DNA of 64,000 nt, taken from assembly GCA_021463195.1 (NCBI GenBank), contig JAJTXZ010000011.1, positions 1 to 64,000 of the forward strand, read 5' to 3'. The position numbers and the translations under genes are program-made. This document shows positions 1-64,000 of the stretch, one piece after another (the stretch's first letter is position 1; each line of letters opens with the position of its first letter). The notes beneath the pieces are model-generated. The model was not told the DNA's origin and did no database searches. It was given only the letters and a program-made list of their open reading frames with translations. Source of the stretch: Anaerolineae bacterium (GTDB lineage: Bacteria; Chloroflexota; Anaerolineae; UBA4142; SHND01).

Positions 1-2
1 TT

Positions 3-78
3 GGACGCGGATAAACGCGGAATTACGCGGAAAAGAATTTTGGTTTAAGCCGCGTTCACCCGCGAAAATCCGCGTCCG
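3..78. repeat. Dispersed palindromic repeat, copy 1 (R1)
   Basis: A 76-bp unit whose ends are inverted: it starts GGACGCGGATAAACGCGG and ends with CGCGAAAATCCGCGTCC. A close copy lies at 156-233, and a shorter relative at 7225-7272. The unit touches the window edge, so its true left end is uncertain. It does not code for anything recognisable. Confidence 0.8.
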
Positions 79-155
79 AAAAAGTTACGGCGCGCGTTTC
101 GAGCCGCCCCAATTGCTGGTAGAAATGGCAACACAAGGAAAAACATTTTAGAAAT

Positions 156-233
156 CGGACGCGGATAAACGCGGAATTACGCGGAAAAGAATTTTTATTT
201 AATCCGCGTTCATCCGCGAAAATCCGCGTCCGA
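156..233. repeat. Dispersed palindromic repeat, copy 2 (R2)
   Basis: Nearly identical to R1 over its whole length, with a few substitutions in the central A/T-rich part. It ends 15 bp before the start of the acyl-CoA dehydrogenase, so the gene's promoter must lie in the repeat or in the roughly 77-bp stretch between the two copies. The right end continues GATAAT, which could serve as a -10 element; this is speculative. Confidence 0.8.
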
Positions 234-248
234 TAATGTGAGGTAATA

Positions 249-1391
249 GTGAAACGACCAATCTTTAACGACGAACATCAAATGTTCCGCGAAACGGTGC
301 GCGCGTTTATTGAGCAAGAGGTGACGCCGCATCATCCGCAGTGGGAAAAGGACGGCATGGTCTCGCGCGCGGTGTGGCGCAAAGCGGGCGCGATGGGATT
401 CCTCTGCTTTGACGCGCCCGAAGAGTACGGCGGCGCGGGACTGCAAGATTTTCGCTACAACTCGATTGTGAGCGAAGAGTTGTGGCGCGCGGGCGCGACC
501 GGCATCGGCTGGGGTTTGCACACCGACATTGTTTTGCCGTACCTGATGAACTATGCGAACGCCGAACAGAAAAAACGCTGGCTGCCAAAATTGATTGCAG
601 GCGAACACATTTTGGCGATTGCGATGAGCGAACCGGCGGCGGGCAGCGACCTCGCGGGCATTCGCACGACGGCGGTGCGCGACGGCGACGATTACATTGT
701 CAACGGCTCGAAAACATTTATCACCAACGGCATCATGTCCGATCTGGTGGTGACGGTGGTGAAAACGAATCCCGAACTCAAGCACAAAGGCATTTCGCTT
801 TTGGTGTTGGAACGCGGGATGGAAGGGTTCGAACGCGGGCGCAAACTGGACAAGATTGGTTTGAAAGCGCAGGACACCGCTGAATTGTTTTTCGACAATG
901 TGCGCGTGCCGCGCGAAAATTTATTGGGCGACGAGGGCAAAGGATTCGTGTACTTGATGCAGCAGTTGCCGCAAGAACGTTTGCATGTCGCGATTGGCGC
1001 GATGGGGTCGGCGGAAGCGGCGTTTGAAATGACGCTGAAATATGTTCAAGAGCGGCACGCGTTTGGCAAGCCCGTCGGTTCGTTTCAAAATTCGCGTTTC
1101 AAGATGGCGGAAATGAAAACGGAAATCGAAATCGGTTTCGCGTTCATTGACAAATGTATCATGGCGTTGAACGCGCGCGAATTGACGACGGAAGAGGCGA
1201 GTATGGCGAAATGGTGGACGACGGATTTGCAAAAACGCGTCGCCGACGAATGTTTGCAGTTGTTCGGCGGCTATGGCTATATGACGGAATATCCCATCAG
1301 CAAAAATTATCTCGACGCGCGCGTCCAGTCCATTTACGCGGGAACGAATGAGATTATGAAAGAGGTGATTGGGAGAGGGCTGGGGTTGTGA
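249..1391 (+). CDS. Acyl-CoA dehydrogenase, long-chain (LCAD) type
   Basis: FAD-dependent alpha,beta-dehydrogenation of acyl-CoA thioesters, the first step of fatty-acid beta-oxidation, passing electrons to ETF; cytoplasmic. The 380-aa length is normal. The N-terminal helical domain is followed by the beta-domain motif AMSEPAAGSDL (about 125-135) and by the C-terminal motifs LFGGYGYMTEYP and IYAGTNEIMKE. The usual MCAD-type glutamate before GT is Ala here. A Glu in LPQERL (E243) sits where LCAD and isovaleryl-CoA dehydrogenases keep their catalytic base, so the enzyme should be active and of that subtype. The start is GTG, chosen for the GAGG ribosome-binding site seven bases upstream. It stands alone between a repeat pair and a heptamer tract, with no other beta-oxidation gene nearby. 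Chain-length specificity cannot be read from sequence. Confidence 0.9.
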   Translation: MKRPIFNDEHQMFRETVRAFIEQEVTPHHPQWEKDGMVSRAVWRKAGAMGFLCFDAPEEYGGAGLQDFRYNSIVSEELWRAGATGIGWGLHTDIVLPYLMNYANAEQKKRWLPKLIAGEHILAIAMSEPAAGSDLAGIRTTAVRDGDDYIVNGSKTFITNGIMSDLVVTVVKTNPELKHKGISLLVLERGMEGFERGRKLDKIGLKAQDTAELFFDNVRVPRENLLGDEGKGFVYLMQQLPQERLHVAIGAMGSAEAAFEMTLKYVQERHAFGKPVGSFQNSRFKMAEMKTEIEIGFAFIDKCIMALNARELTTEEASMAKWWTTDLQKRVADECLQLFGGYGYMTEYPISKNYLDARVQSIYAGTNEIMKEVIGRGLGL

Positions 1392-1400
1392 GGCGGAGAG

Positions 1401-1477
1401 TAGAGATTAGAGATTGGAGATTTGAGATTTGAGATTTGAGATTTGAGATTGGAGATTAGAGATTAGAGATTGGAGAT
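1401..1477. repeat. Tandem heptamer tract TNGAGAT x 11
   Basis: Eleven consecutive 7-bp units of the form T-(A/G/T)-GAGAT begin about 10 bp after the acyl-CoA dehydrogenase stop codon. The variable base runs A A G T T T T G A A G along the array. It is non-coding and may vary in copy number. Confidence 0.9.
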
Positions 1478-1492
1478 TCGATGGGTGCGTGG

Positions 1493-1550
1493 TAGGGGCA
1501 AAGCATCGCGTTGTGCGCTGTATGCACAAGGCACAATGCCTTTGCCCCTA
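1493..1550. mobile_element. TA-flanked MITE-like inverted repeat, copy A (58 bp)
   Basis: Ends TAGGGGCAAAGCAT and ATGCCTTTGCCCCTA are inverted copies, flanked by TA on both sides as expected for IS630/Tc1-type insertion. The same family recurs at 58186-58255 and 59605-59672. Its right-hand TA(G) provides the TAG stop codon of the TPR gene transcribed toward it. It is too short to encode a transposase. Confidence 0.75.
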
Positions 1551-3308
1551 CGCCAATCCCAAATCGCGCGCGGCGTCCGCCAATTCGGGTCTCACCTGCG
1601 CCACGCGTTCAAACCATTCGCGTTGTGACTTGTCGTCGTCGCTCGCTTGCTTGAGCGCATCCTCAACCATCGTTTTTGCTTGTGCCTTGTCGCCCGCGCC
1701 ATATTTCGCCAGCGCGAGTCCAAACTTCCAGCCGACGTCCTCATCGTGCGCGACCGCATACTCGTAATGTGTTGCCGCCGCCTCAAACTCGCCGCGTCGT
1801 AACGCAAGTTCCCCTTGCCGCGCGTGCGTGTAAAAATTGTCCGCGTCCAATTCCACCGCGCGGGCAATGTCGCGTTCTGCTTCTTCCAGCCGATTCAGAT
1901 TCAACAACACATTCGCGCGATTGCGGATGAGATACGGCGCGTCGAGCTCTAGCGCGAGCGCGTGGGAATACGCGTCAAACGCTTCGTCGTAGCGTTCGAG
2001 GGATTCAAGTGTATTGCCCAAACCGTTCCATGCTTCAATGCTCGGCATTATCTCGACAACGCGTTGATACTCAATCACCGCTTGCGCGTAATCCTTTTTG
2101 TCGGACAACGAATTCGCATGAGCCAAAACCATTGCCGCTTGGATGTTTTGAACCATTGCGCGACACTGCACTGCAAATTCTTTCATGCCGATTTGTTCAA
2201 ATTGTTCTGCTGCCCGAGCAAAATAAGGTTGTGCGCGTTCGGCTTGGTTGAGTCGCAACAATGCCCAACCATAATTGCCGATCTGGGCGGGGACACTATA
2301 GCGGTCACCTATTTGTGTGAACAAATCAATTGCCTGCGCCAACAATTCATCCGCGCGTTCTCCATTATCTCGCAAAAAGAGCTGACCTTGTGCGGCAAGC
2401 GTGTTCGCTTCGCCCAAGCGATCCCCCACCGCACGGAATAAGTGCAACGCTTCGTCATACCGCGCCAACGCTTCATCGTTCTTTTTCAGAAACTGCAACA
2501 CGTCGCCCGTCGCCGAAAGCGCATTCGCTTCGCCCAAGCGAGAACCCACCGCACGGAATAATTGCAACGCTTCGTCATACCGCGCCAACGCTTCATCACG
2601 CTTGTCGAGAAACTGCAACACGTCGCCCGTCGCCTTTAGCGCATTCGCCCTTAATTGGCTATCTGATTCGACATTCTGTAATGCCTCTTGTAACGCGCCC
2701 AAAGCTTCCGCCTGATGATAGACGCGTTGCTCCTCTAACCCGCGGAAGAAAAAAGCCAACCCCTTGGCGCGCCCCGTTAGTTCACGTTCACGCACATGCT
2801 CCAACACACTCTCGCTTAAAGCATTCAATTCCGCGTAATTAAATGAATCATTCCATTCCGCGCCTTGCTCCCAAAATTCTTGCGCGCCATCTTTCGGGTT
2901 TGCAATGACTCGATGATAAATTGATTCAATCCGCCTCTCGGTTGTTTCATCCTGTGTAAAATAATCTGCGGCGCGTTGTGACAACGCGCGAAATTCATCT
3001 TGATTTTCATTCCACAAGTGTTCGAGCAGCGCCTTGCGCGTCAACTCGTGAAGGTTAAAGCCGCGCCCCTGGAAAACTTCGACAAAGGAAAGCGTCTGCA
3101 ACTCGGCATAGAGCCGCGCGGCGTGTTCTGCCAATTCGGGACGGAGCGCTGCCAAAATGTTTTCGTCAAACCAATGCGGAATCGCCGCCGCCCAAACCAT
3201 TGAACGCAAATCCGCGGGCAGAGTTTCCAGCAGACTCTCTGTAACAATCCACGTCCGTTCTTGGACGGACTGCGCGGCAACCAGACGGGCGAGATAATCC
3301 ATGCTCAT
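1548..3308 (-). CDS. TPR-repeat protein, partner of the upstream NTPase
   Basis: 586 aa. The N-terminal 120 residues resemble the winged-helix segment that follows the NTPase core in STAND proteins (LRSMVWAAAIPHWFDENILAAL, then LHELTRKALLEHLW). From about residue 200 onward there are repeated 34-40 residue TPR units (for example KNDEALARYDEALHLFRAVG). The ATG overlaps the TGA of the NTPase gene (ATGA), so the two products are translationally coupled and together would form the NTPase-WH-TPR layout of a MalT-like STAND ATPase. Two adjacent TPR units are near-identical at DNA level. The TAG stop lies within a MITE-like repeat. TPRs suggest protein binding; the ligand is unknown. It could also be one gene split by an old frameshift. 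Confidence 0.75.
   Translation of the reverse strand: MSMDYLARLVAAQSVQERTWIVTESLLETLPADLRSMVWAAAIPHWFDENILAALRPELAEHAARLYAELQTLSFVEVFQGRGFNLHELTRKALLEHLWNENQDEFRALSQRAADYFTQDETTERRIESIYHRVIANPKDGAQEFWEQGAEWNDSFNYAELNALSESVLEHVRERELTGRAKGLAFFFRGLEEQRVYHQAEALGALQEALQNVESDSQLRANALKATGDVLQFLDKRDEALARYDEALQLFRAVGSRLGEANALSATGDVLQFLKKNDEALARYDEALHLFRAVGDRLGEANTLAAQGQLFLRDNGERADELLAQAIDLFTQIGDRYSVPAQIGNYGWALLRLNQAERAQPYFARAAEQFEQIGMKEFAVQCRAMVQNIQAAMVLAHANSLSDKKDYAQAVIEYQRVVEIMPSIEAWNGLGNTLESLERYDEAFDAYSHALALELDAPYLIRNRANVLLNLNRLEEAERDIARAVELDADNFYTHARQGELALRRGEFEAAATHYEYAVAHDEDVGWKFGLALAKYGAGDKAQAKTMVEDALKQASDDDKSQREWFERVAQVRPELADAARDLGLA
2401..2640. repeat. 120-bp tandem duplication inside the TPR gene
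   Basis: 2401-2520 and 2521-2640 are two adjacent 120-bp copies that differ at only a modest number of positions. Each encodes one 40-residue unit containing LARYDEALxLFRAVGxRLGEAN. The length keeps frame, consistent with recent duplication of a single TPR. Confidence 0.85.
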
Positions 3309-4072
3309 AAACCCAACTCCGCCGCGCGCTTGAGAAACGCGTTTGTAATCCCCGCCGGATGTCCGTCAAACAACCAACAGATTGTTTTGATTTCCTCTCG
3401 CTCAAAGACGATGCCGGCGCGCTGCGCGCACTCGTGCCACGCATCCACATCCCGAATACTCTCTAATTTCCGGTGTTCAAAATCATCCATCCACTCGACG
3501 CTCGGTTTCGGCACGATTTGTCCCGCAATCACGGCGACGACGTTCGGAGAATGGACCACCGCCGCCAAAAATTCGCCGCCAATCCATTGCTTGAGTTCTT
3601 CGCCTGCGGCATTGAACGTATCCAGAATCAAAACCACCTTGCGGTCAATGGCGCGCAAATCCTGAAAGAACGCTTCGTGTAACGTATCCAGCAAGAATGG
3701 ACGCGTCTTGTCGTCGCCCGTCAAAGCAATCTCGATTTCCTGTTTGCCCAAAATCCAATTTTTTTCAATCGTCACATTCGGGCCATACACGAGGCGGTGA
3801 ATCGCAGTCGCGAATTGTCCAAAATGCGCGTGCCCCAAATCCTCGCGCACGCGCCAAAAGAAATATGCCACCCCGCGCTCCGCCGCCTTTAAATCCACTT
3901 TGGCAACGCGCGCGTTCGCGCCACCATCGCGCGTGAATTGCGCCAACAAGTCCGTTTTGCCAACACCCGACGGCGCTTCAATCAGCAAGATGCGCGCCGC
4001 CGCTTGACGCGCAACCATTCTGGAAAAAAGTTCAATTTCAGATTTACGATTGGCAAGGGGAAAAATTCGCAT
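3305..4072 (-). CDS. P-loop NTPase, STAND/AAA-like, N-terminal half of a split protein
   Basis: 255 aa. Walker A APSGVGKTD (33-41) and a Walker B strand VVLILD (146-151) show nucleotide binding. The size and C-terminal region (WLFDGHPAGITNAFLKRAAE) match the NTPase core of STAND-type regulators. Such proteins usually use ATP-driven oligomerisation to switch on an output after ligand sensing, which here would be done by the downstream TPR protein. The start lies 2 bp after the stop of the 103-aa membrane protein, so three genes form one operon. No effector domain (nuclease, TIR, protease) is attached, so output is unknown. Confidence 0.75.
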   Translation of the reverse strand: MRIFPLANRKSEIELFSRMVARQAAARILLIEAPSGVGKTDLLAQFTRDGGANARVAKVDLKAAERGVAYFFWRVREDLGHAHFGQFATAIHRLVYGPNVTIEKNWILGKQEIEIALTGDDKTRPFLLDTLHEAFFQDLRAIDRKVVLILDTFNAAGEELKQWIGGEFLAAVVHSPNVVAVIAGQIVPKPSVEWMDDFEHRKLESIRDVDAWHECAQRAGIVFEREEIKTICWLFDGHPAGITNAFLKRAAELGL

Positions 4073-4074
4073 AA

Positions 4075-4386
4075 TTATTTTTTCTTGGTAGGGGAATCAA
4101 CTTTGATATCTTGCTTACCCAAAGCAAGGTTGTCACTAATTTCAACATCGTCTCGACTCACTTGCATTTTACTCTCGCCAACCGATTTGTTGCCGCTAAT
4201 GGTGACAGAGGCACGCGGGTCAGCGGGCTGTTGTGCGGATGGTTTATCCGCTTCAAAGCTCACTTCGCCCTCCTGTTTTGTCATCGAACCACGCACAAGC
4301 AATTTCGTGATGCGGTCTCGCAGCAGAATCACGACGACGATGAGACCCAAAACGATGATGCCAACAATCAAAACATTGCTGTCCAT
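4075..4386 (-). CDS. Small membrane-anchored protein of the NTPase operon
   Basis: 103 aa. The start is the second in-frame ATG, chosen for a strong AAGGAGG eight bases upstream. Residues 4-24 are a single hydrophobic helix (VLIVGIIVLGLIVVVILL) followed by positive residues, so the remaining 75 residues are probably cytoplasmic. The tail is polar and contains ISGNKSVGESKMQV, a short glycine/polar pattern I recall from proteins encoded near NACHT/STAND ATPases. It is the first gene of the anchor-NTPase-TPR operon and may hold the complex at the membrane. No recognised family. Confidence 0.6.
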   Translation of the reverse strand: MDSNVLIVGIIVLGLIVVVILLRDRITKLLVRGSMTKQEGEVSFEADKPSAQQPADPRASVTISGNKSVGESKMQVSRDDVEISDNLALGKQDIKVDSPTKKK

Positions 4387-4419
4387 TTCGCCTCCTTGCA
4401 TGAAAATAAACGTTTCCCA

Positions 4420-4447
4420 ATTATAGGTTCGCATTTACCCAAGTCAA
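4420..4447 (-). promoter_or_regulatory. Sigma70-type promoter of the anchor-NTPase-TPR operon
   Basis: Reverse strand: TTGACT (4442-4447), 16-bp spacer, TATAAT (4420-4425). It lies about 33 bp upstream of the chosen ATG and drives the three-gene operon independently of the XRE gene. Confidence 0.75.
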
Positions 4448-4462
4448 GCGCCATTTGCCAAC

Positions 4463-4497
4463 AAAAAAAGCGGCGACGTGTGTCACCGCATTTTTTA
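4463..4497 (-). terminator. Intrinsic terminator after the XRE regulator
   Basis: Stem GCGGTGAC/GTCGCCGC with one mismatch and a 4-nt loop, followed on the reverse strand by seven T. It separates the XRE gene from the promoter of the anchor-NTPase-TPR operon. Confidence 0.75.
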
Positions 4498-4528
4498 TTT
4501 CAAAAATTAGGTTGCCGCGCCGCGCCGC

Positions 4529-4942
4529 TTATTTATCTCTTTTGTCCGCGCTCGCCGCGTATTGAAATTCCGCGCGTTCCGCCACAATCGTCAGCAGCCG
4601 CGCCATTCCCCCGCGCGGTTTATACATCCCCACTTCCCATTCGCTGATCGTCTGTTGCCGTGTGCCAAGTTCTTGCGCCATTTGCGCTTGCGTCAACTGC
4701 AAATGTTCGCGCAGCGCGCGGATGGTTTCGTCATTCCATTCCATCATACTAGAACGGATTCCGATTGGTTTTGGGGTCCGAGACCTTTCGGGTTTTCGGA
4801 AACCCGAAAGGTCTGCTCCTTCAATTAACTGAGCATTTGCGCTAGGCGATGAACTGACCAGCGGCTTGCTGCGCGGTCCGGGGCGACGGCGCGGCGTTTT
4901 TGGTTTGACAGTCGTTTGTTTTTTCTTGCGTTGCGTTGCCAT
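4529..4942 (-). CDS. XRE-family HTH transcriptional regulator with basic N-terminal extension
   Basis: 137 aa. The C-terminal half (about 68-125) is a Cro/CI-type helix-turn-helix: LREHLQLTQAQMAQELGTRQ followed by QTISEWEVG. The first 65 residues are a low-complexity basic region (KPKTPRRRPGPRSK). A 34-bp perfect hairpin (4781-4814) is translated in frame in this linker. The start is supported by a promoter whose -10 ends 6 nt before the ATG, so the transcript may be leaderless; no ribosome-binding site is present. The promoter contains a 28-bp perfect palindrome with core ACACG-N4-CGTGT, and the same core occurs twice upstream of the neighbouring 78-aa gene. This suggests autoregulation and control of that gene. 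An alternative start at an internal Met (MEWNDET) would give a normal-length XRE protein but has no ribosome-binding site. Confidence 0.8.
   Translation of the reverse strand: MATQRKKKQTTVKPKTPRRRPGPRSKPLVSSSPSANAQLIEGADLSGFRKPERSRTPKPIGIRSSMMEWNDETIRALREHLQLTQAQMAQELGTRQQTISEWEVGMYKPRGGMARLLTIVAERAEFQYAASADKRDK
4781..4814. repeat. In-frame palindrome within the XRE gene
   Basis: Perfect 15-bp arms (AGACCTTTCGGGTTT and its complement) around the loop TCGG. A close relative with TTTTGGG in place of TTTCGGG lies in non-coding DNA at 28927-28964. In the XRE gene it encodes about DLSGFRKPERS without breaking frame. Confidence 0.85.
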
Positions 4943-4946
4943 GCCA

Positions 4947-4977
4947 ACATCCTACACGCGCGCGTGTAGGATGTCAA
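4947..4977 (-). promoter_or_regulatory. XRE-gene promoter with 28-bp palindromic operator
   Basis: Reverse strand: -35 TTGACA (4972-4977), 17-bp spacer, -10 TAGGAT (4949-4954), then 6 nt to the ATG at 4942. Positions 4947-4974 are a perfect palindrome (ACATCCTACACGCG and its complement) covering the whole spacer and the -10 element. Bound protein would block polymerase, as in autorepressed regulators. Confidence 0.8.
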
Positions 4978-4986
4978 GCGGTTTTT

Positions 4987-5019
4987 AGATGTGACAGGTT
5001 TTAGAAACCTGTCACGTCT
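4987..5019. repeat. Intergenic palindrome (GTGACAGGTTT family)
   Basis: Arms AGATGTGACAGGTTT / AAACCTGTCACGTCT (one T/G mismatch) around TAG. It lies between the stop of the 78-aa gene and the XRE promoter. It has no T-run, so it is not a typical terminator. The layout of 15-bp arms with a 3-4 nt loop matches the hairpin at 4781. Confidence 0.75.
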
Positions 5020-5027
5020 CGAAAGAT

Positions 5028-5264
5028 TCAGCGCGCTTTGCCTTGCGACGGGCGTTTGCGCGGCGCTCGAGGCGGGGTTGGCAATGCGAGGGCGGGCGTC
5101 ACAGCGGACAAAGTTGGCTGCTGCGCCGCCGCGGACTTTTCCAGCGAAAGCAGCCGTTCTTCGACGTGCTGGAGAATGAGCAAGATTTGTCCAATCGCTT
5201 GTTCAGAAGTGAGTTGATGCAATGCCCAGCGCTGCAAAAGCGCATCGAGAGAATATGCCGCCAT
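5028..5264 (-). CDS. Small basic-tailed protein under the shared operator
   Basis: 78 aa, no recognised family. Residues 5-45 are predicted amphipathic helix (LDALLQRWALHQLTSEQAIG). A Pro/Ala-rich linker follows, then a strongly basic C-terminus (PRAPRKRPSQGKAR) that could bind nucleic acid. AGGGTGG lies 7 bases before the ATG. The upstream region holds the best consensus promoter in this part of the window, overlaid by two operators of the type found at the adjacent XRE gene. Expression is therefore expected to be strong when derepressed. The pair resembles a repressor with its target gene; an antitoxin/toxin-like or phage-repressor-like relation is possible but unproven. Confidence 0.6.
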   Translation of the reverse strand: MAAYSLDALLQRWALHQLTSEQAIGQILLILQHVEERLLSLEKSAAAQQPTLSAVTPALALPTPPRAPRKRPSQGKAR

Positions 5265-5285
5265 ATTTGACCACCCTAAATAAAT

Positions 5286-5337
5286 TTACACGGAATCGTG
5301 TATAGATTGATTATACACGATTCCGTGTAAGTGTCAA
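5286..5337 (-). promoter_or_regulatory. Consensus promoter with two ACACG-N4-CGTGT operators
   Basis: Reverse strand: TTGACA (5332-5337), 16-bp spacer, TATAAT (5310-5315). Two 19-bp arms (5286-5304 and 5312-5330) form an inverted repeat with a 7-nt centre. Each arm contains ACACG-N4-CGTGT: one lies in the spacer, the other at the expected start site. The core matches the XRE-gene operator. Confidence 0.85.
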
Positions 5338-5426
5338 GCGCATCGGCGCCGCCGCGCCAAAATCTTAAGGTTGCGCGTGCGCCCGACGCGTTTGGTTTGC
5401 GGGCGCAAGTTGCGCGACCATAACCC

Positions 5427-5457
5427 AAAAAGGCGTCGCTCTCGCGACGCCTTTTTT
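5427..5457. terminator. Bidirectional intrinsic terminator
   Basis: Stem GGCGTCGC/GCGACGCC with loop TCTC, flanked by five A on the left and six T on the right. On the reverse strand it ends the channel gene that stops at 5484. Confidence 0.8.
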
Positions 5458-5483
5458 CCTCTTTAAAATCCTTTGTCGGATAT

Positions 5484-6974
5484 TTAGCGCGAATCGTCTT
5501 GATTGAGCGAATCCGACCATGCGGCGATGTGTTTGGATGCCGTTTCGCGTCCGCCCAAACCGAACGCCAACGCGACCGCGATCGCAATCGCGCCAAAGAA
5601 CAAACCAAATGCGATGACAACGATTTGTTCGGCAAAACCCATCGCGGTCAAACCCATCGCGCCCGCGAAAGCGATGATCGCCACGCGCGCGACCAGCGCC
5701 AGCAAACTCTTGTTCGGCGCGGTGGTGCCATTGACAAAACGCGCGGCGAGATTGCCCAAATACACGCCGATAGCGATGATAAACAAGCCAAAGATGATTT
5801 GGACAATCTGCGTGCCGAGCGCGCCGATAGCCACCGTGACAGCGCCCCAACCAATGACCTGCGCGGCTTGCACCGCCGCCAGCAGCATCACAATCAACAG
5901 CGCGAGATCGCCAAGCCACTGCGCCAATGTGCGTCCGCCAATCGAGTCTTGCGCGCCGAGACCCAACGCCTGCGGCAGATTGTTGATGCCGACGCCGCTC
6001 AAGATTTCGACCAAAATGCCAATGAGCCAGCGCGCCAGCACGTACGTGACAATCAAAATCGCCGCCGCCGCGACATAATTCGGAATCGCGGTGATGACAT
6101 TATTCAGCATAGCCGTCAACGGCGCCGTCAATGCGTCAAGATTCAACGCGTCGAGCGCGGCAGTGATGACCGGAATCAAAATCAAAACAAACACAATCAA
6201 TCCCGCCAGCGTCGAGATCGTCATCTTGCCCATATATTTCGCGACGCCAATACGTTCCGCGAATTCGTCCGCGCCTGCCGATGCCAAAAAGCTGGCGACA
6301 ATACGTTGAACGATGCGCGCGACAAACCAGCCGACCACCAGCAAAATCGCCGCCGCCGCGAGGAACGGCACAAAGCGGAGGAATTGGTCAAGCATGTTTT
6401 GGACGGGCGTGAGCAAACCTTGCAAGCCGATCGCGCCTAAAATCGCAGGCAAAAACAACAGCCAGACGAGATAATACACCGCGTCGCCGAGCGGTTTGCC
6501 GATAGACGTTTTGGCGCCGGCGCCCGCCGCCAGCCGTTCATCCACCTTGCGCCGCTCGAGCAGCTCTACCGTCAACTTGCGTAAAATCGTGCCAAGCACA
6601 TGCGCGATCAGAGCCAGAATCGCCGCCGCGAACAACGCGGGCAGCCATGCCGTAATGCTTGTCAGCAAAGCGTTAATCGGCGCCGCCAACTGCGTAATAT
6701 GCAGCAATTCGAGCGCGCCGACGACAAAAAATAAAAAGATAAACCAAAAAATCAGCGTGCTAGCCCAATGCTCAATCGGATACCCCGCGCCTTCCTTGAC
6801 GCCCAGCGCTTGAGCCATCCGATTATCCGCTTGAACTCGCTTGAGCAACGTCCTGACGATGCCCGCGACTAGCGCCGCAATCAGCCAACCGATGAGCAGC
6901 GCCAACACCGCCGCAATCAGACTAGCAAGGCCCGTGCCAACATATTGACTCAAAGTAGTTACGATAGCGTCCAT
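5484..6974 (-). CDS. Mechanosensitive-channel-like membrane protein with repeated TM_helix domains
   Basis: 496 aa, almost entirely hydrophobic. At least four copies of a conserved transmembrane-helix unit can be seen. Two are especially alike: LAAAAILLVVGWFVARIV (about 205) and VAAAAILIVTYVLARWL (about 305), each followed by a charged turn and a short VGVAKYMG/LGAQDSIGG segment. This is the CmpX/TM_helix (PF05552-type) layout found in MscS-related osmotic-stress proteins. No clear MscS beta domain follows, so channel activity is inferred. A GGAGG ribosome-binding site precedes the ATG. It is monocistronic, closed by the terminator at 5427-5457. Confidence 0.7.
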   Translation of the reverse strand: MDAIVTTLSQYVGTGLASLIAAVLALLIGWLIAALVAGIVRTLLKRVQADNRMAQALGVKEGAGYPIEHWASTLIFWFIFLFFVVGALELLHITQLAAPINALLTSITAWLPALFAAAILALIAHVLGTILRKLTVELLERRKVDERLAAGAGAKTSIGKPLGDAVYYLVWLLFLPAILGAIGLQGLLTPVQNMLDQFLRFVPFLAAAAILLVVGWFVARIVQRIVASFLASAGADEFAERIGVAKYMGKMTISTLAGLIVFVLILIPVITAALDALNLDALTAPLTAMLNNVITAIPNYVAAAAILIVTYVLARWLIGILVEILSGVGINNLPQALGLGAQDSIGGRTLAQWLGDLALLIVMLLAAVQAAQVIGWGAVTVAIGALGTQIVQIIFGLFIIAIGVYLGNLAARFVNGTTAPNKSLLALVARVAIIAFAGAMGLTAMGFAEQIVVIAFGLFFGAIAIAVALAFGLGGRETASKHIAAWSDSLNQDDSR

Positions 6975-7436
6975 CCTATTTCCTCCTTGGATATTTACGC
7001 GTCCGCTTGGCGGCGCGCCCCGATATTTTAACTTGCTGAAAATATCGAATTCAGGACTTGAAACTTGCGAATCCCGAAGTTTTTAGCGCCTTATCAATGA
7101 AATCCTTGCGCAAAAACAATTCCTTTGCCAAATCGCTGAAAGCGCTTTTCAACTTTCGAATTCTCCGAGAAATCGAAAGTTTGAAACTTTGCTGATGAGA
7201 GCATTGCAAAAAACAAAGAATTTTGAACGCGGAATTTTTTATCCGCGTAAATCCGCGCGCATCCGCGTCCGATAATAGTTTTTAGTTTCGGCTTGTCCGA
7301 GTTGGGAATCCGTCCTCCCCCAAAAAAAATTTTCCTCGCCCATCCTTGGACAAGGGAAAATTATTCGCGAGTATAACATACCCTTACGATTTCGCAACCG
7401 CGCAAAATTATGACGCGCGCCCGAAAAACGTCGTCG
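6975..7436. other. 462-bp intergenic region with truncated repeat R3
   Basis: No gene. It holds the leader of the channel gene, an inverted repeat CGATATTTT/AAAATATCG (7021-7047), a short inverted repeat AACTTTCGA/TCGAAAGTT near 7152-7175, and a 48-bp shortened relative of R1/R2 at 7225-7272 ending CATCCGCGTCCGATAAT. The rest is AT-richer DNA without recognisable content. Confidence 0.7.
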
Positions 7437-8783
7437 CTATTGCGTCACCCCCGTAAAATTAAATCCATCCACCACCAGCGCGGGCGCGCGAAAGCTCATT
7501 TCGGTGCGTTCGTCGTACATCAAATGGGTCTCGCGTCCAACCGCGCGCGTATTTTTGAAAATGTCGAGATACGACGAAGTAAAACGCAAATTTTTGACCG
7601 GCAGCGTCACCTGTCCATTCTCAATCAAAAACGTGCCGTCGCGCGTCAATCCCGTCATCATCACATGCAGCGGATGCACGACGCGCGTGTACCAAAAACG
7701 CGTCACCAAAATTCCGCGCGTCACCTGCGCGACGAGTTCGGCTTGACTCGCGGCGCCGGGCGCTAGAAATAAATGCTGCGGCAGCGGGCCCGTCAGATTT
7801 GGCGCGGGCAGCGCATGACCGGTCGAAGCCACATTGTCGCGCTGCGCCGTAAACGTGTCATACGCCACCTCGCGCGCGACGCCTTGCGCGATGAACGTAA
7901 CACGCTGGCGCGGCACGCCTTCATAATCGAACGGCAGCGGAAAACCCGCGCGGTCCGTGCCGTCATCGTACACGCTCACCAGCGGACTGAACAGCGCTTC
8001 ACCGCGCCGCCCGCGCACAAAGGAACGTTCTTCTTGCACCGCCAACGCGTTGAACGTATGCCACGCCGTATATTGCAGCGCCGACGCCACCGCTTCCGGC
8101 TCCAATACCACCGTATATTCACCCGGCGCAAGCGCGATCGGATTGAGCGAACGCTGCGCCTTGTCCAACGCGCGCTGCGCGACCGCGCGCGCGTCAATTT
8201 CGCGCGCATCCGGCGAAGCGGTTGAAGCAAAGCCCGACGCGGTCCCGGCATCGTTCATAATCACCGCGCTCAAGTCGGCGCGCGTGCCGCGATGATACAC
8301 ACGCGTCCCCAGCGAAGTGACAACCGCGAGTTCGTACGCCTGCGTGCGAAACGCGCCCGCCGCAATCCATTTCTGCGCGGCGGCAGGCCGACAAATCTGT
8401 TCAATCACCCGCGCGCGCGTTTCAGGCGCGCAGTCCGCCGTATTTGCCGCATACGCGTCAATTTGTTGCGGCGCGCGCGGCTGCGGCAAACGCGCATTCT
8501 GCGGATTTTCGGGTTGCAGCTGCGCGATCGCGCGCGCCATATCCACCGCGCGTTTGATGCCTTCGGGCGAAATATCGTTTGACTCGGCGACGCCGGTGCG
8601 TTTGCCGAGAATGACGCGCACGCGCGCGGTGACGTTCGATTCAAAAATATTTTGATGAATCGCGTTATTGGCAAAGCGCGATAGCGCCGTGTCGGTCCCG
8701 CGCAAAACAATTTCCGTTTGGTCCGCTTTGGAATGCCCGAGCGCAATCTCGGCGAGTTGTTCGAGTTTTTCGTGACCCAACAT
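7437..8783 (-). CDS. tldE: TldE/PmbA subunit of the TldD-TldE metallopeptidase
   Basis: 448 aa. TldE is the non-catalytic partner that forms the TldD/TldE heterodimer, a zinc-dependent peptidase that threads unfolded peptides. Known roles include maturation of ribosomally made peptides and degradation of the CcdA antitoxin in Escherichia coli. The family layout is visible (ARVRVILGKRTGVAESNDIS near the start, PLHVMMTGLTRDGTFLIENG near the end), and the HEXXXH zinc motif is absent as expected. The start is Met at 8783 (MLGHEKLEQL), since the upstream extension is low-complexity. It lies 74 bp downstream of tldD, and no ribosome-binding site is obvious. Confidence 0.9.
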   Translation of the reverse strand: MLGHEKLEQLAEIALGHSKADQTEIVLRGTDTALSRFANNAIHQNIFESNVTARVRVILGKRTGVAESNDISPEGIKRAVDMARAIAQLQPENPQNARLPQPRAPQQIDAYAANTADCAPETRARVIEQICRPAAAQKWIAAGAFRTQAYELAVVTSLGTRVYHRGTRADLSAVIMNDAGTASGFASTASPDAREIDARAVAQRALDKAQRSLNPIALAPGEYTVVLEPEAVASALQYTAWHTFNALAVQEERSFVRGRRGEALFSPLVSVYDDGTDRAGFPLPFDYEGVPRQRVTFIAQGVAREVAYDTFTAQRDNVASTGHALPAPNLTGPLPQHLFLAPGAASQAELVAQVTRGILVTRFWYTRVVHPLHVMMTGLTRDGTFLIENGQVTLPVKNLRFTSSYLDIFKNTRAVGRETHLMYDERTEMSFRAPALVVDGFNFTGVTQ

Positions 8784-8801
8784 GAAAAAGTAAAAAGTGA
8801 A

Positions 8802-8851
8802 AAAGTTAAAAGCCAAAGTAAAATGCAATCCCGCTTCAAGCTTTTAACTTT
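8802..8851. repeat. Inverted repeat in the tldD-tldE gap
   Basis: Exact 12-bp arms AAAGTTAAAAGC (8802-8813) and GCTTTTAACTTT (8840-8851) separated by 26 bp, in AT-rich DNA between the two genes. It has no clear terminator tail. A folded RNA here could tune tldE expression. Confidence 0.6.
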
Positions 8852-8857
8852 GCGCTT

Positions 8858-10312
8858 TTAGCTTCTAGAGAATACTTTGACGTTTCGAAACCGCGCGGGA
8901 CTCGCGCCGTGACCCGTGCGAATCGTCTGCGCGGGCTGACCTTTGCCACAGCGCGGCGTGCCCCACACGACCCATTCCGCTTCATCGCAAATCGCGTCGC
9001 AGCCGCGCCAAAAGATGGGGGTAACGCCAGTATAAATTGGATTTTTCAACAGGCGCGTTTTCTTGCCGCCTTTGATTTCCCATGCCAGCTCGCAGCCAAA
9101 TTGAAAATTCAACCGTTTGTCGTCAATGCTCCACGAACGATTGGTGTCAAAATAAATGCCGTCGTCCGTATCCGCGATGAGGTCATCCAATTTCCATGCG
9201 CCGGGCAAGAGATTGATATTCGTCATACGAATCAGCGGCAAATGATTCCAACTTTCCGCGCGCATCGTGCCGTTGGAACGACCGAGATTCATTTCCGTCG
9301 CGAGTTCGCGATTCGTCATATAGCCGACAAAGCGTCCATCTTTGACGACCTCGATGCGCTGCGCCGGCACGCCTTCATCATCATAGCCAAACGTGCCAAG
9401 CCCGCCCGGCGTCGTCGCGTCGGCGGTCAGATTGACGATTTCGGAGCCGTACTGCAAATGATAAAGTTTTTCGGGCGTCAAAAATGAAGTGCCTGCGAAC
9501 GACGCTTCTTGTTTCAGCACACGGTCGAGTTCAATCGGATGTCCGCACGATTCATGCACTTGGAGCGCGACTTGATTGCCGCTCAAAATCACCGTCGTCG
9601 CGTCGAGCGCGGGACACGCGTCGGCGCGCAGCAATTCAACCGCTTCTTGCGTGAGGCGCGGCGCGTTTTCCACCAGCTGTTGTTCCAGCACAAATTCAAA
9701 GCCGCGCGTCTGCTGATGCCTGCCCCAGGGCCAAGTGCGCGTCTGCACCTCGCCCGCTTCATTGGTCGCCAGCGCTTGAATCTCGCATCCGCTCTCGACA
9801 ATTTCTTGTTGAATAAACGCGCCTTCGCTGGACGCGAAAGTTTTTTCTTCGCGCACAAAAACCAGTTCCGAGGTGGTCACCAAATGAACATTCTTGGGTT
9901 TGGCGCGTCGCATCTCTGAATCGGCTTTGAGCAGCAGGTTGATTTTGTCGGACATGGACACCATAAAGGGGTCCAGTTTAAAAGCGGAACGAAAGACGCC
10001 TTTATTGGCTTCGGGCTGACCGAGCCGCACCTCGCGCGTCTTGGTCAGCGCGCTAGCGCGCGCGTTTTGCAGCGCGCGATTGACGGTCGCGTCCACATCG
10101 GCATAATCATCGCGCGAACAGGCGGCAAAGCCCCACGCGCCGTCGGCGATTACGCGCACACCAAAACCCTGCGATTCCTGCTGCACCATTTCCTGCACGC
10201 GGCTATCTTTGACGCCGAGCGTTTGAACCGTGCGATTCACCACTCGCACATCGCAATACGTCGCGCCGCGCATTTGCGCCATATTGAGAATACGCGCAGA
10301 TAAATCTTTCAT
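8858..10312 (-). CDS. tldD: TldD catalytic subunit of the TldD-TldE metallopeptidase
   Basis: 484 aa. Zinc peptidase subunit with the family motif HESCGH (HEXXXH, residues 253-258) within LQVHESCGHPIELDRVL. A conserved C-terminal core follows (TNIxLLPG-type TNINLLPGAWKLDDLIADTD). The start is Met at 10312 (MKDLSARILN), the first ATG of a frame otherwise opened by TTG. It is the upstream gene of the tldD-tldE pair. A DUF885 metallopeptidase lies 52 bp further upstream in the same direction. No RiPP precursor or other tailoring gene is adjacent, so the substrate is not indicated. Confidence 0.93.
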   Translation of the reverse strand: MKDLSARILNMAQMRGATYCDVRVVNRTVQTLGVKDSRVQEMVQQESQGFGVRVIADGAWGFAACSRDDYADVDATVNRALQNARASALTKTREVRLGQPEANKGVFRSAFKLDPFMVSMSDKINLLLKADSEMRRAKPKNVHLVTTSELVFVREEKTFASSEGAFIQQEIVESGCEIQALATNEAGEVQTRTWPWGRHQQTRGFEFVLEQQLVENAPRLTQEAVELLRADACPALDATTVILSGNQVALQVHESCGHPIELDRVLKQEASFAGTSFLTPEKLYHLQYGSEIVNLTADATTPGGLGTFGYDDEGVPAQRIEVVKDGRFVGYMTNRELATEMNLGRSNGTMRAESWNHLPLIRMTNINLLPGAWKLDDLIADTDDGIYFDTNRSWSIDDKRLNFQFGCELAWEIKGGKKTRLLKNPIYTGVTPIFWRGCDAICDEAEWVVWGTPRCGKGQPAQTIRTGHGASPARFRNVKVFSRS

Positions 10313-10364
10313 GTTGCTAGCCAAGTAACAAGCAGCAAGTTAGGCAAGGATGCGTTTTCTCCTG

Positions 10365-11990
10365 CTACCTGCTTCCTGCTACCTTTTCCTCCATCTCTTT
10401 TTCCACCAATACAAACGGAACCGTCCCCGAATCCAATAGCAAATCGTGAAATTTTTTCAAGGGCAGCCGGCGAAACTTTTTGCGCAAGCGTTCGACTTCG
10501 AGTTCGCCAATCAGATAACTCATCGGCTGGCCCGGTTCGGCGACGTAACGCCGCGTTTCGGCGCGCGCCGCGCTGCGCGAGAGTCCCGCCTTGTCCACCA
10601 AAAAACGCGCCGCGTCATCCATCGGCAAGCCGTAACAGTGGATCCCGATTTCGTTAATCACCCGCGCGGCGCGCCACAAGCGGTCCTTGAGTTGAAACAA
10701 GCGCACGCGCGGGTCTTGATAATAACCCGCCTGATTCATCAGTTCTTCGCAATAGAGCGCCCATCCTTCGGCAAAAATGGAGGAGGAAAAATGTTTGCGC
10801 CAGCGCGAACCGACTTGATTCGCGCGCGCAAGTTGGACATGATGCCCCGGATACGCTTCATGCGCGGCGGTGACGGGATATAAATAATTGCAGTGTTCTT
10901 CGAGCTGTTCAATTTGCTGCGCACGCGGCGCGCGCGCATCCACCGGCGTCACCCAAAATTGACCGCGCTGGTCTTGCTCGAACGGACCGGGCGCAATGTA
11001 CGCGGCGAAACTGTTGAGCGCGCGTTCGAATGGCGGGGTCGCGATCACCTCGCAATCCTGTTCGGGCAGCGTCACCAAATCGCGTTCGCGCACAAAATCG
11101 CGCAAGCGCGCGACTTCACGGCGATATGCGCCCAACAAACCATTGCGCGCGGGAAATTCGGCGCGCGCTTGCGCCGTAATCTCGCGCCACGTTTTTGACT
11201 TGTCAATCCGCTTTGCCCACGCCGCCATCTCGCGTTCCGTTTCCGCAAACACGCGCTCGCCCATCATCACCACCTCTTCGATGGTGTACGGCAGCATGTG
11301 GTCATAACGCAAAATTTTCGCGTAATGCTTGGCGCCGACGCCGAGTTTGCCGGTTGACGTGAGCGTCAAATCATCTTGCAGATATTTCAAAAATTCGCGC
11401 AGCGCGCCGAGCGCCTGTTTCACCGCGCGCGTAAACCGACGCGGCGGTTTCATCTGCGCGGCGATTTCGGGTCCAAGCAGCGCGCAAAATTCAATCGCGC
11501 CTTCAGTTTCTTCAATGCCAATTTCGGTGAGAATGTATGGCGGATTTTTGAGATTCGCGCGCGCGGCATCGAGCAGCGCCGGCACCTGCTCCAGGCGCGC
11601 GGCGAGATTATTTATGCGTTCCGCGCGCGGCGCAAAGTCGCGCGCCGCGAGCAGAAAAATCGAAAAGAACGCGTCGGACACGTAATACGACGGGTCAGTT
11701 TCCCAATCGCGCGTATCCGCCAGCAGCCACAACTCATTTTCAATGTCGCTGACAATCAAAGCATAATCGGCGTCCGCGCCATTCTGTAACTGCGTCGCGT
11801 CCAACGCGCGAAACTTGCGGCGAAACGCTTTTAATTCGCGGATGCGCGCTTGAATGGCGGATTGCGAAAGATCGTCGAGCAGATGGTCGTACGTGTGGAT
11901 GCCCAAATCCGTCGCCAACGTCGGCGCAGAACGATACACGGCTTTAAAATATGCGGTTGCGAGTTGTTCAAAACGCTGACGTTCGTCCAT
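10365..11990 (-). CDS. DUF885-family zinc carboxypeptidase-like protein
   Basis: 541 aa from Met at 11990 (MDERQRFEQLATAYF); a longer start at 12041 is possible but adds atypical sequence. The motif HEAYPGHHVQLA is the HExxPGHH signature of the DUF885 family, predicted gluzincin-type metallopeptidases. A downstream acidic helix (IFAEGWALYCEELM) supplies the third zinc ligand. The visible N-terminus has no signal peptide, so it is likely cytoplasmic. It is co-directional with tldD and tldE, giving three peptidase-related genes in a row; a shared peptide-turnover role is inference. Confidence 0.85.
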   Translation of the reverse strand: MDERQRFEQLATAYFKAVYRSAPTLATDLGIHTYDHLLDDLSQSAIQARIRELKAFRRKFRALDATQLQNGADADYALIVSDIENELWLLADTRDWETDPSYYVSDAFFSIFLLAARDFAPRAERINNLAARLEQVPALLDAARANLKNPPYILTEIGIEETEGAIEFCALLGPEIAAQMKPPRRFTRAVKQALGALREFLKYLQDDLTLTSTGKLGVGAKHYAKILRYDHMLPYTIEEVVMMGERVFAETEREMAAWAKRIDKSKTWREITAQARAEFPARNGLLGAYRREVARLRDFVRERDLVTLPEQDCEVIATPPFERALNSFAAYIAPGPFEQDQRGQFWVTPVDARAPRAQQIEQLEEHCNYLYPVTAAHEAYPGHHVQLARANQVGSRWRKHFSSSIFAEGWALYCEELMNQAGYYQDPRVRLFQLKDRLWRAARVINEIGIHCYGLPMDDAARFLVDKAGLSRSAARAETRRYVAEPGQPMSYLIGELEVERLRKKFRRLPLKKFHDLLLDSGTVPFVLVEKEMEEKVAGSR

Positions 11991-12061
11991 GCCAGTCAAA
12001 CGGAAAAAGATAAAACAGCGCGATAGGATGTTTGAACGCATCCATCATTTCGCCGTTTTAT

Positions 12062-12481
12062 TTATCCGCCGCCCGCCTTCCGCGCGCGCTTTTCTTCAAA
12101 GCGTTGATTAAAGCGTTCCAGATCCACGACAAAGCGCGTGTGCGTTCCCTCGCCGATTTTTTCGATATCGTCCCACGCTTCCACCTTGAACACCACCTTG
12201 CGCCCATCGTGTTCAATCACTTCCGCGCGCGCGCGCGCCGTCATACCGACCGGCGTCGCGGCGAGATGTTTGATGTTCAACTCCGTGCCGACAGTCGTTT
12301 GTCCTTCACCCAACGCCGTTCTAACCGCGTTAAAGGCGGCATTTTCCAACAGCGCGACTAGCGCGGGCGTGGCAAATGCCGCGACCAAGCCGCTGTCCCA
12401 GAACGCGGCGGTCTGTTCCAACGCGACGATTTGAATCGCCTCGCCAACTAGGCCCATAAGCTGGGTATCCGTATTTTTCAT
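12062..12481 (-). CDS. FlK-like acyl-CoA thioesterase (hotdog fold)
   Basis: 139 aa, the usual size for a single-hotdog thioesterase. It matches the fluoroacetyl-CoA thioesterase FlK group. T38 and E46 in TPALVALLE and H72 in NIKHLAATPVG are placed like the Thr-Glu-His catalytic residues of FlK. The family hydrolyses small acyl-CoA esters; many members simply recycle CoA, so the fluoro-specific function should not be assumed. GAGGA lies seven bases before the ATG. It is 20 bp from the next start at 12041 and shares direction with the peptidase genes. Confidence 0.85.
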   Translation of the reverse strand: MKNTDTQLMGLVGEAIQIVALEQTAAFWDSGLVAAFATPALVALLENAAFNAVRTALGEGQTTVGTELNIKHLAATPVGMTARARAEVIEHDGRKVVFKVEAWDDIEKIGEGTHTRFVVDLERFNQRFEEKRARKAGGG

Positions 12482-12555
12482 TTGCGAATCCTCGTATTTT
12501 TGAATGCTCGAACAGAACGAATAAACATGGCGGTTTTTTGCTTGCCAATGCTAGA

Positions 12556-12587
12556 AACAAAAAACCGAGCAGCATGTGCCGCTCGGC
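12556..12587 (-). terminator. Intrinsic terminator after ftsH
   Basis: Stem CCGAGC(G)GC/GC(T)GCTCGG with loop ACAT, followed on the reverse strand by TTTTTTG. It lies about 130 bp after the ftsH stop codon. Confidence 0.75.
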
Positions 12588-12718
12588 TATTGTATCAACG
12601 CATCGCAAAAAATTGAAACTGCGCTGATGTAAAATCACTTGGCTTTGGGCTGGACAAAATATTTTTCAATTTTTTCGGCGTCATGCCAACCCGCAATATT
12701 ACATCCGTTGACGGCGCG

Positions 12719-14674
12719 TTACGCCGGCGATGGCGCGAGCGGCGGCAGCGCGCCGCGTTCAGAGGACGGCGGCGTTTCCGACTTTGGCATCGTCGGCGCG
12801 TTCGTTGTGACGGGAATCGGCGTATAGCGCGGGCGATCGAATTTTGGCGCGTCCGCAAAGATCGCTTCAAATTCCGCCGCGTCCACCGTTTCGACCTTGA
12901 TGAGTCGGTCCGAAAGTTCCACCAACTTGTGTTGATATTTTGTCAGAATTTCGGCCGCGCGATCATACGCTTCTGTGACCAAACGGCGCACTTCGGAATC
13001 AATATCTTGCGCGACCTGTTCCGAATAATTACGCTGTTCGGAAATTTCGCGTCCGAGAAAAACCAATTCTTCGCGGTCGCCGAATGTGCGCGGACCGAGC
13101 TTGTCGCTCATGCCATAGCGCGTAACCATCGAGCGCGCCATATCCGTCACACGTTCGAGATCATTCGACGCGCCAGTCGTGATTTCGCCAAAGGTAATCT
13201 GTTCCGCCGCGCGTCCGCCGAGCAATGCCGCCATATCATCCAAGAATTTCGCGCGCCGCATGAGATAGCGGTCATCTTCCGGCAAGTGCATCGTAATTCC
13301 GAGCGCCATGCCGCGCGAAACAATCGAAACTTTGTACACCGGATCGCAGTTCGGCAGCATCCGCATCACAATCGCGTGCCCCGCTTCGTGCGCGGCGATG
13401 ACGCGTTTTTCGTCTTCGCTAATCACGCGGCTCTTGCGTTCAGGTCCCGCAATCACTTTTTCGACCGCTTCTTGCAATTCGGGCATGCCAATCGCTTTTT
13501 TATTGCGTCGCGCCGCCAGAATCGCCGCCTCATTCACCAGATTTTCGATGTCCGCGCCCGAAAAGCCCGGCGTAGATTTTGCCACCGCGACCAAATTTAC
13601 ATCGTCGCCCAACGGCTTGCCGCGCGTATGCACTTCCAAAATCGCTTTGCGCCCGACCATATCGGGGCGGTCCAAGACAACGCGGCGGTCAAAACGACCG
13701 GGGCGCAACAGCGCCGGGTCGAGAATATCGGGACGATTGGTCGAAGCGACGATAATGACATTCGTGTCCGTATCAAAACCATCCATCTCGACCAAGATTT
13801 GATTCAAAGTCTGTTCGCGTTCATCGTGCGAACCGCCGAGACCGGCGCCGCGATGGCGCCCTACCGCGTCAATTTCATCCACAAACACGATGCAGGGCGA
13901 ATTGCGTTTCGCGGTGTCAAACAAATCGCGCACGCGGCTCGCGCCGACGCCGACAAACATTTCCACAAATTCAGAACCGCTGATGCTGAAAAACGGCACG
14001 TTCGCCTCGCCGGCGACCGCGCGCGCCAACAAAGTTTTGCCGGTGCCGGGCGGACCTACAAGCAGCACGCCTTTGGGAATGCGCGCGCCGAGCGCGGTGA
14101 ATTTATCCGGCTCTTTTAAAAATTCGACGACTTCTGCCAATTCCGATTTAGCTTCTTCCACGCCCGCTACATCCGCAAACGTGACCGTCGGCTTGTCGCC
14201 GCTAAACATCCGCGCGCGCGATTTGCCAAACGACATGGCTTGATTGTTGCCCGATTGCGCTTGCCGCATCAAGAAAAAGAACAAACCGCCAATCAACAAC
14301 ACGGGCAAAATCGCGCCCAACAACGTAATGATATTGTCCCATTGCATCGAATTTTCATAGCTGGGATTGGCTGCCGCGAGCTGGTCTTGCGTGACGCCCA
14401 GATTCATCATTGTAGTTTCAAAGGTTGCGTTGGGCGAGCGCGAAAATTGCGCCGAAGCGGTTTGACCGTTGTTCTTGAACGTAATCGTAACGGTCGGCGC
14501 AGCTACCGACGCTTTAGAGACATCGCCTTTTTTGATTGCGGCGGCGACTTCGGAAATGGTAATCTGCTTGGTTTGATGCGGCTGTTGAAAAACTTGATAT
14601 GCCAACGCCGCCAAAACCACGATAATGAGCAAATAAACTAGCCCATTGCGATACCATTGATTATTTGGATTCAT
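12719..14674 (-). CDS. ftsH: ATP-dependent zinc metalloprotease FtsH
   Basis: 651 aa, inner-membrane AAA protease that degrades misfolded membrane proteins and short-lived regulators. Order: TM1 (about 11-27), an extracytoplasmic domain of about 85 residues, TM2 (about 115-136), the AAA domain with Walker A GPPGTGKT (207-214) and Walker [10 protein letters not shown] (262-270), the second region of homology with RPGRFDRR (324-331), and the zinc motif HEAGH (429-433). A Pro-rich tail of about 40 residues ends the protein. Everything needed for activity is present. It is monocistronic with its own promoter and terminator. Confidence 0.97.
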
Positions 14675-14721
14675 CTTGTAATCACCGTTCCTTCATCCGC
14701 CAATGCAATAGCGGCGCGTAA

Positions 14722-14750
14722 ATTATAACAGAATTTCCCTGCTTGTCGAA
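14722..14750 (-). promoter_or_regulatory. Candidate ftsH promoter
   Basis: Reverse strand: TTCGAC (14745-14750), 17 bp, TATAAT (14722-14727), about 47 bp before the ftsH ATG. The -10 is consensus; the -35 is weak. Confidence 0.5.
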
Positions 14751-14773
14751 CAAATTCGCCGACGGGACGCGCA

Positions 14774-15757
14774 TCACGCCGTCAGCGCGCGTCCGGGCGC
14801 ATCGTCCAAAAATGCGCGCGCTAATTCGTTTACAGTCGCGGGTTCTTCTTCATGCGGCAAATGCCCCGCCGTTTCAATCCATTCTAAATGCGCGTTGGGC
14901 AGCGCGCGCAAATGTCGCGACGCGTGCCAAATCGGCACAACGCGGTCGCGTTTGCCCCAGATCAGCAAAGTCGGCGCAGTCACCGCGCCGAGACCGCGCG
15001 GCACATCCGCCTCGCGTTTTGATCTGGACATGGCAATCAACGCGTCATGCGTGCCGCGCACGCGCATCATTTGTTGACGCAGCGCGACGGCATCGGGCGT
15101 AATGCGCGCCGCGTCGCCGTAAGCGTAACGCACTGGATTGACGCGTTCGCCTTGCCATTTTTCATACAAACCCATCATACCGCGCGAGACGCGCGGCGGC
15201 ATCGTACGCAAACCATTGCGCGGAAACGCCGCATACAAATAAGTGGCGGGCGCAATCAATACCAATTTGTGAATCAATTCGGGGAAATCATACGCAAACT
15301 GCAATGCCAGCGCGCCGCCCATCGAATGCCCAATTACCGTCGCGCGCGTGAGCTGCTGCGCCGCGAAAAACTCGCGCAGAAACTGCGCCTGTTGCTTGAG
15401 CGTATAAATCGGCGCGCGCACGCGGTCGGACGAACCGAAACCCAATACGTCAATGGCATAGACGCGATGCGTTTGCGCCCACACCGGCACATTGCGCCGC
15501 CACGTTTGCAGCGAATCCAAGAAACCGTGAATCAAAACAAGCGGCGCGCCTTTGCCTTGGACCGTATAGTGCATGCGCCAACCCGCCGACGTGGTGAAAT
15601 ATTCACCGCTCGCGGCATCTTCGTTTTGCGCGTTTTCAAATTCGTCCAAATAGTGATTGCCGTAGCGCAGCGCCGCCATCAATCCCGCCAACGCGCCTGC
15701 CGCCGCCACGCCCAACCCAACTTTCTTCCAAGTTCTGTTATCCATGCTAAATCTCAT
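14774..15757 (-). CDS. Membrane-anchored alpha/beta-fold hydrolase
   Basis: 327 aa. An N-terminal hydrophobic stretch (about 12-31, VGLGVAAAGALAGLMAAL) acts as signal anchor. The hydrolase core has the oxyanion segment LIHGFLDS (75-82), the nucleophile elbow GHSMGG with Ser145, and the C-terminal histidine in AGHLPHEEEP. Serine hydrolase of the esterase/lipase/epoxide-hydrolase superfamily; the substrate cannot be assigned. Met5 (15745) is an alternative start. No operon partner is obvious. Confidence 0.8.
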   Translation of the reverse strand: MRFSMDNRTWKKVGLGVAAAGALAGLMAALRYGNHYLDEFENAQNEDAASGEYFTTSAGWRMHYTVQGKGAPLVLIHGFLDSLQTWRRNVPVWAQTHRVYAIDVLGFGSSDRVRAPIYTLKQQAQFLREFFAAQQLTRATVIGHSMGGALALQFAYDFPELIHKLVLIAPATYLYAAFPRNGLRTMPPRVSRGMMGLYEKWQGERVNPVRYAYGDAARITPDAVALRQQMMRVRGTHDALIAMSRSKREADVPRGLGAVTAPTLLIWGKRDRVVPIWHASRHLRALPNAHLEWIETAGHLPHEEEPATVNELARAFLDDAPGRALTA

Positions 15758-15866
15758 TCTCGGCTGCGCGCCCTCAGTCGTCTATTTGTGGCTCGCATCC
15801 ACTACACCTTACGGACAGAACCTTAAACCCAGATGAAAAAAAACGCCCTTTGGCAAAAATAAATTC

Positions 15867-15958
15867 CTGATGATTATCCACATCGCGAAAACGTAGCGGA
15901 TTTTCAGACCCTCAGGGTTTTCGAAAACCCTGAGGGTCTGGAAATCCGGATAATCAAC
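15867..15958. mobile_element. Palindromic mobile element, copy G (92 bp)
   Basis: Flanked by a 9-bp direct repeat AATAAATTC (15858-15866 and 15959-15967), which looks like a target-site duplication. The outer ends TGATTATCC/GGATAATCA are inverted. The centre (15905-15940) is a 36-bp perfect palindrome with the core AGGGTTTTCGAAAACCCT. The same architecture recurs at 28712-28805. Confidence 0.75.
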
Positions 15959-15984
15959 AATAAATTCGTTTGCCCGGGCGCTAT

Positions 15985-16671
15985 TCATTCTAAACTTGCC
16001 ACCAATTCGCGCACTTTTTTTGCCGCGTCCACCACATACGGCGGATTGTGTCCCGGCAAAATAATCTCAAAATCCAATTTTGCCACCATCCGCAAAGAGC
16101 GCAGATACGCCGCCGGGTCAATAATCGTCGGCGGCGGCGCGACGCGAAAGCCGCCCGCGCTCGCGCTCAATAAATCGCCGCTAATGAGTATATCGCGCCG
16201 ATGCAGACAAATGTGGCCCGGCGTTTGTCCCGGAGTGTGAATGACGCGCCAGCCGTTGATTTCATCGCCCTCTTCCAACGTCCGCTCAAGCGAGACAATC
16301 ATGGCGTCGCCAAAGCCGACTTTGGCGATCGCGTTCTGAAACACGCGCTCGACGGAACGGCGCGCCGCGCGCCGCGAACGTCTGCCGGTGAGATACGGCG
16401 CATCGGCTTGATGCGCCAACGCGTGCGCGCCGGTGCGCCGCTTTAAAAGCCACAATCCGCCGCTGTGTCCGATATGATGATGCGTCAAAATAATTTTACG
16501 CACTTGAATCGGCTGCACGCCGATACTCGCCAAATCTCGCAAAATATTTTCGCCGCGGCCGGGCGCGCCGGTATCAATCAACATCGGCTCGGGGCGCGCA
16601 ATGAAATAGACGCGGCAGCCCGCGCCTTCGCTGCAAAACACGCCTGCGCCTTTGTCAATTTCGTAAATCAT
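15985..16671 (-). CDS. Metallo-beta-lactamase-fold hydrolase with altered metal motif
   Basis: 228 aa. MBL fold: LIDTGAPGRGE, then THHHIGHSGG where the family normally has THxHxDH. His64, His66 and His69 are present but the aspartate at 68 is Gly. Later elements are intact: HTPGQTPGHICLH, SGDLLS and the final LPGHNPPY. Loss of the Asp that helps bind the second metal should weaken or change dinuclear catalysis. Other members act on glutathione thioesters, lactones or nucleotides; substrate unknown. It is transcribed in the same direction as the PIG-L gene, 57 bp away. Confidence 0.75.
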   Translation of the reverse strand: MIYEIDKGAGVFCSEGAGCRVYFIARPEPMLIDTGAPGRGENILRDLASIGVQPIQVRKIILTHHHIGHSGGLWLLKRRTGAHALAHQADAPYLTGRRSRRAARRSVERVFQNAIAKVGFGDAMIVSLERTLEEGDEINGWRVIHTPGQTPGHICLHRRDILISGDLLSASAGGFRVAPPPTIIDPAAYLRSLRMVAKLDFEIILPGHNPPYVVDAAKKVRELVASLE

Positions 16672-16728
16672 TTGCGCTCAAGCTTGTTCAAAGTGAACAA
16701 TTAAAATCTGCCGCGCTTGCGCGCGCGT

Positions 16729-17580
16729 TCAAACAATGCCCTCGAATACATCCGTCTCATTTTGCGCGCGTCCGGTGCGCGACTCGGCGAGCGCCAACGT
16801 TTCAACCTTGAGTGTATCGCGCCACAGCGATTCGGGGATGCGGCGAAACATTGTATTGGGACCCAACTGGGTCGCGTGGCACATCAGCGATTCAATTTTG
16901 AGGTCCACAAATTCATGCACGTCAAGCCGCGTCGTAATCACTTCGTCCGGCAGCGCGCGATGCGCGAACGCTTCGAGCCAATCGGGCGCGGGTTCGCCTT
17001 GCGCTTTCAGATATTCGACAAAAGAACGAAACCGCGAACGGGGCCACGCGTTAAAATACAATTTCGACGGCGCCCACGTCTCCAAACCATCGGCAAGTTG
17101 TTCGGGAAAATTGCGCGCATCCGCCGCCATCCAAAACGCCATCAGCGCGGCTTGATGCATCTTGATATGGTCGGGATGCCCATAACCGCCCCACGCGTCA
17201 AACGCAATCATCACTTGCGGTTTTTGTTCGCGCACAATGCGCGTCACCTGCGCCGCGACCTCCAACACATTCGCCTGATATAAACAGCGCGGGTCTTGAT
17301 TTTCGGGCGTGTCAGCCATGCCTGAATCGCGATAATTCAACAGATACAAATGCCGCACGCCGATTTTCGCCGCTGCGCAGCGCATCTCGGCTTCGCGCGC
17401 CTGCCCCAACGTTTCAGGCGTCGCGTGCGTCCCCGGCGCGATTTCGCCCGCCTCGCCGCGCGTCGCGCAAATGATTCCCGTATTCACCCCTTGCCGCGCG
17501 TATTTTGCCATCAAACCGCTGACACCCTGCTCATCGTCAGGATGCGCGTACACCGCTAATAAAGATAATGAATTAGACAC
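16729..17580 (-). CDS. PIG-L (LmbE-like) deacetylase
   Basis: 283 aa. Zinc-dependent N-deacetylase family (GlcNAc-PI de-N-acetylase, BshB, MshB). Signature AHPDDE at 12-17 and the second zinc motif GHPDH in GYGHPDHIKMH. It starts with GTG, with GAGGGA nine bases upstream. Substrate could be a GlcNAc-malate/inositol thiol precursor, a glycan or a xenobiotic. No other low-molecular-weight thiol biosynthesis gene is adjacent, so the pathway is open. Confidence 0.88.
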   Translation of the reverse strand: MSNSLSLLAVYAHPDDEQGVSGLMAKYARQGVNTGIICATRGEAGEIAPGTHATPETLGQAREAEMRCAAAKIGVRHLYLLNYRDSGMADTPENQDPRCLYQANVLEVAAQVTRIVREQKPQVMIAFDAWGGYGHPDHIKMHQAALMAFWMAADARNFPEQLADGLETWAPSKLYFNAWPRSRFRSFVEYLKAQGEPAPDWLEAFAHRALPDEVITTRLDVHEFVDLKIESLMCHATQLGPNTMFRRIPESLWRDTLKVETLALAESRTGRAQNETDVFEGIV

Positions 17581-17653
17581 GAAAAATCCCTCTCTGCTTT
17601 ATACTTTATGTTTTTTGCTTTGCGCGTCGCGCGCTCAACGTTTGATATTATAT

Positions 17654-17683
17654 ACAAAAACGCGTCGTTCAAAACGACGCGTT
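17654..17683 (-). terminator. Terminator overlapping the GNAT stop codon
   Basis: Perfect 11-bp stem AACGCGTCGTT/AACGACGCGTT (17659-17683) followed by T5 on the reverse strand. The stem includes the last codons and the TGA of the GNAT gene, so coding and termination signals overlap. Confidence 0.85.
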
Positions 17684-18277
17684 CATTTTTTCCGCAAGCC
17701 GCTTTTTTACGTCCGCCCACTCGGCATCGAGAATGGAATAATACACCGTCGAGCGTTCGTATCCGTCGTGCATGATGACGACGCGCCGCAAGACGCCTTC
17801 GCGCGCGCCGCCGATACGTTCAATCGCGCGCTGCGAACGTTCATTGCGTAAATCGGTTTTTAACGCGACGCGAATGCATTGCAGCGTCTCGAACGCATGC
17901 GCGAGTAAAAGATATTTGCATTCGGTGTTGATAGGCGTGCGCCAAAAAGCTTTGCCGAGCCACGTCCAACCGATTTCGACATGTCGGTCGCGCGCCGAAA
18001 TATCGAGATAGCGCGTGCTGCCCACCGCGCGCTGCGTTTTTACATCCACAATCGCGAACGGCAACGTCGCGCCGCGCGCTTGCAACTCCAACGCCGCGGC
18101 AATCCATGCGCGTACATCGTCAACCTGTCGCGGCGGCGGCACGGGCATATAATGCCATATCTCCGCATCTTGTCCAACCGCAAACAAATCGTCCGCGTGC
18201 GCGAGCGTTAACGGTTCCAGTCGCGCGTGCGCGCCCTGCAAAATGACCGGCGCATTGTACGATACGGTATGAGCCAT
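17669..18277 (-). CDS. RimJ/RimL-type GNAT N-acetyltransferase
   Basis: 202 aa from Met at 18277 (MAHTVSYNAPVILQGAHARL). Upstream extension would overlap the exporter gene and is rejected. It has the Acetyltransf_3 layout: RLEPLTLAHADDLFAVGQDAEIW at the start, a central VGSTRYLDIS/VEIGWTWL beta-strand pair, and C-terminal NERSQRAIERIGGAREGVLRR. The family acetylates N-termini of ribosomal proteins or small amines such as antibiotics. It lies 64 bp after the ABC exporter pair, so a role in resistance is possible but unproven. Confidence 0.88.
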   Translation of the reverse strand: MAHTVSYNAPVILQGAHARLEPLTLAHADDLFAVGQDAEIWHYMPVPPPRQVDDVRAWIAAALELQARGATLPFAIVDVKTQRAVGSTRYLDISARDRHVEIGWTWLGKAFWRTPINTECKYLLLAHAFETLQCIRVALKTDLRNERSQRAIERIGGAREGVLRRVVIMHDGYERSTVYYSILDAEWADVKKRLAEKMNASF

Positions 18278-18341
18278 CGTTTCTCCAATCCAAACATTTT
18301 CGCGCAAGGCGCGGCGGCGCCTTGCGCTTTCAGCGTCCGCG

Positions 18342-20312
18342 CTATTCCGCAGGCGCGGCGACCGCGCTCGCATGTTGCGGCTCGGCGTGCACCTCTTCAA
18401 AATCAATATCGCGGCGAAATTGGCTCATGTACAAATCGTGATAGAAACCGCCCTGCTTGAGCAATTCGTCGTGCTTGCCGCGCTCGATGATTTGTCCGTC
18501 GCGCAAAACCAGCACCATGTCCGCGTGACGAATCGTCGAGAGCCGATGCGCGATGACAAAAGACGTGCGCCCATGCAATAATTTTTCCAACGCGCCTTGA
18601 ATCAATCGCTCTGTGCGCGTATCCACCGATGACGTGGCTTCGTCCAAAATCAGAATGCGCGGGTCCGAAAGCGCCGCGCGCGCAATCGCCAACAACTGAC
18701 GCTGCCCTTGCGACAAACCGCCGCCGCGTTCGCCCAACACCGTATCGTATCCTTGCGGCAATCGTTCGATGAACGTATCCGCCGACGCCAATCGGGCAGC
18801 GGCGTACACTTGCTCATCCGTCGCGTCGGGTTTGCCATAACGAATATTTTCTTTGATGGACGCGCTGAATAAAAACGAATCTTGCAGCACCACGCCGATT
18901 TGCGCGCGCAAACTCGCGGCGGTCACATCGCGCACATCAATTTCATCAATCTTTACCGCGCCGCGCGTCACATCATAAAAACGCGGAATCAAATTTACAA
19001 TCGTCGTCTTGCCCGCGCCCGTCGGTCCCACGATCGCAATCGTCTGTCCCGGCTCGGCGACGAGATTCACATCGCGCAGCACGGGTTGGTCTGGTTCATA
19101 TTCCGCGAAAACATGCTCAAACGCCACGCGTCCCTGGATTTGCGGCATCACGCGCGCGTCGGGTTTATCCACAATATCCGGCGCAATGTCGAGCAAACCA
19201 AAAATACGCTCGCCGCCCGCAATCGCGCTTTGGATATTGGTCCACATCGTCGCGATTTGCGCGACGGGCTGATTAAAACGCTGCGTATACGCGATGAACG
19301 AAATCACCAGTCCAAGCGTAATCGCTTCGCCGCCCAGATTTTGATTATTGAGCAGCAGCATTCCGCCTACGCCTGCGACAATGGCGAGCGAGACATAGCC
19401 GAGCGATTGCAGCACAGGCATCAGCGCGCTCGTGTACGCGACGGCGCGAATACTCGCGTCGCGCGACGCCGCGTTCGATTCATTAAACGCTTGGATATTC
19501 TCTTCTTCGCGATTGAACGCCTGCGCTTCGCGCACCGCCGAAAAACTTTCCTGCAAATTCGCGTTCACGCTGCCGACCGAAGAGCGCACCTTGCGATACG
19601 CCTTGCGCGCTTGGCCCGAAAACCAGGTCGTCGCTACGAACATGAACGGCACGACGACGAGGCACACCAGCGCGTAATAAAAACTTTGCGTGAGCATTGA
19701 ATACGCAATCCACACAATCAAGAGCGAACCTTGCAATACGCTGACCAGCGGAAAGCCGACCGTCTGCTGAATCGAATCGGCGTCGTTGGTGATGCGGCTC
19801 ATCACATCGCCCGCTTCATGTTTGGTGTAATAGCCGAGCGACAACGCTTGCATATGTTTGAACAAATCAATCCGCATCTGTCGCAAAACATTCTGCCCCG
19901 CGTATGCCATCAAGTAAAACATCAACCCGCCGAGAATCGAGCTGGCAATGTACAATCCTGCCATAATCAAAACCAAGCCGCCCAAACCCGCGATATAATC
20001 TGGCGTCGTCCATTGCGGATTCACGGTGGTGAACCAACACCCTGCGCCGACTTGGGCGGCGCCCGCGCCGGGAATCATTTGTTGGCTGAAAAGCGCTGTC
20101 GAAGCGGGCGTGAGATAACAGTTGACCGCCTGCCCCATCAAATCAGGCACCAAGACTTGGAACCAGGTGCTGACGAGAATGAGCGCCAACACACCCAACA
20201 ACACAAACCAGTATCGACGAAAATAAATCCAAAAACGCGCCAGCGTCGCGGCAACGCTCGCGGGTTTGCTCGTTTCGCGACGCAGCATATCGTCGCGCAT
20301 ACCCATCATCAT
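18342..20312 (-). CDS. Heterodimeric ABC exporter, subunit with degenerate signature
   Basis: 656 aa fused exporter: six TM helices in the N-terminal 350 residues (with an unusual polar loop near residues 70-105), then one ATPase domain. Walker A GPTGAGKTT, Walker B LILDEATSSVD with the catalytic Glu, H-loop AHRLST. The signature motif is LSQGQ rather than LSGGQ. Its start overlaps the stop of the partner subunit (ATGA). The partner has Asp for the catalytic Glu, so these two defects meet in the same composite ATP site. Such asymmetric pairs (TM287/288-like) export lipids, peptides or drugs. Confidence 0.92.
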   Translation of the reverse strand: MMMGMRDDMLRRETSKPASVAATLARFWIYFRRYWFVLLGVLALILVSTWFQVLVPDLMGQAVNCYLTPASTALFSQQMIPGAGAAQVGAGCWFTTVNPQWTTPDYIAGLGGLVLIMAGLYIASSILGGLMFYLMAYAGQNVLRQMRIDLFKHMQALSLGYYTKHEAGDVMSRITNDADSIQQTVGFPLVSVLQGSLLIVWIAYSMLTQSFYYALVCLVVVPFMFVATTWFSGQARKAYRKVRSSVGSVNANLQESFSAVREAQAFNREEENIQAFNESNAASRDASIRAVAYTSALMPVLQSLGYVSLAIVAGVGGMLLLNNQNLGGEAITLGLVISFIAYTQRFNQPVAQIATMWTNIQSAIAGGERIFGLLDIAPDIVDKPDARVMPQIQGRVAFEHVFAEYEPDQPVLRDVNLVAEPGQTIAIVGPTGAGKTTIVNLIPRFYDVTRGAVKIDEIDVRDVTAASLRAQIGVVLQDSFLFSASIKENIRYGKPDATDEQVYAAARLASADTFIERLPQGYDTVLGERGGGLSQGQRQLLAIARAALSDPRILILDEATSSVDTRTERLIQGALEKLLHGRTSFVIAHRLSTIRHADMVLVLRDGQIIERGKHDELLKQGGFYHDLYMSQFRRDIDFEEVHAEPQHASAVAAPAE

Positions 20313-22243
20313 AGGACTTGCTCCTCGACCGCATCGGTCATCAACTGCGAGCTGTAGATTTCGGCATAAATTTCGGACGCTTCAAGCAATTCTTCATGCG
20401 TTCCGCGCGCCACAATGCGCCCCTTGTCCAACACTAAAATTTGGTCGGCGTTGACGACCGTGCTGATGCGCTGCGCGATCACAAACGAAGTGCGTCCTTG
20501 CATCAACTGGTCGAGCGCCTGTTGAATACGATACTCGGTCGCCAAATCCACGCTGCTCGTCGAATCGTCCAGAATTAAAATGCGCGGGTTCAAAAGCAGC
20601 GCGCGCGCGATGGCGATACGCTGTTTTTGGCCGCCGCTCAAAGTCGAGCCGCGTTCGCCGACGGGTGTGTCATAGCCCTGCGGAAATTCCATGATGAAAT
20701 CGTGCGCGGCGGCGGCTTGCGCCGCGGCGGTAATTTCATTCATGCTCGCGTCCGGTTTGCCGAACGCGATATTGTCCCGAATCGTGCCGGTGAACAAGGT
20801 TGTCTCTTGCAAAACGATGCCGATGTTCGCGCGCAAACTTTCCAATGTCACATCACGCACATCCATCTCGTCAATCAACACGCGCCCCGCGCTCACGTCG
20901 TAAAAACGCGGGATGAGATTGATAATGGTGGTCTTGCCGCTGCCTGTCGCGCCAAGTAGCGCGACCGTTTGCCCGGCGCGCGCCTGAAACGAGACTTGGC
21001 TCAACACCGGCTCGCCGCCTTTGAAATAACGAAAGGTCACATCGTCAAAGGTGACATCGCCGCGCACCGTCGTCAGCGTTTGCGCGCCCGATTTATCCTG
21101 CACTTCATTTTCCGTATCGAGAATTTCAAAAATGCGTTCGGCGGAGGCGTTGGCTTGCGACATCAGATTGATGATGAATCCCAACTGCCCCATCGGGAAA
21201 AAGACAAACGCGAGATAAAGCGAAAATTTTTGCCATTCGCCGATGGTGAGCGTGCCTTCGATAATCTGGCGTCCGCCAAAATACAACACCGCCGCCTGCC
21301 CTAAATTCGCGATCATGAAAATGACGGGAAAGAGGAACGAAAAAATGCGCGAGACGCGCAGCTGCCAATTCAAAAAATCGGTCGCGGTCGCGTCAAAGCG
21401 CGTCTGTTCTTGCGGTTCGCGCGCGAACGCTTTGACCACCTTGAGTCCGGCGAGATTTTCTTGCAGCACCGTATTCATCGCCGAGATGCGTCGCTGCACT
21501 TGGATAAAGAGCGGCTGCGTAATCATGCCGAAAATAAAAAAGGCGATGAATGCCAATGGCAGAATCGGCAAAACCACAAGCGTCAGAGCGTGATTGGTAA
21601 ACCACAGCACGATGAGCGCGGCGACCAACAGCACGATGGATTGAAGCGAAAGAACCAACCCCTGTCCGAGAAAGAGCCGCACCTTTTCCACATCGTCCGT
21701 CGCGCGAATCATCAACTGACCTGTTTGATTGCGGTCGTGATAGCTGAACGAGAGGCGCTGGATTTTGGCAAAGAGCTCGCTGCGAAAATCGAACGCGACA
21801 TTTTGCGAAATACGTTCGGCGTTGAATGATTGAATGAACGCGAAAATCGCGAGCGCCACCGCGAAAATCACAATCGCCGCCATCGCGCGCAGCAAATCAT
21901 CATTCGCGGTCAGTGAAGTATGCGTCATCTGTTCAACAGTAGTATTCAGGCGCTGCGCCGCGAGCGCCTGAATGTTCGCGGGCAATTTCAAAATTTGATT
22001 CGCCGCGTACGCGCTCGTGACGGTATCAATGATACTTTGCACCAACTGCGGCACAACCAACTGCGCGCCCGTCGCGATAAATAAAGAGCCATACGCCAAA
22101 AGCATCAGCCAACGATATTTGCGAATATAGGCGATGGCGCGCCCCATCGTTTTAAAATCCATCTTGGCTTGCGGTCGTCCGCCCGACGCGGACGGCGCGG
22201 CAGAGCCGCGTACATTTCCATTTTCAGAACGTGTTGCTTGCAT
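20309..22243 (-). CDS. Heterodimeric ABC exporter, subunit with non-catalytic Walker B
   Basis: 644 aa: a polar N-terminus, six TM helices, then an ATPase domain with Walker A GATGSGKTT, canonical signature LSGGQKQR and Walker B LILDDSTSSVD, where Asp replaces the catalytic Glu. The H-loop is Gln (AQRIST). Encoded directly upstream of, and overlapping, the second subunit. The degenerate site is built from this Walker B and the partner's LSQGQ; the other site is intact. A GNAT follows downstream and an MFS exporter lies upstream, giving an efflux-rich neighbourhood. Confidence 0.92.
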   Translation of the reverse strand: MQATRSENGNVRGSAAPSASGGRPQAKMDFKTMGRAIAYIRKYRWLMLLAYGSLFIATGAQLVVPQLVQSIIDTVTSAYAANQILKLPANIQALAAQRLNTTVEQMTHTSLTANDDLLRAMAAIVIFAVALAIFAFIQSFNAERISQNVAFDFRSELFAKIQRLSFSYHDRNQTGQLMIRATDDVEKVRLFLGQGLVLSLQSIVLLVAALIVLWFTNHALTLVVLPILPLAFIAFFIFGMITQPLFIQVQRRISAMNTVLQENLAGLKVVKAFAREPQEQTRFDATATDFLNWQLRVSRIFSFLFPVIFMIANLGQAAVLYFGGRQIIEGTLTIGEWQKFSLYLAFVFFPMGQLGFIINLMSQANASAERIFEILDTENEVQDKSGAQTLTTVRGDVTFDDVTFRYFKGGEPVLSQVSFQARAGQTVALLGATGSGKTTIINLIPRFYDVSAGRVLIDEMDVRDVTLESLRANIGIVLQETTLFTGTIRDNIAFGKPDASMNEITAAAQAAAAHDFIMEFPQGYDTPVGERGSTLSGGQKQRIAIARALLLNPRILILDDSTSSVDLATEYRIQQALDQLMQGRTSFVIAQRISTVVNADQILVLDKGRIVARGTHEELLEASEIYAEIYSSQLMTDAVEEQVL

Positions 22244-22339
22244 AGATTTTTAGTCGCCAAGCGAACCGGCGCGAATGAAACGACTTGCGCGTTCACCTGC
22301 CGCCTTGTTTACTTGCCGCCTGTTTCGTTGTTACCTCGA

Positions 22340-23599
22340 TTACTGTAATTTTCTCACTTGCGGTATTTTCCAAAATACAAACGCGCCAAACACCAGAGTA
22401 ATCCCGGCGCCCAACATCACGGTCGCCGGTTCGCCAAAATGTTCCGCGAAAAACCCAGCCCATAATGCGCCAATCGGCATCAACCCAAAAAAGGTCAACG
22501 AGTAAATCGCCATGACGCGCCCGCGCAATTCGTCGCTCACCGATTGCTGAATCAAGATATTCGCCAGATTAAACAACACCATAAAACTCCAACCGGCGCA
22601 AACTAAAATCGCGAGCGATAGCCAGAGCTGCGTGACATTGGCAAACAAAAAGAGCGAGAGCGGAAAAGCGAACATCCCCAGCGTCATCAATTTGCCCTTC
22701 CATTGAAACCTGCCCAAACTCGCAATCATCAACGCGGCGGACAAGGCGCCCAAACCGCGCGCCGATTGCAACAGCCCGTTGGTCGTCGCGTCGCCGCCCA
22801 AAATAGTGACCGCCCAAGCGGGCATCAAAGTCACAAATGCCAACCCAAACAAACTTGTCACTCCCGCCACGCCCAACAGCGTCCGAATTACAGGATGCCC
22901 GACGACATATTTCAAGCCATCGCGTAATTCTATCCAAGCCGAGCGCGTGCGGATGCGGGACGGCGTCGCCTCTAATTTCATGCGCCACAAAGCCGCAATA
23001 ACCGCGATAAACGAAAACCCATTGATAGTGAAACACCACGCGGGCCCCACCAGCGCGTAGGTAATGCCCGCGATAGATGGGCCCACCACAGTCGCCATTT
23101 GAAACATCGTCGCATTGAGCGCGATGGCGTTACCCATATCCTCGCGGTTTACGAGTTCCAACACAAACGCCTGACGCGCGGGCGCGTCAAACGCGTTGGC
23201 AATCCCCAAAATAAACGCCAGCACAATAATGTGCCAAGGTTGAATGAGCTGCGTAAACGTCAATGCGGCAGAGATAAACGCCAACACCATCATCGCCGAT
23301 TGCGTGAGCATGATGAGATTGCGGCGCGGAAAACGGTCCGCGACGACGCCGCCAAAGAGCATAAAGAGCCACGACGGAACGCCGGCGGCAAAACCGACAT
23401 AGCCAAGATAGGCGGGCGAGTTGGTCAATTCAAAAACCAAGAAACCTTCGGCGGTGGATTGCATCCATGTGCCAACCAGCGAGCCGAGCTGTCCGAGAAA
23501 CCACAACCGATAATTTCCATATTGCAGCGCGGCAAAAGTGCGCGTCAGGCGCGCGTGCAAGCCAGTCGCGGCTTGTTTTTCAATCGTCACATCCGCCAT
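22340..23599 (-). CDS. MFS transporter, MFS_3/EntS-like exporter
   Basis: 419 aa, about 12 hydrophobic segments. The loop 2-3 signature LFGGVVADRFPRRNLI and the opening LQYGNYRLWFLGQLGSLVGTWMQ are typical of the MFS_3 (enterobactin-exporter-like) group. Later RGRVMAIYSLTFFGLMPIGAL is also characteristic. The family exports siderophores, macrolides or other small molecules by proton antiport. It starts 4 bp after the stop of the epimerase gene, so the two are co-transcribed. Confidence 0.88.
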   Translation of the reverse strand: MADVTIEKQAATGLHARLTRTFAALQYGNYRLWFLGQLGSLVGTWMQSTAEGFLVFELTNSPAYLGYVGFAAGVPSWLFMLFGGVVADRFPRRNLIMLTQSAMMVLAFISAALTFTQLIQPWHIIVLAFILGIANAFDAPARQAFVLELVNREDMGNAIALNATMFQMATVVGPSIAGITYALVGPAWCFTINGFSFIAVIAALWRMKLEATPSRIRTRSAWIELRDGLKYVVGHPVIRTLLGVAGVTSLFGLAFVTLMPAWAVTILGGDATTNGLLQSARGLGALSAALMIASLGRFQWKGKLMTLGMFAFPLSLFLFANVTQLWLSLAILVCAGWSFMVLFNLANILIQQSVSDELRGRVMAIYSLTFFGLMPIGALWAGFFAEHFGEPATVMLGAGITLVFGAFVFWKIPQVRKLQ

Positions 23600-23603
23600 T
23601 GCG

Positions 23604-24533
23604 TTACCTCAAATCCAAAATCGGTTTGTACCCTTCGCGAAAGGTCGGATATTTTAACTGCGCGCCCAATTCGTTTTTAATTTTATTATTAAGGCAAAAA
23701 TAATTGCCGCTGACCAACCCAATCACATTTTCACTCATCGGATATTGTCGTTCTCCCGCCAACGCATTCATCGCGCGCCCAAACAAACCGAATGCGCGCG
23801 CCGCGTTAATTTCGAGCGACAGCGGCACCGGCGCGCCGATTGCCGCCGCAAGTTCGCGATAAAATTCGCGCTGCGTTGTCGGCAAATCATCCGCCGCGAG
23901 ATATACGCTGTCCGCCGGCGCGCGTTCAAGCGCCGCCAACAAAACCTGCGCCAAATCATCCACGTGAATGCGGCTTGTCCAATTTTCGCCGCCGTTCAGC
24001 AGACGAATGCGCCCTTCGCGCAGCGCCGCCAAACCATCGCGTCCTGCGCCATAAATATTCGGCACACGCACCGTCACCGTTGGCGCATTTTCGCGCGCCA
24101 ACGCTTCCGCGTCCGCCGTAATTTTTCCCAAGGCGTACGCGGGCTTGAGCGGCGAACTTTCATCGAGGCGCGCGGTCGCGGCGGGCAAACCATACACCGA
24201 TACATTCGACACCCAAATATATTTTTTCAATGTCGCGCGGTCCACCACGCGCAACAGATTGCGCGCGCCATCCGTCAAAATTTTTTTCGAGGCGGCGGGA
24301 TCGAGGCGACAGCTTGCGGCGAGATTGAAAATGATTTCAATCTCATTGGCGATGCCCTGCAAACTTTCGGGCTGCAACACATCGCCGACGCGCAATTCCA
24401 TGCCTTCTTTTTCTAACGCGATACCGCGTTCAATTTGACGCGCCAAACCGCGCACGCGATGACCGCGCGCCAATAACGCGCGCACAAGGCGTTCGCCGGT
24501 ATATCCGCTTGCGCCGATAACGAGAATATTCAT
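23604..24533 (-). CDS. NAD(P)-dependent epimerase/dehydratase (extended SDR)
   Basis: 309 aa. Rossmann motif GASGYTGERLV (8-18) at the N-terminus and the catalytic YxxxK in YALGK. The C-terminal substrate domain is variable (LNGGENWTSRIHVDDLAQVLL is typical). Close relatives act on sugar nucleotides, steroids or act as reductases, so the substrate is open. It is followed after 4 bp by the MFS exporter and preceded at 32 bp by an MBL hydrolase. Confidence 0.85.
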   Translation of the reverse strand: MNILVIGASGYTGERLVRALLARGHRVRGLARQIERGIALEKEGMELRVGDVLQPESLQGIANEIEIIFNLAASCRLDPAASKKILTDGARNLLRVVDRATLKKYIWVSNVSVYGLPAATARLDESSPLKPAYALGKITADAEALARENAPTVTVRVPNIYGAGRDGLAALREGRIRLLNGGENWTSRIHVDDLAQVLLAALERAPADSVYLAADDLPTTQREFYRELAAAIGAPVPLSLEINAARAFGLFGRAMNALAGERQYPMSENVIGLVSGNYFCLNNKIKNELGAQLKYPTFREGYKPILDLR

Positions 24534-24565
24534 TCGATATGATTCCGAATTTTTGGTTCGCGAAT

Positions 24566-25252
24566 TTATTCAGCCGCCAACGACAACTTTTTGGCTTGCG
24601 TATAACGCGCCAGCGCCGCGCCCGAAAACGGTTTACCGTGTCCACTATAAAGGATGCGCGGCTGCAACTCCGCGATTTTTCGCACGCTGTCAAATGCCAG
24701 CGCGATATCTTCGCCGTACAAGGGCATCGCGACGCGAAATTGATTGATGATGGCATCGCCCACCAATAGCGCGCGCTCGGGCAGCGCCAACGTCAGCGAG
24801 CCAAGCGTATGCCCCGGCGTGCGCAGCACACGCGCATTCAAACCAAATTCGCGCAGCGTATCGCCTTCGTCAAAAAACAAATCGGGTTCGAATGCTTCGT
24901 AACGAAATTTCAAATGCAGCCCATTAAAGGTATGCTCCAGCGCTTTGCCCGTTGAACCGCGTCCGCTCGGCAGATTGTGTTTGCCCGCGCGCGCTTTGGC
25001 GATGTCCGCGCGGTGCAGCGCAATCGGCGCGCCAGTGAGCCGCCGCAATTCCGCCGCGCCGCCCACGTGGTCCATATGCGCGTGCGTCAAAAAAATCAAA
25101 CGCACATCGCTCGGCGCGCGCCGCAATTCTCGAATTTTCTTGATTATTATCGGCGCGGCATTGCCAAAACCGGCATCCACAATCACGACGCCATTTTCAT
25201 TGACCACGATATAAATATTGGCGATACGCGAAAAAAGCGCGTGAATATCCAT
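24566..25252 (-). CDS. Metallo-beta-lactamase-fold hydrolase, canonical
   Basis: 228 aa. Intact THAHMDH motif (56-62), then HTPGHTLGSL, LLVGDAI and the final YSGHGKPF. This is the glyoxalase II-like MBL group with two metals. It is a useful contrast to the same-length paralogue at 15985-16671, whose Asp is lost. Substrate is unknown. Co-directional with the epimerase and exporter genes. Confidence 0.88.
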   Translation of the reverse strand: MDIHALFSRIANIYIVVNENGVVIVDAGFGNAAPIIIKKIRELRRAPSDVRLIFLTHAHMDHVGGAAELRRLTGAPIALHRADIAKARAGKHNLPSGRGSTGKALEHTFNGLHLKFRYEAFEPDLFFDEGDTLREFGLNARVLRTPGHTLGSLTLALPERALLVGDAIINQFRVAMPLYGEDIALAFDSVRKIAELQPRILYSGHGKPFSGAALARYTQAKKLSLAAE

Positions 25253-25328
25253 TTGCGGTTAGACTTTATTCGTCCACTTGCGCGCGTACGCCCAATTAGC
25301 GCTTTGCTCCGCCAACGCGTAACGCGAA

Positions 25329-26576
25329 TTATTCATAACGCAGCGCGTCAATCGGATGCAGCGCGCTCGCGCGCCAAGCGGGATACAAACCAAAAAACAA
25401 GCCAACGCCCACCGAAAAGCCAACCGCCAACAATACCGCGCTAGCTTGAATGACCGTCGTGAGCGCGCCCGTTTGATTCACCGCTTGCGCGATGCCCGCG
25501 CCCAACAGGATGCCGATAATGCCGCCGCTCACGCTCAACGCAATCGCTTCCATTAAAAATTGAAATAAAATATCGCGCCGTTTCGCGCCCACCGCTTTGC
25601 GAATCCCGATTTCGCGCGTGCGTTCCGTCACGCTCACCAACATAATATTCATGATACCGATGCCGCCGACGAGCAGAGAAATCGCCGCGATGGCGCCAAG
25701 AAAAATCGTGAGGATGCTGGTGATTTGCGATAGCGCGCCCAATAAATCCTTTTGACTCATGACGGAAAAATCGTCTTGTTGAAATTGAATGCGATGCCGT
25801 TGGCGCAGCTCTTGCGTGATTTGCGAAACCGCTTGCGCGCTGCGTTCTTCCGCGCGCGCCGACGCGTAAATCACCGACACGCGGCGCTGGCCATTCACCG
25901 TCAACGCCTGCGAACCAAAGAGACGCGTCTGCGCGGTGCGTATGGGAATAAAAATCACATCGTCTTGATTTTGCCCAAAAAAACCCGTGCCGCCTTTTTC
26001 CTTCATCACGCCAATCACTTTGAACGGCACGCGATTGATTTTGATCGTTTTGCCAAGCGGATCCTGATTTTCAAACAACTGTCGCGCCGTCGCCGTTCCC
26101 AACACCGCGACGCGCGCGAGCGTTTCATCATCGCGCGCGTCAATAAAGCGTCCTTGCCCAACATGAAAATTTCGCACCGTTTGAAAATCGGGAGTCGTGC
26201 CTGTCACCGCCGTATTCGTATTATTGCCGCCCGCGACGACCTGCACATTCGCCTGAAACACAGGAGCGACGCGCGCGACATCGGGACAGCAAGCCGAATC
26301 CAACAGCGCGTTAGCATCCTCAAGCGTCAACGTCGTCGCGCTGCCGACAGCGGAGCGCACGCCATTTTGCTGAAAACTACCGGGAATAATAAACAACACA
26401 TTTGAACCAATGGCTTGCACTTGCTGCGTAATCGCCGCGCTCGCGCCCTGCCCCACCGCGAGCAGCGCAATCACCGCCGCGACGCCAATGATGACGCCCA
26501 GCATCGTCAACCCCGCGCGTAATTTATTCGCGCCGAGTGAATAAAAGGAAATGCGAAAAATTTCAAACAAATTCAT
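25329..26576 (-). CDS. MacB-like ABC transporter permease without its own ATPase
   Basis: 415 aa from Met at 26576 (MNLFEIFRIS); the upstream extension is rejected. Four TM helices: one at the N-terminus (LTMLGVIIGVAAVIALLAVG), then a large periplasmic MacB_PCD domain of about 220 residues, then three helices in the FtsX part (LVGGIGIMNIMLVSVTERTREIGIRKAVGAKRRDIL spans the coupling region). No Walker motif is present. MacB normally needs an ATPase fused or encoded next to it; here the adaptor gene ends 28 bp upstream and no ATPase is in the operon, so the motor must be encoded elsewhere or lost. Confidence 0.9.
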   Translation of the reverse strand: MNLFEIFRISFYSLGANKLRAGLTMLGVIIGVAAVIALLAVGQGASAAITQQVQAIGSNVLFIIPGSFQQNGVRSAVGSATTLTLEDANALLDSACCPDVARVAPVFQANVQVVAGGNNTNTAVTGTTPDFQTVRNFHVGQGRFIDARDDETLARVAVLGTATARQLFENQDPLGKTIKINRVPFKVIGVMKEKGGTGFFGQNQDDVIFIPIRTAQTRLFGSQALTVNGQRRVSVIYASARAEERSAQAVSQITQELRQRHRIQFQQDDFSVMSQKDLLGALSQITSILTIFLGAIAAISLLVGGIGIMNIMLVSVTERTREIGIRKAVGAKRRDILFQFLMEAIALSVSGGIIGILLGAGIAQAVNQTGALTTVIQASAVLLAVGFSVGVGLFFGLYPAWRASALHPIDALRYE

Positions 26577-26604
26577 TTTCGATTTTAGCGATCCGGCGCC
26601 CGTT

Positions 26605-28158
26605 TCAATTTCCTTGCGGCGTCGCGTTCGCGTTATTATTGCCGCCAAAGCCGCCAAAACGCGGCGCATTCGTCGAAACCGCCGTCGTCAAAATTTGCGC
26701 GCCCGGTTCCAAACCCGCCGTGATCTCGGTGAATTGGTCATTGGATAAACCAAGCGTCACAAACACCTCGCGCGGCTCACCATTTTCCAAAACTACCACG
26801 AGCCGCTTGCTGCCCTGCGCGCGAATCGCGCGCGTCGGCGCGAGCAAAACATTCTCTCGCCGCGCGACTTGGACATTCGCGTTCGCCGTCATGCCCGGTT
26901 TCAACGCCAGCGCGCCCGGCGTCACCGCCACCACGACTTGATAATTCACAACGCCTTGCAGCGTCGTCGCGGCCGGCGCGATTTCTTGCACCACGCCATC
27001 CACCTCTTGCTCCGGAAACGCGTCGAGGTCCAACACGACCGGCTGTCCCACCTGAACGCGCGGAATATCGGTTTCGTCAATGCTCAAATTGATTTGCAAA
27101 TGTTCCAAATCCGCGATGGTGATAACCGGACGCCCCGCCTGCGCGAATTCGCCAACCGCCAAATCGAGCGTCGTCACGATGCCGGACTGCGGCGCGACCA
27201 GCGTTGCCTCATTCACGCGCTGCTGCGCCAAATCGCGCGCCGCGCGCGCCGCCGCCGCATTCGCTTCGGCTTGCGCGACATCCTGCGCTAACGGCGTTAA
27301 ACGCGCGAGCGCGTCTTGCGCTTGAGTGATTTGCGCCTGCGCGCGCGTCAAATTTTCTTGCGTCGGCTGTAACCGTTCAAGCGCGTCTTGCGCCTGCTTG
27401 ATTTGCGCTTGCGCCGCTTTGAGCTGCGCGTCAGTCGGATTGAATTTGGCGTTGAACGCGTTCAACGCTTTTTCATAATCGAGCGTAGCGTTTTGCAGTT
27501 GCAAACTCTGCGGCAGCTGCGCGATATTCGGATTGGAGGCGCCGCCAACGCGGTCATACGCGGCTTGCGCGCTGGCGAGCGCGGCTTGCGCCTTGTCCAA
27601 ATCGGCTTTGGCAATCGCGTATTCGGTCGCGTCGGGTTTGAGCAATTTGTTGTACTGCGCGCGCGCCGCATCGAGATTTGCCTGCGCCGCCGCGACCGCG
27701 CTCGTCGCCGGATTCTGCAAAGCGTCGTACGCCGCCTGCGCCGATTCCAAATTCGCTTGCGCGGACGCGCGCGCCGACGTGGTGGGACCCTGTTTCAATT
27801 TCTCTAAACTCGCTTGCGCGGCTTGGAGATTGGCTTGTTGTTGTTGCAGTTGCAAATTCAAAGCCGTCGCGTCCAAACGCGCGAGCGGCTGCCCTTGCGA
27901 CACCTTGTCGCCGCGTTTAACCAGAACCTCCGCGACATTGCCATTCGCCAAAAAAGCGAGCGCGGTTTCCGTTTGCGGTTCGAGTGAACCGGTCGCGCTC
28001 ACTGTCGCGAGCAGCGTCCCCATTTCCGCCGTTGCGATATCAGACGCGGTGTATTGCGGCGGCGCGTTATTGGCGGCATTGATTTGCGACCAAACGAGGG
28101 CCCCGACCAAGCCAATCACAATCACGGCGCCGCCCAAGATAATCCAATGCCGTTTCAT
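26605..28158 (-). CDS. HlyD/MacA-type periplasmic adaptor protein
   Basis: 517 aa from Met at 28158, which overlaps the MarR stop (ATGA). One N-terminal TM helix (5-25), a lipoyl/barrel-sandwich half (GTLLATVSATGSLEP), then an unusually long alanine- and glutamine-rich coiled-coil hairpin (about 90-330) with repeats of AQANLDAARAQYNKLL type. The second lipoyl half (LVAPQSGIVTTLDLAVGEF), the beta-barrel and a Gly/Asn tail follow. Adaptors couple MacB-like pumps to the outside; the long hairpin suggests spanning a wide envelope. Confidence 0.9.
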   Translation of the reverse strand: MKRHWIILGGAVIVIGLVGALVWSQINAANNAPPQYTASDIATAEMGTLLATVSATGSLEPQTETALAFLANGNVAEVLVKRGDKVSQGQPLARLDATALNLQLQQQQANLQAAQASLEKLKQGPTTSARASAQANLESAQAAYDALQNPATSAVAAAQANLDAARAQYNKLLKPDATEYAIAKADLDKAQAALASAQAAYDRVGGASNPNIAQLPQSLQLQNATLDYEKALNAFNAKFNPTDAQLKAAQAQIKQAQDALERLQPTQENLTRAQAQITQAQDALARLTPLAQDVAQAEANAAAARAARDLAQQRVNEATLVAPQSGIVTTLDLAVGEFAQAGRPVITIADLEHLQINLSIDETDIPRVQVGQPVVLDLDAFPEQEVDGVVQEIAPAATTLQGVVNYQVVVAVTPGALALKPGMTANANVQVARRENVLLAPTRAIRAQGSKRLVVVLENGEPREVFVTLGLSNDQFTEITAGLEPGAQILTTAVSTNAPRFGGFGGNNNANATPQGN

Positions 28159-28640
28159 TGCGTCAACTCTAATTCGTCCATAAATTTCACCAACAAATGC
28201 ACAAAGCGCGCGCGGTCGCGCGCGGGCAAACGCCGCAAGGCGCGCGCGACCGTCTGCAAGCGCTGCTCTTTGACGCGCCGCGTCAACGCTTTGCCTTGCG
28301 CGGTGATATGCACGCGCACCTGCCGTCGGTCTTGAGCATTGCCGTATTCGCGCCGCGCCAGCTGTTTTTGTTCCAGCCGATCCACATGCCCCGTTGTCGT
28401 CGCATTCGGCAAGTCCATCGCCTGCGACAATTCGCCAATGGGACACATGCCTTGATGCCGAAGCAGATGGAGCAAGAGCATAAACGGCGCGATATCCAAA
28501 TCATATTCCGCCAAAATTTGGCGCAGCCAGTTGCGTTCGAACCACATCAAACGACGCAGCGTGCCGACAAGCGACTCTAACAACGCCTGGTCCAGCGCAA
28601 GCTCATTCTTTGGTTTGACGGTGGATATTTCAGTTGCCAT
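28155..28640 (-). CDS. MarR-family transcriptional regulator
   Basis: 161 aa from ATG at 28640, with AGGA eight bases upstream. The winged helix is clear: CPIGELSQAMDLPNATTTGHVDRLEQKQL followed by the wing RREYGNAQDRRQVRVHIT. First gene of the MarR-adaptor-permease operon. A palindrome ATTTCGA-TAC-TCGAAAT sits at the transcription start of its own promoter, so it probably represses the operon and releases it on binding a small phenolic or toxic ligand, the usual mode of the family. Confidence 0.9.
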   Translation of the reverse strand: MATEISTVKPKNELALDQALLESLVGTLRRLMWFERNWLRQILAEYDLDIAPFMLLLHLLRHQGMCPIGELSQAMDLPNATTTGHVDRLEQKQLARREYGNAQDRRQVRVHITAQGKALTRRVKEQRLQTVARALRRLPARDRARFVHLLVKFMDELELTQ

Positions 28641-28658
28641 AATTTCATCCTGCAATTT

Positions 28659-28701
28659 ATTTCGATACTCGAAATATACTATACAAGTAATATTCTGTCA
28701 A
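28659..28701 (-). promoter_or_regulatory. MarR-operon promoter with palindromic operator
   Basis: Reverse strand: TTGACA (28696-28701), 17-bp spacer, TATATT (28673-28678). The palindrome ATTTCGA-N3-TCGAAAT (28659-28675) covers the end of the -10 and the expected start site. Confidence 0.85.
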
Positions 28702-28711
28702 TGAAATATGA

Positions 28712-28805
28712 GCGGGCGATTTCCCGCATCACGAAAACAACGCGGGCGTTCAGATCCCAAGGGTTTTCGAAAATCCTTGGGATCTGAACGCCCGGGTAAT
28801 CACCA
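28712..28805. mobile_element. Palindromic mobile element, copy H (94 bp)
   Basis: Flanked by an 8-bp direct repeat AAATATGA (28704-28711 and 28806-28813). It aligns end-to-end with element G: CATC(A/G)CGAAAAC on the left, the core AGGGTTTTCGAAAA in the centre, and TAATCA near the right end. It is inserted 10 bp upstream of the MarR-operon -35. Confidence 0.75.
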
Positions 28806-28875
28806 AAATATGAATTGACGGTCCCCCTGATCGCGTAGCGCGCATTCTCTAATGCGCTCTCTGCCCTCCAAGCGG

Positions 28876-28906
28876 GACGGCTGCGAGGTGAAAGCTCGCA
28901 GCCGTC
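28876..28906. repeat. Hairpin GACGGCTGCGAG
   Basis: Exact 12-bp arms around a 7-nt loop in the gap between the MarR operon and the alpha/beta hydrolase. A related hairpin with a GACGGCTGCG arm occurs at 56290-56324. No T-tract is present. The flanking DNA (28806-28995) otherwise shows no gene. Confidence 0.7.
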
Positions 28907-28926
28907 GTACCGCTGGCTATTTCTAG

Positions 28927-28964
28927 AAAGACCTTTTGGGTTTTCGGAAACCCAAAAGGTCTTT
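28927..28964. repeat. Intergenic palindrome of the XRE-gene type
   Basis: 17-bp arms AAAGACCTTTTGGGTTT / complement around TCGG. It differs from the in-frame hairpin at 4781-4814 mainly by compensating changes in both arms (TTTCGGG versus TTTTGGG), so structure rather than sequence is conserved. It may act as the transcript end of the hydrolase gene that stops at 28996. Confidence 0.8.
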
Positions 28965-28995
28965 TACCTCGAACCAAATAGAAAGACGCTTGGCG

Positions 28996-29763
28996 TTAAA
29001 CCCATTCGTGTCGCGCCAGCCATGCTTTCAAGATTCGATTGAATTCGTCCGCCTGTTCCAGCATCGCCAAATGTCCCGCGTTTTCAATGAGGCGCAATTC
29101 CGCGCCCGCGATGCGCTGCGCGAGAAATTCCGCATAGCGCGGCGGCGTCAGTCTGTCTTGGGCGCCGCACACAATCAACGTCGGCGCGCGAATCTCGCCC
29201 ACCCGCGCGCGCGCGTCAAACGCGTCGCACGCGGCAAAATCAGCGCGCGTCACCACCGCGCCGGTCGCCAATAAACTTGCCGCGCTTTTAGCGCTCAATT
29301 CAAGCGGCGCGGCGGCGAAAAAATAATTTTGCGCCAACTCGCGCGCGGTATTTTCAAAATCATCTTCCAAGCCCCGCAAAAACGCGGGCGCGACGCTCAG
29401 TTTCGCGCCCGTGCCAATCAAACCCAAACCCAAGATCCGTTCGGGAAATTCCAACGCCATGGTTTGCGCGATGGCGCCACCCATCGAAACGCCAAGAATG
29501 ACCGCGCGTTCGATTTGCAGCGCGTCCAAAAATTCGCGCGTCGCCAGCGCATAATCCAAAATCGTTTTACGTCCCGCGCCGCGCGAACGGCCGTGCCCCG
29601 GTAAATCTAACGCATACCCGCGCGCCACATGCGCCAACGCCGCCAGTTGACCATTCCAACATAAATGATTATCGCCCGCGCCATGAATCAAAACGAACGG
29701 CGCGCCGTATGAACCGCGCGCCGCGTAATAAATTTCTTGCTCCGCAACTTGAATTGTTGGCAT
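28996..29763 (-). CDS. Alpha/beta-fold hydrolase
   Basis: 255 aa, cytoplasmic. Oxyanion region LIHGAGDNH (25-33), nucleophile elbow GVSMGG with Ser93, C-terminal ENAGHLAMLEQ histidine and the acid in VCGAQDRLTPP. It is similar to 3-oxoadipate enol-lactonase and other short esterases, but the family is too broad to fix the substrate. It lies 88 bp downstream of trxB in the same direction. Confidence 0.85.
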   Translation of the reverse strand: MPTIQVAEQEIYYAARGSYGAPFVLIHGAGDNHLCWNGQLAALAHVARGYALDLPGHGRSRGAGRKTILDYALATREFLDALQIERAVILGVSMGGAIAQTMALEFPERILGLGLIGTGAKLSVAPAFLRGLEDDFENTARELAQNYFFAAAPLELSAKSAASLLATGAVVTRADFAACDAFDARARVGEIRAPTLIVCGAQDRLTPPRYAEFLAQRIAGAELRLIENAGHLAMLEQADEFNRILKAWLARHEWV

Positions 29764-29851
29764 CTTGTTACACGAGCGAATCTTTATGTTTGGTTATTTT
29801 GCGCGTGCAAAGAAATCAGGGCAGCCGCCTGCGCGCTGCCCCTGCGATGAT

Positions 29852-30808
29852 TTACGCGAATATTTTTCCCGCGGTCGGATAACCCGAATGTTCCAAATCC
29901 GCCAAAAACTTTTCCACTTCCATCGCCGCCATACTGCCAAAACCCGCCGATACAATCGCTTGCTTGAAAATGTGGTCGTGCGCTTCGCCCGCCGCAAACA
30001 CGCCGGGAATTTTTGTATGCAAACGTTCGTTCACCTTTAGATAACCTTCGTCGTCCATATCCAACTGCCCCACGAACAACTGCGTGTTCGGAATGTGTCC
30101 GATATAGACAAAGACGCCCTCGACGGGCAGTTGACTTGGGTCGCCTGTTCGCACATGCACCAAATTGAGCGCGCTGACCGCGCCATCCCCTTGAATGTCT
30201 TGGACGACGGAATCCCACACAAAATTGATTTTAGGGTTTTCCTGCGCGCGCGCTTGCAAAATCGGCTGCGCGCGTAATTGATTGCGACGATGCACGACAT
30301 AAACCTGCGCGGCAAAGCGCGTCAAGAACAATCCTTCTTGCAGCGCGCTATCGCCGCCGCCAATGACGGCGACTTTTTTACCGCGAAAGAAAAAACCGTC
30401 GCAGGTCGCGCAATACGAAACGCCGCGTCCGGTCAATTCGATTTCGCCCGGCACGCCCAAACGGCGCGGCGAGGCGCCTGTCGCAATCACCACGCTGTTG
30501 GTCTCGTGCCGCGCGCCATTCTCTGTCTCTAACACAAACGGGTGCGTTTGCAAATCCACCCTGCTCACATGGTCAGACTCGAAACGCGCGCCAAACTTTT
30601 CCGCCTGTTGTTTCATCAATTCCGTGAGTTCGGGCCCCGTGATGCCGTCGGGAAAACCGGGATAATTTTCCACCTCATTCGTCAGCGCGATTTGACCGCC
30701 AAATTCGTTGCCGCTGATTAACAACGGATTCAAATTCGCGCGCGCCGTATACAGCGCAGCGGTCAAACCGGCCGGGCCCGAACCGATAATCGTCACATTC
30801 TCAGCCAT
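29852..30808 (-). CDS. trxB: Thioredoxin reductase
   Basis: 318 aa from Met at 30808 (MAENVTIIGSGPAG); normal length. NADPH-dependent reduction of thioredoxin, cytoplasmic. FAD motif GSGPAG (9-14), redox-active pair Cys133/Cys136 in YCATCDGFFF, NADPH motif GGGDSALQEG, and a C-terminal GVFAAGEAHDHIFKQ segment. Encoded 25 bp after rsmE and probably the last gene of the prmA-rsmE-trxB run. Confidence 0.95.
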   Translation of the reverse strand: MAENVTIIGSGPAGLTAALYTARANLNPLLISGNEFGGQIALTNEVENYPGFPDGITGPELTELMKQQAEKFGARFESDHVSRVDLQTHPFVLETENGARHETNSVVIATGASPRRLGVPGEIELTGRGVSYCATCDGFFFRGKKVAVIGGGDSALQEGLFLTRFAAQVYVVHRRNQLRAQPILQARAQENPKINFVWDSVVQDIQGDGAVSALNLVHVRTGDPSQLPVEGVFVYIGHIPNTQLFVGQLDMDDEGYLKVNERLHTKIPGVFAAGEAHDHIFKQAIVSAGFGSMAAMEVEKFLADLEHSGYPTAGKIFA

Positions 30809-30833
30809 CGTATTTATTCCTCGAAATATATTA

Positions 30834-31586
30834 TCAGCCCGCGCGGGCGGCGCGTTCCAAATCGCCGCGCGCAAACAATATCGCGCTCGCGGCGACCAGG
30901 CCCGCCGTTTCCGCGCGCAAAATGCGCGGTCCCAAAGTGACACTTGGCGCGCCCAGCCCCCGCGCCGTTTCGATTTCCGTCGCGGTCAAACCGCCTTCCG
31001 GGCCCACAAAAAGATGTATCGTTTCCGCGTCTGTCGCCGCAAGCGCTTGTTTCAAAGTCATCGTGTTCTCTTCTTCCCACAAGACCCAACGCGCGCCGCC
31101 GCGCGTTCTAGCCACAGCGAGCGCGGCGTCAAAAGTTTGGAGCGTTTCCACGCGCGGCAGCTTGCCCCGTCCCGACTGTTCCGCCGCTTCTGTCACAATC
31201 TGCGCCCAACGCGCGTATTTCTGCTTGCTCACTTTGTCCACCACCACACGCGCGGTCAATAGCGGAATAAAAGCGGCGATGCCCAATTCAGCGCCTTTTT
31301 GCAAAACCCATTCGAACTTGTCGGTTTTGAGCAACGCTTGATACAAAATAATTCGCGCGCTCGGTTCAGCTGGCGCGGGCATCGTTTCCAAAATTTCACC
31401 GCGCACATGCGCGCGATTGATTTCGCGCAGCGCCACACGCGCTTGCAGTCCGGCGTTATCCAACACAATGACTTGATCGCCGACGCGCATTCGCAGCACC
31501 TCGCGGATTTGGCGCGCGTGCGCGTCGCCAAAATCGAGCGCGCGGTTTTGCGCTAACGCGGTTTGGACAAAAAAACGATGCGGCAT
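30834..31586 (-). CDS. rsmE: 16S rRNA m3U1498 methyltransferase
   Basis: 250 aa from Met at 31586 (MPHRFFVQTALAQNRALD). SPOUT-class RNA methyltransferase, using SAM to N3-methylate U1498 in the decoding centre. Visible features: the N-terminal PUA-like domain (HARQIREVLRMRVGDQVIVLD) and the trefoil-knot SAM site near IHLFVGPEGGLTATEIETARGLG, then SVTLGPRILRAETA. It starts 1 bp after prmA stops; the dnaJ-prmA-rsmE order is common in Gram-positive and related phyla. Confidence 0.95.
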   Translation of the reverse strand: MPHRFFVQTALAQNRALDFGDAHARQIREVLRMRVGDQVIVLDNAGLQARVALREINRAHVRGEILETMPAPAEPSARIILYQALLKTDKFEWVLQKGAELGIAAFIPLLTARVVVDKVSKQKYARWAQIVTEAAEQSGRGKLPRVETLQTFDAALAVARTRGGARWVLWEEENTMTLKQALAATDAETIHLFVGPEGGLTATEIETARGLGAPSVTLGPRILRAETAGLVAASAILFARGDLERAARAG

Positions 31587-31587
31587 G

Positions 31588-32493
31588 TTACGCGCGCGTA
31601 CGCTTGAACCGATACACCAGCGCCAACCAATCGGCTTCTTGTTGTTTTTCGACAAGCGTCATATTTTGCGCCGCCAGCGCGTTTTCCACCAAAGGCGCGC
31701 GCTCGACCAAAATACCCGAACCGATAAAAACGCCATCACGCTTTAAATGCGCCGCCAGCGCGGGCGCGAGCTCGGCAATGGTATCCGCGAAAATATTGGC
31801 GACCACTATATCGTATAGATGCGGCGCGGCGTCATTCGTTACACTATCGCGCGTCACGCGAATTATATTATCCAATCCGCTCGCCGCGATATTTTTTTGC
31901 GCGGTCTCGACCGCGATAGGGTCAATATCGCGCGCGTCCACCCGCGCGGCGCCGAGCTTCGCCGCGCCGATGGCGAGAATGCCCGAACCCGTGCCGACAT
32001 CCAACATTTCCATGCCGGGCGCGATATATTTTTCTAACGCCGCCAAACACAAACGCGTTGTCGGATGCAAGCCCGTGCCAAATGCCATGCCGGGATCGAG
32101 CTCAATCACGCATTCGCCGGTTTGCGGCGTATATTCCAACCACGAAGGTTTAATCACCGTCCGCGCGCCGATATGCAGGATGGAATAAAATTTTTTCCAG
32201 GCGTGCGCGTAATCCTCTTCCGCCAGTTCGCGCATCGCTAATTCGCCGACGGGACGCAACATTGAATACGCCCACACGACACGTTCAAGCGCTAAATATT
32301 TTTCGCGCCGCGTTTCATCATCGAGCAAAAACGCGCGCACGGTGTACGGGCGCGCGGCGTCGAGCGTTTCGCCTTGTTCGGGCGTCACCACTTGTTCAAT
32401 CACCGCGCCGCCGTACGCGTATTCATTGAATGCGGCGGCTAACGCTTCCGCGCTTTCAGCGTCCGCGCGGATAGACAATTCAATAACTTTCAC
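31588..32493 (-). CDS. prmA: Ribosomal protein L11 methyltransferase
   Basis: 301 aa. SAM-dependent trimethylation of L11. The N-terminal substrate-recognition domain contains an acidic EDYAHAWKKFYSILHIGART segment. The Rossmann core has DVGTGSGILAIGAAKLGA (about 164-181), DIDPIAVETAQKN and VVANIFADTI. Start codon GTG. It is translationally coupled to rsmE, and the upstream dnaJ ends 143 bp before. Confidence 0.93.
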   Translation of the reverse strand: MKVIELSIRADAESAEALAAAFNEYAYGGAVIEQVVTPEQGETLDAARPYTVRAFLLDDETRREKYLALERVVWAYSMLRPVGELAMRELAEEDYAHAWKKFYSILHIGARTVIKPSWLEYTPQTGECVIELDPGMAFGTGLHPTTRLCLAALEKYIAPGMEMLDVGTGSGILAIGAAKLGAARVDARDIDPIAVETAQKNIAASGLDNIIRVTRDSVTNDAAPHLYDIVVANIFADTIAELAPALAAHLKRDGVFIGSGILVERAPLVENALAAQNMTLVEKQQEADWLALVYRFKRTRA

Positions 32494-32636
32494 TGGATTA
32501 TTTTTTGTCTGTACAACAAAACGCGAATCTTGGCGGCGAACAGCGGGGCGAGGAATCTTTGCCGAGGTTTCTTTCTATTTCGCGCAGATTCGCGGCGCCG
32601 CGTTCGCGCAGATTCGCGGACATACGGTGTTCGCGT

Positions 32637-33761
32637 TCATGAACCCATAATAGCGTCTTTGATTTGATCCAAAAAACCTTTGTCTTCGCTCGGCGGCGCG
32701 CCGTCCAATGTGCGCGCGAATTCGCGCAGCAGCGCTTTTTGTTTTTCCGAGAGATGCGTCGGCACGCTCACCGCGACGGTGACAATCAAATCGCCGCGTC
32801 CGCTGCGTTTCAAATTCGGCACGCCTTTGCCTTTGAGCCGAAACGTTTTACCGTGCTGCGTGCCGGCGGGAATTTTCAATAGTTCTTCGCCTTCGAGCGT
32901 CGGCGCTTGGATTTCCGCGCCGAGCGCCGCTTGCGGAAAATTCAGCGTCAAGTCAAACAACAAATCTTGATTGTCGCGTTTGAATTTCGGATGCGGTTTG
33001 ATTGCGATTTGGGCGTACAAATGTCCGCTCGGACCGCCGCTCGTGCCGGATTCGCCCTCGCCTTGCAAACGAATCTGCGTGCCTTCATCCACGCCCGGCG
33101 GCACCTTGACCACTAATTTACGCATCACTTGCACGCGTTTTTGACCGCCGCATTCATGACACGGCGTATTGATCACTTCGCCTTCGCCATTGCAACGCGG
33201 ACAGGGCGCGACATTGATAAATTGGCCAAAGATGGATTGCGTCGCGCGCCGCACTTCGCCCGTGCCGCGACATTGCGGACAGCGCGTCGGCGTCGTGCCG
33301 GGTTCCGCGCCGCTGCCTTTGCACGATGGACACGTCTCTAAACGCGGCACTGAAATTTCCTTGTCCGCGCCAAACACCGCTTCTTCAAATTCCAGCGTGA
33401 GCGTGGTTTTCAAATGCGCGCCCGGCTGCGGGCCGCGACGCGTGCGCGCACGCGCGCCAAAACCCGCGCCAAATAAGCTTTCAAAAATGTCCGTAAAGGG
33501 AATATCGCCAAAACCAGCGCTCGCGCCCGCCGCGCCATTCACGCCCGCCTGACCAAAACGGTCATACATCGCGCGCTTGTCGTCGTCGGACAACACCTGA
33601 TACGCTTCGTTGATTTCTTTGAAATTCGCCGCCGCGTCCGGCTCTTTATTTACATCAGGATGATATTGCCGCGCCAATTTATAAAACGCGCGTTTGAGGT
33701 CGTCCGCCGACGCAGTGCGCGGCACGCCCAGCACTTCGTAATAATCTCGTGTTGTCGTCAT
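32637..33761 (-). CDS. dnaJ: Chaperone DnaJ
   Basis: 374 aa co-chaperone that delivers substrates to DnaK and stimulates its ATPase. J-domain with HPD at 34-36, a G/F-rich stretch (about 72-105), four CxxCxGxG-type zinc motifs (Cys144, 161, 187, 201; the last is CHECGGQ), then two beta-sandwich client domains. All catalytic parts are present. No dnaK or grpE is adjacent. It has its own promoter in the divergent gap with the PD40 lipoprotein. Confidence 0.96.
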
Positions 33762-33812
33762 ACCGTAAAAACTCGCTTTGTAAAACTTTTAAATTCTATC
33801 TTTAGAAAAGTG

Positions 33813-33840
33813 ATTATACGCAAAGTTGACGCTTTGCCAA
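33813..33840 (-). promoter_or_regulatory. dnaJ promoter with inverted repeat in the spacer
   Basis: Reverse strand: TTGGCA (33835-33840), 16 bp, TATAAT (33813-33818). GCAAAG-N6-CTTTGC (33820-33837) fills the spacer. It is not a CIRCE element. Confidence 0.7.
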
Positions 33841-33909
33841 CCTGAAAATAGCCCGCGCGACCGTTCAAAACGAATATGCTATACTTACGCCGCAGACATT
33901 CTATCTCGT

Positions 33910-35001
33910 ATGAAAAAATATGTCTTTCTGGGGTTGTTCAGCGCGATGATACTCTGCGCCGCGTCGGCATGCGCCAATCCAAATAATCTCGCCGCCGATT
34001 CGTTCGCGCAGCCCGCTGCCACCATCGAGCGTCCGCCGATTCGCGTTTCGCCGTTAGACGGCGCGTCCGCGCCGCCTCCGCCGCTCAACGGCAAATTTAT
34101 TTTCGCGCCGGGCGACGGGAGTATTTGGCTCCAAGACGCCGCGACCGGCAAAGCCAATCCGATCATCAAACCCTCGACAGAGACGTTTGCCGACGCGCCC
34201 AGTTTTGCGCCCGACGGCAATTCCTTTGTCTATGTGCGCAGCAATCTAAACGCGCAAGGCGTCGCGCAAACCGCGATTTATCGCGCCCGCATTGATGGCT
34301 CTCGCATTGAACCGGTGGTCACCCCAACCGATGCCAAAACCACTGTCAACTGGCCCCATTATTCGTGGGATGGCAAGTGGATTTATTACACTGCCGCGTT
34401 CCCGACTCCGCCCAACAAACAAACTTCCACGATTCAACGCGTGCCTGTTGACGGCGGGCCCGCGCAGACGCTCATCCAAAACGCGCGCATGTCCACCGAA
34501 GCGCCCGACGGCAAAACTATCGCTTTTATCCGTTTCAATTTCGATACGTTCACCGCCGGATTGTGGGTCGCCAAGCTTGACGGTTCAGACGAACGCGAGC
34601 TCTTGAACGATCAAGTATTTGTGTTGATTTCCGAACCGCGTTATGCGCCCGACGGCTCGCAAATTTTATTCACCGCCTCTGGGCCCAACACGCGCCCTTT
34701 GCCCGGCATTCAATCGTTCCGCGCGCCGGCTTGTTCTCCGCCGCTGTTGTGTTGGTCCGCGCAAACCGCGCATGCCGATGGTCTGCCGTGGGACTTGTGG
34801 CTAGTGACACCCGACGGCGCCAAGTTTACGCGCGTCACTCAAGTCGGCGCGGACAGTCCTTCGCCCGCCTGGTCGCGGGACAGCAAACAAATCGCGTTCT
34901 TTGATACGAGCGGTCAATATCTGGTGGACTTGGCGACCAAAGCGTTGGCGCAAATTTCAAAAAACGGCGGACACGGAATTTTCGGTTGGTGGCAACCTTG
35001 A
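33910..35001 (+). CDS. TolB-like PD40 beta-propeller lipoprotein
   Basis: 363 aa from ATG at 33910. Signal peptide with a lipobox-like ASAC at Cys21 predicts export and lipid attachment. The mature protein has repeated PD40-type motifs (APDGNSFVYVRS, SWDGKWIYYTA, APDGSQILFTAS, SRDSKQIAFFDTSG), forming a beta-propeller as in the C-terminal half of TolB. No other Tol-system gene is near, and the N-terminal TolB domain is missing, so it is probably a surface binding protein. A -10-like TATACT lies at 33880-33885; no clear ribosome-binding site. Confidence 0.8.
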   Translation: MKKYVFLGLFSAMILCAASACANPNNLAADSFAQPAATIERPPIRVSPLDGASAPPPPLNGKFIFAPGDGSIWLQDAATGKANPIIKPSTETFADAPSFAPDGNSFVYVRSNLNAQGVAQTAIYRARIDGSRIEPVVTPTDAKTTVNWPHYSWDGKWIYYTAAFPTPPNKQTSTIQRVPVDGGPAQTLIQNARMSTEAPDGKTIAFIRFNFDTFTAGLWVAKLDGSDERELLNDQVFVLISEPRYAPDGSQILFTASGPNTRPLPGIQSFRAPACSPPLLCWSAQTAHADGLPWDLWLVTPDGAKFTRVTQVGADSPSPAWSRDSKQIAFFDTSGQYLVDLATKALAQISKNGGHGIFGWWQP

Positions 35002-35012
35002 TTTACGCGCCA

Positions 35013-35046
35013 AAAAAATTTCCGTCAGCGCGTGACGGGATTTTTC
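35013..35046. terminator. Bidirectional intrinsic terminator
   Basis: Stem CCGTCA/TGACGG with a 5-nt loop, T5 to the right and A7 to the left. It ends the PD40 lipoprotein and may also catch transcripts from the histidine kinase. Confidence 0.7.
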
Positions 35047-35134
35047 AGAACAATACTTGAGCGCATAAAGTAAAATTCGCAATGACTTTTGCCGTTAGAA
35101 AAACGCGCACCCGCGCTGGCAGACGCTATATTTT

Positions 35135-36316
35135 TTATTTTATTAGCGGAACCGTCAACAGCACGCGCGTGCCTTGCTGAGGCGCGGAAGTGATTTGCAG
35201 CGCGCCGTTGACGATGGCGGCGCGTTCGCGCATATTTAACAAGCCCAGCGAGCCGCGCGTCCCATACGTGGCTTGAATCTCGTTCACATCAAACCCGGGC
35301 CCATCATCGCGCACCGCGAGCTCCAAAATCGTTTCAGCTTCGCGCGCGTCAATCCATATATTTTTGGGCTGGGCATGTTTTTTCGCGTTGTTGACCGCCT
35401 CTTGCGCAATCGCGAAAATCGCCGCCTCTTGTTTCGGTTCAAAACGCGTCTGGCAAGTCGCCACGTCGAGATGCACCATAAACGGTTCGACCATTCGCAA
35501 ACGCAGCGCGTATTGTTCCAACGCCGGACGCAGACCTTGCTGCTCCAAAATCAATGGACGCAAATCAAATAAAATATTGCGCGTTTGGTACAATGCTTTC
35601 GACGCGATGGCTTCCAACGATAATGTTTCTTCCGCAAGACGCAAAGGGTCTTGTTTCGCCAAATCGCGCGCCAGCCGCGCCTGCATCACCAACACCGCGA
35701 GCATTTGCGCGGGGCCATCGTGCAAATCGCGCGCCAATTCATGTCGCACCGCCGCTTCGACCGCAAGAATGCGGTCGCGCTCTTGCAACAGTTCGCCATA
35801 CAAACGCGCGTTTTCCAACGCAATCGCGCTCTGCGCCGCGAACGCCATTAACAATTCGACATCTACTTTGGTATATTTTTCACCCTGCGCTTGATTCATC
35901 ACCTCCAGCACGCCGAGCGCGCGCCCTTGCGCGCTCAACGGCACCGCCAAGAGTTGATGAACCTGCAAGCCCACGCTGCTCGCCGGCGCGCGAAAATAAC
36001 GCGGGTCTGTTTCCGCGTCGTCCACCACCACCGCGCGCTGTCGCGAAAACGCTTCGCCCGCGATGCCTTGCGTCAGCGGTACGCGCGTATCTTTGAGCGC
36101 GCCCCCCCCTCCTCCGACCACAACCCGAAAGACCAGCGCGTCCGCGGCGGCATCGCGCAGCAACAGCGACCCCGCGCTGCTGCGCGTAACGCGCATCGCC
36201 GCGCGTAAAATTTTGGTGAGCAGCGCTTCATGGTCTAACTCGGCGGTCAATTCGCGCGTCACTTGCAACAACGTTTCGAGCGCCGCGACGCGCGCCGCGT
36301 CAACTGTCGGATTCAT
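35135..36316 (-). CDS. GAF-domain histidine kinase of the NarX/DesK (HisKA_3) type
   Basis: 393 aa, no TM helix, so a soluble sensor. GAF domain (about 25-170), then the HisKA_3 dimerisation motif ELARDLHDGPAQ with phospho-acceptor His199. The HATPase part follows with NNAKKHAQPK (N box), DDGPGFD (G1) and GSLGLLNMRERA. The usual partner is a LuxR-type response regulator, but none is adjacent. It is the third gene of the cyclase-patatin operon, 43 bp downstream. A run of eight C on the forward strand (36102-36109) encodes consecutive glycines in the GAF domain. Confidence 0.88.
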   Translation of the reverse strand: MNPTVDAARVAALETLLQVTRELTAELDHEALLTKILRAAMRVTRSSAGSLLLRDAAADALVFRVVVGGGGGALKDTRVPLTQGIAGEAFSRQRAVVVDDAETDPRYFRAPASSVGLQVHQLLAVPLSAQGRALGVLEVMNQAQGEKYTKVDVELLMAFAAQSAIALENARLYGELLQERDRILAVEAAVRHELARDLHDGPAQMLAVLVMQARLARDLAKQDPLRLAEETLSLEAIASKALYQTRNILFDLRPLILEQQGLRPALEQYALRLRMVEPFMVHLDVATCQTRFEPKQEAAIFAIAQEAVNNAKKHAQPKNIWIDAREAETILELAVRDDGPGFDVNEIQATYGTRGSLGLLNMRERAAIVNGALQITSAPQQGTRVLLTVPLIK

Positions 36317-36359
36317 ATAAAAAAAAGCGCGCCGTCAACGCGCGCGCGCAACACAATAA

Positions 36360-38039
36360 CTAGGCCGCATACGATTTGACGCGCGGATGCGGCGCAAGCA
36401 GTTGATGCAGCTGCGGCGCCGCGCGCTGCGCGGCGGTGCGGCCCGCTTGGATGATTTCTTCCACCCGATCAAAATCCGTAATCGTAAAACGCGCCACTTC
36501 GGGTTGAATCATCACATCAATAGATTCGGCGCGCTGTCGGATGATTTCACTCTCCATAATTTCCAACGCGCCCGTCAAAATCGCAAACACATTTGGCGCT
36601 TTGCCGGTCTTGAGCTGCTGTTTACGATGCATCCGATCGGACAACCCAGGGATCACGCTCGACGCGACAATAATGTCCGCGCGCTTGTCTTTGAGAATCG
36701 AAGTCGGCACCGGATTCACCGTGCCGCCATCCACCAAAAAATGATCGCCAATTTTGGGCGGCTCGAAAATACCAATCATCGAAATCGAAGCGCGCACCGC
36801 GTCCGCAATCGGGCCCTGGTCAAATAGCACCTCTTCGCCCGTTATCACATCGCAGCTTACAACGGTCAACGGAATTTCAAGGTCCTCGAAATTTTTATTG
36901 CGTAAAATTTTGCGAAAATATTCGAGCGTCTTGACGCCGCGCACCAAACCTGAACGCGGCGGAATACCGACATCCCACATCGAAAAACCTTTGAACAAAT
37001 TAGTTTGACGCTGCATCAACCGCGCTACTTGGGTTATTTCATCCAATGGGACGTCGCTCGCGTACAGCGCGCCGACAATCGCACCCATCGAAGCGGTCGC
37101 CAAAATATCCACCGGAATCCGTTCCTGCTCAAACACCTCCAGCACGCCAATATGCGCCAGCCCGCGCGCGCCGCCAGAGGACAACGCCAAACCGATTTGA
37201 CGCCGCGCGATCTTGCGCGCGAGGCGCGCAATACGTTTCGGTTCCGGCTTGATAACTAGAAAATTGCGCGTGGCGGCTTGCGTCAACCAGCGTTCGGGCG
37301 TATCCGCCAGTTGAATGGTCACATCCGCCAAATCAATCGCTTTGATGGTCAACAAAGACGGACGCAGCGGTATCGCCAGAATCACCCAAAAATATTCTTG
37401 CACCAACGAGCTGAGCCGCGCGGGCAATTCGTCCGCCGTCAAATTTTGTCCGCCGCGCGCGAGCTGCACGCCGCTCAGCGAGAGCGTCGCCTGGTCCACC
37501 GGCATATTGCCCAACCCGCCCAAATCAAATAAAAAGACTTCTTCGCCCGTAATCTTTGCCACCTGTTCGGCAAGCACCGGCGCTTGCGGTCCGACGACGG
37601 CAACAATATTCAATTCCTCTTGCTGAACGGGATTTTGAATTTGGCGCGTCAAACGGCGCGACAACTCGCGGCTGAGTTCCACCGCGATACTCGGATACGT
37701 TTCAATCAACTCTTGCAATTCCTGCCGCCCGAGCGAAATCAAATCCGAATCAATCACCACGCGCACGCCCGCGTTGCGCGGTTCGCCGGTCAACAGCGCG
37801 GTCTCGCCAAAAAAGTTTCCGGGATTAAGATACGAAAAAATTCGTTCCGCGCCATTGCGCTCCGAAACGACTTTGACCTGACCCGATTGGATCACGTACA
37901 TGCGGTCGCCAAAATCGCCTTCGGCAAAGACCAGCTCGCCGCGGCTATAATGCTCGCGGCGACAATACTTTTCGATGGCGAGAATCACGTCATCGGAAAG
38001 GTCGGCAAAGAACGGAATGAGACGAAGATCGCTACGCAT
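36360..38039 (-). CDS. Patatin-like phospholipase with N-terminal cyclic-nucleotide-binding domain
   Basis: 559 aa. Residues 1-135 are a CNB domain with an intact phosphate-binding cassette (FFGETALLTGEPR; Glu79 and Arg88 would contact the cyclic phosphate). A middle region of about 130 residues follows, then a patatin domain: oxyanion motif SSGGARGLAHIG (288-299), nucleophile Ser317 in TASMGA (the first Gly of GxSxG is Thr) and catalytic Asp437 in VDGG. This is the NTE/RssA-like group of lipid hydrolases. Its start overlaps the end of the adenylate cyclase gene by 8 bp, so ligand maker and ligand-controlled lipase are likely made together. Confidence 0.88.
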   Translation of the reverse strand: MRSDLRLIPFFADLSDDVILAIEKYCRREHYSRGELVFAEGDFGDRMYVIQSGQVKVVSERNGAERIFSYLNPGNFFGETALLTGEPRNAGVRVVIDSDLISLGRQELQELIETYPSIAVELSRELSRRLTRQIQNPVQQEELNIVAVVGPQAPVLAEQVAKITGEEVFLFDLGGLGNMPVDQATLSLSGVQLARGGQNLTADELPARLSSLVQEYFWVILAIPLRPSLLTIKAIDLADVTIQLADTPERWLTQAATRNFLVIKPEPKRIARLARKIARRQIGLALSSGGARGLAHIGVLEVFEQERIPVDILATASMGAIVGALYASDVPLDEITQVARLMQRQTNLFKGFSMWDVGIPPRSGLVRGVKTLEYFRKILRNKNFEDLEIPLTVVSCDVITGEEVLFDQGPIADAVRASISMIGIFEPPKIGDHFLVDGGTVNPVPTSILKDKRADIIVASSVIPGLSDRMHRKQQLKTGKAPNVFAILTGALEIMESEIIRQRAESIDVMIQPEVARFTITDFDRVEEIIQAGRTAAQRAAPQLHQLLAPHPRVKSYAA

Positions 38040-41000
38040 TGGCAGAGGGAGGAATAAATCGCGCGCGCGCGTGTTCAGCGCGCTGCGCGTATTGGACTGC
38101 GCCTAATTGGACAAAAACCTCGCGCGCATGCGTCAACGCGACTTGGGCTTGCGCGAACAAATTATATTCCACGTACAACAACCCCAGTTCCAATTCTCCG
38201 CGCGCAGCTTCATACGGACTGGTCAACGCGTTGGATAACTCGATACTGCGCTTTAAATCTTGTTCGGCTTGAATAAAATCGCCTTGCGCGCGCGCGACGC
38301 TCCCCAATTCGCGCAGCGCGTTCGCTTCGGTTTGGCGATAGCCCGCGCTGCGCGCCAACGCCAAGGCGCGCTCTCCGGCCACGCGCGCCGCTTCCAACTT
38401 GCCGCGCTGCAATTCGACGCGCGCCAGCACGGATTGCGCTTCCGCGTGCCATTCGCGCACACCCGATTTCTCGGCGAGCGCGCTAGCTTCTGACAATAAC
38501 TGCTGCGCGGCGTCCAGTTTCCCTTCGGCGGCGTCCACTTGCGCGAGCGAACCAAGCGTCATGCAGAGCGAGCTAGGATCGCGCAATTTTTCCGCGCCCT
38601 GCCGCGCCTGATTCAAATACGCGCGCGCGTCAGCCAAAGCGTCTTTGTATAAATAATACAAGCCGAGATTGATTTGCGCCGAAACGAGATAACGCACATC
38701 GCCGATGCGCCGTTTGAGTTCCAAACTCTCTTGCAAGTGCGGCAGCGCGCGGTCCCATTCGCCGATGTTGAGCATAATCGCGCCGAGATTGGAATGCGAA
38801 CGACTCATCCCTTCCAAATCGCCGATGCGTTCGCGCACGGCAAGGCCGCGCTGCGCGTATTGAATGGCGCGCTGCCAATCGCCTTGCAAATTGGCGACAG
38901 CGGCAAGCCCGTTGTACGCCGAACCCATTTCGGCATAATAGTCCAAGCCGTCCGAAATTTCAAGCGCTTGGAGCCGCCACTGCTGCGCCGCGTCCAAATT
39001 GCCGCGCCGATAATGCACCCAACCGGTCTCGAGATAAATCCGCACTCGTTCCACCGCCTGCGCGGACGACGGGTCGCGGTCAATCTCGCGCCGCGCGATT
39101 TCCAACCAGCGCATCGCCTCATCGTACTTGCCGTGACGTTCATGCACGCGGCCGAGACGGCGCGCGACTTCGGCGGCTTGCCGCGCGCGCGCGACATTCT
39201 CGGTCAATTCCGTGACCAACACCCAAGCGCGATTCAGACTCAACGTGGCGCCTTCAAAATCGCCAACATGCGTTTGCGAATTACCCAAGCCGATAAGAAT
39301 ACGCAATCGCGTCATGACGGGAACATTCACGCGCGTTGTCATTTCCAACGCGGCGCGATAATAGCCGGACGCCTCTTCGTTCGCAAAACGCGCCGTCGCG
39401 CGCTCTGCCGCGCGAACGACATAGGGCAGCGCTTTGCCCGCGTCTTTGCTCTCGCTGTAGTGAAACGCGAGGCGTTCGGTTTGTTCTTCAAGTCGCGACG
39501 GATACAACTCTTCAATCGCTTGCGCGATTTTATAATGCAGCTGTTCGCGCCGCCGCAGCAGCACACTATTGTAAATCGTTTGCTGCGTCAGAATATGGCG
39601 AAACGCGAATTCACGTTCCGGCAGCGCGAGCGTTTGCTCCACCAATTCGTGGTCTATCAATTCTTGTAAATCATTTTCCTGGCGCGCCGGATTCGTATCC
39701 GCAATGCGCAGCAAAATGGCATCCGCGAATTCGCGCCCAATCACAGACGCGCATTGCGCCGTATAACGCGTGGATTCAGACAAATTGTCCACGCGCGTCA
39801 TGATGAGACTTTCCAAAGTGCGCGGCACTTGGAACGCGCTCAAATCCGCGTCCGGCGTCATCTCCCAACGGTCTTGGCGCCGCCGAATCAAATTACGGTC
39901 AATGAGCGTCCGTAAAATTTCTTCCAAAAAGAACGGATTGCCTTCGGCGCGCTGCGTAATCAACTTGCGCAGCGCTTCGGGCAATTCCGAAATCGTCAAC
40001 AAGAGGTCAACTAACGCGTCGCTTTCGGAGAGCGACAATGGCTCTAGCGCGAAATGGACAAAATGTTCGCCCAACGTCGCCGCGCCGACGCGTTGAACTT
40101 GCGTGGAGGCTTGGTTTTCCGAAGGGCGCGCCAGGCAGACAAATTGCAACGGCGCTTCTTCCGTCGCGCCAAACATAAAGAGCAGCAAATCGAGCGACGG
40201 TTTGTCGAGCCAATGCAAATCATCCAAAATCAAAACCAACGGACTCGTTTGCGCTTCCCGAATCATCAAATCGCGCACTGCCAAAAAAGTTTGTTGGCGC
40301 AGCTGCGCGGGTTCAAGATGCCGAATCCGTTCCGCCAAATCACGTTCGACGGTCGACAGCCCCAACAGATTTTCAATGTACGGCAAAATTTGGTACTGGA
40401 TGCGCGCGTCGGGAAACAAAGCGCGAATCCGCGCGGCGACCAGCGCATGACTTGCTTCCAGGGTATCTTCGGGGTTGATTTGGAACAGCTCGCGCAAGAG
40501 GCGCAAAATAATGCCGTACGCCGATTGGCCGTACGCGAAACATGTGCCTTCCAATACGCGCAATCGTCCGAGCGCAGGCGAACTCTTGAGCCATTGTTTC
40601 GCTTCGGCGACCAAACGCGTTTTGCCCAAACCCGCGTCTCCCGTGATGAGCAAAACGCCGCCGCGCTGCCGCGAAATTAAATTTTGCAACGCGCGTTCAA
40701 ACCGCGCCAATTCAATTTCGCGTCCGACCATCGGCGCGCTCAAGCCGGGAATCCCGCGCACGCTTCCGGGCGCGCTCTTTACGCCCAGAACTTGATAGAT
40801 TTCCACCGGCGCGGCGCGCCCTTTGACGCGAATCGAACCCAACTCGCTAAACTCGAACAGCGCGCGCGTTTGCTCGTACACCGCGCGGCTCGCCAACACC
40901 GTGCCGGGTTCAGCGACGCTTTGCAAGCGCGACGCGACATTCACAGTATCGCCCAGCGCGGTATAGTTCATTTTCAAATCCACGCCAATGTCGCCAACGA

Positions 41001-41616
41001 CCACTGTGCCTAAATTCAAACCGACGCGCATTTGCAGCGGAATGCCATATCGCGCGACCAGTTGACCGCTAATTGTTTCAAGCGCGGCTTGCATGTCCAA
41101 CGCGCAGCGCACCGCGCGCGCGGGGTCATCTTCGTGCATCAAGGGCGCTCCAAATAACGCCATGACGCCGTCGCCCATGAATTTATCCAACGTTCCCTCA
41201 TGCGCGTAAATCGCCTCGCGGAATGCCGCCACCGATTCTTCAATCACGTTATACACCGCTTCCGGGTCCAACTTTTCCGAAATCGTGGTAAAGCCCACCA
41301 CATCGGAAAACAAAACTGTCACCGTGCGACGCTCGCCTTCGATTTGTTTGCTCGCCGTGATAATTTTGTCAACCAACTGACCGGGGATAAAGCCACGTAA
41401 ACGCCGCAGCTGTTCCGAATCGGAGGGACGCGCCAGTCCCGCCGTCAACAAGTTTGAACCGCAGTTGCCGCAAAACTTGAAACCGCGCGGATTTTCAAAA
41501 CCGCAATTCGAGCAGAGATTCGCGAGCGGTGTCGCGCAGTTGGCGCAAACCGCAACGCCCGGAGAATTATCATGTCCGCATTGCGGACACGGAATGGAAT
41601 TTAGAGGCGGTCGCAT
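38032..41616 (-). CDS. Class III adenylate cyclase with zinc ribbons, AAA ATPase and TPR region
   Basis: 1194 aa. Order: double zinc ribbon (CPQCG...CANC, CSNCG...CGNCG; 10-52), cyclase homology domain (about 95-280), AAA/STAND ATPase (Walker A GDAGLGKT 326-333, Walker B VLILDD), winged helix, then about 500 residues of TPRs. The cyclase keeps both metal aspartates (Asp105 in LFSDVVGFT, Asp149 in KFMGDG), the adenine-selecting pair Lys145 and Asp223, and the transition-state Asn/Arg in NVASR. The product should therefore be cAMP, not a pyrimidine cNMP. Partner binding at the TPRs probably gates the ATPase and cyclase. The overlapping downstream gene is a cNMP-binding patatin. Confidence 0.93.
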   Translation of the reverse strand: MRPPLNSIPCPQCGHDNSPGVAVCANCATPLANLCSNCGFENPRGFKFCGNCGSNLLTAGLARPSDSEQLRRLRGFIPGQLVDKIITASKQIEGERRTVTVLFSDVVGFTTISEKLDPEAVYNVIEESVAAFREAIYAHEGTLDKFMGDGVMALFGAPLMHEDDPARAVRCALDMQAALETISGQLVARYGIPLQMRVGLNLGTVVVGDIGVDLKMNYTALGDTVNVASRLQSVAEPGTVLASRAVYEQTRALFEFSELGSIRVKGRAAPVEIYQVLGVKSAPGSVRGIPGLSAPMVGREIELARFERALQNLISRQRGGVLLITGDAGLGKTRLVAEAKQWLKSSPALGRLRVLEGTCFAYGQSAYGIILRLLRELFQINPEDTLEASHALVAARIRALFPDARIQYQILPYIENLLGLSTVERDLAERIRHLEPAQLRQQTFLAVRDLMIREAQTSPLVLILDDLHWLDKPSLDLLLFMFGATEEAPLQFVCLARPSENQASTQVQRVGAATLGEHFVHFALEPLSLSESDALVDLLLTISELPEALRKLITQRAEGNPFFLEEILRTLIDRNLIRRRQDRWEMTPDADLSAFQVPRTLESLIMTRVDNLSESTRYTAQCASVIGREFADAILLRIADTNPARQENDLQELIDHELVEQTLALPEREFAFRHILTQQTIYNSVLLRRREQLHYKIAQAIEELYPSRLEEQTERLAFHYSESKDAGKALPYVVRAAERATARFANEEASGYYRAALEMTTRVNVPVMTRLRILIGLGNSQTHVGDFEGATLSLNRAWVLVTELTENVARARQAAEVARRLGRVHERHGKYDEAMRWLEIARREIDRDPSSAQAVERVRIYLETGWVHYRRGNLDAAQQWRLQALEISDGLDYYAEMGSAYNGLAAVANLQGDWQRAIQYAQRGLAVRERIGDLEGMSRSHSNLGAIMLNIGEWDRALPHLQESLELKRRIGDVRYLVSAQINLGLYYLYKDALADARAYLNQARQGAEKLRDPSSLCMTLGSLAQVDAAEGKLDAAQQLLSEASALAEKSGVREWHAEAQSVLARVELQRGKLEAARVAGERALALARSAGYRQTEANALRELGSVARAQGDFIQAEQDLKRSIELSNALTSPYEAARGELELGLLYVEYNLFAQAQVALTHAREVFVQLGAVQYAQRAEHARARFIPPSANA

Positions 41617-41657
41617 TCAACTCCCGATAAAAACATCACGCACACATCAATCACCCT

Positions 41658-41686
41658 ATTATAGCGAGAGTGCCATTTTCAGACAA
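41658..41686 (-). promoter_or_regulatory. Promoter of the cyclase-patatin-kinase operon
   Basis: Reverse strand: TTGTCT (41681-41686), 17 bp, TATAAT (41658-41663), 41 bp before the cyclase ATG. The -35 lies 7 bp from the edge of the MITE-like element at 41694. Confidence 0.65.
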
Positions 41687-41693
41687 TGGACGA

Positions 41694-41843
41694 TAGGGCA
41701 ATCGCATTTGGATTCCGAATTTGCCGTATTTACCGATGAATTCTGAATTTTGAGCATCTTCGATGAAAATTGCCGGTGTCGCAGGTAATGCCGATAAATA
41801 CGGGCGATTCGCGCTTTAGTGGATATCTAATGCAATTGCCCTA
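41694..41843. mobile_element. TA-flanked MITE-like element, copy F (150 bp)
   Basis: Ends TAGGGCAATCGCATT and AATGCAATTGCCCTA are inverted with one mismatch and begin/end in TA. The interior is AT-rich and has sub-repeats (GCCGTATTTACCGATG near the left, AATGCCGATAAATACGG near the right). It is non-coding and occupies most of the 336-bp gap between the cyclase and the secreted protein; the rest of the gap holds the cyclase promoter and a terminator. Confidence 0.75.
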
Positions 41844-41883
41844 TGGACGATTCGTCAGCTGTTCGTCACAGCGCTTTTGCGAC

Positions 41884-41921
41884 GAAAAAAAAGAGGCAAC
41901 CTCAAGCGAGAGGCGCCTCTT
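41884..41921 (-). terminator. Intrinsic terminator after the secreted 131-aa protein
   Basis: Stem AAGAGGC/GCCTCTT with an inner loop, followed on the reverse strand by TTTTTTTTCG. Confidence 0.7.
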
Positions 41922-41952
41922 GCGGTGCTATGAACTAACGCGCGGAAAGAAA

Positions 41953-42348
41953 CTATTTCACGAAATAGAAAACTCTTGCCACACCCGCGTTGTTGGATTT
42001 GTCCCACTTGACTTTGCCGTCAAAAGTGAATTTGACAAACGTTTTAGGGGCTGTCTCGACGCGCACTTGCATCAGATTCTTCAACCCGCCCACTGAAACT
42101 TGCGCCGGATCTACCACCGGCAGCGTCGGGTCGCCGCCGCAATTGACGACATTGTAATCCACTGTCACATTCCAACCGACTTTGACAAATACATCAATCG
42201 GCGCATCAGTGGGATCCACTCGCAGCAACTTGCCGTTGACACACAATTGCGGATCATCAAACACGGGGCCAGCAGAAACGGGCGCTGCCCATGAAGCTAA
42301 ACTCAGAAAAAACGCGCCGACGACGAGCATGAATACCAGGGTTCGCAT
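41953..42348 (-). CDS. Secreted protein of unknown function
   Basis: 131 aa from Met at 42348 (MRTLVFMLVVGAFFLSLASW); the longer frame lacks sense upstream. A signal peptide of about 26 residues ends near APVSAGP. The mature domain is short and beta-rich, with two Cys (LCVNGKLL, VNCGGDP) that could form a disulphide. I do not recognise the family. It has its own terminator. Confidence 0.65.
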   Translation of the reverse strand: MRTLVFMLVVGAFFLSLASWAAPVSAGPVFDDPQLCVNGKLLRVDPTDAPIDVFVKVGWNVTVDYNVVNCGGDPTLPVVDPAQVSVGGLKNLMQVRVETAPKTFVKFTFDGKVKWDKSNNAGVARVFYFVK

Positions 42349-42392
42349 GTGTACCTCAATATATTCTCTCGCGGGGCCGGCGCCAAGAGTCC

Positions 42393-42463
42393 AGTTGGAA
42401 TTTTTCCAACTCATTTTAAATTGAGATATGACGCCGCACAATAGGAACGCTTTCCTATTTATA
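42393..42463 (-). promoter_or_regulatory. Candidate promoter/operator region of the secreted protein
   Basis: Two inverted repeats, AGTTGGAA/TTCCAACT (42393-42411) and ATAGGAA-N4-TTCCTAT (42441-42458), next to a reverse-strand -10-like TATAAA (42458-42463). Function is inferred only from position. Confidence 0.35.
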
Positions 42464-42570
42464 ACAACAGCAAGTCGTATCGAACGCGCAAGCATGTTTC
42501 GCGCGGCGCAGCCGCGAATTCGCTTTGCCTGTCAATAGCTTGGCCGTTGCGCCAGCCCGCGCGCGCGACG

Positions 42571-43731
42571 CTACGGCGTATACACATATTTGAAAATAAT
42601 GTCGTTGCCATAATCTATGACATAGACATTGCCATTCGCGTCTCTGCCAAACCCAACCGGATAGCCGAGGTCATCATCAAAATCATTACGCGTAATCACC
42701 GCGTTCGCGTTATCGAGTGTAAGCGTATGCACCCAACCATTGCCATCGCCATAAAAATACGCGTTCGCGTACGGCGAGGGATAATTTGAATTTTCCGCAA
42801 AGACGCCGCCGGCAATCACGCTGCCCCGTTCCGCGCCGCTGTCGTGATTGTACCAATGAATCGGCGAAATCGTTCCATTGTAATCTACCGCGTTTGGATT
42901 GCAATCCAATTCTTCCGAGGGGCAAGGGCCTTCAAAATCATCCCATCCATAATTCGCGCCCGCCGCGACAGAATCAATTTCTTCCCAAGCGTTCTGGCCC
43001 ACGTCCGCCGCCAAAAGCGCTTGATTGCTCGCGCGAAAAGTAATGCGCCACGGATTGCGAAACCCGTACGCGTAGATTTCTTGACGCGCATTGGGCGTAT
43101 TGAAAAACGGGTTATCGGAAGGAATTGTGCCATCGCGATTGAGACGCAAAATTTTGCCGCGCAAGGAATTGAGTTGCCGCGCGTCTCCAGGGCAGCAGCC
43201 GCTATCGCCAATCGCGATATACAATTTGCCATCGGGACCAAATTGAATATCGCCGCCATTGTGATTAGTCCCGGTCGAAGGGATGTTATCGAGCAAGATT
43301 TTTTCGCGCACGCGCGTCTTGTCCGCGCTGAGTTTCAAGCGCGAAACCCGATTCTTGGGCGTGCCGCTGTAATTCTTCGCGCCAGGACCGGTCGTATAGT
43401 ACACATACACGCGCCCATTTGTCGCGTAATTCGGATCGAGCGCGATACCCAACAAACCGCGTTCTCCTTCGGTCGAAACATGCAGCGTCGCCCACGGTTT
43501 ATTTCGCAGCGCGCCGTTCGCGCGAATCATTCGAATCGCGCCGTTTTGCTGCGTCACAAAGATTCGATTGCCATTAAAAGCCATGGCGGTCGGCTGACTC
43601 AAACCGCTGCCAAGCGCAACGCGTGAAAACCCGGACGGCAGCGCTTGCCGCGCCGCACGCGTCGGCGTCGGCGCCAATGCCACGCTCACAAGAATAAGCA
43701 AACCAAATACCAGCCATCGTATCAGTTTCAT
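42571..43731 (-). CDS. Secreted PQQ-type glucose/sorbosone dehydrogenase
   Basis: 386 aa from Met at 43731 (MKLIRWLVFGLLILVSV). A signal peptide of about 30 residues ends at PTRAARQ. Six-bladed beta-propeller of the GSDH family: PTAMAFNGNRIFVTQQNGAI, GERGLLGIALDPNYATNGRVYVYY, NHNGGDIQFGPDGKLYIAIGD and EIYAYGFRNPWRITF are the conserved blades. Members oxidise aldose sugars with PQQ, often extracellularly; cofactor use is inferred. Flanked by a tRNA and a secreted protein, with no PQQ-biosynthesis genes in the window. Confidence 0.9.
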   Translation of the reverse strand: MKLIRWLVFGLLILVSVALAPTPTRAARQALPSGFSRVALGSGLSQPTAMAFNGNRIFVTQQNGAIRMIRANGALRNKPWATLHVSTEGERGLLGIALDPNYATNGRVYVYYTTGPGAKNYSGTPKNRVSRLKLSADKTRVREKILLDNIPSTGTNHNGGDIQFGPDGKLYIAIGDSGCCPGDARQLNSLRGKILRLNRDGTIPSDNPFFNTPNARQEIYAYGFRNPWRITFRASNQALLAADVGQNAWEEIDSVAAGANYGWDDFEGPCPSEELDCNPNAVDYNGTISPIHWYNHDSGAERGSVIAGGVFAENSNYPSPYANAYFYGDGNGWVHTLTLDNANAVITRNDFDDDLGYPVGFGRDANGNVYVIDYGNDIIFKYVYTP

Positions 43732-43783
43732 TTTTTGCCTCCGTAAAGGGGATTTATGACTATCGTCCATACCGAGCGCAGAT

Positions 43784-43820
43784 TCAAAAAAAGACGCCTT
43801 GATTTACAAATCAAGGCGTC
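43784..43820 (-). terminator. Intrinsic terminator of tRNA-Leu
   Basis: 12-bp stem GACGCCTTGATT/AATCAAGGCGTC with loop TACA, followed on the reverse strand by T7. It starts 7 bp after the tRNA 3' end. Confidence 0.9.
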
Positions 43821-43826
43821 GGAATA

Positions 43827-43909
43827 TGCCCTCGAGAGGACTTGAACCTCCACGTCCATTCGGACACAGGCCCTCAACCTGCCGCGTATGCCAATTCCGC
43901 CACGAGGGC
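43827..43909 (-). tRNA. tRNA-Leu(GAG)
   Basis: 83-nt class II tRNA on the reverse strand. Acceptor GCCCTCG pairs with CGAGGGC, discriminator A. Anticodon stem GCAGG/CCTGT encloses the loop TTGAGGG, giving anticodon GAG (reads CUC/CUU). The variable arm is long (GTCCGAATGGAC) and the T-arm carries GGTTCAAGTCC. CCA is not encoded. Promoter and terminator both lie within 45 bp. Confidence 0.96.
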
Positions 43910-43926
43910 GCGCTCGTGCGCAAGGT

Positions 43927-43954
43927 ATTGTATGCTAATCGCGGCAACTGTCAA
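43927..43954 (-). promoter_or_regulatory. tRNA-Leu promoter
   Basis: Reverse strand: TTGACA (43949-43954), 16 bp, TACAAT (43927-43932), 17 nt before the tRNA. Confidence 0.85.
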
Positions 43955-44162
43955 ACAGCCCTAGCGCATTGAATGCGCGTCAAAGTTTTGGGAGACACGG
44001 CGATTAGAAATCGCGCCAACCTGAACGCAAAGTGTGCCTCCGCACACTGAATTCCCAACCTGCGGAGGCAGGTTTCGCGTTTTTGTAGGGGTGAATTGAT
44101 TCGCCCAAAATTGTGACGTACACCCTAGCGCATTTGTCCGCTACGCGACAAATCTCTTGCGC
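43955..44162. other. Degenerate repeat-rich intergenic DNA
   Basis: No gene. It contains CCCTAGCGCATT twice (near 43959 and 44123), short palindromes (GCGCATTGAATGCGC, ACCTGCGGAGGCAGGT) and a decayed inverted repeat TAGGGGTGAAT-N2-ATTCGCCC near 44087 that resembles the TAGGGGC elements. It looks like a graveyard of small repeats. Confidence 0.5.
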
Positions 44163-44194
44163 CAATAAAAAACGCCGCGCTGTATGGCGGCGTT
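44163..44194 (-). terminator. Intrinsic terminator of the unknown two-gene operon
   Basis: Stem AACGCCGC/GCGGCGTT with an 8-nt loop, then TTTTATT on the reverse strand, directly after the stop of the 139-aa gene. Confidence 0.85.
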
Positions 44195-44198
44195 TTCC

Positions 44199-44618
44199 TC
44201 AGGCGACAAAGGGCGTTATCCCGTCCTGTTCCATCTGCAAACTGAGCAACTCTTTGAGAATAATCGCGGGTGAGCCTTTTTTGATTTGCGCGTAAATCTC
44301 TTCCGCCGATTGCGGACGATTGCCCGCCGCGATCAAGGCGCGAAAAATCGCGCGCGTCAAGGGCATGCGCGGACTGACAAAATCGGGCGCATTGCGGCAC
44401 ACCGCGCTCGCGCAATCAAGCAGCGCGTCCATCACTTTGACTTCGCCCGTTTCCGCGTCCACGTGGTCTACCATGAGCGTCGTCTCGAGCGAATACATTT
44501 GTCTACATTCGTCACACAACGCGTCGTACAGCTCTTGGCGAAAATCGCGCCCCTGCTGTTCCCAATACGCGAGGTCAATAAAAAATTTTGATTTCGTCGT
44601 CAATCGCGCTACCGGCAT
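44199..44618 (-). CDS. Conserved-looking protein of unknown function (139 aa)
   Basis: 139 aa, mixed helical protein without signal peptide or TM helix. There is one CDEC pair (residues about 35-38) and later single Cys residues, possibly metal-binding. The C-terminal half (PLTRAIFRALIAAGNRPQSA then EEIYAQIKKGSPAIILKELL) resembles a winged-helix segment. It is the second gene of a two-gene operon, 26 bp after the 519-aa protein, and is closed by a terminator. I do not recognise the family. Confidence 0.65.
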   Translation of the reverse strand: MPVARLTTKSKFFIDLAYWEQQGRDFRQELYDALCDECRQMYSLETTLMVDHVDAETGEVKVMDALLDCASAVCRNAPDFVSPRMPLTRAIFRALIAAGNRPQSAEEIYAQIKKGSPAIILKELLSLQMEQDGITPFVA

Positions 44619-44644
44619 AAGATTGCTTCCTGAATAAATTTCAA

Positions 44645-46204
44645 TTACGCGAGCCGCGCCGCCATTTGCAAGACAAAGTATCCGCCGCCCGTCATTACAA
44701 ACGCTTCGTTACGCGCCAACGCGCTAAACACCGCGCGCGCCCCAACGCGTTTCGCGAAATTCGCCGCGCTGTACAGCGTCTTGGCATGAATCGAACTGCT
44801 GCCCAATTTCACCAACTCGGGAAAAATTTCGGCGAGCAGCGTTTCCAGCGAACGCTCGCCGTAATTGGACGCCGCCAACTTGTCCAAACCATTTTGGTCT
44901 TCGGGCAGAATCAACATCTCTTCATCATATTTGTACGCCACAGGGCGCGGCGACGTGCCAAAGGTCAGATGACCATTTTCAACTTTGGCGGTTTTCACCC
45001 ACAGACTCTTGCCTTCGCGACGCGGTTGAAAACGAATCGCGGCAGTCAACGGTTCGGGCAGCGGCGCCAATTCCAACAACGCGCCGGGGTTCAATTTGTT
45101 GCGGTCATACCAGACCTTTAAACCGAACAGATAATTTTCATCCGGCACAATCCACGCGGGGATGCGCGCGTTGTATTCATCCACCAACGTCACCAGCATC
45201 GGTTTGTCGGCTTCCGGAAACAGCGCGCGCACGCCTTGGGTATACGGCAAACTGCCGGCGCGACGATGCGGATATGTCAAAACTAGATTGACACTCGCAG
45301 CCGCGCGTTCGTGACGCGCGTCGTCATTATTGTCATCCTCGATTTCATTCAGAATCGTTTCCAATTCCGGGGGCAGCGCGTCAGACTCGACGCGACTCGC
45401 GCCAAACTGCAACACGCGCGGGACATTCAAAACTTCGGGCGGCACAAGCCGATTTAAATACCAACGCGTCTCGCCAAGCGGACCGACTTGGGCAAACCGT
45501 TCGTCGCGGTGCAGCGCATATTCCAACGAGAACAATGTCGTCTCGCGTTTCGCGCCCTCGGCATCCAATTCAAGCACGCGCCCCAATTCCGCCGTAGACA
45601 TGCCCGCATTATTTTGTTCAATTGCGGCTTCGGCGATATTCAAAAAACCAACATTGATGTCAGTCAACAACCCGCGCAGCAGCCAATTATTTTCTTGCTC
45701 GACAAATTCCTTGTCCGCGCGCAGACGCGCCGCGAGCAACCGTTCGATGCGCGCGCCGTACCGCGCGTATATTTCTTCAGGCGATTCATCTGCCGCGCCC
45801 AGCACAATCGGTTTCAGTTCATTGAGCGGATGCGGCAAATCATATCCACTTGCGTATTCACGCGTCGTCCCATCCGCAAACGCGATTGTCGCCACCCTAA
45901 ACGGTTCGAGCCGCGCGTTATTAGATACGCGCCGCGCCATCACAATCCCTTCCGCATCGTTCAACGCTGAAAAAATTAGACGCTGCCCAACCTCGAGCTC
46001 CAATTTGGGTTGATACAAAATCGCGTGCGTTTCCAAACGCTGGCGGCGGTCATGCTCTTCTTGCGCGCGCGCCGCGATAACCAAGCGCGCCAAATCCGCA
46101 ATGCGCGTCGCGTCGCTGCGTTCCAACATGAACGTATACACGCGTTCGACATCGCGTTCGTTGACGCTGAATGTATTCCAGTAAGTTTCACTTGCCAATG
46201 ACAT
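44645..46204 (-). CDS. Large protein of unknown function (519 aa), operon partner of the 139-aa protein
   Basis: 519 aa, soluble. The N-terminal helical part (VERVYTFMLERSDATRIADL) is followed by a beta-barrel-like block (LELEVGQRLIFSALNDAEG...RVATIAFADGTTREYASG). A central helical part follows with a helix-turn-helix-like GMSTAELGRVLELDAEGAKRE. After an acidic linker (EIEDDNNDD) comes a beta-rich C-terminal half (ENYLFGLKVWYDRNKLNPGALLEL). The layout hints at a nucleic-acid or transcription-related protein, but no catalytic motif is visible. I recall similar hypothetical proteins in Chloroflexota. Own promoter at 46264-46292. Confidence 0.65.
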   Translation of the reverse strand: MSLASETYWNTFSVNERDVERVYTFMLERSDATRIADLARLVIAARAQEEHDRRQRLETHAILYQPKLELEVGQRLIFSALNDAEGIVMARRVSNNARLEPFRVATIAFADGTTREYASGYDLPHPLNELKPIVLGAADESPEEIYARYGARIERLLAARLRADKEFVEQENNWLLRGLLTDINVGFLNIAEAAIEQNNAGMSTAELGRVLELDAEGAKRETTLFSLEYALHRDERFAQVGPLGETRWYLNRLVPPEVLNVPRVLQFGASRVESDALPPELETILNEIEDDNNDDARHERAAASVNLVLTYPHRRAGSLPYTQGVRALFPEADKPMLVTLVDEYNARIPAWIVPDENYLFGLKVWYDRNKLNPGALLELAPLPEPLTAAIRFQPRREGKSLWVKTAKVENGHLTFGTSPRPVAYKYDEEMLILPEDQNGLDKLAASNYGERSLETLLAEIFPELVKLGSSSIHAKTLYSAANFAKRVGARAVFSALARNEAFVMTGGGYFVLQMAARLA

Positions 46205-46263
46205 GCTTTTTTCTCGCGAGACAAAAAATTACCGCGCCACCTGACGCGGACACTCTAACGCAC

Positions 46264-46292
46264 ATTATAGCGCGTTTCACTTCTCATTCCAA
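46264..46292 (-). promoter_or_regulatory. Promoter of the unknown two-gene operon
   Basis: Reverse strand: TTGGAA (46287-46292), 17 bp, TATAAT (46264-46269). Divergent from the glycoside hydrolase operon, whose possible -10 is TAGAAT at 46368-46373. Confidence 0.7.
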
Positions 46293-46387
46293 ATAAATCG
46301 CGTCCGAAAAATAATGTGGCGCGCGGCATTCGCGCGCGGCGCGATTATGTTCAACGCGCAATGTGTGTAGAATAAATACAAACAAAC

Positions 46388-48754
46388 ATGATGCGTTTAC
46401 TCGCCTGGCTCATCCGCCAACTCGGACCACGTTATGGTTTTTCGCCGCTCGTCGCCGAATATCTGGCGCGCGCGGACGCGCTCGGCAAGACCGCGCAAAT
46501 TCCGGACACCTTACTCCCGCTCGCCGCGCGCTTGTGGACGCGCGGCTGGTTCAATCGCAATTTTTTTGATTCGCATCGCGACTGGATTCTACCGTACTGG
46601 GCGACGCGTCAATTTGACCCGACCGACCGCGGCTTTGTCGCGCACGCGTTGCAGCCCACCATCCTTGACACCGCGTACCGTAATTGGACGACGGTTGGCA
46701 ATCCCGACGCCATTCCCGAAGCGATTGTGGACCCGCGCGGCTTGGTGACGCCGCAACCGAATGGCGACGGTTGGTCGCTCGACGCGTGGCTGCGCGCGGA
46801 CGCTGAAATATTTTTCCCTTCGCGTCTCGACGAAAAAGATATCGCGCAAAATTTATTTGAAAATTTGCCGTTGGTTCAAACACAGTACGAACCCGCGCGC
46901 TTGCGCGTGAATCAAGAAACCTTTGCCCTGCGCGCGGACGACCAAAGCAGTTGGCTCGTCGCCGCATACACGATTGAAAATCCGCGCGACGATGCGCGCC
47001 AAGCAACGCTCTATCTTGCGCTCCGTCCGTTCAATCCCGAAGGCGCGGCGTTGGTGGGACAACTCGAATGGCGCGCGTCGCAAGCGGCGCATGAATTGTG
47101 GGTCAACGCCGAGCTCGCCGCCATCTTCCCCCCCCCCCACGCCGTCGCGTCTTCCGATACCTCCGGCGGCGATGTCGCGTCTCAACTCGACGCGTTGAAC
47201 GGCGCGACCGCAAGCCAAGACGCCGCCGGACTCGCCACCACCCTCGCCGCGTATCCTTTGGCGCTGCCACCGCATTCGCGTCAAACCATCAGCGTCGCCT
47301 TGCCCATGTCGCGCACGCGCGCCGCCAACGCGCAAGCCGCGCAGTGGACCAAACCCGCTGCGCTGCCAAACCTCAAACGCGATTTCAGCGCGGCATGGCG
47401 CAAATTACTCGCGTCCGGCATGAATATTCGCGTGCCTGACGATGCCATTCAGAACGCGTTCGATGCCAATAAAGCGTATTTGTTATTATTTCACGATGGC
47501 GCCTCGATCACGGCGGGACCCTTTTTGTATCACGAGTTTTGGTTTCGCGATGCCGCCTATATGTTGAACGCTTTATCGCAGCTCGGTTTTCACGCGCAGG
47601 TCAAACAAGTTCTAGAAACGTATCCGCGTTATATACGCAAAGACGGTTACATGCTCGCGCAAGACGGTGAATGGGACGCGAATGGACAGGCGCTGTGGAC
47701 GCTCGAACAGCACACGCGCCTGTCGGGCGATTTTGAATTATTGCACAACCAATACTGGCACGTGTTGAACGCCGCGCATTGGATTGACGCGACGCGTCAG
47801 AAAACTAAACGTCGCGACACGCGCGTTCCCGAGCACGGTTTGCTGCCCGCCGGCATGAGCGCGGAACATCTCGGTCCGAACGATTTTTATTTTTGGGATG
47901 ATTGGTGGGGGCTCGCCGGACTGCGCGCCGCCATCTTTGCCGCGCAAACCTTCAACAGTCCCGCCGATGCGGAAAAATTGCAAGCGGCGTATGACGCGTT
48001 TTCGCAAGACCTTGACGCCGCGCTGGAAAACGCCGCGCGGAAAAATAACGCGCGTTGGATGCCCGCCTCGCCGTATCGCGGCGCCGACAGCGCGATGGTA
48101 TCCAATATCGCCGCGTCGTATCCGCTGCAACTTGTCGCGCCCGACGACGCGCGCGTCGTGGCGACCCTCGAAGCGTTAGAACGCGAGGCGTTTGTGGATG
48201 GCGCGTTCTTTCATCACGTCGGCTTTGGCGGTTTCGGCACGTATCTCGCGCTGCATCTCGCGGGCGCGGAAATTTTTCAACGCCGCGCGCGCGCGTGGCA
48301 AGCCATGCGCTTTTTGCTCAAGCACGCGTCGCCGACATGGACATGGGCGGAAGCGATTCATCCCAGCACGCGACGCGGCGGACACGGCGACGGACATCAC
48401 GGCTGGATGGCGGCAGACCTCATTAGTTTCATCCGCAACGCGTTATTGTTTGAAGAGGGCGACCATCTTGTCCTCACCCCCGCGCTGCCCGACGAATGGA
48501 TTTTTGAAACGGCGCGCATCCAAGTCGAGCGCGCCGCGACCTATTTCGGCGAAGTGAATTTCACGCTCGCCTTTGGCGACCACAGCGCTACGCTCGTCCT
48601 CGACGGCAAATGGCGCGAACCACCCGCGTATATCGAATGGAATCTGCCGATGAACATAAAAGACGCGGGCGGCAACCAAGCGGGCGTCGAACTTGTGGCT
48701 GCGCAACGCATAAAATTTCCCGCCGCCGTTTCGCGCGTGGTAGCGACCTTTTGA
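46388..48754 (+). CDS. Six-hairpin glycoside hydrolase (GH15/GH63-like)
   Basis: 788 aa, no signal peptide. The N-terminal 340 residues are beta-rich. The C-terminal (alpha/alpha)6 barrel has LYHEFWFRDAAYMLNAL, RKDGYMLAQDGEWDANGQAL (Glu428) and WTWAEAIHPSTRRGG (Glu655). The last two carry acidic residues placed like the general acid and base of this clan. It probably cleaves alpha-glucosidic or related linkages; linkage not assignable. It overlaps the GH2 gene by TGATG, the two acting on the same glycan by inference. An 11-C run (47128-47138) lies in frame in a low-complexity linker. Confidence 0.75.
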   Translation: MMRLLAWLIRQLGPRYGFSPLVAEYLARADALGKTAQIPDTLLPLAARLWTRGWFNRNFFDSHRDWILPYWATRQFDPTDRGFVAHALQPTILDTAYRNWTTVGNPDAIPEAIVDPRGLVTPQPNGDGWSLDAWLRADAEIFFPSRLDEKDIAQNLFENLPLVQTQYEPARLRVNQETFALRADDQSSWLVAAYTIENPRDDARQATLYLALRPFNPEGAALVGQLEWRASQAAHELWVNAELAAIFPPPHAVASSDTSGGDVASQLDALNGATASQDAAGLATTLAAYPLALPPHSRQTISVALPMSRTRAANAQAAQWTKPAALPNLKRDFSAAWRKLLASGMNIRVPDDAIQNAFDANKAYLLLFHDGASITAGPFLYHEFWFRDAAYMLNALSQLGFHAQVKQVLETYPRYIRKDGYMLAQDGEWDANGQALWTLEQHTRLSGDFELLHNQYWHVLNAAHWIDATRQKTKRRDTRVPEHGLLPAGMSAEHLGPNDFYFWDDWWGLAGLRAAIFAAQTFNSPADAEKLQAAYDAFSQDLDAALENAARKNNARWMPASPYRGADSAMVSNIAASYPLQLVAPDDARVVATLEALEREAFVDGAFFHHVGFGGFGTYLALHLAGAEIFQRRARAWQAMRFLLKHASPTWTWAEAIHPSTRRGGHGDGHHGWMAADLISFIRNALLFEEGDHLVLTPALPDEWIFETARIQVERAATYFGEVNFTLAFGDHSATLVLDGKWREPPAYIEWNLPMNIKDAGGNQAGVELVAAQRIKFPAAVSRVVATF

Positions 48755-51036
48755 TGCGCGAAATTATTTCCCTCAACGATTCGCAATGGTTCATCGGCGC
48801 GGTGGCGCCTCAAGCATTTCCCGCGTCGAATGATTTTGCGCGCGTTCAAGAATGGCTGCCCGCGACTGTCCCCGGCGATGCGCGCCTCGCTTTATTCAAC
48901 GCGCGCAAAATCTCCGACCCGTTCCTCGAACGCAATAACGACGCGAGCCAATGGGTGGATGAATACGATTGGTGGTATCGCCGCGAAATTTCGCTCAACC
49001 TTAAAGAAAGCGCGCGCGCGTTTTTATTATTCAACGGCATTGATTATCAATGCGCCGTCTATTGGGACGATACATTGCTCGGAACGCACGTCGGCATGTT
49101 TTCGCGCCAAACATATGAAATCCCACGCGCGCTATTGCAAAAGCAAACGCATCGCCTCGCCGTGCGCGTCTCGGGCGGCAATCAACTGCCGCGCTTGAAA
49201 TTAAATTTCGCGGAACGCGCGTGGCAAAGTTTTTCGAGCCGCGTTTTGCCGCATCCGCCTCAGTCACGCGATTTTCCCGACCGCTATGCGACGCTTAAAT
49301 GTCAAATGGCATACGGTTGGGATTTCGCGCCGCGCCTCTTGGCTTGCGGCATTTGGGACGAGGCGTTTCTAATACAAACGCGCGAGGTGTTTCTCCGCGA
49401 TGTTTGGACGCAAGGCGCGCCGGACGGATGCGTGCGCGTGACTTTGGATTTGGATACCACGCGCGCGTGTATTGCACGCGCGCAATTCATCATCGCGCCC
49501 AAAAATTTTGACGCGCCCGCGCAAGAATTTGAATTTCCATTCCAACTGGAAGCGCGCGGCGCGCAAACATTTTCATTTCAACTTGAAAACCCGCGCGCGT
49601 GGAATCCGTGGGACCGCGGCGAACCGAATTTGTATGCGCTCACAACGCGCGTATTTTCAGCAGATGAAATTTGCGACACGCACGAAACAACCTTCGGCTT
49701 GCGCGCCATCGAACTCGCGCCCAATCCAAACGCGCCAAGAGATTCCGCGCCGTGGACCTTTGTCATAAACGGGCAGCCCGAATTTATTCGCGGCGCGAAT
49801 TGGGTGCCCGCCGACGCGATTCCCGCGCGCGTGACGCGTGACGATTATGCCGCGTTGTTGCAACTTGCGCGCGATGCGAACATCAATTTACTGCGCGTGT
49901 GGGGCGGCGGCTTGAAAGAAAAACGCGCGTTTTACGATTTGTGCGATGAAATGGGCATTTTGGTCTGGCAAGAATTTCCATTCAGCGGCGCGGGCATTGA
50001 TTATTTCCCACACGACGCAGCGCACTTGGAACTTGTGACGCAAGAAGCGCGCGCGATCGTCCAAACGCTGCGAAATCATCCGTCTATCGCCCTGTGGTGC
50101 GGCGGCAATGAATTTATCCCGCGTCTCAATCGGCATGTCACAAAGATTCTGCGTGAAACTGTGACGCGCTGCGATGGAACGCGTCCCTTTAAAACCGCGT
50201 CACCCTCGCGCGATGAATCGCACAACTGGCGCGTATGGCACGGTTATGCCAACACGCGCGCGTATACGCAAGATGACGCGTTATTTTTCGGCGAGTTTGG
50301 TTTGCAAGCCGCGCCCAATCTCGAGACGCTCGCGCGTTTTTTGCCCGACGCGGCAATGTATCCGCCCAACGCGCAGTGGACATATCACAACGCGGAAATT
50401 GAAAAATTATGGCGTTACGCGCGCCCCCTCCTTTCCACTCGAACGCGGCAAGCAAGCGCGTCGCAAGAAATCTCCCTATCCGAATTTATTGACGCGTCGC
50501 AAGAAGCGCAGCTGCGCGGTTTGCAAAACGCCATCGAATACGCGCGGCGCAATAAACCGCGCGTCGCGGGCTGCGCGTTCTGGCAATTCAACGAACCGTG
50601 GTATTCGATTTGCTGGAGCGTCGTTGATTACGCGCGCGTTCCCAAACGGGCTTATCATAAAATCAAAGAGCTGTATAATCCCGTTCTCGTATCATTCGCG
50701 TTTCCGCGCCGTCCGTATCGCGCGGGCGAAATCGTGCGCGGCGAAATTTGGCTGATCAATGACGCGCTGCGTCAAATTCAAGGCATCCTATCGGTTTGGC
50801 ACAATGACGCGCTGACGTTAGAGCAAGCCGTCGTCTTGGAAGCGAATCAAGCGCGCGCGTGGCGCGCGTTGGCGGTGACGCTCGCGCACGGAGCCAACAT
50901 GCTGCGCTTTGAATTGCGCGGCGCCGCTATTCACTCGACCAACGAGTACGATTTGAATTATTGCGACATGGGCGAAATCAATCCGCGTCACGCGATTCTG
51001 GCGACAGTCGCCGCGTGGCTCAGAACAAATGAATAG
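48754..51036 (+). CDS. GH2-family beta-mannosidase-like hydrolase
   Basis: 760 aa from ATG at 48754, which overlaps the preceding stop. GH2 architecture: jelly-roll sugar-binding domain (NDASQWVDEYDWWYRREISL), Ig-like domain, TIM barrel (RGANWVPADAIPARVTRDDY and VWGGGLKEKRAFYDLCDEMG), then a C-terminal beta region. Acid/base Glu453 in WCGGNEF and nucleophile Glu514 in FFGEFGLQ match the beta-mannosidase subgroup. No signal peptide, so a cytoplasmic exo-enzyme acting on imported oligosaccharides. Followed 12 bp later by a sugar-nucleotide epimerase. Confidence 0.9.
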   Translation: MREIISLNDSQWFIGAVAPQAFPASNDFARVQEWLPATVPGDARLALFNARKISDPFLERNNDASQWVDEYDWWYRREISLNLKESARAFLLFNGIDYQCAVYWDDTLLGTHVGMFSRQTYEIPRALLQKQTHRLAVRVSGGNQLPRLKLNFAERAWQSFSSRVLPHPPQSRDFPDRYATLKCQMAYGWDFAPRLLACGIWDEAFLIQTREVFLRDVWTQGAPDGCVRVTLDLDTTRACIARAQFIIAPKNFDAPAQEFEFPFQLEARGAQTFSFQLENPRAWNPWDRGEPNLYALTTRVFSADEICDTHETTFGLRAIELAPNPNAPRDSAPWTFVINGQPEFIRGANWVPADAIPARVTRDDYAALLQLARDANINLLRVWGGGLKEKRAFYDLCDEMGILVWQEFPFSGAGIDYFPHDAAHLELVTQEARAIVQTLRNHPSIALWCGGNEFIPRLNRHVTKILRETVTRCDGTRPFKTASPSRDESHNWRVWHGYANTRAYTQDDALFFGEFGLQAAPNLETLARFLPDAAMYPPNAQWTYHNAEIEKLWRYARPLLSTRTRQASASQEISLSEFIDASQEAQLRGLQNAIEYARRNKPRVAGCAFWQFNEPWYSICWSVVDYARVPKRAYHKIKELYNPVLVSFAFPRRPYRAGEIVRGEIWLINDALRQIQGILSVWHNDALTLEQAVVLEANQARAWRALAVTLAHGANMLRFELRGAAIHSTNEYDLNYCDMGEINPRHAILATVAAWLRTNE

Positions 51037-51047
51037 GAGCAAAACGA

Positions 51048-51968
51048 ATGCGTATTCTTGTCACCGGCGGCGCCGGTTTCATCGGTTCCAACATCGCAGA
51101 CGCGTTCCTCACGCAGGGACATGAGGTCGCCGTTCTGGATGACTTGTCAACAGGCAAGCGGGAAAATCTCAATCCGCGCGCGAAATTTTTTCAGGCGGAC
51201 ATTTGCGATAACGACGCGCTCGCGCGCGCGCTGGATGAATTTCAACCCGAAATTATTTCGCATCAAGCCGCCAAAGCCGACGTGCGCGAATCATTGGCAA
51301 AACCACAGTTGTACGCGCAAGTGAATATTATCGGCTCGCTGAATCTTTTGGAAAACGCGCGGCGCGTCGGCGTGAAAAAAATTATTTACGCGGGCACCGG
51401 CGGCGCCACATACGGCGAACCCGAAAATCTGCCCGTGCGCGAAGACCATCCCATCAATCCGCTCGACCCGTACGGCGCGAGCAAACATCACGTCGAACAT
51501 TATCTGTTTTTGTACAATTACAATTACGGTTTGAAATACACCGTGCTGCGTTATCCCAACGTATATGGACCGCGTCAAAATCCGTTCGGCGAAGCGGGCG
51601 TCATCGCGATTTTCACCTACAAAATGTTAAATGGCGAAACGCCCACCATCAACGGCAAAGGCGACCGCGAACGCGACTTTTGCTACGTCGGCGATGTGGC
51701 ACAGGCGAATGTGTTGACGCTCGAACAAGGCGATAATCAAATTTACAATATCGGCGCGGGTATCGGCGTCAACATCAACACCGTGTACGCGCTTTTGCAA
51801 GAGGCAACCCATTTCAACCAACCGGCGAATCACGGGCCCGAAAAACCCGGCGAAGTGTACAAGATTTATCTCGACGCTTCAAAGGCGCAACGCGAATTGG
51901 GCTGGCAAGCGACAGTGCCGCTCGCCGAAGGGATTCACCGCACCGTCGCATCGCTACGCGCGCGTTAA
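51048..51968 (+). CDS. NAD-dependent sugar-nucleotide epimerase (GalE-like)
   Basis: 306 aa. Extended SDR with GGAGFIGSN (7-15), catalytic Tyr142/Lys146 in YGASK, and the UDP-sugar region YPNVYGPRQNP. Likely a UDP-glucose 4-epimerase or related enzyme interconverting UDP-hexoses. Ribosome-binding site AGGAG overlaps the stop region of the GH2 gene. It is followed by a GT4 glycosyltransferase, suggesting glycan synthesis. Confidence 0.88.
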   Translation: MRILVTGGAGFIGSNIADAFLTQGHEVAVLDDLSTGKRENLNPRAKFFQADICDNDALARALDEFQPEIISHQAAKADVRESLAKPQLYAQVNIIGSLNLLENARRVGVKKIIYAGTGGATYGEPENLPVREDHPINPLDPYGASKHHVEHYLFLYNYNYGLKYTVLRYPNVYGPRQNPFGEAGVIAIFTYKMLNGETPTINGKGDRERDFCYVGDVAQANVLTLEQGDNQIYNIGAGIGVNINTVYALLQEATHFNQPANHGPEKPGEVYKIYLDASKAQRELGWQATVPLAEGIHRTVASLRAR

Positions 51969-51977
51969 TTTTCAGCC

Positions 51978-52030
51978 CCGCAGGGTTTTTGCAAAGTCGC
52001 AAGCGGAGCGGATGTCCAAAAACCCTGCGG
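51978..52030. repeat. Intergenic inverted repeat
   Basis: Exact 13-bp arms CCGCAGGGTTTTT (51978-51990) and AAAAACCCTGCGG (52018-52030) around a 27-nt centre, in the 72-bp gap between epimerase and glycosyltransferase. Its AGGGTTTT core is shared with elements G and H. Confidence 0.75.
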
Positions 52031-52040
52031 AGTTTGCCCC

Positions 52041-53153
52041 ATGCGCGTTGCTCTCAACGGTTTATTTTTACGCGAACCCGCGACTGGCACGGGCCAATAT
52101 CTACGCGAACTCGTGACGGCGCTGCGCGCGCTAACGCCAGAGGATGAATTCACATTCATCGCGCCGCGCGCGCAAGCTGACGCGCCCGCGTCCGTTCGCG
52201 TCGCGCCCACGCGCGCGCGACGCGAAAATTTAGCCAAACTCGAATTTGAACAATGGACGTTCCCGCGCGCCGCGCGTAAAAATCATTTCGACCTCGCGCA
52301 TGTGCCGCACTGGGGCGCGCCGCTCTTTGCAAAAATCCCGACGGTCGTCACTATTCACGATTTGATTCCGCTCACGCTGCCCGTATATCGCGGTTCGACG
52401 CGCGTGCGGTTGTACACAAAACTCGTGTCGGCTGCCGCGCAACGCGCGCGCGCCATCTTGGCGGATTCAGAAGCCAGCGCGCGCGATATTGAAAAACATT
52501 TGCGCCTCCCGCGCGCAAAAATTCATGTGGTCTATCTCGCCGCGCATTCGCGTTTTCACGCCGCTATTCCATCGGCGGACTTGGAACGCGTGCGCGCAAA
52601 ATACGCGCTGCCTGAACAATTCGTTTTGTATCTCGGCGGCTTTGATGCGCGGAAAAATGTCGCGCGAATCATTAAAGCGTTTTCGGAATTAGAGTTTGGA
52701 GCATGGCGGCTCGTGTTGGCGGGAAAATTGCCGAATCAAGATTCCGCTTTCTTTCCCGACCCGCGCCGTATCGCTTTGGAAAACAAAATCGCGGACCGCG
52801 TCGCGTTTCCCGGTTTTATTGACGAAGCGGACAAGCCCGCGTTGTATGCGCTCGCGCGCGTATTTTTGTACGCGTCGCAATATGAAGGTTTCGGTTTGCC
52901 GCCGTTGGAAGCGTTGGCGTGCGGCACGCCGGTCATTTGCGCGGATACGTCGTCTCTGCCCGAAGTGGTCGGCGACGCGGGCATTTTGGTATCGCCGCAT
53001 GAGACGAACGATTGGACAGCTGCGCTGACGCAGTTGCTAACCGATACGGCGCGTCGGAACGAATTGCGCGCGCGCGGTCTCGCGCAAGCGCAAAAATTTT
53101 CGTGGGAACGCGCGGCGCGTGAAACGCTGGCAGTTTATCGCGCTGTTGTATAA
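52041..53153 (+). CDS. GT4-family glycosyltransferase
   Basis: 370 aa, GT-B fold retaining transferase that moves a sugar from a nucleotide donor to a glycan or lipid. N-terminal acceptor domain (GQYLRELVTAL, HVPHWGAPLFAKIPTVVTIH). C-terminal donor domain with GGFDARKNVARIIKAF and the E-x7-E motif EGFGLPPLE (Glu282, Glu290), then ALACGTPVI. Soluble or peripheral; no TM helix. Neighbouring epimerase could supply the donor. Confidence 0.9.
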   Translation: MRVALNGLFLREPATGTGQYLRELVTALRALTPEDEFTFIAPRAQADAPASVRVAPTRARRENLAKLEFEQWTFPRAARKNHFDLAHVPHWGAPLFAKIPTVVTIHDLIPLTLPVYRGSTRVRLYTKLVSAAAQRARAILADSEASARDIEKHLRLPRAKIHVVYLAAHSRFHAAIPSADLERVRAKYALPEQFVLYLGGFDARKNVARIIKAFSELEFGAWRLVLAGKLPNQDSAFFPDPRRIALENKIADRVAFPGFIDEADKPALYALARVFLYASQYEGFGLPPLEALACGTPVICADTSSLPEVVGDAGILVSPHETNDWTAALTQLLTDTARRNELRARGLAQAQKFSWERAARETLAVYRAVV

Positions 53154-53170
53154 TCGCTGTGAGGTGAAAA

Positions 53171-53656
53171 ATGAATTTCTTGGAAAAAGTGCGACGCAAT
53201 CACGGCATTGAACACGCGACCGTGCATGTCATGTCAGAATCGGATCCAAATCTGTCGGTGATCGGGCGCGCGGATGGTGACGGTTTTGCCATTATCGGCG
53301 ATGTGAATCCTGAAATGTTGGCGAGCGCGGCGCAAGAAGCGTTGCGGCGAATGCAGCGCGGTCAAGGCGATTTGGCGGTGCATCCGCGCTGTGGCACGAT
53401 GTTGGTGACGATGGGCGCCATGACCGCGCTCGCCGCGTTTCTCGCGCTGGGGCGCCGACCCAAATTATCGCGTTTGCCTGACGCAATACTCGCGACGACG
53501 CTTGCCGCGTTTTTGGCGCAACCCGCGGGCTTGGCGCTGCAAAAACACATCACGACTTCGCCCGACGCGCAGAACGCGCGTTTTGTCGGCGTCGCGCGCA
53601 AACATTTCGCGGGCATTGATTTTTGGCATGTGGATATCGCCTGGGACGGCGCATAA
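53171..53656 (+). CDS. DUF6391-type small membrane protein
   Basis: 161 aa. Conserved opening NHGIEHATVHVM, a mid-protein hydrophobic pair (TMGAMTALAAFLALG and LPDAILATTLAAFLAQPAG), and a C-terminal FAGIDFWHVDIAW. This matches the DUF6391 group from memory; function unknown. GAGGTG lies upstream of the ATG. It is 14 bp from holA and co-directional. Confidence 0.7.
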   Translation: MNFLEKVRRNHGIEHATVHVMSESDPNLSVIGRADGDGFAIIGDVNPEMLASAAQEALRRMQRGQGDLAVHPRCGTMLVTMGAMTALAAFLALGRRPKLSRLPDAILATTLAAFLAQPAGLALQKHITTSPDAQNARFVGVARKHFAGIDFWHVDIAWDGA

Positions 53657-53670
53657 CAAACCTACGCAAG

Positions 53671-54690
53671 ATGCTCTTTATTTTTCACGGCGAAGATGAT
53701 TTCACGCGCGCGGAGGCGTTGAAAAAGTTGCGCGCGGAAATGGGCGACCCGCAGTTTGCGGAATTGAATACGACGACGCTGGACGGCAAGAATTTGCAAT
53801 TCAGCGAACTGCGCCATCACACCGACGCGATTCCGTTTCTCTCGGACAAGCGTTTGGCGCTTGTCGAAGGAATGCTCGCGCGCCTTGACCCGCGCCGCAA
53901 AAATGAGGACGGCGCAAGCGATGGCGACGGTGAAGGCGAACCGGAAGCCAATGCGGATTTAAAACAACAGTTGTTGGATTATTTGCCGAATCTGCCGCCG
54001 ACGACGCAGTTAGTCTTTGTCGAAAATAAAAAACTGCATGCCAACAATGCGATCTTGAAATTCGCGGAAAAAGATAAAAAGAACGCGCGCGTCAAATTGT
54101 TTGCCGCGCCCGACCCGAAGGAATTGCCCGATTGGGTGGTTGACCATGTAGAGAAAAAAGGCGGCGCGATTGATTTTGGCGCGGCGAACGATTTGGCGAT
54201 TTTTATTGGCGCGGATTTGCGCGCGCTCGACAGCGAAATTGAAAAATTGATTTTGTACTGCAATGGCAGACCGATTCGCCGCGAAGACGCGCGCGCGATG
54301 GTCGCCCCCGCGCAAGAGCAGAGCATTTTTGAATTGGTGGACGCGGTGGGACAAAAACGCACTCAACGCGCGCTCGAATTATTGCGCGAGCAGCTGCGGC
54401 ACAATGCGAACGAGTTTTATTTGTTGAGCATGATTACGCGCCAGTTTCGCCTGCTCTTGCAAGTGCGCGACTTGATGACGCGCGGCATGAACGCAGACGC
54501 CATTCAAAAACAATTGGGCTTGCATCCGTTCGTCGCCAAAAAAATGTCGGAGCAAGCGCGCGCTTATTCGGTGGAGCAATTGGAAAATATCATGCGGCAA
54601 CTGCTCGAAGTGGATGTGAATTTGAAAACGAGCAAACTCGAACCGACCCTCGCGCTGGATTTGTTGGTAGTGGATTTGACGCGGCAGTAG
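53671..54690 (+). CDS. holA: DNA polymerase III delta subunit
   Basis: 339 aa from ATG at 53671 (MLFIFHGEDDFTRAEALKKL). Clamp-loader wrench subunit that opens the beta ring. Visible: the N-terminal FHGEDDF, PFLSDKRLALVEGML, the AAA-like domain without Walker A (TTQLVFVENKKL), DLRALDSEIEKLILY, and the C-terminal collar region REQLRHNANEFYLLSMITRQFRLLLQ. Length is normal. Converges with the FtsK-like gene and shares a bidirectional terminator. Confidence 0.92.
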   Translation: MLFIFHGEDDFTRAEALKKLRAEMGDPQFAELNTTTLDGKNLQFSELRHHTDAIPFLSDKRLALVEGMLARLDPRRKNEDGASDGDGEGEPEANADLKQQLLDYLPNLPPTTQLVFVENKKLHANNAILKFAEKDKKNARVKLFAAPDPKELPDWVVDHVEKKGGAIDFGAANDLAIFIGADLRALDSEIEKLILYCNGRPIRREDARAMVAPAQEQSIFELVDAVGQKRTQRALELLREQLRHNANEFYLLSMITRQFRLLLQVRDLMTRGMNADAIQKQLGLHPFVAKKMSEQARAYSVEQLENIMRQLLEVDVNLKTSKLEPTLALDLLVVDLTRQ

Positions 54691-54734
54691 AGATTCCGCG
54701 CTCTGTTCGGAATGACCGATTGGTTTTGGAAAAT

Positions 54735-54770
54735 AAAAAACTGTGATGCAATAAGCGTCACAGTTTTTTT
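54735..54770. terminator. Bidirectional terminator between holA and the FtsK-like gene
   Basis: Stem ACTGTGA/TCACAGT with an 11-nt loop, A6 to the left and T7 to the right, so it works on both strands. Confidence 0.9.
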
Positions 54771-54807
54771 GTTTCATGCGCGGTTGTGGGCGTCCGCGCA
54801 CGTGGGA

Positions 54808-55884
54808 TCATGTCCAATCGTATGCCGCGCGCGGCGCTTGAATGCTGCGCGATTGTCCGCCGCTGACGCGCGCGCGAAACGCGTCGTATTCGCCCGGCAG
54901 CAGCTGCGCGATTTGCACGCGAATTTTTTCGCCGTTCGCAATCAAAAGAAAATCGCCGCGCCCCGCGAGTTTTTCCGCGCCGCTTTGCGCGACCCCCGAC
55001 GCGACCAATGCCTCATTCGCGCTGGTCACCTTGCCGACGAGCCGCACCGGAAAATTCGCTTTGACCAAACTGCCCAACACCGCCGCAGTGGGTTTTTGCG
55101 TGCAAGCAATCACCGAAATTCCTGCGCTGCGCCCGCGCTGCGCAAGGCGCGTCAAATAGTCTTCCGCCTCATCGCCGCCTTGCATCAACAAATCCGCGAG
55201 CTCGTCAATCAGCAGCACAATGCGCGGGCGCGTAATCAGTTGCTGCTGACGACGCGTCATTTCCTCGACAAGCCATTCCAAATTCGCCAACGCGTCCTCG
55301 ACATTTTTGATGATGGGACACAAGAGATGCGAAATATGTTCAAAGACGCGAAACTCGCTCGCTTTGGGGTCAACGATGATGATTTGCACATCGCGGGCGC
55401 GTTGAAACAGCATCAACGACGCGAGCATTGTGCGCGCGGCTTGGCTTTTGCCCGAACCGGTGGTGCCTGCAATCAACACGTGCGCGACATCGGGCGCAGA
55501 AACGCGCAAGAGCAGCGGCATTCCATCTGCCGCCATGCCCAAAAGTGTGGTGCCTGCAATGGACAATGCCTGCGCCATCGCCGCGTCTTTTTGCACTTGC
55601 TGTACGAGTTCGAGCAAACGCAACGGCTGAACATCCTCACGCGGAATTTCGATATTGATTTGTCCGTTAGCGCGGGAAATGCGCGCGGCGGGCGCGTTGA
55701 GCGCGAGCGCGATTTCTTCGGAAAGATTTTCGAGTTTGGAAACTTTGGTGGTCGCAGAGGGCGAAACGTGAAATTGAATGGTGCGCGGCGTCACACGTCC
55801 GCCCGTCACTTTGGCGGGGGCTTTGTGCGTCGCCAGCACATATTCAATCTTGTCGGCTTGTTGATGCAATCGCTGCCTGTTCAT
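54808..55884 (-). CDS. Soluble FtsK/SpoIIIE-like DNA translocase, SOS-controlled
   Basis: 358 aa from ATG at 55884 (MNRQRLHQQAD), chosen because GAGG precedes it and the longer frame would read through the promoter. An alpha-like domain (about 35-100) leads into the RecA-type motor: Walker A AGTTGSGKS (139-147), Walker B LLIDELADL (224-232), and the FtsK signatures VDPKASEF and QRGRSAGISVIACTQKP. Missing are the TM helices of FtsK and the gamma domain that reads KOPS/SRS sites, so it cannot anchor at the septum in the usual way. Two SOS boxes in the promoter predict DNA-damage induction. Possible jobs: clearing or moving damaged chromosomes, or plasmid/phage-type transfer. Confidence 0.85.
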   Translation of the reverse strand: MNRQRLHQQADKIEYVLATHKAPAKVTGGRVTPRTIQFHVSPSATTKVSKLENLSEEIALALNAPAARISRANGQINIEIPREDVQPLRLLELVQQVQKDAAMAQALSIAGTTLLGMAADGMPLLLRVSAPDVAHVLIAGTTGSGKSQAARTMLASLMLFQRARDVQIIIVDPKASEFRVFEHISHLLCPIIKNVEDALANLEWLVEEMTRRQQQLITRPRIVLLIDELADLLMQGGDEAEDYLTRLAQRGRSAGISVIACTQKPTAAVLGSLVKANFPVRLVGKVTSANEALVASGVAQSGAEKLAGRGDFLLIANGEKIRVQIAQLLPGEYDAFRARVSGGQSRSIQAPRAAYDWT

Positions 55885-55903
55885 ACGCGCCTCGAATTGA
55901 ACC

Positions 55904-55947
55904 AGAACACTTGTTCTGATTATATCGAACATTTGTTCGCATGTCAA
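55904..55947 (-). promoter_or_regulatory. Consensus promoter with two LexA (SOS) boxes
   Basis: Reverse strand: TTGACA (55942-55947), 17-bp spacer, TATAAT (55919-55924). Box 1 CGAACATTTGTTCG (55926-55939) lies in the spacer. Box 2 AGAACACTTGTTCT (55904-55917) lies just after the -10. Both fit GAAC-N4-GTTC; the lexA promoter in this window has the same design. Confidence 0.9.
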
Positions 55948-55966
55948 GCGGCGCGAACTTTAAAAA

Positions 55967-56097
55967 TAGGGCTGGCACAAAGTCGCGCAAACTGTCATTT
56001 CGAGCGGAGACGAGAAATCTCGACCTTGCGCGTCAAACGAGATTTCTCATTGCATTCGAAATGACAATGGCTGCTCCCTGACTTTGTGCCAGCCCTA
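55967..56097. mobile_element. TA-flanked MITE-like element, copy D (131 bp)
   Basis: Ends TAGGGCTGGCACAAAGTC and GACTTTGTGCCAGCCCTA are exact inverted repeats with TA at each end. Nested inside are a second inverted pair, TGTCATTTCGA and TCGAAATGACA, and GAGAAATCTCG/CGAGATTTCTC. Non-coding. It sits 20 bp upstream of the FtsK-gene -35. Confidence 0.85.
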
Positions 56098-56107
56098 TCC
56101 TGAAAAT

Positions 56108-56226
56108 TAGGGCGGCGTCAAAGGCAGTCAGACCCCAAGTGTTTTCGCCGCGCTACGCAACTCATAAGCGCTCTTGTTCAAAAACACTTGGGGTCTTGGC
56201 ATCACCGCGACTTTGACAGCGCCCTA
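56108..56226. mobile_element. TA-flanked MITE-like element, copy E (119 bp)
   Basis: Ends TAGGGCGGCGTCAAAG and CTTTGACAGCGCCCTA are inverted with mismatches; an inner inverted pair is AGACCCCAAGTGTTTT/AAAACACTTGGGGTCT. It is flanked by the 11-bp direct repeat CCTGAAAATTA (56099-56109, 56228-56238). With copy D it fills most of the 477-bp gap between the FtsK-like gene and the LuxR-type gene; the rest shows only the hairpin at 56290. Confidence 0.75.
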
Positions 56227-56289
56227 CCCTGAAAATTATTGCGGCAAAGCGTCTTTCGTAGTAGAAATACGCCGATGGGCTAATGGGAA

Positions 56290-56324
56290 ACGACGGCTGC
56301 GCCGTTTCACGGCGCAGCCGTCGT
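56290..56324 (+). repeat. Perfect 16-bp hairpin before the LuxR-type gene
   Basis: ACGACGGCTGCGCCGT and its complement around TTC, followed by AAAAAATTTTTT and then the ribosome-binding site of the next gene. It could be a terminator for read-through or a leader structure; its GACGGCTGCG arm is shared with the hairpin at 28876. Confidence 0.75.
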
Positions 56325-56361
56325 AAAAAATTTTTTGGAGGGGATTATTTGGAGGATTGCT

Positions 56362-56565
56362 TTGGATACACTCACGGAACGCGAACAGCAAGTGGCAATT
56401 TTGGTCGCGCAAGGTTTGAGCAATATAGTAATTGCGGAACGATTGATGATTAGCGAAAAGACGGTTCGAAATCACATCACGCACATTTTGAACAAGTTGG
56501 GATTGCGGACGCGCGCCGAACTTGTTGCAACCGCATGGCGCGATGGTTGGATGACAAGAGTATAA
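56362..56565 (+). CDS. Stand-alone LuxR-type (GerE) HTH protein
   Basis: 67 aa, only the DNA-binding four-helix domain: LTEREQQVAILVAQGLSNIV then IAERLMISEKTVRNHITHIL. The start is TTG at 56362, chosen for GGAGG six bases upstream; a longer frame from 56335 would include the ribosome-binding site. No receiver or ligand domain is attached. It may be a GerE-like solo regulator, or the surviving tail of a response regulator truncated by the repeats just upstream. The cytoplasmic histidine kinase at 35135 lacks a regulator, but nothing links the two. Confidence 0.75.
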   Translation: MDTLTEREQQVAILVAQGLSNIVIAERLMISEKTVRNHITHILNKLGLRTRAELVATAWRDGWMTRV

Positions 56566-56715
56566 TCCTCCCCTTTGAGCGACAATTCAAATGAATTTCA
56601 TAAATGTGGGACGCACCATTGTATTGCCCGGAATGAAATGGGACATGGGTTTCATGACAAAAATCAATCTATCAATTATCATACAAATGAAACTTACCTG
56701 CCTGCGGAAACTCAA

Positions 56716-57498
56716 ATGAAAAAAAGAACTCTGCTTTTCGTCTTTGGACTTGTATTGGCGCTGGGCATAATCGCAATCCTCATGACAGCCAATCAAGTCA
56801 AGGCACAGCAAGATATTGTTGGGGAATTGCAGACGAGATTGCTGCAACAAGATGTTCCACTCGAGAGCATCAAAATAAGCAACTATTTTCCGCTTCAAAT
56901 AGAGGTTGTGCTTGAAAGCCAAAGCGCCGGCGCCCTGGTTTCGCCCGACGATCCGCTTTATGTTGGTGTGGTGCAACGCGAGATTGCAGCGGCAAGAATG
57001 CGCGGCAGCAAAATCGAACGCGTGCAAATTGCAATCAACAATCGTGAGGGCAAAGAAATAACGCGCGCAGACCTCTCCGTTGACCCTGCTCTCGATAACA
57101 CAACGATTGTCCCTTCAAAAGTATCAGACGATGCGCTTGAAGCGGCAGTGCGCTCGCAGCTTTTAGTGGGAAAGCTAGTCCTGGATGATTTCACGATTGT
57201 TCACACCGCAGACGGAGGGCAGTTGATTCAGCTCAAGCTCACCGCGCGAGAACTTGCAGACCTCAATCAAGTTTTACCGGGACTCGTCACCCAATTATCA
57301 AGGACGTTACTTGAGTTGAAAAAGGAACAGGGCGCCCAGATCCCCGGCTTTAGTTTGGAGGTCTTTGGCGCAAACGGTGAATCACTCCTCAAGTACAGCG
57401 CGGTGTATGAAGCGTCTCGGGAAAAATCTACTTGGTGGATGGCGAATGGCGTGAGCCAGGACTGGTTCCCACATCCATTGCCGACCACGGCGCCTTAA
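56716..57498 (+). CDS. Exported or membrane-anchored protein of unknown function (260 aa)
   Basis: 260 aa from ATG at 56716 (MKKRTLLFVFGLVLALGIIA). One N-terminal hydrophobic helix, either signal peptide or anchor, then a mixed alpha/beta extracytoplasmic domain. Phrases such as LQTRLLQQDVPLESIKIS and RITRADLSVDP-like turns hint at a two-fold repeat. Family not recognised. Base composition here is visibly less CGCG-rich than in the rest of the window. Confidence 0.65.
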   Translation: MKKRTLLFVFGLVLALGIIAILMTANQVKAQQDIVGELQTRLLQQDVPLESIKISNYFPLQIEVVLESQSAGALVSPDDPLYVGVVQREIAAARMRGSKIERVQIAINNREGKEITRADLSVDPALDNTTIVPSKVSDDALEAAVRSQLLVGKLVLDDFTIVHTADGGQLIQLKLTARELADLNQVLPGLVTQLSRTLLELKKEQGAQIPGFSLEVFGANGESLLKYSAVYEASREKSTWWMANGVSQDWFPHPLPTTAP

Positions 57499-57603
57499 CT
57501 CGTACCGCAACAGATTTCCAGTTGACATTCGGCAACGTCTCGAACCTTTCCAATACGCAGCCCGTGTTGTGATGCGTATCATCACGCGAGCTCGAAAAAA
57601 ATC

Positions 57604-58188
57604 ATGCGTAAATTTGGTCTCGTAATGCTCGTATTGCTTCTCGCAGTACTCGTCGCAACTGCCGTAAACTCCAAATCGTTCTTTCCCGCTACGGCACAAA
57701 GTGGGTTCAAACCACATTCACTCCTCACTGCTTCCGTAGCGGATGTCGAGAAAGCGGCTCTGGAATATACACAATCAAATTATACCGTTCTCGCGACACC
57801 AAAAATTCTATTGACTCGCAGCATCACCAAACAAGAATTTCCCAAATTGGGATTGTCTGAAGTCGGCTTTGGAGGCAAAGAACCGCCGCTCGCGCTAGTC
57901 GTTATGGAGGGCAAGTTTGAGGTCCAGTTTCCGGGAATGGCAAAGCCCGAGCCAGCAAAATACCTGTTCTATGTTTTTGATTTGAACGTCGGCGTCCCCA
58001 CACTTACCAAAGCTTCAGAATATGGAATAGATTATGAGAATTTGATCATGTATGCCAAGACCTTTACACCACTTGCTGGCGACCAACCGATTGACCCGAA
58101 CGCCAAATATTTTGACCCCGGGCCCATTCAAACCGCAGTTCCGGCAGCGCCAACGCCAGGACCGTCGGCGCCGGAAAAACCAAAATAG
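57604..58188 (+). CDS. Secreted protein of unknown function with Pro-rich tail
   Basis: 194 aa. The signal peptide (MRKFGLVMLVLLLAVLVATA) ends near residue 20-30. The mature domain of about 140 residues is followed by a Pro/Ala-rich tail (TAVPAAPTPGPSAPEKPK). The stop codon TAG is the first three bases of a TAGGGGC-type MITE, so the original C-terminus may have differed. Family not recognised. Same AT-richer composition as the upstream gene. Confidence 0.65.
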   Translation: MRKFGLVMLVLLLAVLVATAVNSKSFFPATAQSGFKPHSLLTASVADVEKAALEYTQSNYTVLATPKILLTRSITKQEFPKLGLSEVGFGGKEPPLALVVMEGKFEVQFPGMAKPEPAKYLFYVFDLNVGVPTLTKASEYGIDYENLIMYAKTFTPLAGDQPIDPNAKYFDPGPIQTAVPAAPTPGPSAPEKPK

Positions 58189-58255
58189 GGGCGAAGCATT
58201 TGCAAAAGCGTTTTCTTGGCATCCCGTGTACGCCAATGCAAATGCTTCGCCCCTA
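58186..58255. mobile_element. TA-flanked MITE-like inverted repeat, copy B (70 bp)
   Basis: TAGGGGCGAAGCATTTGCA and TGCAAATGCTTCGCCCCTA are exact inverted ends with TA flanks. Same family as copies at 1493 and 59605. Its first TAG is the stop codon of the gene at 57604-58188. Confidence 0.8.
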
Positions 58256-58321
58256 CCACAAACCCGCGTCGTGAATCGCCTCACGCGCGGGTTTGATATT
58301 TCTAACCAAATCACATTCTAT

Positions 58322-58762
58322 TTACTTTTCTCGCAATTTCGGTGAATCGAACCACAAGCCGGTGATTTGATGCGCGTCGTCGGGAGTGAACACAACGCGC
58401 ATCGTTACGCCATCTTCATTTTCAAATCGTCCGTTGTAAATGACGACGATGAATTTGTCTTGCTTGACCACGTTCGTCACTTGACGTGAAATATAATTAC
58501 CGATTTTGTTTTGGATTGCGGCGCGGGTTTGAGTAAAGACCGTTTCGGTTTCGGCCTGGCGCATCGCCGCGTCAAAATCGCGCGCGAACATCGCGTAATC
58601 GCCGGCATTGAATCCATTCAACAGGTTTTCGGTTTTGGGTTCCGCGTAGGCAAGCACGGCGTCGCGTTCCGCGCCCGTAATCGGTTGTGCGCCCGCGCTG
58701 CATCCCGCAAAAACCAAAAATACAAAGATGCAAAGCGCGACAAGTGAAATCATTTTTTTCAT
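58322..58762 (-). CDS. DUF3887-like lipoprotein
   Basis: 146 aa. Lipoprotein signal with FAGC lipobox (Cys21). The mature part (AEPKTENLLNGFNAGDYAMFARDFDAAM, then VIYNGRFENEDGVTMRVVF) matches the NTF2-like DUF3887 fold in which a small pocket binds an unknown ligand. Usually a stand-alone cell-surface protein. It is co-directional with lexA, downstream of lexA's terminator. Confidence 0.75.
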   Translation of the reverse strand: MKKMISLVALCIFVFLVFAGCSAGAQPITGAERDAVLAYAEPKTENLLNGFNAGDYAMFARDFDAAMRQAETETVFTQTRAAIQNKIGNYISRQVTNVVKQDKFIVVIYNGRFENEDGVTMRVVFTPDDAHQITGLWFDSPKLREK

Positions 58763-58776
58763 CTGCGATGCGAAAA

Positions 58777-58808
58777 TAAAAAAAAACCAGACACAAACGC
58801 ATCTGGTT
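58777..58808 (-). terminator. lexA terminator
   Basis: Stem AACCAGA/TCTGGTT with a 10-nt loop, followed on the reverse strand by more than eight T. Confidence 0.8.
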
Positions 58809-58834
58809 ACTTTTTACTTTTTACTTTTTGTTTT

Positions 58835-59491
58835 TTACGCCGCCATCCCCAACTGCCGTATCACCAACACCACTTTGCCTTGAATTTCCAAATTGCGCGG
58901 CTCGACCTCAATGGGTGTGTAGGATGGGTTCGCGGGGACGAGTTCGATTTTGCTTTTGCGGCGATAAAAATATTTGAGGGTGGTCTGGCCCTTGTCTTTG
59001 AGCCACGCCGCCACCATATCGCCGTCGCGCGCGGTCTGCTGCGATTTCATCACCACAATATCGCCGTCATGAATGGACGCGTCAATCATCGAATCCCCTT
59101 TGACGTGCAGCGCGAAAAGTTTGCTTGTATCGGTGTCATGCAAGAGACTGCGCGTCAACATGACACTATCGTGGTCGGCTTCGAACGCGCTCGAATCGGG
59201 AACTTCAATCGGTTTGCCGGCGACGATGCGCCCCAATAATGGCACTTGAATAAAGCGCGCGTCATTCATGGGTTTGCCATTTGGCGCGGTGAGACGCAAG
59301 CCGCGCGACACTTCTTTTTCGCGCGAAAGCAAGCCAGCTTTTTCAAGAATATTCAGATTGTAATTGACCACCGAGGTAGACGAAATTCCCACCGATGACC
59401 CGATTTCGCGAATGGTCGGCGGACGCCCCTTGTCGCTCGAAAAACGCTGAATAAAACTATAAATTTGCTTCTGACGGTCGGACAGAGCCAT
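58835..59491 (-). CDS. lexA: SOS repressor LexA
   Basis: 218 aa. N-terminal winged HTH (PTIREIGSSVGISSTSVVNY), Ala91-Gly92 autocleavage site in RIVAGKPI, catalytic dyad Ser134 in KGDSMID and Lys173 in TTLKYF. It represses SOS genes until RecA filaments trigger self-cleavage. The promoter carries one perfect and one near-perfect SOS box, so it is autoregulated. GGAGG precedes the ATG. No imuA/imuB or dnaE2 cassette is adjacent. Confidence 0.97.
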   Translation of the reverse strand: MALSDRQKQIYSFIQRFSSDKGRPPTIREIGSSVGISSTSVVNYNLNILEKAGLLSREKEVSRGLRLTAPNGKPMNDARFIQVPLLGRIVAGKPIEVPDSSAFEADHDSVMLTRSLLHDTDTSKLFALHVKGDSMIDASIHDGDIVVMKSQQTARDGDMVAAWLKDKGQTTLKYFYRRKSKIELVPANPSYTPIEVEPRNLEIQGKVVLVIRQLGMAA

Positions 59492-59524
59492 GAGTTTTGC
59501 CTCCGAAATTTGAACGGATTCAAT

Positions 59525-59573
59525 AGCACACGCGTTCGAGTGATATTTTAACCGAACACGCGTTCGATGTCAA
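59525..59573 (-). promoter_or_regulatory. lexA promoter with tandem SOS boxes
   Basis: Reverse strand: TTGACA (59568-59573), 17-bp spacer, TAAAAT (59545-59550). A perfect box CGAACACGCGTTCG (59553-59566) fills the spacer. A one-mismatch box AGCACACGCGTTCG (59525-59538) lies downstream of the -10. Confidence 0.93.
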
Positions 59574-59604
59574 GCTTTTTTGGAACAAATTTTCGGATAC
59601 GGGG

Positions 59605-59672
59605 TAGGGGCAAAGCATTTTCAGACGCGACTGGCTCGATTCACAGCTGCCCACGCAAATGCTTTGCTCCTA
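59605..59672. mobile_element. TA-flanked MITE-like inverted repeat, copy C (68 bp)
   Basis: TAGGGGCAAAGCATTT and AAATGCTTTGCTCCTA are inverted, TA at both ends. Its right end supplies the TAG stop of the FAD/GcvT dehydrogenase (read on the reverse strand). The left end is 32 bp from the lexA -35. Confidence 0.78.
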
Positions 59673-62108
59673 CTTTAACCGCGCATTCGTGGCATCATAC
59701 AACGGCGCGCGTACCACCGTCGCGAGAAAATTCTCGCCAAACAATTTGATAGACAATTTCGTATCGGGCGCGCTCAAGGCGCGCGGCAAATAGGCGAACA
59801 CGATGGTCTTGGCGACATAATGCCCGTACTCGCCCGAGCAAATATAACTCACCGCATCGTCGCCGTGATAAAGCGGCTCCCAGCCGTGCGGAATCAAATC
59901 CGTGTTTTCAACGACAAGCTGTTGCAGCGTGCGCGCAGCGCCATTCTCTTTTTGTTTCAATAACGCGTCGCGTCCAATAAAATTTTCCTTGTTCCATTTC
60001 ACAAATTGGCCAAGTCCCGCTTCCAACGGCGTCGTCAGCGCGTTCATGTCCAAACCCCAAAAGCGATAGCCCTTTTCCATTCGCATGGAATCCAACGCGC
60101 GATAGCCGAAATTCACAATGCCAAATTCGCGCCCCGCGTCCATCAACAAGTTGTACACGTAACGTTGATACGCGGGCGGCATGTACAACTCCCAGCCCAA
60201 TTCGCCCACATACGAAACGCGATACGCGCGCGCGGGCGCGCTGCCGACAAAAATATCGCGCGCCTGCATAAACCGAAACGCGTCATTGGCAATATCCGCA
60301 TCCGTCACGCGCGCCAACACCTCACGCGCGCGCGGCCCCATCAAACTCAGCGTCGCGTAATCTTCCGTGATGTTTTCAAACGTGACACGTTTTTGGAAAC
60401 GTGTCACGTTTGAAAACATCCAACCCCAATCGTGCGCCGTCGTCCACGCGGCGGTGATAACCCAAAACGTATTTTCCGCGACGCGCGTCACCGTCACATC
60501 ACACTCGATGCCGCCGCGTTCGTTCAACATTTGCGTCACGACGATTTTTCCGATTGCTACATCAATCTCATTCGCGCACAAATGATTGAGCCAATTCAAC
60601 GCGCCCGCGCCGCTGATTTCAAATTTTCCAAAACTGGTTTGGTCGAGAATGCCAACGCGTTCGCGCACTGCGCGGCATTCCGCGCCGACCTGCTCAAACC
60701 AATTCGGACGCGCAAAGGTACGTTCGTCGCGCGCGGCGACGCCCGACGGCGCAAACCACGCGGGACGCTCCCAGCCGTGTCGCGCGGCAAAAACCGCGCC
60801 TTGTTGCGCGAGGGTGTCATGCACGGGACTTGTTTTGAGTGGACGCCCCGCGTCGCGTTCAGAGTACGGATAATGCACCGCGTAATCCAACGCGTATGCT
60901 TCACGCGCTTTGGCGACAAGATATGTTTTGCGCGCGGCGTATTCACCGAAACGGCGCGCGTCATATTCCCACATGTCAACGCTTGGCGCGCCATCCACAA
61001 TCCATTCCGCCAACATGCGCCCCACGCCGCCGCCATTGGCGATTCCAAACAAACTAAAACCGGCAATGACAAAAAAGTTTCGCGCGCCGGGAACAGGTCC
61101 CACCAGCGGCGCGCCGTCGGGCGTGTACGCGTCGGGACCATTCACGATTTTCTTGATGCCCGTTTTTCCCAAAATCGGAATACGTTCCACCGCGCGCTCC
61201 AAGTTAGGTTCGAGCTGGTCAATCCGATTCGGCAAAAGTTGTTGCCCAAAATCGCGCGGGATACCGTTCACCGACCAAGGGATTGGATTGTTTTCAAAAA
61301 AACCAAAGAGTAAACCATCGCCCTCCTGCCGCATGTAAAAAACGCGTGCGGGATCACGCGTCACCGGAATTTCGCGTCCTGTCATAGCGAGAAACGACGC
61401 CATCTCGGGAATCGCTTCGGTGACAACGTATTGATGTTCCATCGGCACCAGCGGCAGTTCGACGCCGACGAGTTGTCCGATTTCGCGCGCCCATTGCCCA
61501 CCCGCGTTGACGACAATTTCCGCCGTGATATTTCCATTGTTTGTCGCAATGTCCCATTCACCCGACGCAGCGCGCGAAATTTTTTCCACGCGCGTCCCGC
61601 GATAAATTTCCGCGCCACGCTGCCGCGCGCCCTTTGCCAACGCGAACGTCACAGACGCGGGGTCAAGATAACCGTCGCCGCGCAAATGCGCGACGGCGAG
61701 AACGCCATCGGGATTGATAAAGGGATTGAGTTCGCGCGCCGCGTCAATGCTGATGATTTCGTTTCGCACGTCCGCGAGCGCCGCCATGTCTTGAATCTGT
61801 TGGTACCATTTCAATAAATCGCGCGTCGTCGCCAAACGCAAACTGCCGACTTGGTGATACCCAACATTTTGGCCCGTCTCGGCTTCGAGCGACGCGTACA
61901 GTTCATTCGAATATTTCAACACGCGCAAGATATTCAGCGACGCGGTGAACATGGGCGTATTGCCCACCGAGTGCCACGTCGAGCCGCTGGTGAGTTCGTC
62001 GCGTTCGAGCAGCGCGACATCGCGCCAACCCAATTTAGCCAAGTGATACAACACACTGCAACCGGCAATCCCGCCGCCGATGACGACGACGCGCGCGTGA
62101 GATTTCAT
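59670..62108 (-). CDS. FAD-dependent dimethylglycine/sarcosine dehydrogenase-like protein with GcvT domain
   Basis: 812 aa. N-terminal DAO-type FAD domain (VVVIGGGIAGCSVLYHLAKLGW, then GSTWHSVG), FAO_M middle, C-terminal aminomethyltransferase (GcvT) domain (GEVGWELY-like VGELGWELYMP, then GLDMNALTTPLEAG). The family oxidatively demethylates methylated glycines and passes one-carbon units to tetrahydrofolate. A 52-bp perfect hairpin is translated in frame at about residues 563-579 (MFSNVTRFQK then RVTFENI). The final codon is the TAG of a MITE. A flavin amine oxidase lies upstream, consistent with amine or amino-acid catabolism. Confidence 0.9.
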   Translation of the reverse strand: MKSHARVVVIGGGIAGCSVLYHLAKLGWRDVALLERDELTSGSTWHSVGNTPMFTASLNILRVLKYSNELYASLEAETGQNVGYHQVGSLRLATTRDLLKWYQQIQDMAALADVRNEIISIDAARELNPFINPDGVLAVAHLRGDGYLDPASVTFALAKGARQRGAEIYRGTRVEKISRAASGEWDIATNNGNITAEIVVNAGGQWAREIGQLVGVELPLVPMEHQYVVTEAIPEMASFLAMTGREIPVTRDPARVFYMRQEGDGLLFGFFENNPIPWSVNGIPRDFGQQLLPNRIDQLEPNLERAVERIPILGKTGIKKIVNGPDAYTPDGAPLVGPVPGARNFFVIAGFSLFGIANGGGVGRMLAEWIVDGAPSVDMWEYDARRFGEYAARKTYLVAKAREAYALDYAVHYPYSERDAGRPLKTSPVHDTLAQQGAVFAARHGWERPAWFAPSGVAARDERTFARPNWFEQVGAECRAVRERVGILDQTSFGKFEISGAGALNWLNHLCANEIDVAIGKIVVTQMLNERGGIECDVTVTRVAENTFWVITAAWTTAHDWGWMFSNVTRFQKRVTFENITEDYATLSLMGPRAREVLARVTDADIANDAFRFMQARDIFVGSAPARAYRVSYVGELGWELYMPPAYQRYVYNLLMDAGREFGIVNFGYRALDSMRMEKGYRFWGLDMNALTTPLEAGLGQFVKWNKENFIGRDALLKQKENGAARTLQQLVVENTDLIPHGWEPLYHGDDAVSYICSGEYGHYVAKTIVFAYLPRALSAPDTKLSIKLFGENFLATVVRAPLYDATNARLK
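60369..60420. repeat. 52-bp perfect hairpin inside the dehydrogenase coding sequence
   Basis: Arms of 24 bp (GATGTTTTCAAACGTGACAC then GTTT, and complement) around TTGG. Its core GTGACACGTTT resembles the intergenic palindrome GTGACAGGTTT at 4991. Open in the coding frame. Confidence 0.9.
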
Positions 62109-62122
62109 GATTCACCCTGTAC

Positions 62123-62178
62123 GACAAATTTGTAATTTGTCCAAAAAGTTTTTGAATACGACAAATTATAAATTTGTC
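62123..62178. repeat. Two tandem GACAAATT-N3-AATTTGTC palindromes
   Basis: 62123-62141 and 62160-62178, each with exact 8-bp arms and a 3-nt centre (TGT, ATA). They fill the gap between the amine oxidase stop and the dehydrogenase start. The second supplies part of the amine oxidase stop codon (TGA). They could be operators or small repeats. Confidence 0.75.
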
Positions 62179-63601
62179 ATACTCGCAAACTCAACTGATT
62201 GATTTCATTCGCAACGCGCAAGCCCGATTCAATCGCGCCTTGAATCCAGCGGTGATACACGGAAGCGTGTTCGCCCGCGAAATAGAAACGCCCTTCGTTT
62301 TGACAAATCGCGTTATACAAACGCGTGAATTGCCCCGGCTCGAACAACGCGAATGCGCCGCCCGCGAATTCGTCGTCGTGCCAAACTTTGGACGCGCCCA
62401 CTTCAAACTCTTGGACGATTTGCGGATGAATTTTCGCGACATCCTCAATCGCCTGCTCGATTCGTTCTTCGGGCGCAAGCGAACCCCAACGCTGCGCGTC
62501 CTCTGCCCACGTATAACTCGCGAGCAAAACGCCGCGTCCCGTTTCTTTGCCGTGATCAGGATAATACAAATTGCGAATCGCCAAATCGGTGACGGTGCCC
62601 GCGCCAAAAATTCCTTCGTCCTCTTCCCAAAAACGCCGCCGTGTCTGCAGCAAAACTTTGGTGGACGCGTCGTAATGCACCTGACGAATCGCGCGTTGTT
62701 TCGCTGTCGAGAATGGTTTGAGAACTTCGATGTGGCGCATCACCGGAAACGGCAACGTGAGAATCGCGTAATCGCCTGTTTCCGAAAAACGTCCCGCGCG
62801 CGTCTTGAAATGAACGGTCACGCCATCGGGTGATTGGTCGAGCGCGATCACTTTGGCGCCAAAGCGAATGTTGCTCGACAATTCGGGCAAAAACGCGTTT
62901 GGTAAATGGTCTGCGCCGCCGTCGAGTTCTACCAAGTCCTGAAACGAGCCGCCAATTTCGGGGCGAATGATGTCAATGAACGACGCGTTCTGGCGCGCTT
63001 CGTATCCCGCGAACAAGCCGAACATTTCAATCGCGCCTTCGGACCAACCGCAACCTTCGCAAAATTCGCGCAGCGAGTAATTGTCATACTGCTGCATGAT
63101 TTCATCCCACGCGCTTTCGCCCTCACGCTGCAATTTCGCTTCGATGGGCCAGAGCGCTGCATGCCACAATTCCGCCGCCGTTTTGCCGCGTTCATTTTCT
63201 TTAAGGTCAAAGCCCAACACGCTCGGGTCGCGGCGAAATTCGCTCAATCGCATTTTTTTGCCGTTCATGCAAACATAACAATTCGGATTGCCCATCGTAA
63301 ACGACGCGGTCTTTAATTTGAATTTCTCCACATACGCCATCGTCAACGCGTGCGACTTGGGCAAACGCATGCCGCCCGCTTCGGCGTACAAGCCGTGCGT
63401 AAAAGGTTCGCGATACGTTTGCAAACGTCCGCCGACGCGATTTTGCGCTTCGAGAACTGTGACCGCATGTCCCGCGCGTTTCAATTCCAACGCGGCAGGC
63501 AAGCCCGCCATCCCCGCGCCGACGACGATAATTTTTTGCGGACGCGGCGTTTTTTCAAATCCATTGTTAATAATGGAAACATAATCGGGTTGCGCTCTCA
63601 T
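62177..63601 (-). CDS. Flavin monoamine oxidase / L-amino-acid oxidase-like
   Basis: 474 aa. N-terminal dinucleotide motif IIVVGAGMAGLPAALELKRAGH and the family GGR motif in NRVGGRLQTYREPF. C-terminal FAD motif FYFAGEHASVYHRWIQGAIESG. It oxidises primary amines or L-amino acids, releasing ammonia and hydrogen peroxide; substrate unknown. No Tat signal is visible, so cytoplasmic. Its ATG follows directly on the HIT gene stop (TGAATG), and it is 68 bp upstream of the dehydrogenase, suggesting one nitrogen-catabolic operon. Confidence 0.9.
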   Translation of the reverse strand: MRAQPDYVSIINNGFEKTPRPQKIIVVGAGMAGLPAALELKRAGHAVTVLEAQNRVGGRLQTYREPFTHGLYAEAGGMRLPKSHALTMAYVEKFKLKTASFTMGNPNCYVCMNGKKMRLSEFRRDPSVLGFDLKENERGKTAAELWHAALWPIEAKLQREGESAWDEIMQQYDNYSLREFCEGCGWSEGAIEMFGLFAGYEARQNASFIDIIRPEIGGSFQDLVELDGGADHLPNAFLPELSSNIRFGAKVIALDQSPDGVTVHFKTRAGRFSETGDYAILTLPFPVMRHIEVLKPFSTAKQRAIRQVHYDASTKVLLQTRRRFWEEDEGIFGAGTVTDLAIRNLYYPDHGKETGRGVLLASYTWAEDAQRWGSLAPEERIEQAIEDVAKIHPQIVQEFEVGASKVWHDDEFAGGAFALFEPGQFTRLYNAICQNEGRFYFAGEHASVYHRWIQGAIESGLRVANEINQLSLRV

Positions 63602-64000
63602 TCACGCCTCCATCAGATATTTTTTCACGCGCTCGGCGTGTTCCGCGCGCGCCTCTGGCAGCATCAAGAATTTTTCATAGATGCTTTTGTAAAATCCGTC
63701 GTGGTAAAAACGCGGCGTGACGTGCAAGTGATAATGCCAAACTTCCTGACTGCCGGCGGAGCCATTGTGCTGCCGCGTCGAAATGCCGTCACAATAGTAC
63801 GCGCGTTTCAACGCGAACGCGATGCCCTGCGCGGCGCGATAAATGTCTGCGCCAAGCGCGGGCGGCAGCTCGAATATGTTTTCGTAATGCGCGTTGGGAA
63901 TGACGAGCAGGTTTGGCGTGTTGCGCGGATATTGATGGACCGCCACCAACGCGGTTACCGAATCATCTTGATACACGACATCGCTCAACCGCGACAAATC
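63602..64000 (-). CDS. HIT-family protein, 5' end outside the window
   Basis: 132 residues visible. The frame is open to the window edge, so the N-terminus (where HIT proteins carry a zinc-binding CxxC) is cut off. The catalytic triad motif HYHLH in EVWHYHLHVTPRF is present, as is PNLLVIPNAHYENIFEL. HIT proteins hydrolyse nucleotidyl bonds (for example AMP-lysine, ApppA). Its stop is adjacent to the amine-oxidase start, so it is the first visible gene of that operon. Confidence 0.9.
   Translation of the reverse strand, partial: DLSRLSDVVYQDDSVTALVAVHQYPRNTPNLLVIPNAHYENIFELPPALGADIYRAAQGIAFALKRAYYCDGISTRQHNGSAGSQEVWHYHLHVTPRFYHDGFYKSIYEKFLMLPEARAEHAERVKKYLMEA

Follow-up and report, generated by a model that had tools for sequence, protein, structure and literature searches.

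The window, a 64,000-nucleotide stretch of contig JAJTXZ010000011.1 from the 4.7-Mb, 143-contig genome of an Anaerolineae bacterium, carries on its minus strand three neighbouring genes that encode a class III nucleotide cyclase, a patatin-like phospholipase with a cyclic-nucleotide-binding (cNMP) domain and a GAF histidine kinase. The genes and their features are as follows:

38032-41616, minus strand: class III nucleotide cyclase, 1194 aa (open reading frame with Pfam, NCBIfam and PDB matches)
40789-41328, minus strand: class III catalytic domain of the cyclase, residues 97-276 (Pfam Guanylate_cyc, 106 bits; a genome search gave the same span)
40141-40731, minus strand: AAA_16 ATPase domain of the cyclase, STAND/MalT-like, residues 296-492 (Pfam; Walker A GDAGLGKT and Walker B LILDDLHW, motifs conserved)
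36360-38039, minus strand: cNMP-binding patatin-like phospholipase, 559 aa (open reading frame, Pfam cNMP_binding and Patatin, alignment)
37695-37955, minus strand: cNMP-binding domain of the lipase, residues 29-115, with the phosphate-binding cassette GE(79)...R(88)NA (Pfam, alignment)
36693-37190, minus strand: patatin catalytic domain of the lipase, residues 284-449, dyad Ser317/Asp437 (Pfam, alignment)
35135-36316, minus strand: GAF-HisKA_3-HATPase_c histidine kinase, 393 aa (open reading frame, Pfam)
38032-38039, minus strand: 8-bp overlap of the cyclase stop and the lipase start, ATGCGTAG (read from the sequence)
36343-36327, minus strand: terminator-like hairpin with T8 in the gap between lipase and kinase (consensus scan)
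41658-41686, minus strand: sigma-70-like promoter TTGTCT-17-TATAAT, 41 bp ahead of the cyclase start (consensus match only)

The first-pass annotation of this DNA had placed the cyclase and patatin reading frames, and their 8-bp overlap, correctly. The overlap is peculiar to the window genome; the spacing between cyclase and lipase in relatives ranges from -4 to about 110 bp, with one case of 261 bp. The same annotation held that the kinase completes the operon. The adjacency holds in all 19 genomes of the order described below, but a single operon does not necessarily follow, as the terminator-like hairpin lies between the lipase and the kinase. Hairpins with T-runs occupy the same position in the two nearest relatives (L039:6571-6640 and L040:5676-5790), with different sequences, and are absent from this gap in three other members of the genus. 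The fold energy of the window hairpin does not exceed that of shuffles of its GC-rich sequence, so that the terminator reading is suggestive only. The kinase may therefore be transcribed separately, or at a reduced level, in the window genome.

The cyclase comprises a double zinc ribbon (Pfam DZR, residues 10-53), the catalytic domain, the AAA_16 domain and tetratricopeptide repeats (TPRs) that extend to about residue 1166, in agreement with the STAND-like ATPase and TPRs reported from the first reading. The metal-binding residues Asp105 and Asp149, the adenine-specifying pair Lys145/Asp223 and the transition-state residues Asn226 and Arg230 are invariant in the 17 of 17 alignment rows that hold the domain, which bears out the earlier assignment of a complete catalytic site with an ATP-type Lys/Asp pair and gives the full residue set of a class III adenylyl cyclase. 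The Walker A lysine, Lys332, is likewise present and conserved, and sequence comparison with solved structures places the protein nearest to class III adenylyl cyclases. The enzyme is therefore predicted to be of the ATP type, producing cAMP. Its arrangement of catalytic domain, AAA_16 and TPRs is common across the class; inspection of the genes beside the related cyclases of this layout fetched from other genomes revealed no homologue of the lipase's domains, and the pairing is therefore not a general property of the layout. The window genome itself contains 14 class III cyclase domains, many of them on large proteins (L180-L192), which means that cAMP need not be private to the cyclase–lipase pair. 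The remaining 13 cyclase genes all lack a directly adjacent cNMP-domain gene; at three of them (L180, L181 and L189), a cNMP-domain gene lies a few genes away.

The lipase consists of one cNMP-binding domain, a middle region and the patatin domain. In the alignment of 50 lipases, no variation is seen at Gly78, Glu79, Ala90, Gly289, Ser317 or Asp437; Arg88 is conserved in 45 of the 50 (45/45 outside the clade of tandem twins described below). The residues Glu79 and Arg88, singled out and numbered correctly at first reading, thus form the Gly-Glu plus Arg cassette of CRP/PKA-type cAMP-binding domains, and the catalytic half has the Ser/Asp dyad and glycine-rich oxyanion motif of patatin-like phospholipases. 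At the first glycine position of the GXSXG motif, the window lipase has Thr315; some members of the genus have Ala there, and most relatives Gly. The middle region gives only sub-threshold matches to CBP_BcsQ (P-loop), in 13 of 23 members. By sequence, the closest solved structures are PlpD and cNMP domains of the PKG/PKA/CRP type. An AlphaFold model of the lipase (pLDDT 76) superimposes on PlpD over the patatin part with a TM score of 0.88, normalized by the target, and its N terminus matches CRP; the modelled patatin fold also resembles those of CapE and CapV. Confidence is low at residues 80-86 and 127-141, the cassette and the end of the C-helix, which makes the model unreliable for the geometry of the pocket. 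In a manual alignment anchored on the RRL motif, the counterparts of the CRP adenine contacts T127/S128 are Q133/I134, positions that vary among relatives. For this reason the bound base is not readable from the sequence, and a prediction from the CRP C-helix positions was dropped. Other families of cyclic-nucleotide-binding domains use base contacts that differ from those of CRP.

Conservation of the pair in other genomes, proposed with the first reading as a check, was assessed in the 19 genomes of the window's order that encode a full-length lipase (two families and 12 genera, window genome included). The cyclase lies directly upstream of the lipase in 18 of these, and the GAF kinase directly downstream of the lipase or lipases in all 19. 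The neighbouring dnaJ, WD40, GSDH and p44645 genes, common within the window's genus, were not found at the loci of family f2, indicating that the three genes stay together as the genes around them change. The survey also covered 25 lipase loci from outside the order. At 14 of these (families f13, f14, f17 and f45, in which the lipase has no linked cyclase), the gene after the lipase encodes a homologous GAF kinase; in f51 and at several f35 loci, that place is taken by a response-regulator/kinase pair. The cyclase gene lies ahead of the lipase in f51 (L064) and in a single f35 genome (L069). The more widespread partner of the lipase is thus the histidine kinase, not the cyclase. Chance adjacency of cyclase and lipase is ruled out by the linkage within the order together with its recurrence in two other families, and the locus has what defines a linked pair of cyclase and cNMP enzyme: adjacent genes, an intact cyclase and an intact cassette on the enzyme.

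The lipase tree requires eight changes of family label, which is the minimum possible; it matches the families, which argues against recent horizontal transfer of the module. The module is vertically inherited and near universal in one order. The cyclase tree follows the families with a single exception, the unlinked cyclase of genome G030, which groups with the window's genus. In G030 the cyclase and a small secreted neighbour lie at one place and the lipase and kinase at another (L058), showing that two modules have been joined or separated at least once. In genome G015, which retains the kinase and two intact lipases, the cyclase and its upstream neighbour are missing (L056:1441-1560), and ~40 bp separate the mutM stop from the start of the lipase gene. 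No cyclase orthologue was found elsewhere in this 87%-complete, fragmented assembly. G015 is a probable case of natural cyclase loss, with the fragmentation of its assembly to be borne in mind.

Two lipases in tandem occur in six genomes, all of one family. The second copies (L045:7213-8871, L047:7339-8994, L048:5393-7066, L054:8056-9708, L055:10062-11714 and L056:3227-4879; cassette FFGEGAALFGG-x-HSAS) have His at the position of Arg88 in 6/6, with an intact catalytic dyad. In the Xanthomonas campestris enzyme XC_0249, His98 of the cNMP domain contributes to cGMP binding (PMC3770947), so that His at position 88 of the twin need not mean that binding has been lost. The natural Arg-to-His twin provides a built-in comparison for nucleotide gating.

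XC_0250/XC_0249 is also a precedent for the gene pair, in that a class III cyclase gene is linked to a gene for a cNMP-domain enzyme whose activity is changed by the nucleotide, there cGMP with a GGDEF output (PMC3770947). By contrast, the window pair has a cyclase of the Lys/Asp ATP type, an AAA/TPR arm and a patatin output, and its gating would be by analogy. The placement of a cNMP-binding domain N-terminal to a patatin domain is that of NTE/PNPLA6-type lipases and of mycobacterial Rv2565. We know of no complete class III cyclase, AAA/TPR arm included, that is encoded in close linkage to an NTE-type lipase or to Rv2565. Rv2565, assigned to Pfam PF00027, is predicted to associate with the cyclase-like gene Rv2561 (PMC4886424). 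In human NTE, three cNMP domains accompany a transmembrane segment (PMC9319352), whereas the window lipase has one cNMP domain and no transmembrane segment was noticed in it. For the human protein, evidence that cAMP binds is reported to be lacking, and cAMP is reported to leave the esterase activity unchanged in vitro (PMC9319352); a review describes a dependence of NTE abundance and activity on cAMP in cells (PMC9025805). The architecture of the cyclase, in which a STAND-type ATPase and TPRs come after the catalytic domain, is shared with ADCY10-like cyclases and with the TOMM kinase/cyclase family TIGR03903. The latter model aligns over about 1000 residues at 246.6 bits, against a cut-off of 705.75; the window cyclase lacks the kinase domain of that family and has one catalytic domain where ADCY10 has two. 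A search confined to the open literature returned no described locus of cyclase, cNMP-patatin and kinase, and no measured function for any member of the module.

Deep linkage, together with invariant residues in the active sites and the phosphate cassette, supports the hypothesis that a sensor-type cyclase is coupled to a nucleotide-binding lipase. We lean towards the view that the locus is a vertically inherited signalling module for membrane-lipid homeostasis, in which an NTE-like phospholipase would be tuned by cAMP from its own sensor cyclase. In the scheme that we infer, from product and ligand to gating and biological output, on the basis of the intact parts and long-conserved gene order that are observed, detection of a cue or partner by the AAA/TPR arm would release the cyclase, which would then convert ATP to cAMP. 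Binding of the nucleotide to the cNMP domain would change phospholipase or lysophospholipase activity at the inner membrane, and the GAF kinase may read a related stress and act through an unlinked response regulator. Counted in favour of this view are the 18/19 and 19/19 linkage, the recurrence in f51 and f35, the invariant residues and the mostly short gaps, as well as the lipase–kinase neighbours in f13, f14, f17 and f45, the regulator–kinase pairs in f35 and f51, the 13 other cyclases without an adjacent cNMP gene and the XC_0250/XC_0249 precedent. Counted against it are the cyclase loss in G015, the unlinking in G030, the 14 cyclase domains, the unconserved CRP adenine contacts and the findings on human NTE (PMC9319352). 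A more specific version, which is put forward tentatively as a possibility, is that an NTE-type bacterial lipase and its own cyclase form a dedicated circuit in which cyclic nucleotide gates the phospholipase; the tandem His88 twin that evolved in one family would then separate nucleotide-controlled activity from activity that is nucleotide independent or differently liganded. Published accounts differ on whether the cNMP domains of NTE-type phospholipases, a group that includes some proteins mutated in human neurodegenerative disease, bind cyclic nucleotides and thereby control the lipase. With just one cNMP domain, which is intact, and a cyclase fixed in place next to it, the bacterial homologue would offer a direct test of gating. 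If true, the homeostasis reading would supply a concrete locus in Chloroflexota for second-messenger control of membrane lipid turnover.

Alternatively, the genes might merely be co-expressed, sharing a promoter and a physiological occasion and no private signal. In that case the cNMP domain of the lipase would respond to the cAMP pool of the whole cell, to some other ligand or to nothing, and the cyclase would be one of many contributors. The abundance of cyclase domains in the window genome would fit this arrangement, as would the persistence of the lipase without a cyclase in G015 and without a linked one in four families, the conserved and catalytically intact His88 twin (6/6), and the reported lack of evidence for cAMP binding by NTE cNMP domains (PMC9319352). 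We consider it unlikely, given a gene order that is fixed across 18 genomes and recurs in two other families, the lack of an adjacent cNMP gene at any other cyclase of the window genome, and the retention of Glu79 in 50/50 lipases and of Arg88 in 45/45 outside the twin clade. The breadth of the lipase–kinase linkage, with a GAF kinase at 14/25 loci outside the order and more with regulator–kinase pairs, raises a different prospect, namely that the lipase and the kinase (or regulator–kinase pair) are the true partners, the kinase controlling the lipase or receiving its lipid signal, and the cyclase being a late, lineage-specific addition with a separate role. G015, which lost the cyclase and kept the lipase and kinase, points the same way. 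This arrangement seems improbable to us, as the cyclase adjoins the lipase in f51 and f35 alongside a different type of kinase, terminator-like elements lie between the lipase and kinase genes both in the window and in the two relatives nearest to it, and the cNMP cassette is strongly constrained.

The first-pass annotation had seen in the locus the logic of cyclic-nucleotide defence, and an abortive-infection system can be envisaged in which phage detection by the STAND-like arm leads the cyclase to fill the cell with cyclic nucleotide, whereupon the lipase breaks down the membrane, as with CBASS CapV or Pycsar. The logic and domain classes do resemble those systems. Like Pycsar, the locus joins a class III cyclase fold to a receptor with a cNMP-binding domain, and the best PADLOC match of the cyclase is a PycC model (109 bits); like CBASS CapV and CapE, which are nucleotide-activated, it has a patatin lipase as its output, with the similarity of fold noted above. 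Effector type, predicted substrate, distribution and genomic context all differ from Pycsar. The Pycsar systems described in the literature pair pyrimidine cyclases with PycTM or PycTIR effectors, and their UTP/CTP determinants are Y50/D94/R97 in BcPycC and F100/R142/Q144 in EaPycC (PMC11224242). These determinants are not found in the window cyclase, in which the positions -4 and -2 from the second metal Asp are K145/M147, compared with R/Q in EaPycC and -/K104 in AnPycC, and the effector is a patatin, neither PycTIR nor PycTM. CBASS uses a CD-NTase and cyclic oligonucleotides, whereas the window has a class III synthase and a CRP-type cNMP domain, and no CD-NTase was detected among the proteins and neighbours scanned. 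PADLOC matches to the cyclase, lipase and kinase rest on generic shared cyclase, cNMP and patatin domains, and among ten neighbours (proximity to defence islands having been proposed as a check with the first reading) there was no convincing defence gene, the two matches being to a generic methyltransferase (PrmA) and a glycosidase. Defence genes are typically patchy in distribution. The distribution of this module in the order is that of a core trait, which counts against defence, as does the retention of the lipase after cyclase loss in G015. With vertical inheritance, ordinary neighbours, generic matches and a cyclase of predicted ATP type, defence is set aside as the main reading and is very improbable.

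Some further observations concern the kinase and the flanking genes. No response regulator gene lies beside the GAF histidine kinase at the window locus. The NK..F..D-type motif, considered as a possible mark of a cNMP-binding GAF domain in the kinase, varies among members, being NQ..Y in the window and degraded in f45. Just upstream of the cyclase, at 41953-42495 on the minus strand, lies a gene for a small secreted protein with the motif D/E-x-P-x-LCV-x-G, to which no Pfam family was matched. It occupies this position in both families of the order and also adjoins the unlinked G030 cyclase (L042:14013, L045:14651, L047:14734, L053:13360, L054:15392, L055:4277 and L162:9823); the protein may belong to the sensing side of the cyclase. 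In f45 and f14, the lipase or lipase–kinase pair is followed by a gene for a small multi-pass membrane protein (..LGHxxGDFVLQPYWLVLAKR..), located at L068:9258-10022, L071:9068-9829, L072:4832-5608, L074:8593-9354, L076:7971-8744, L078:3890-4663 and L057:5668-6453.
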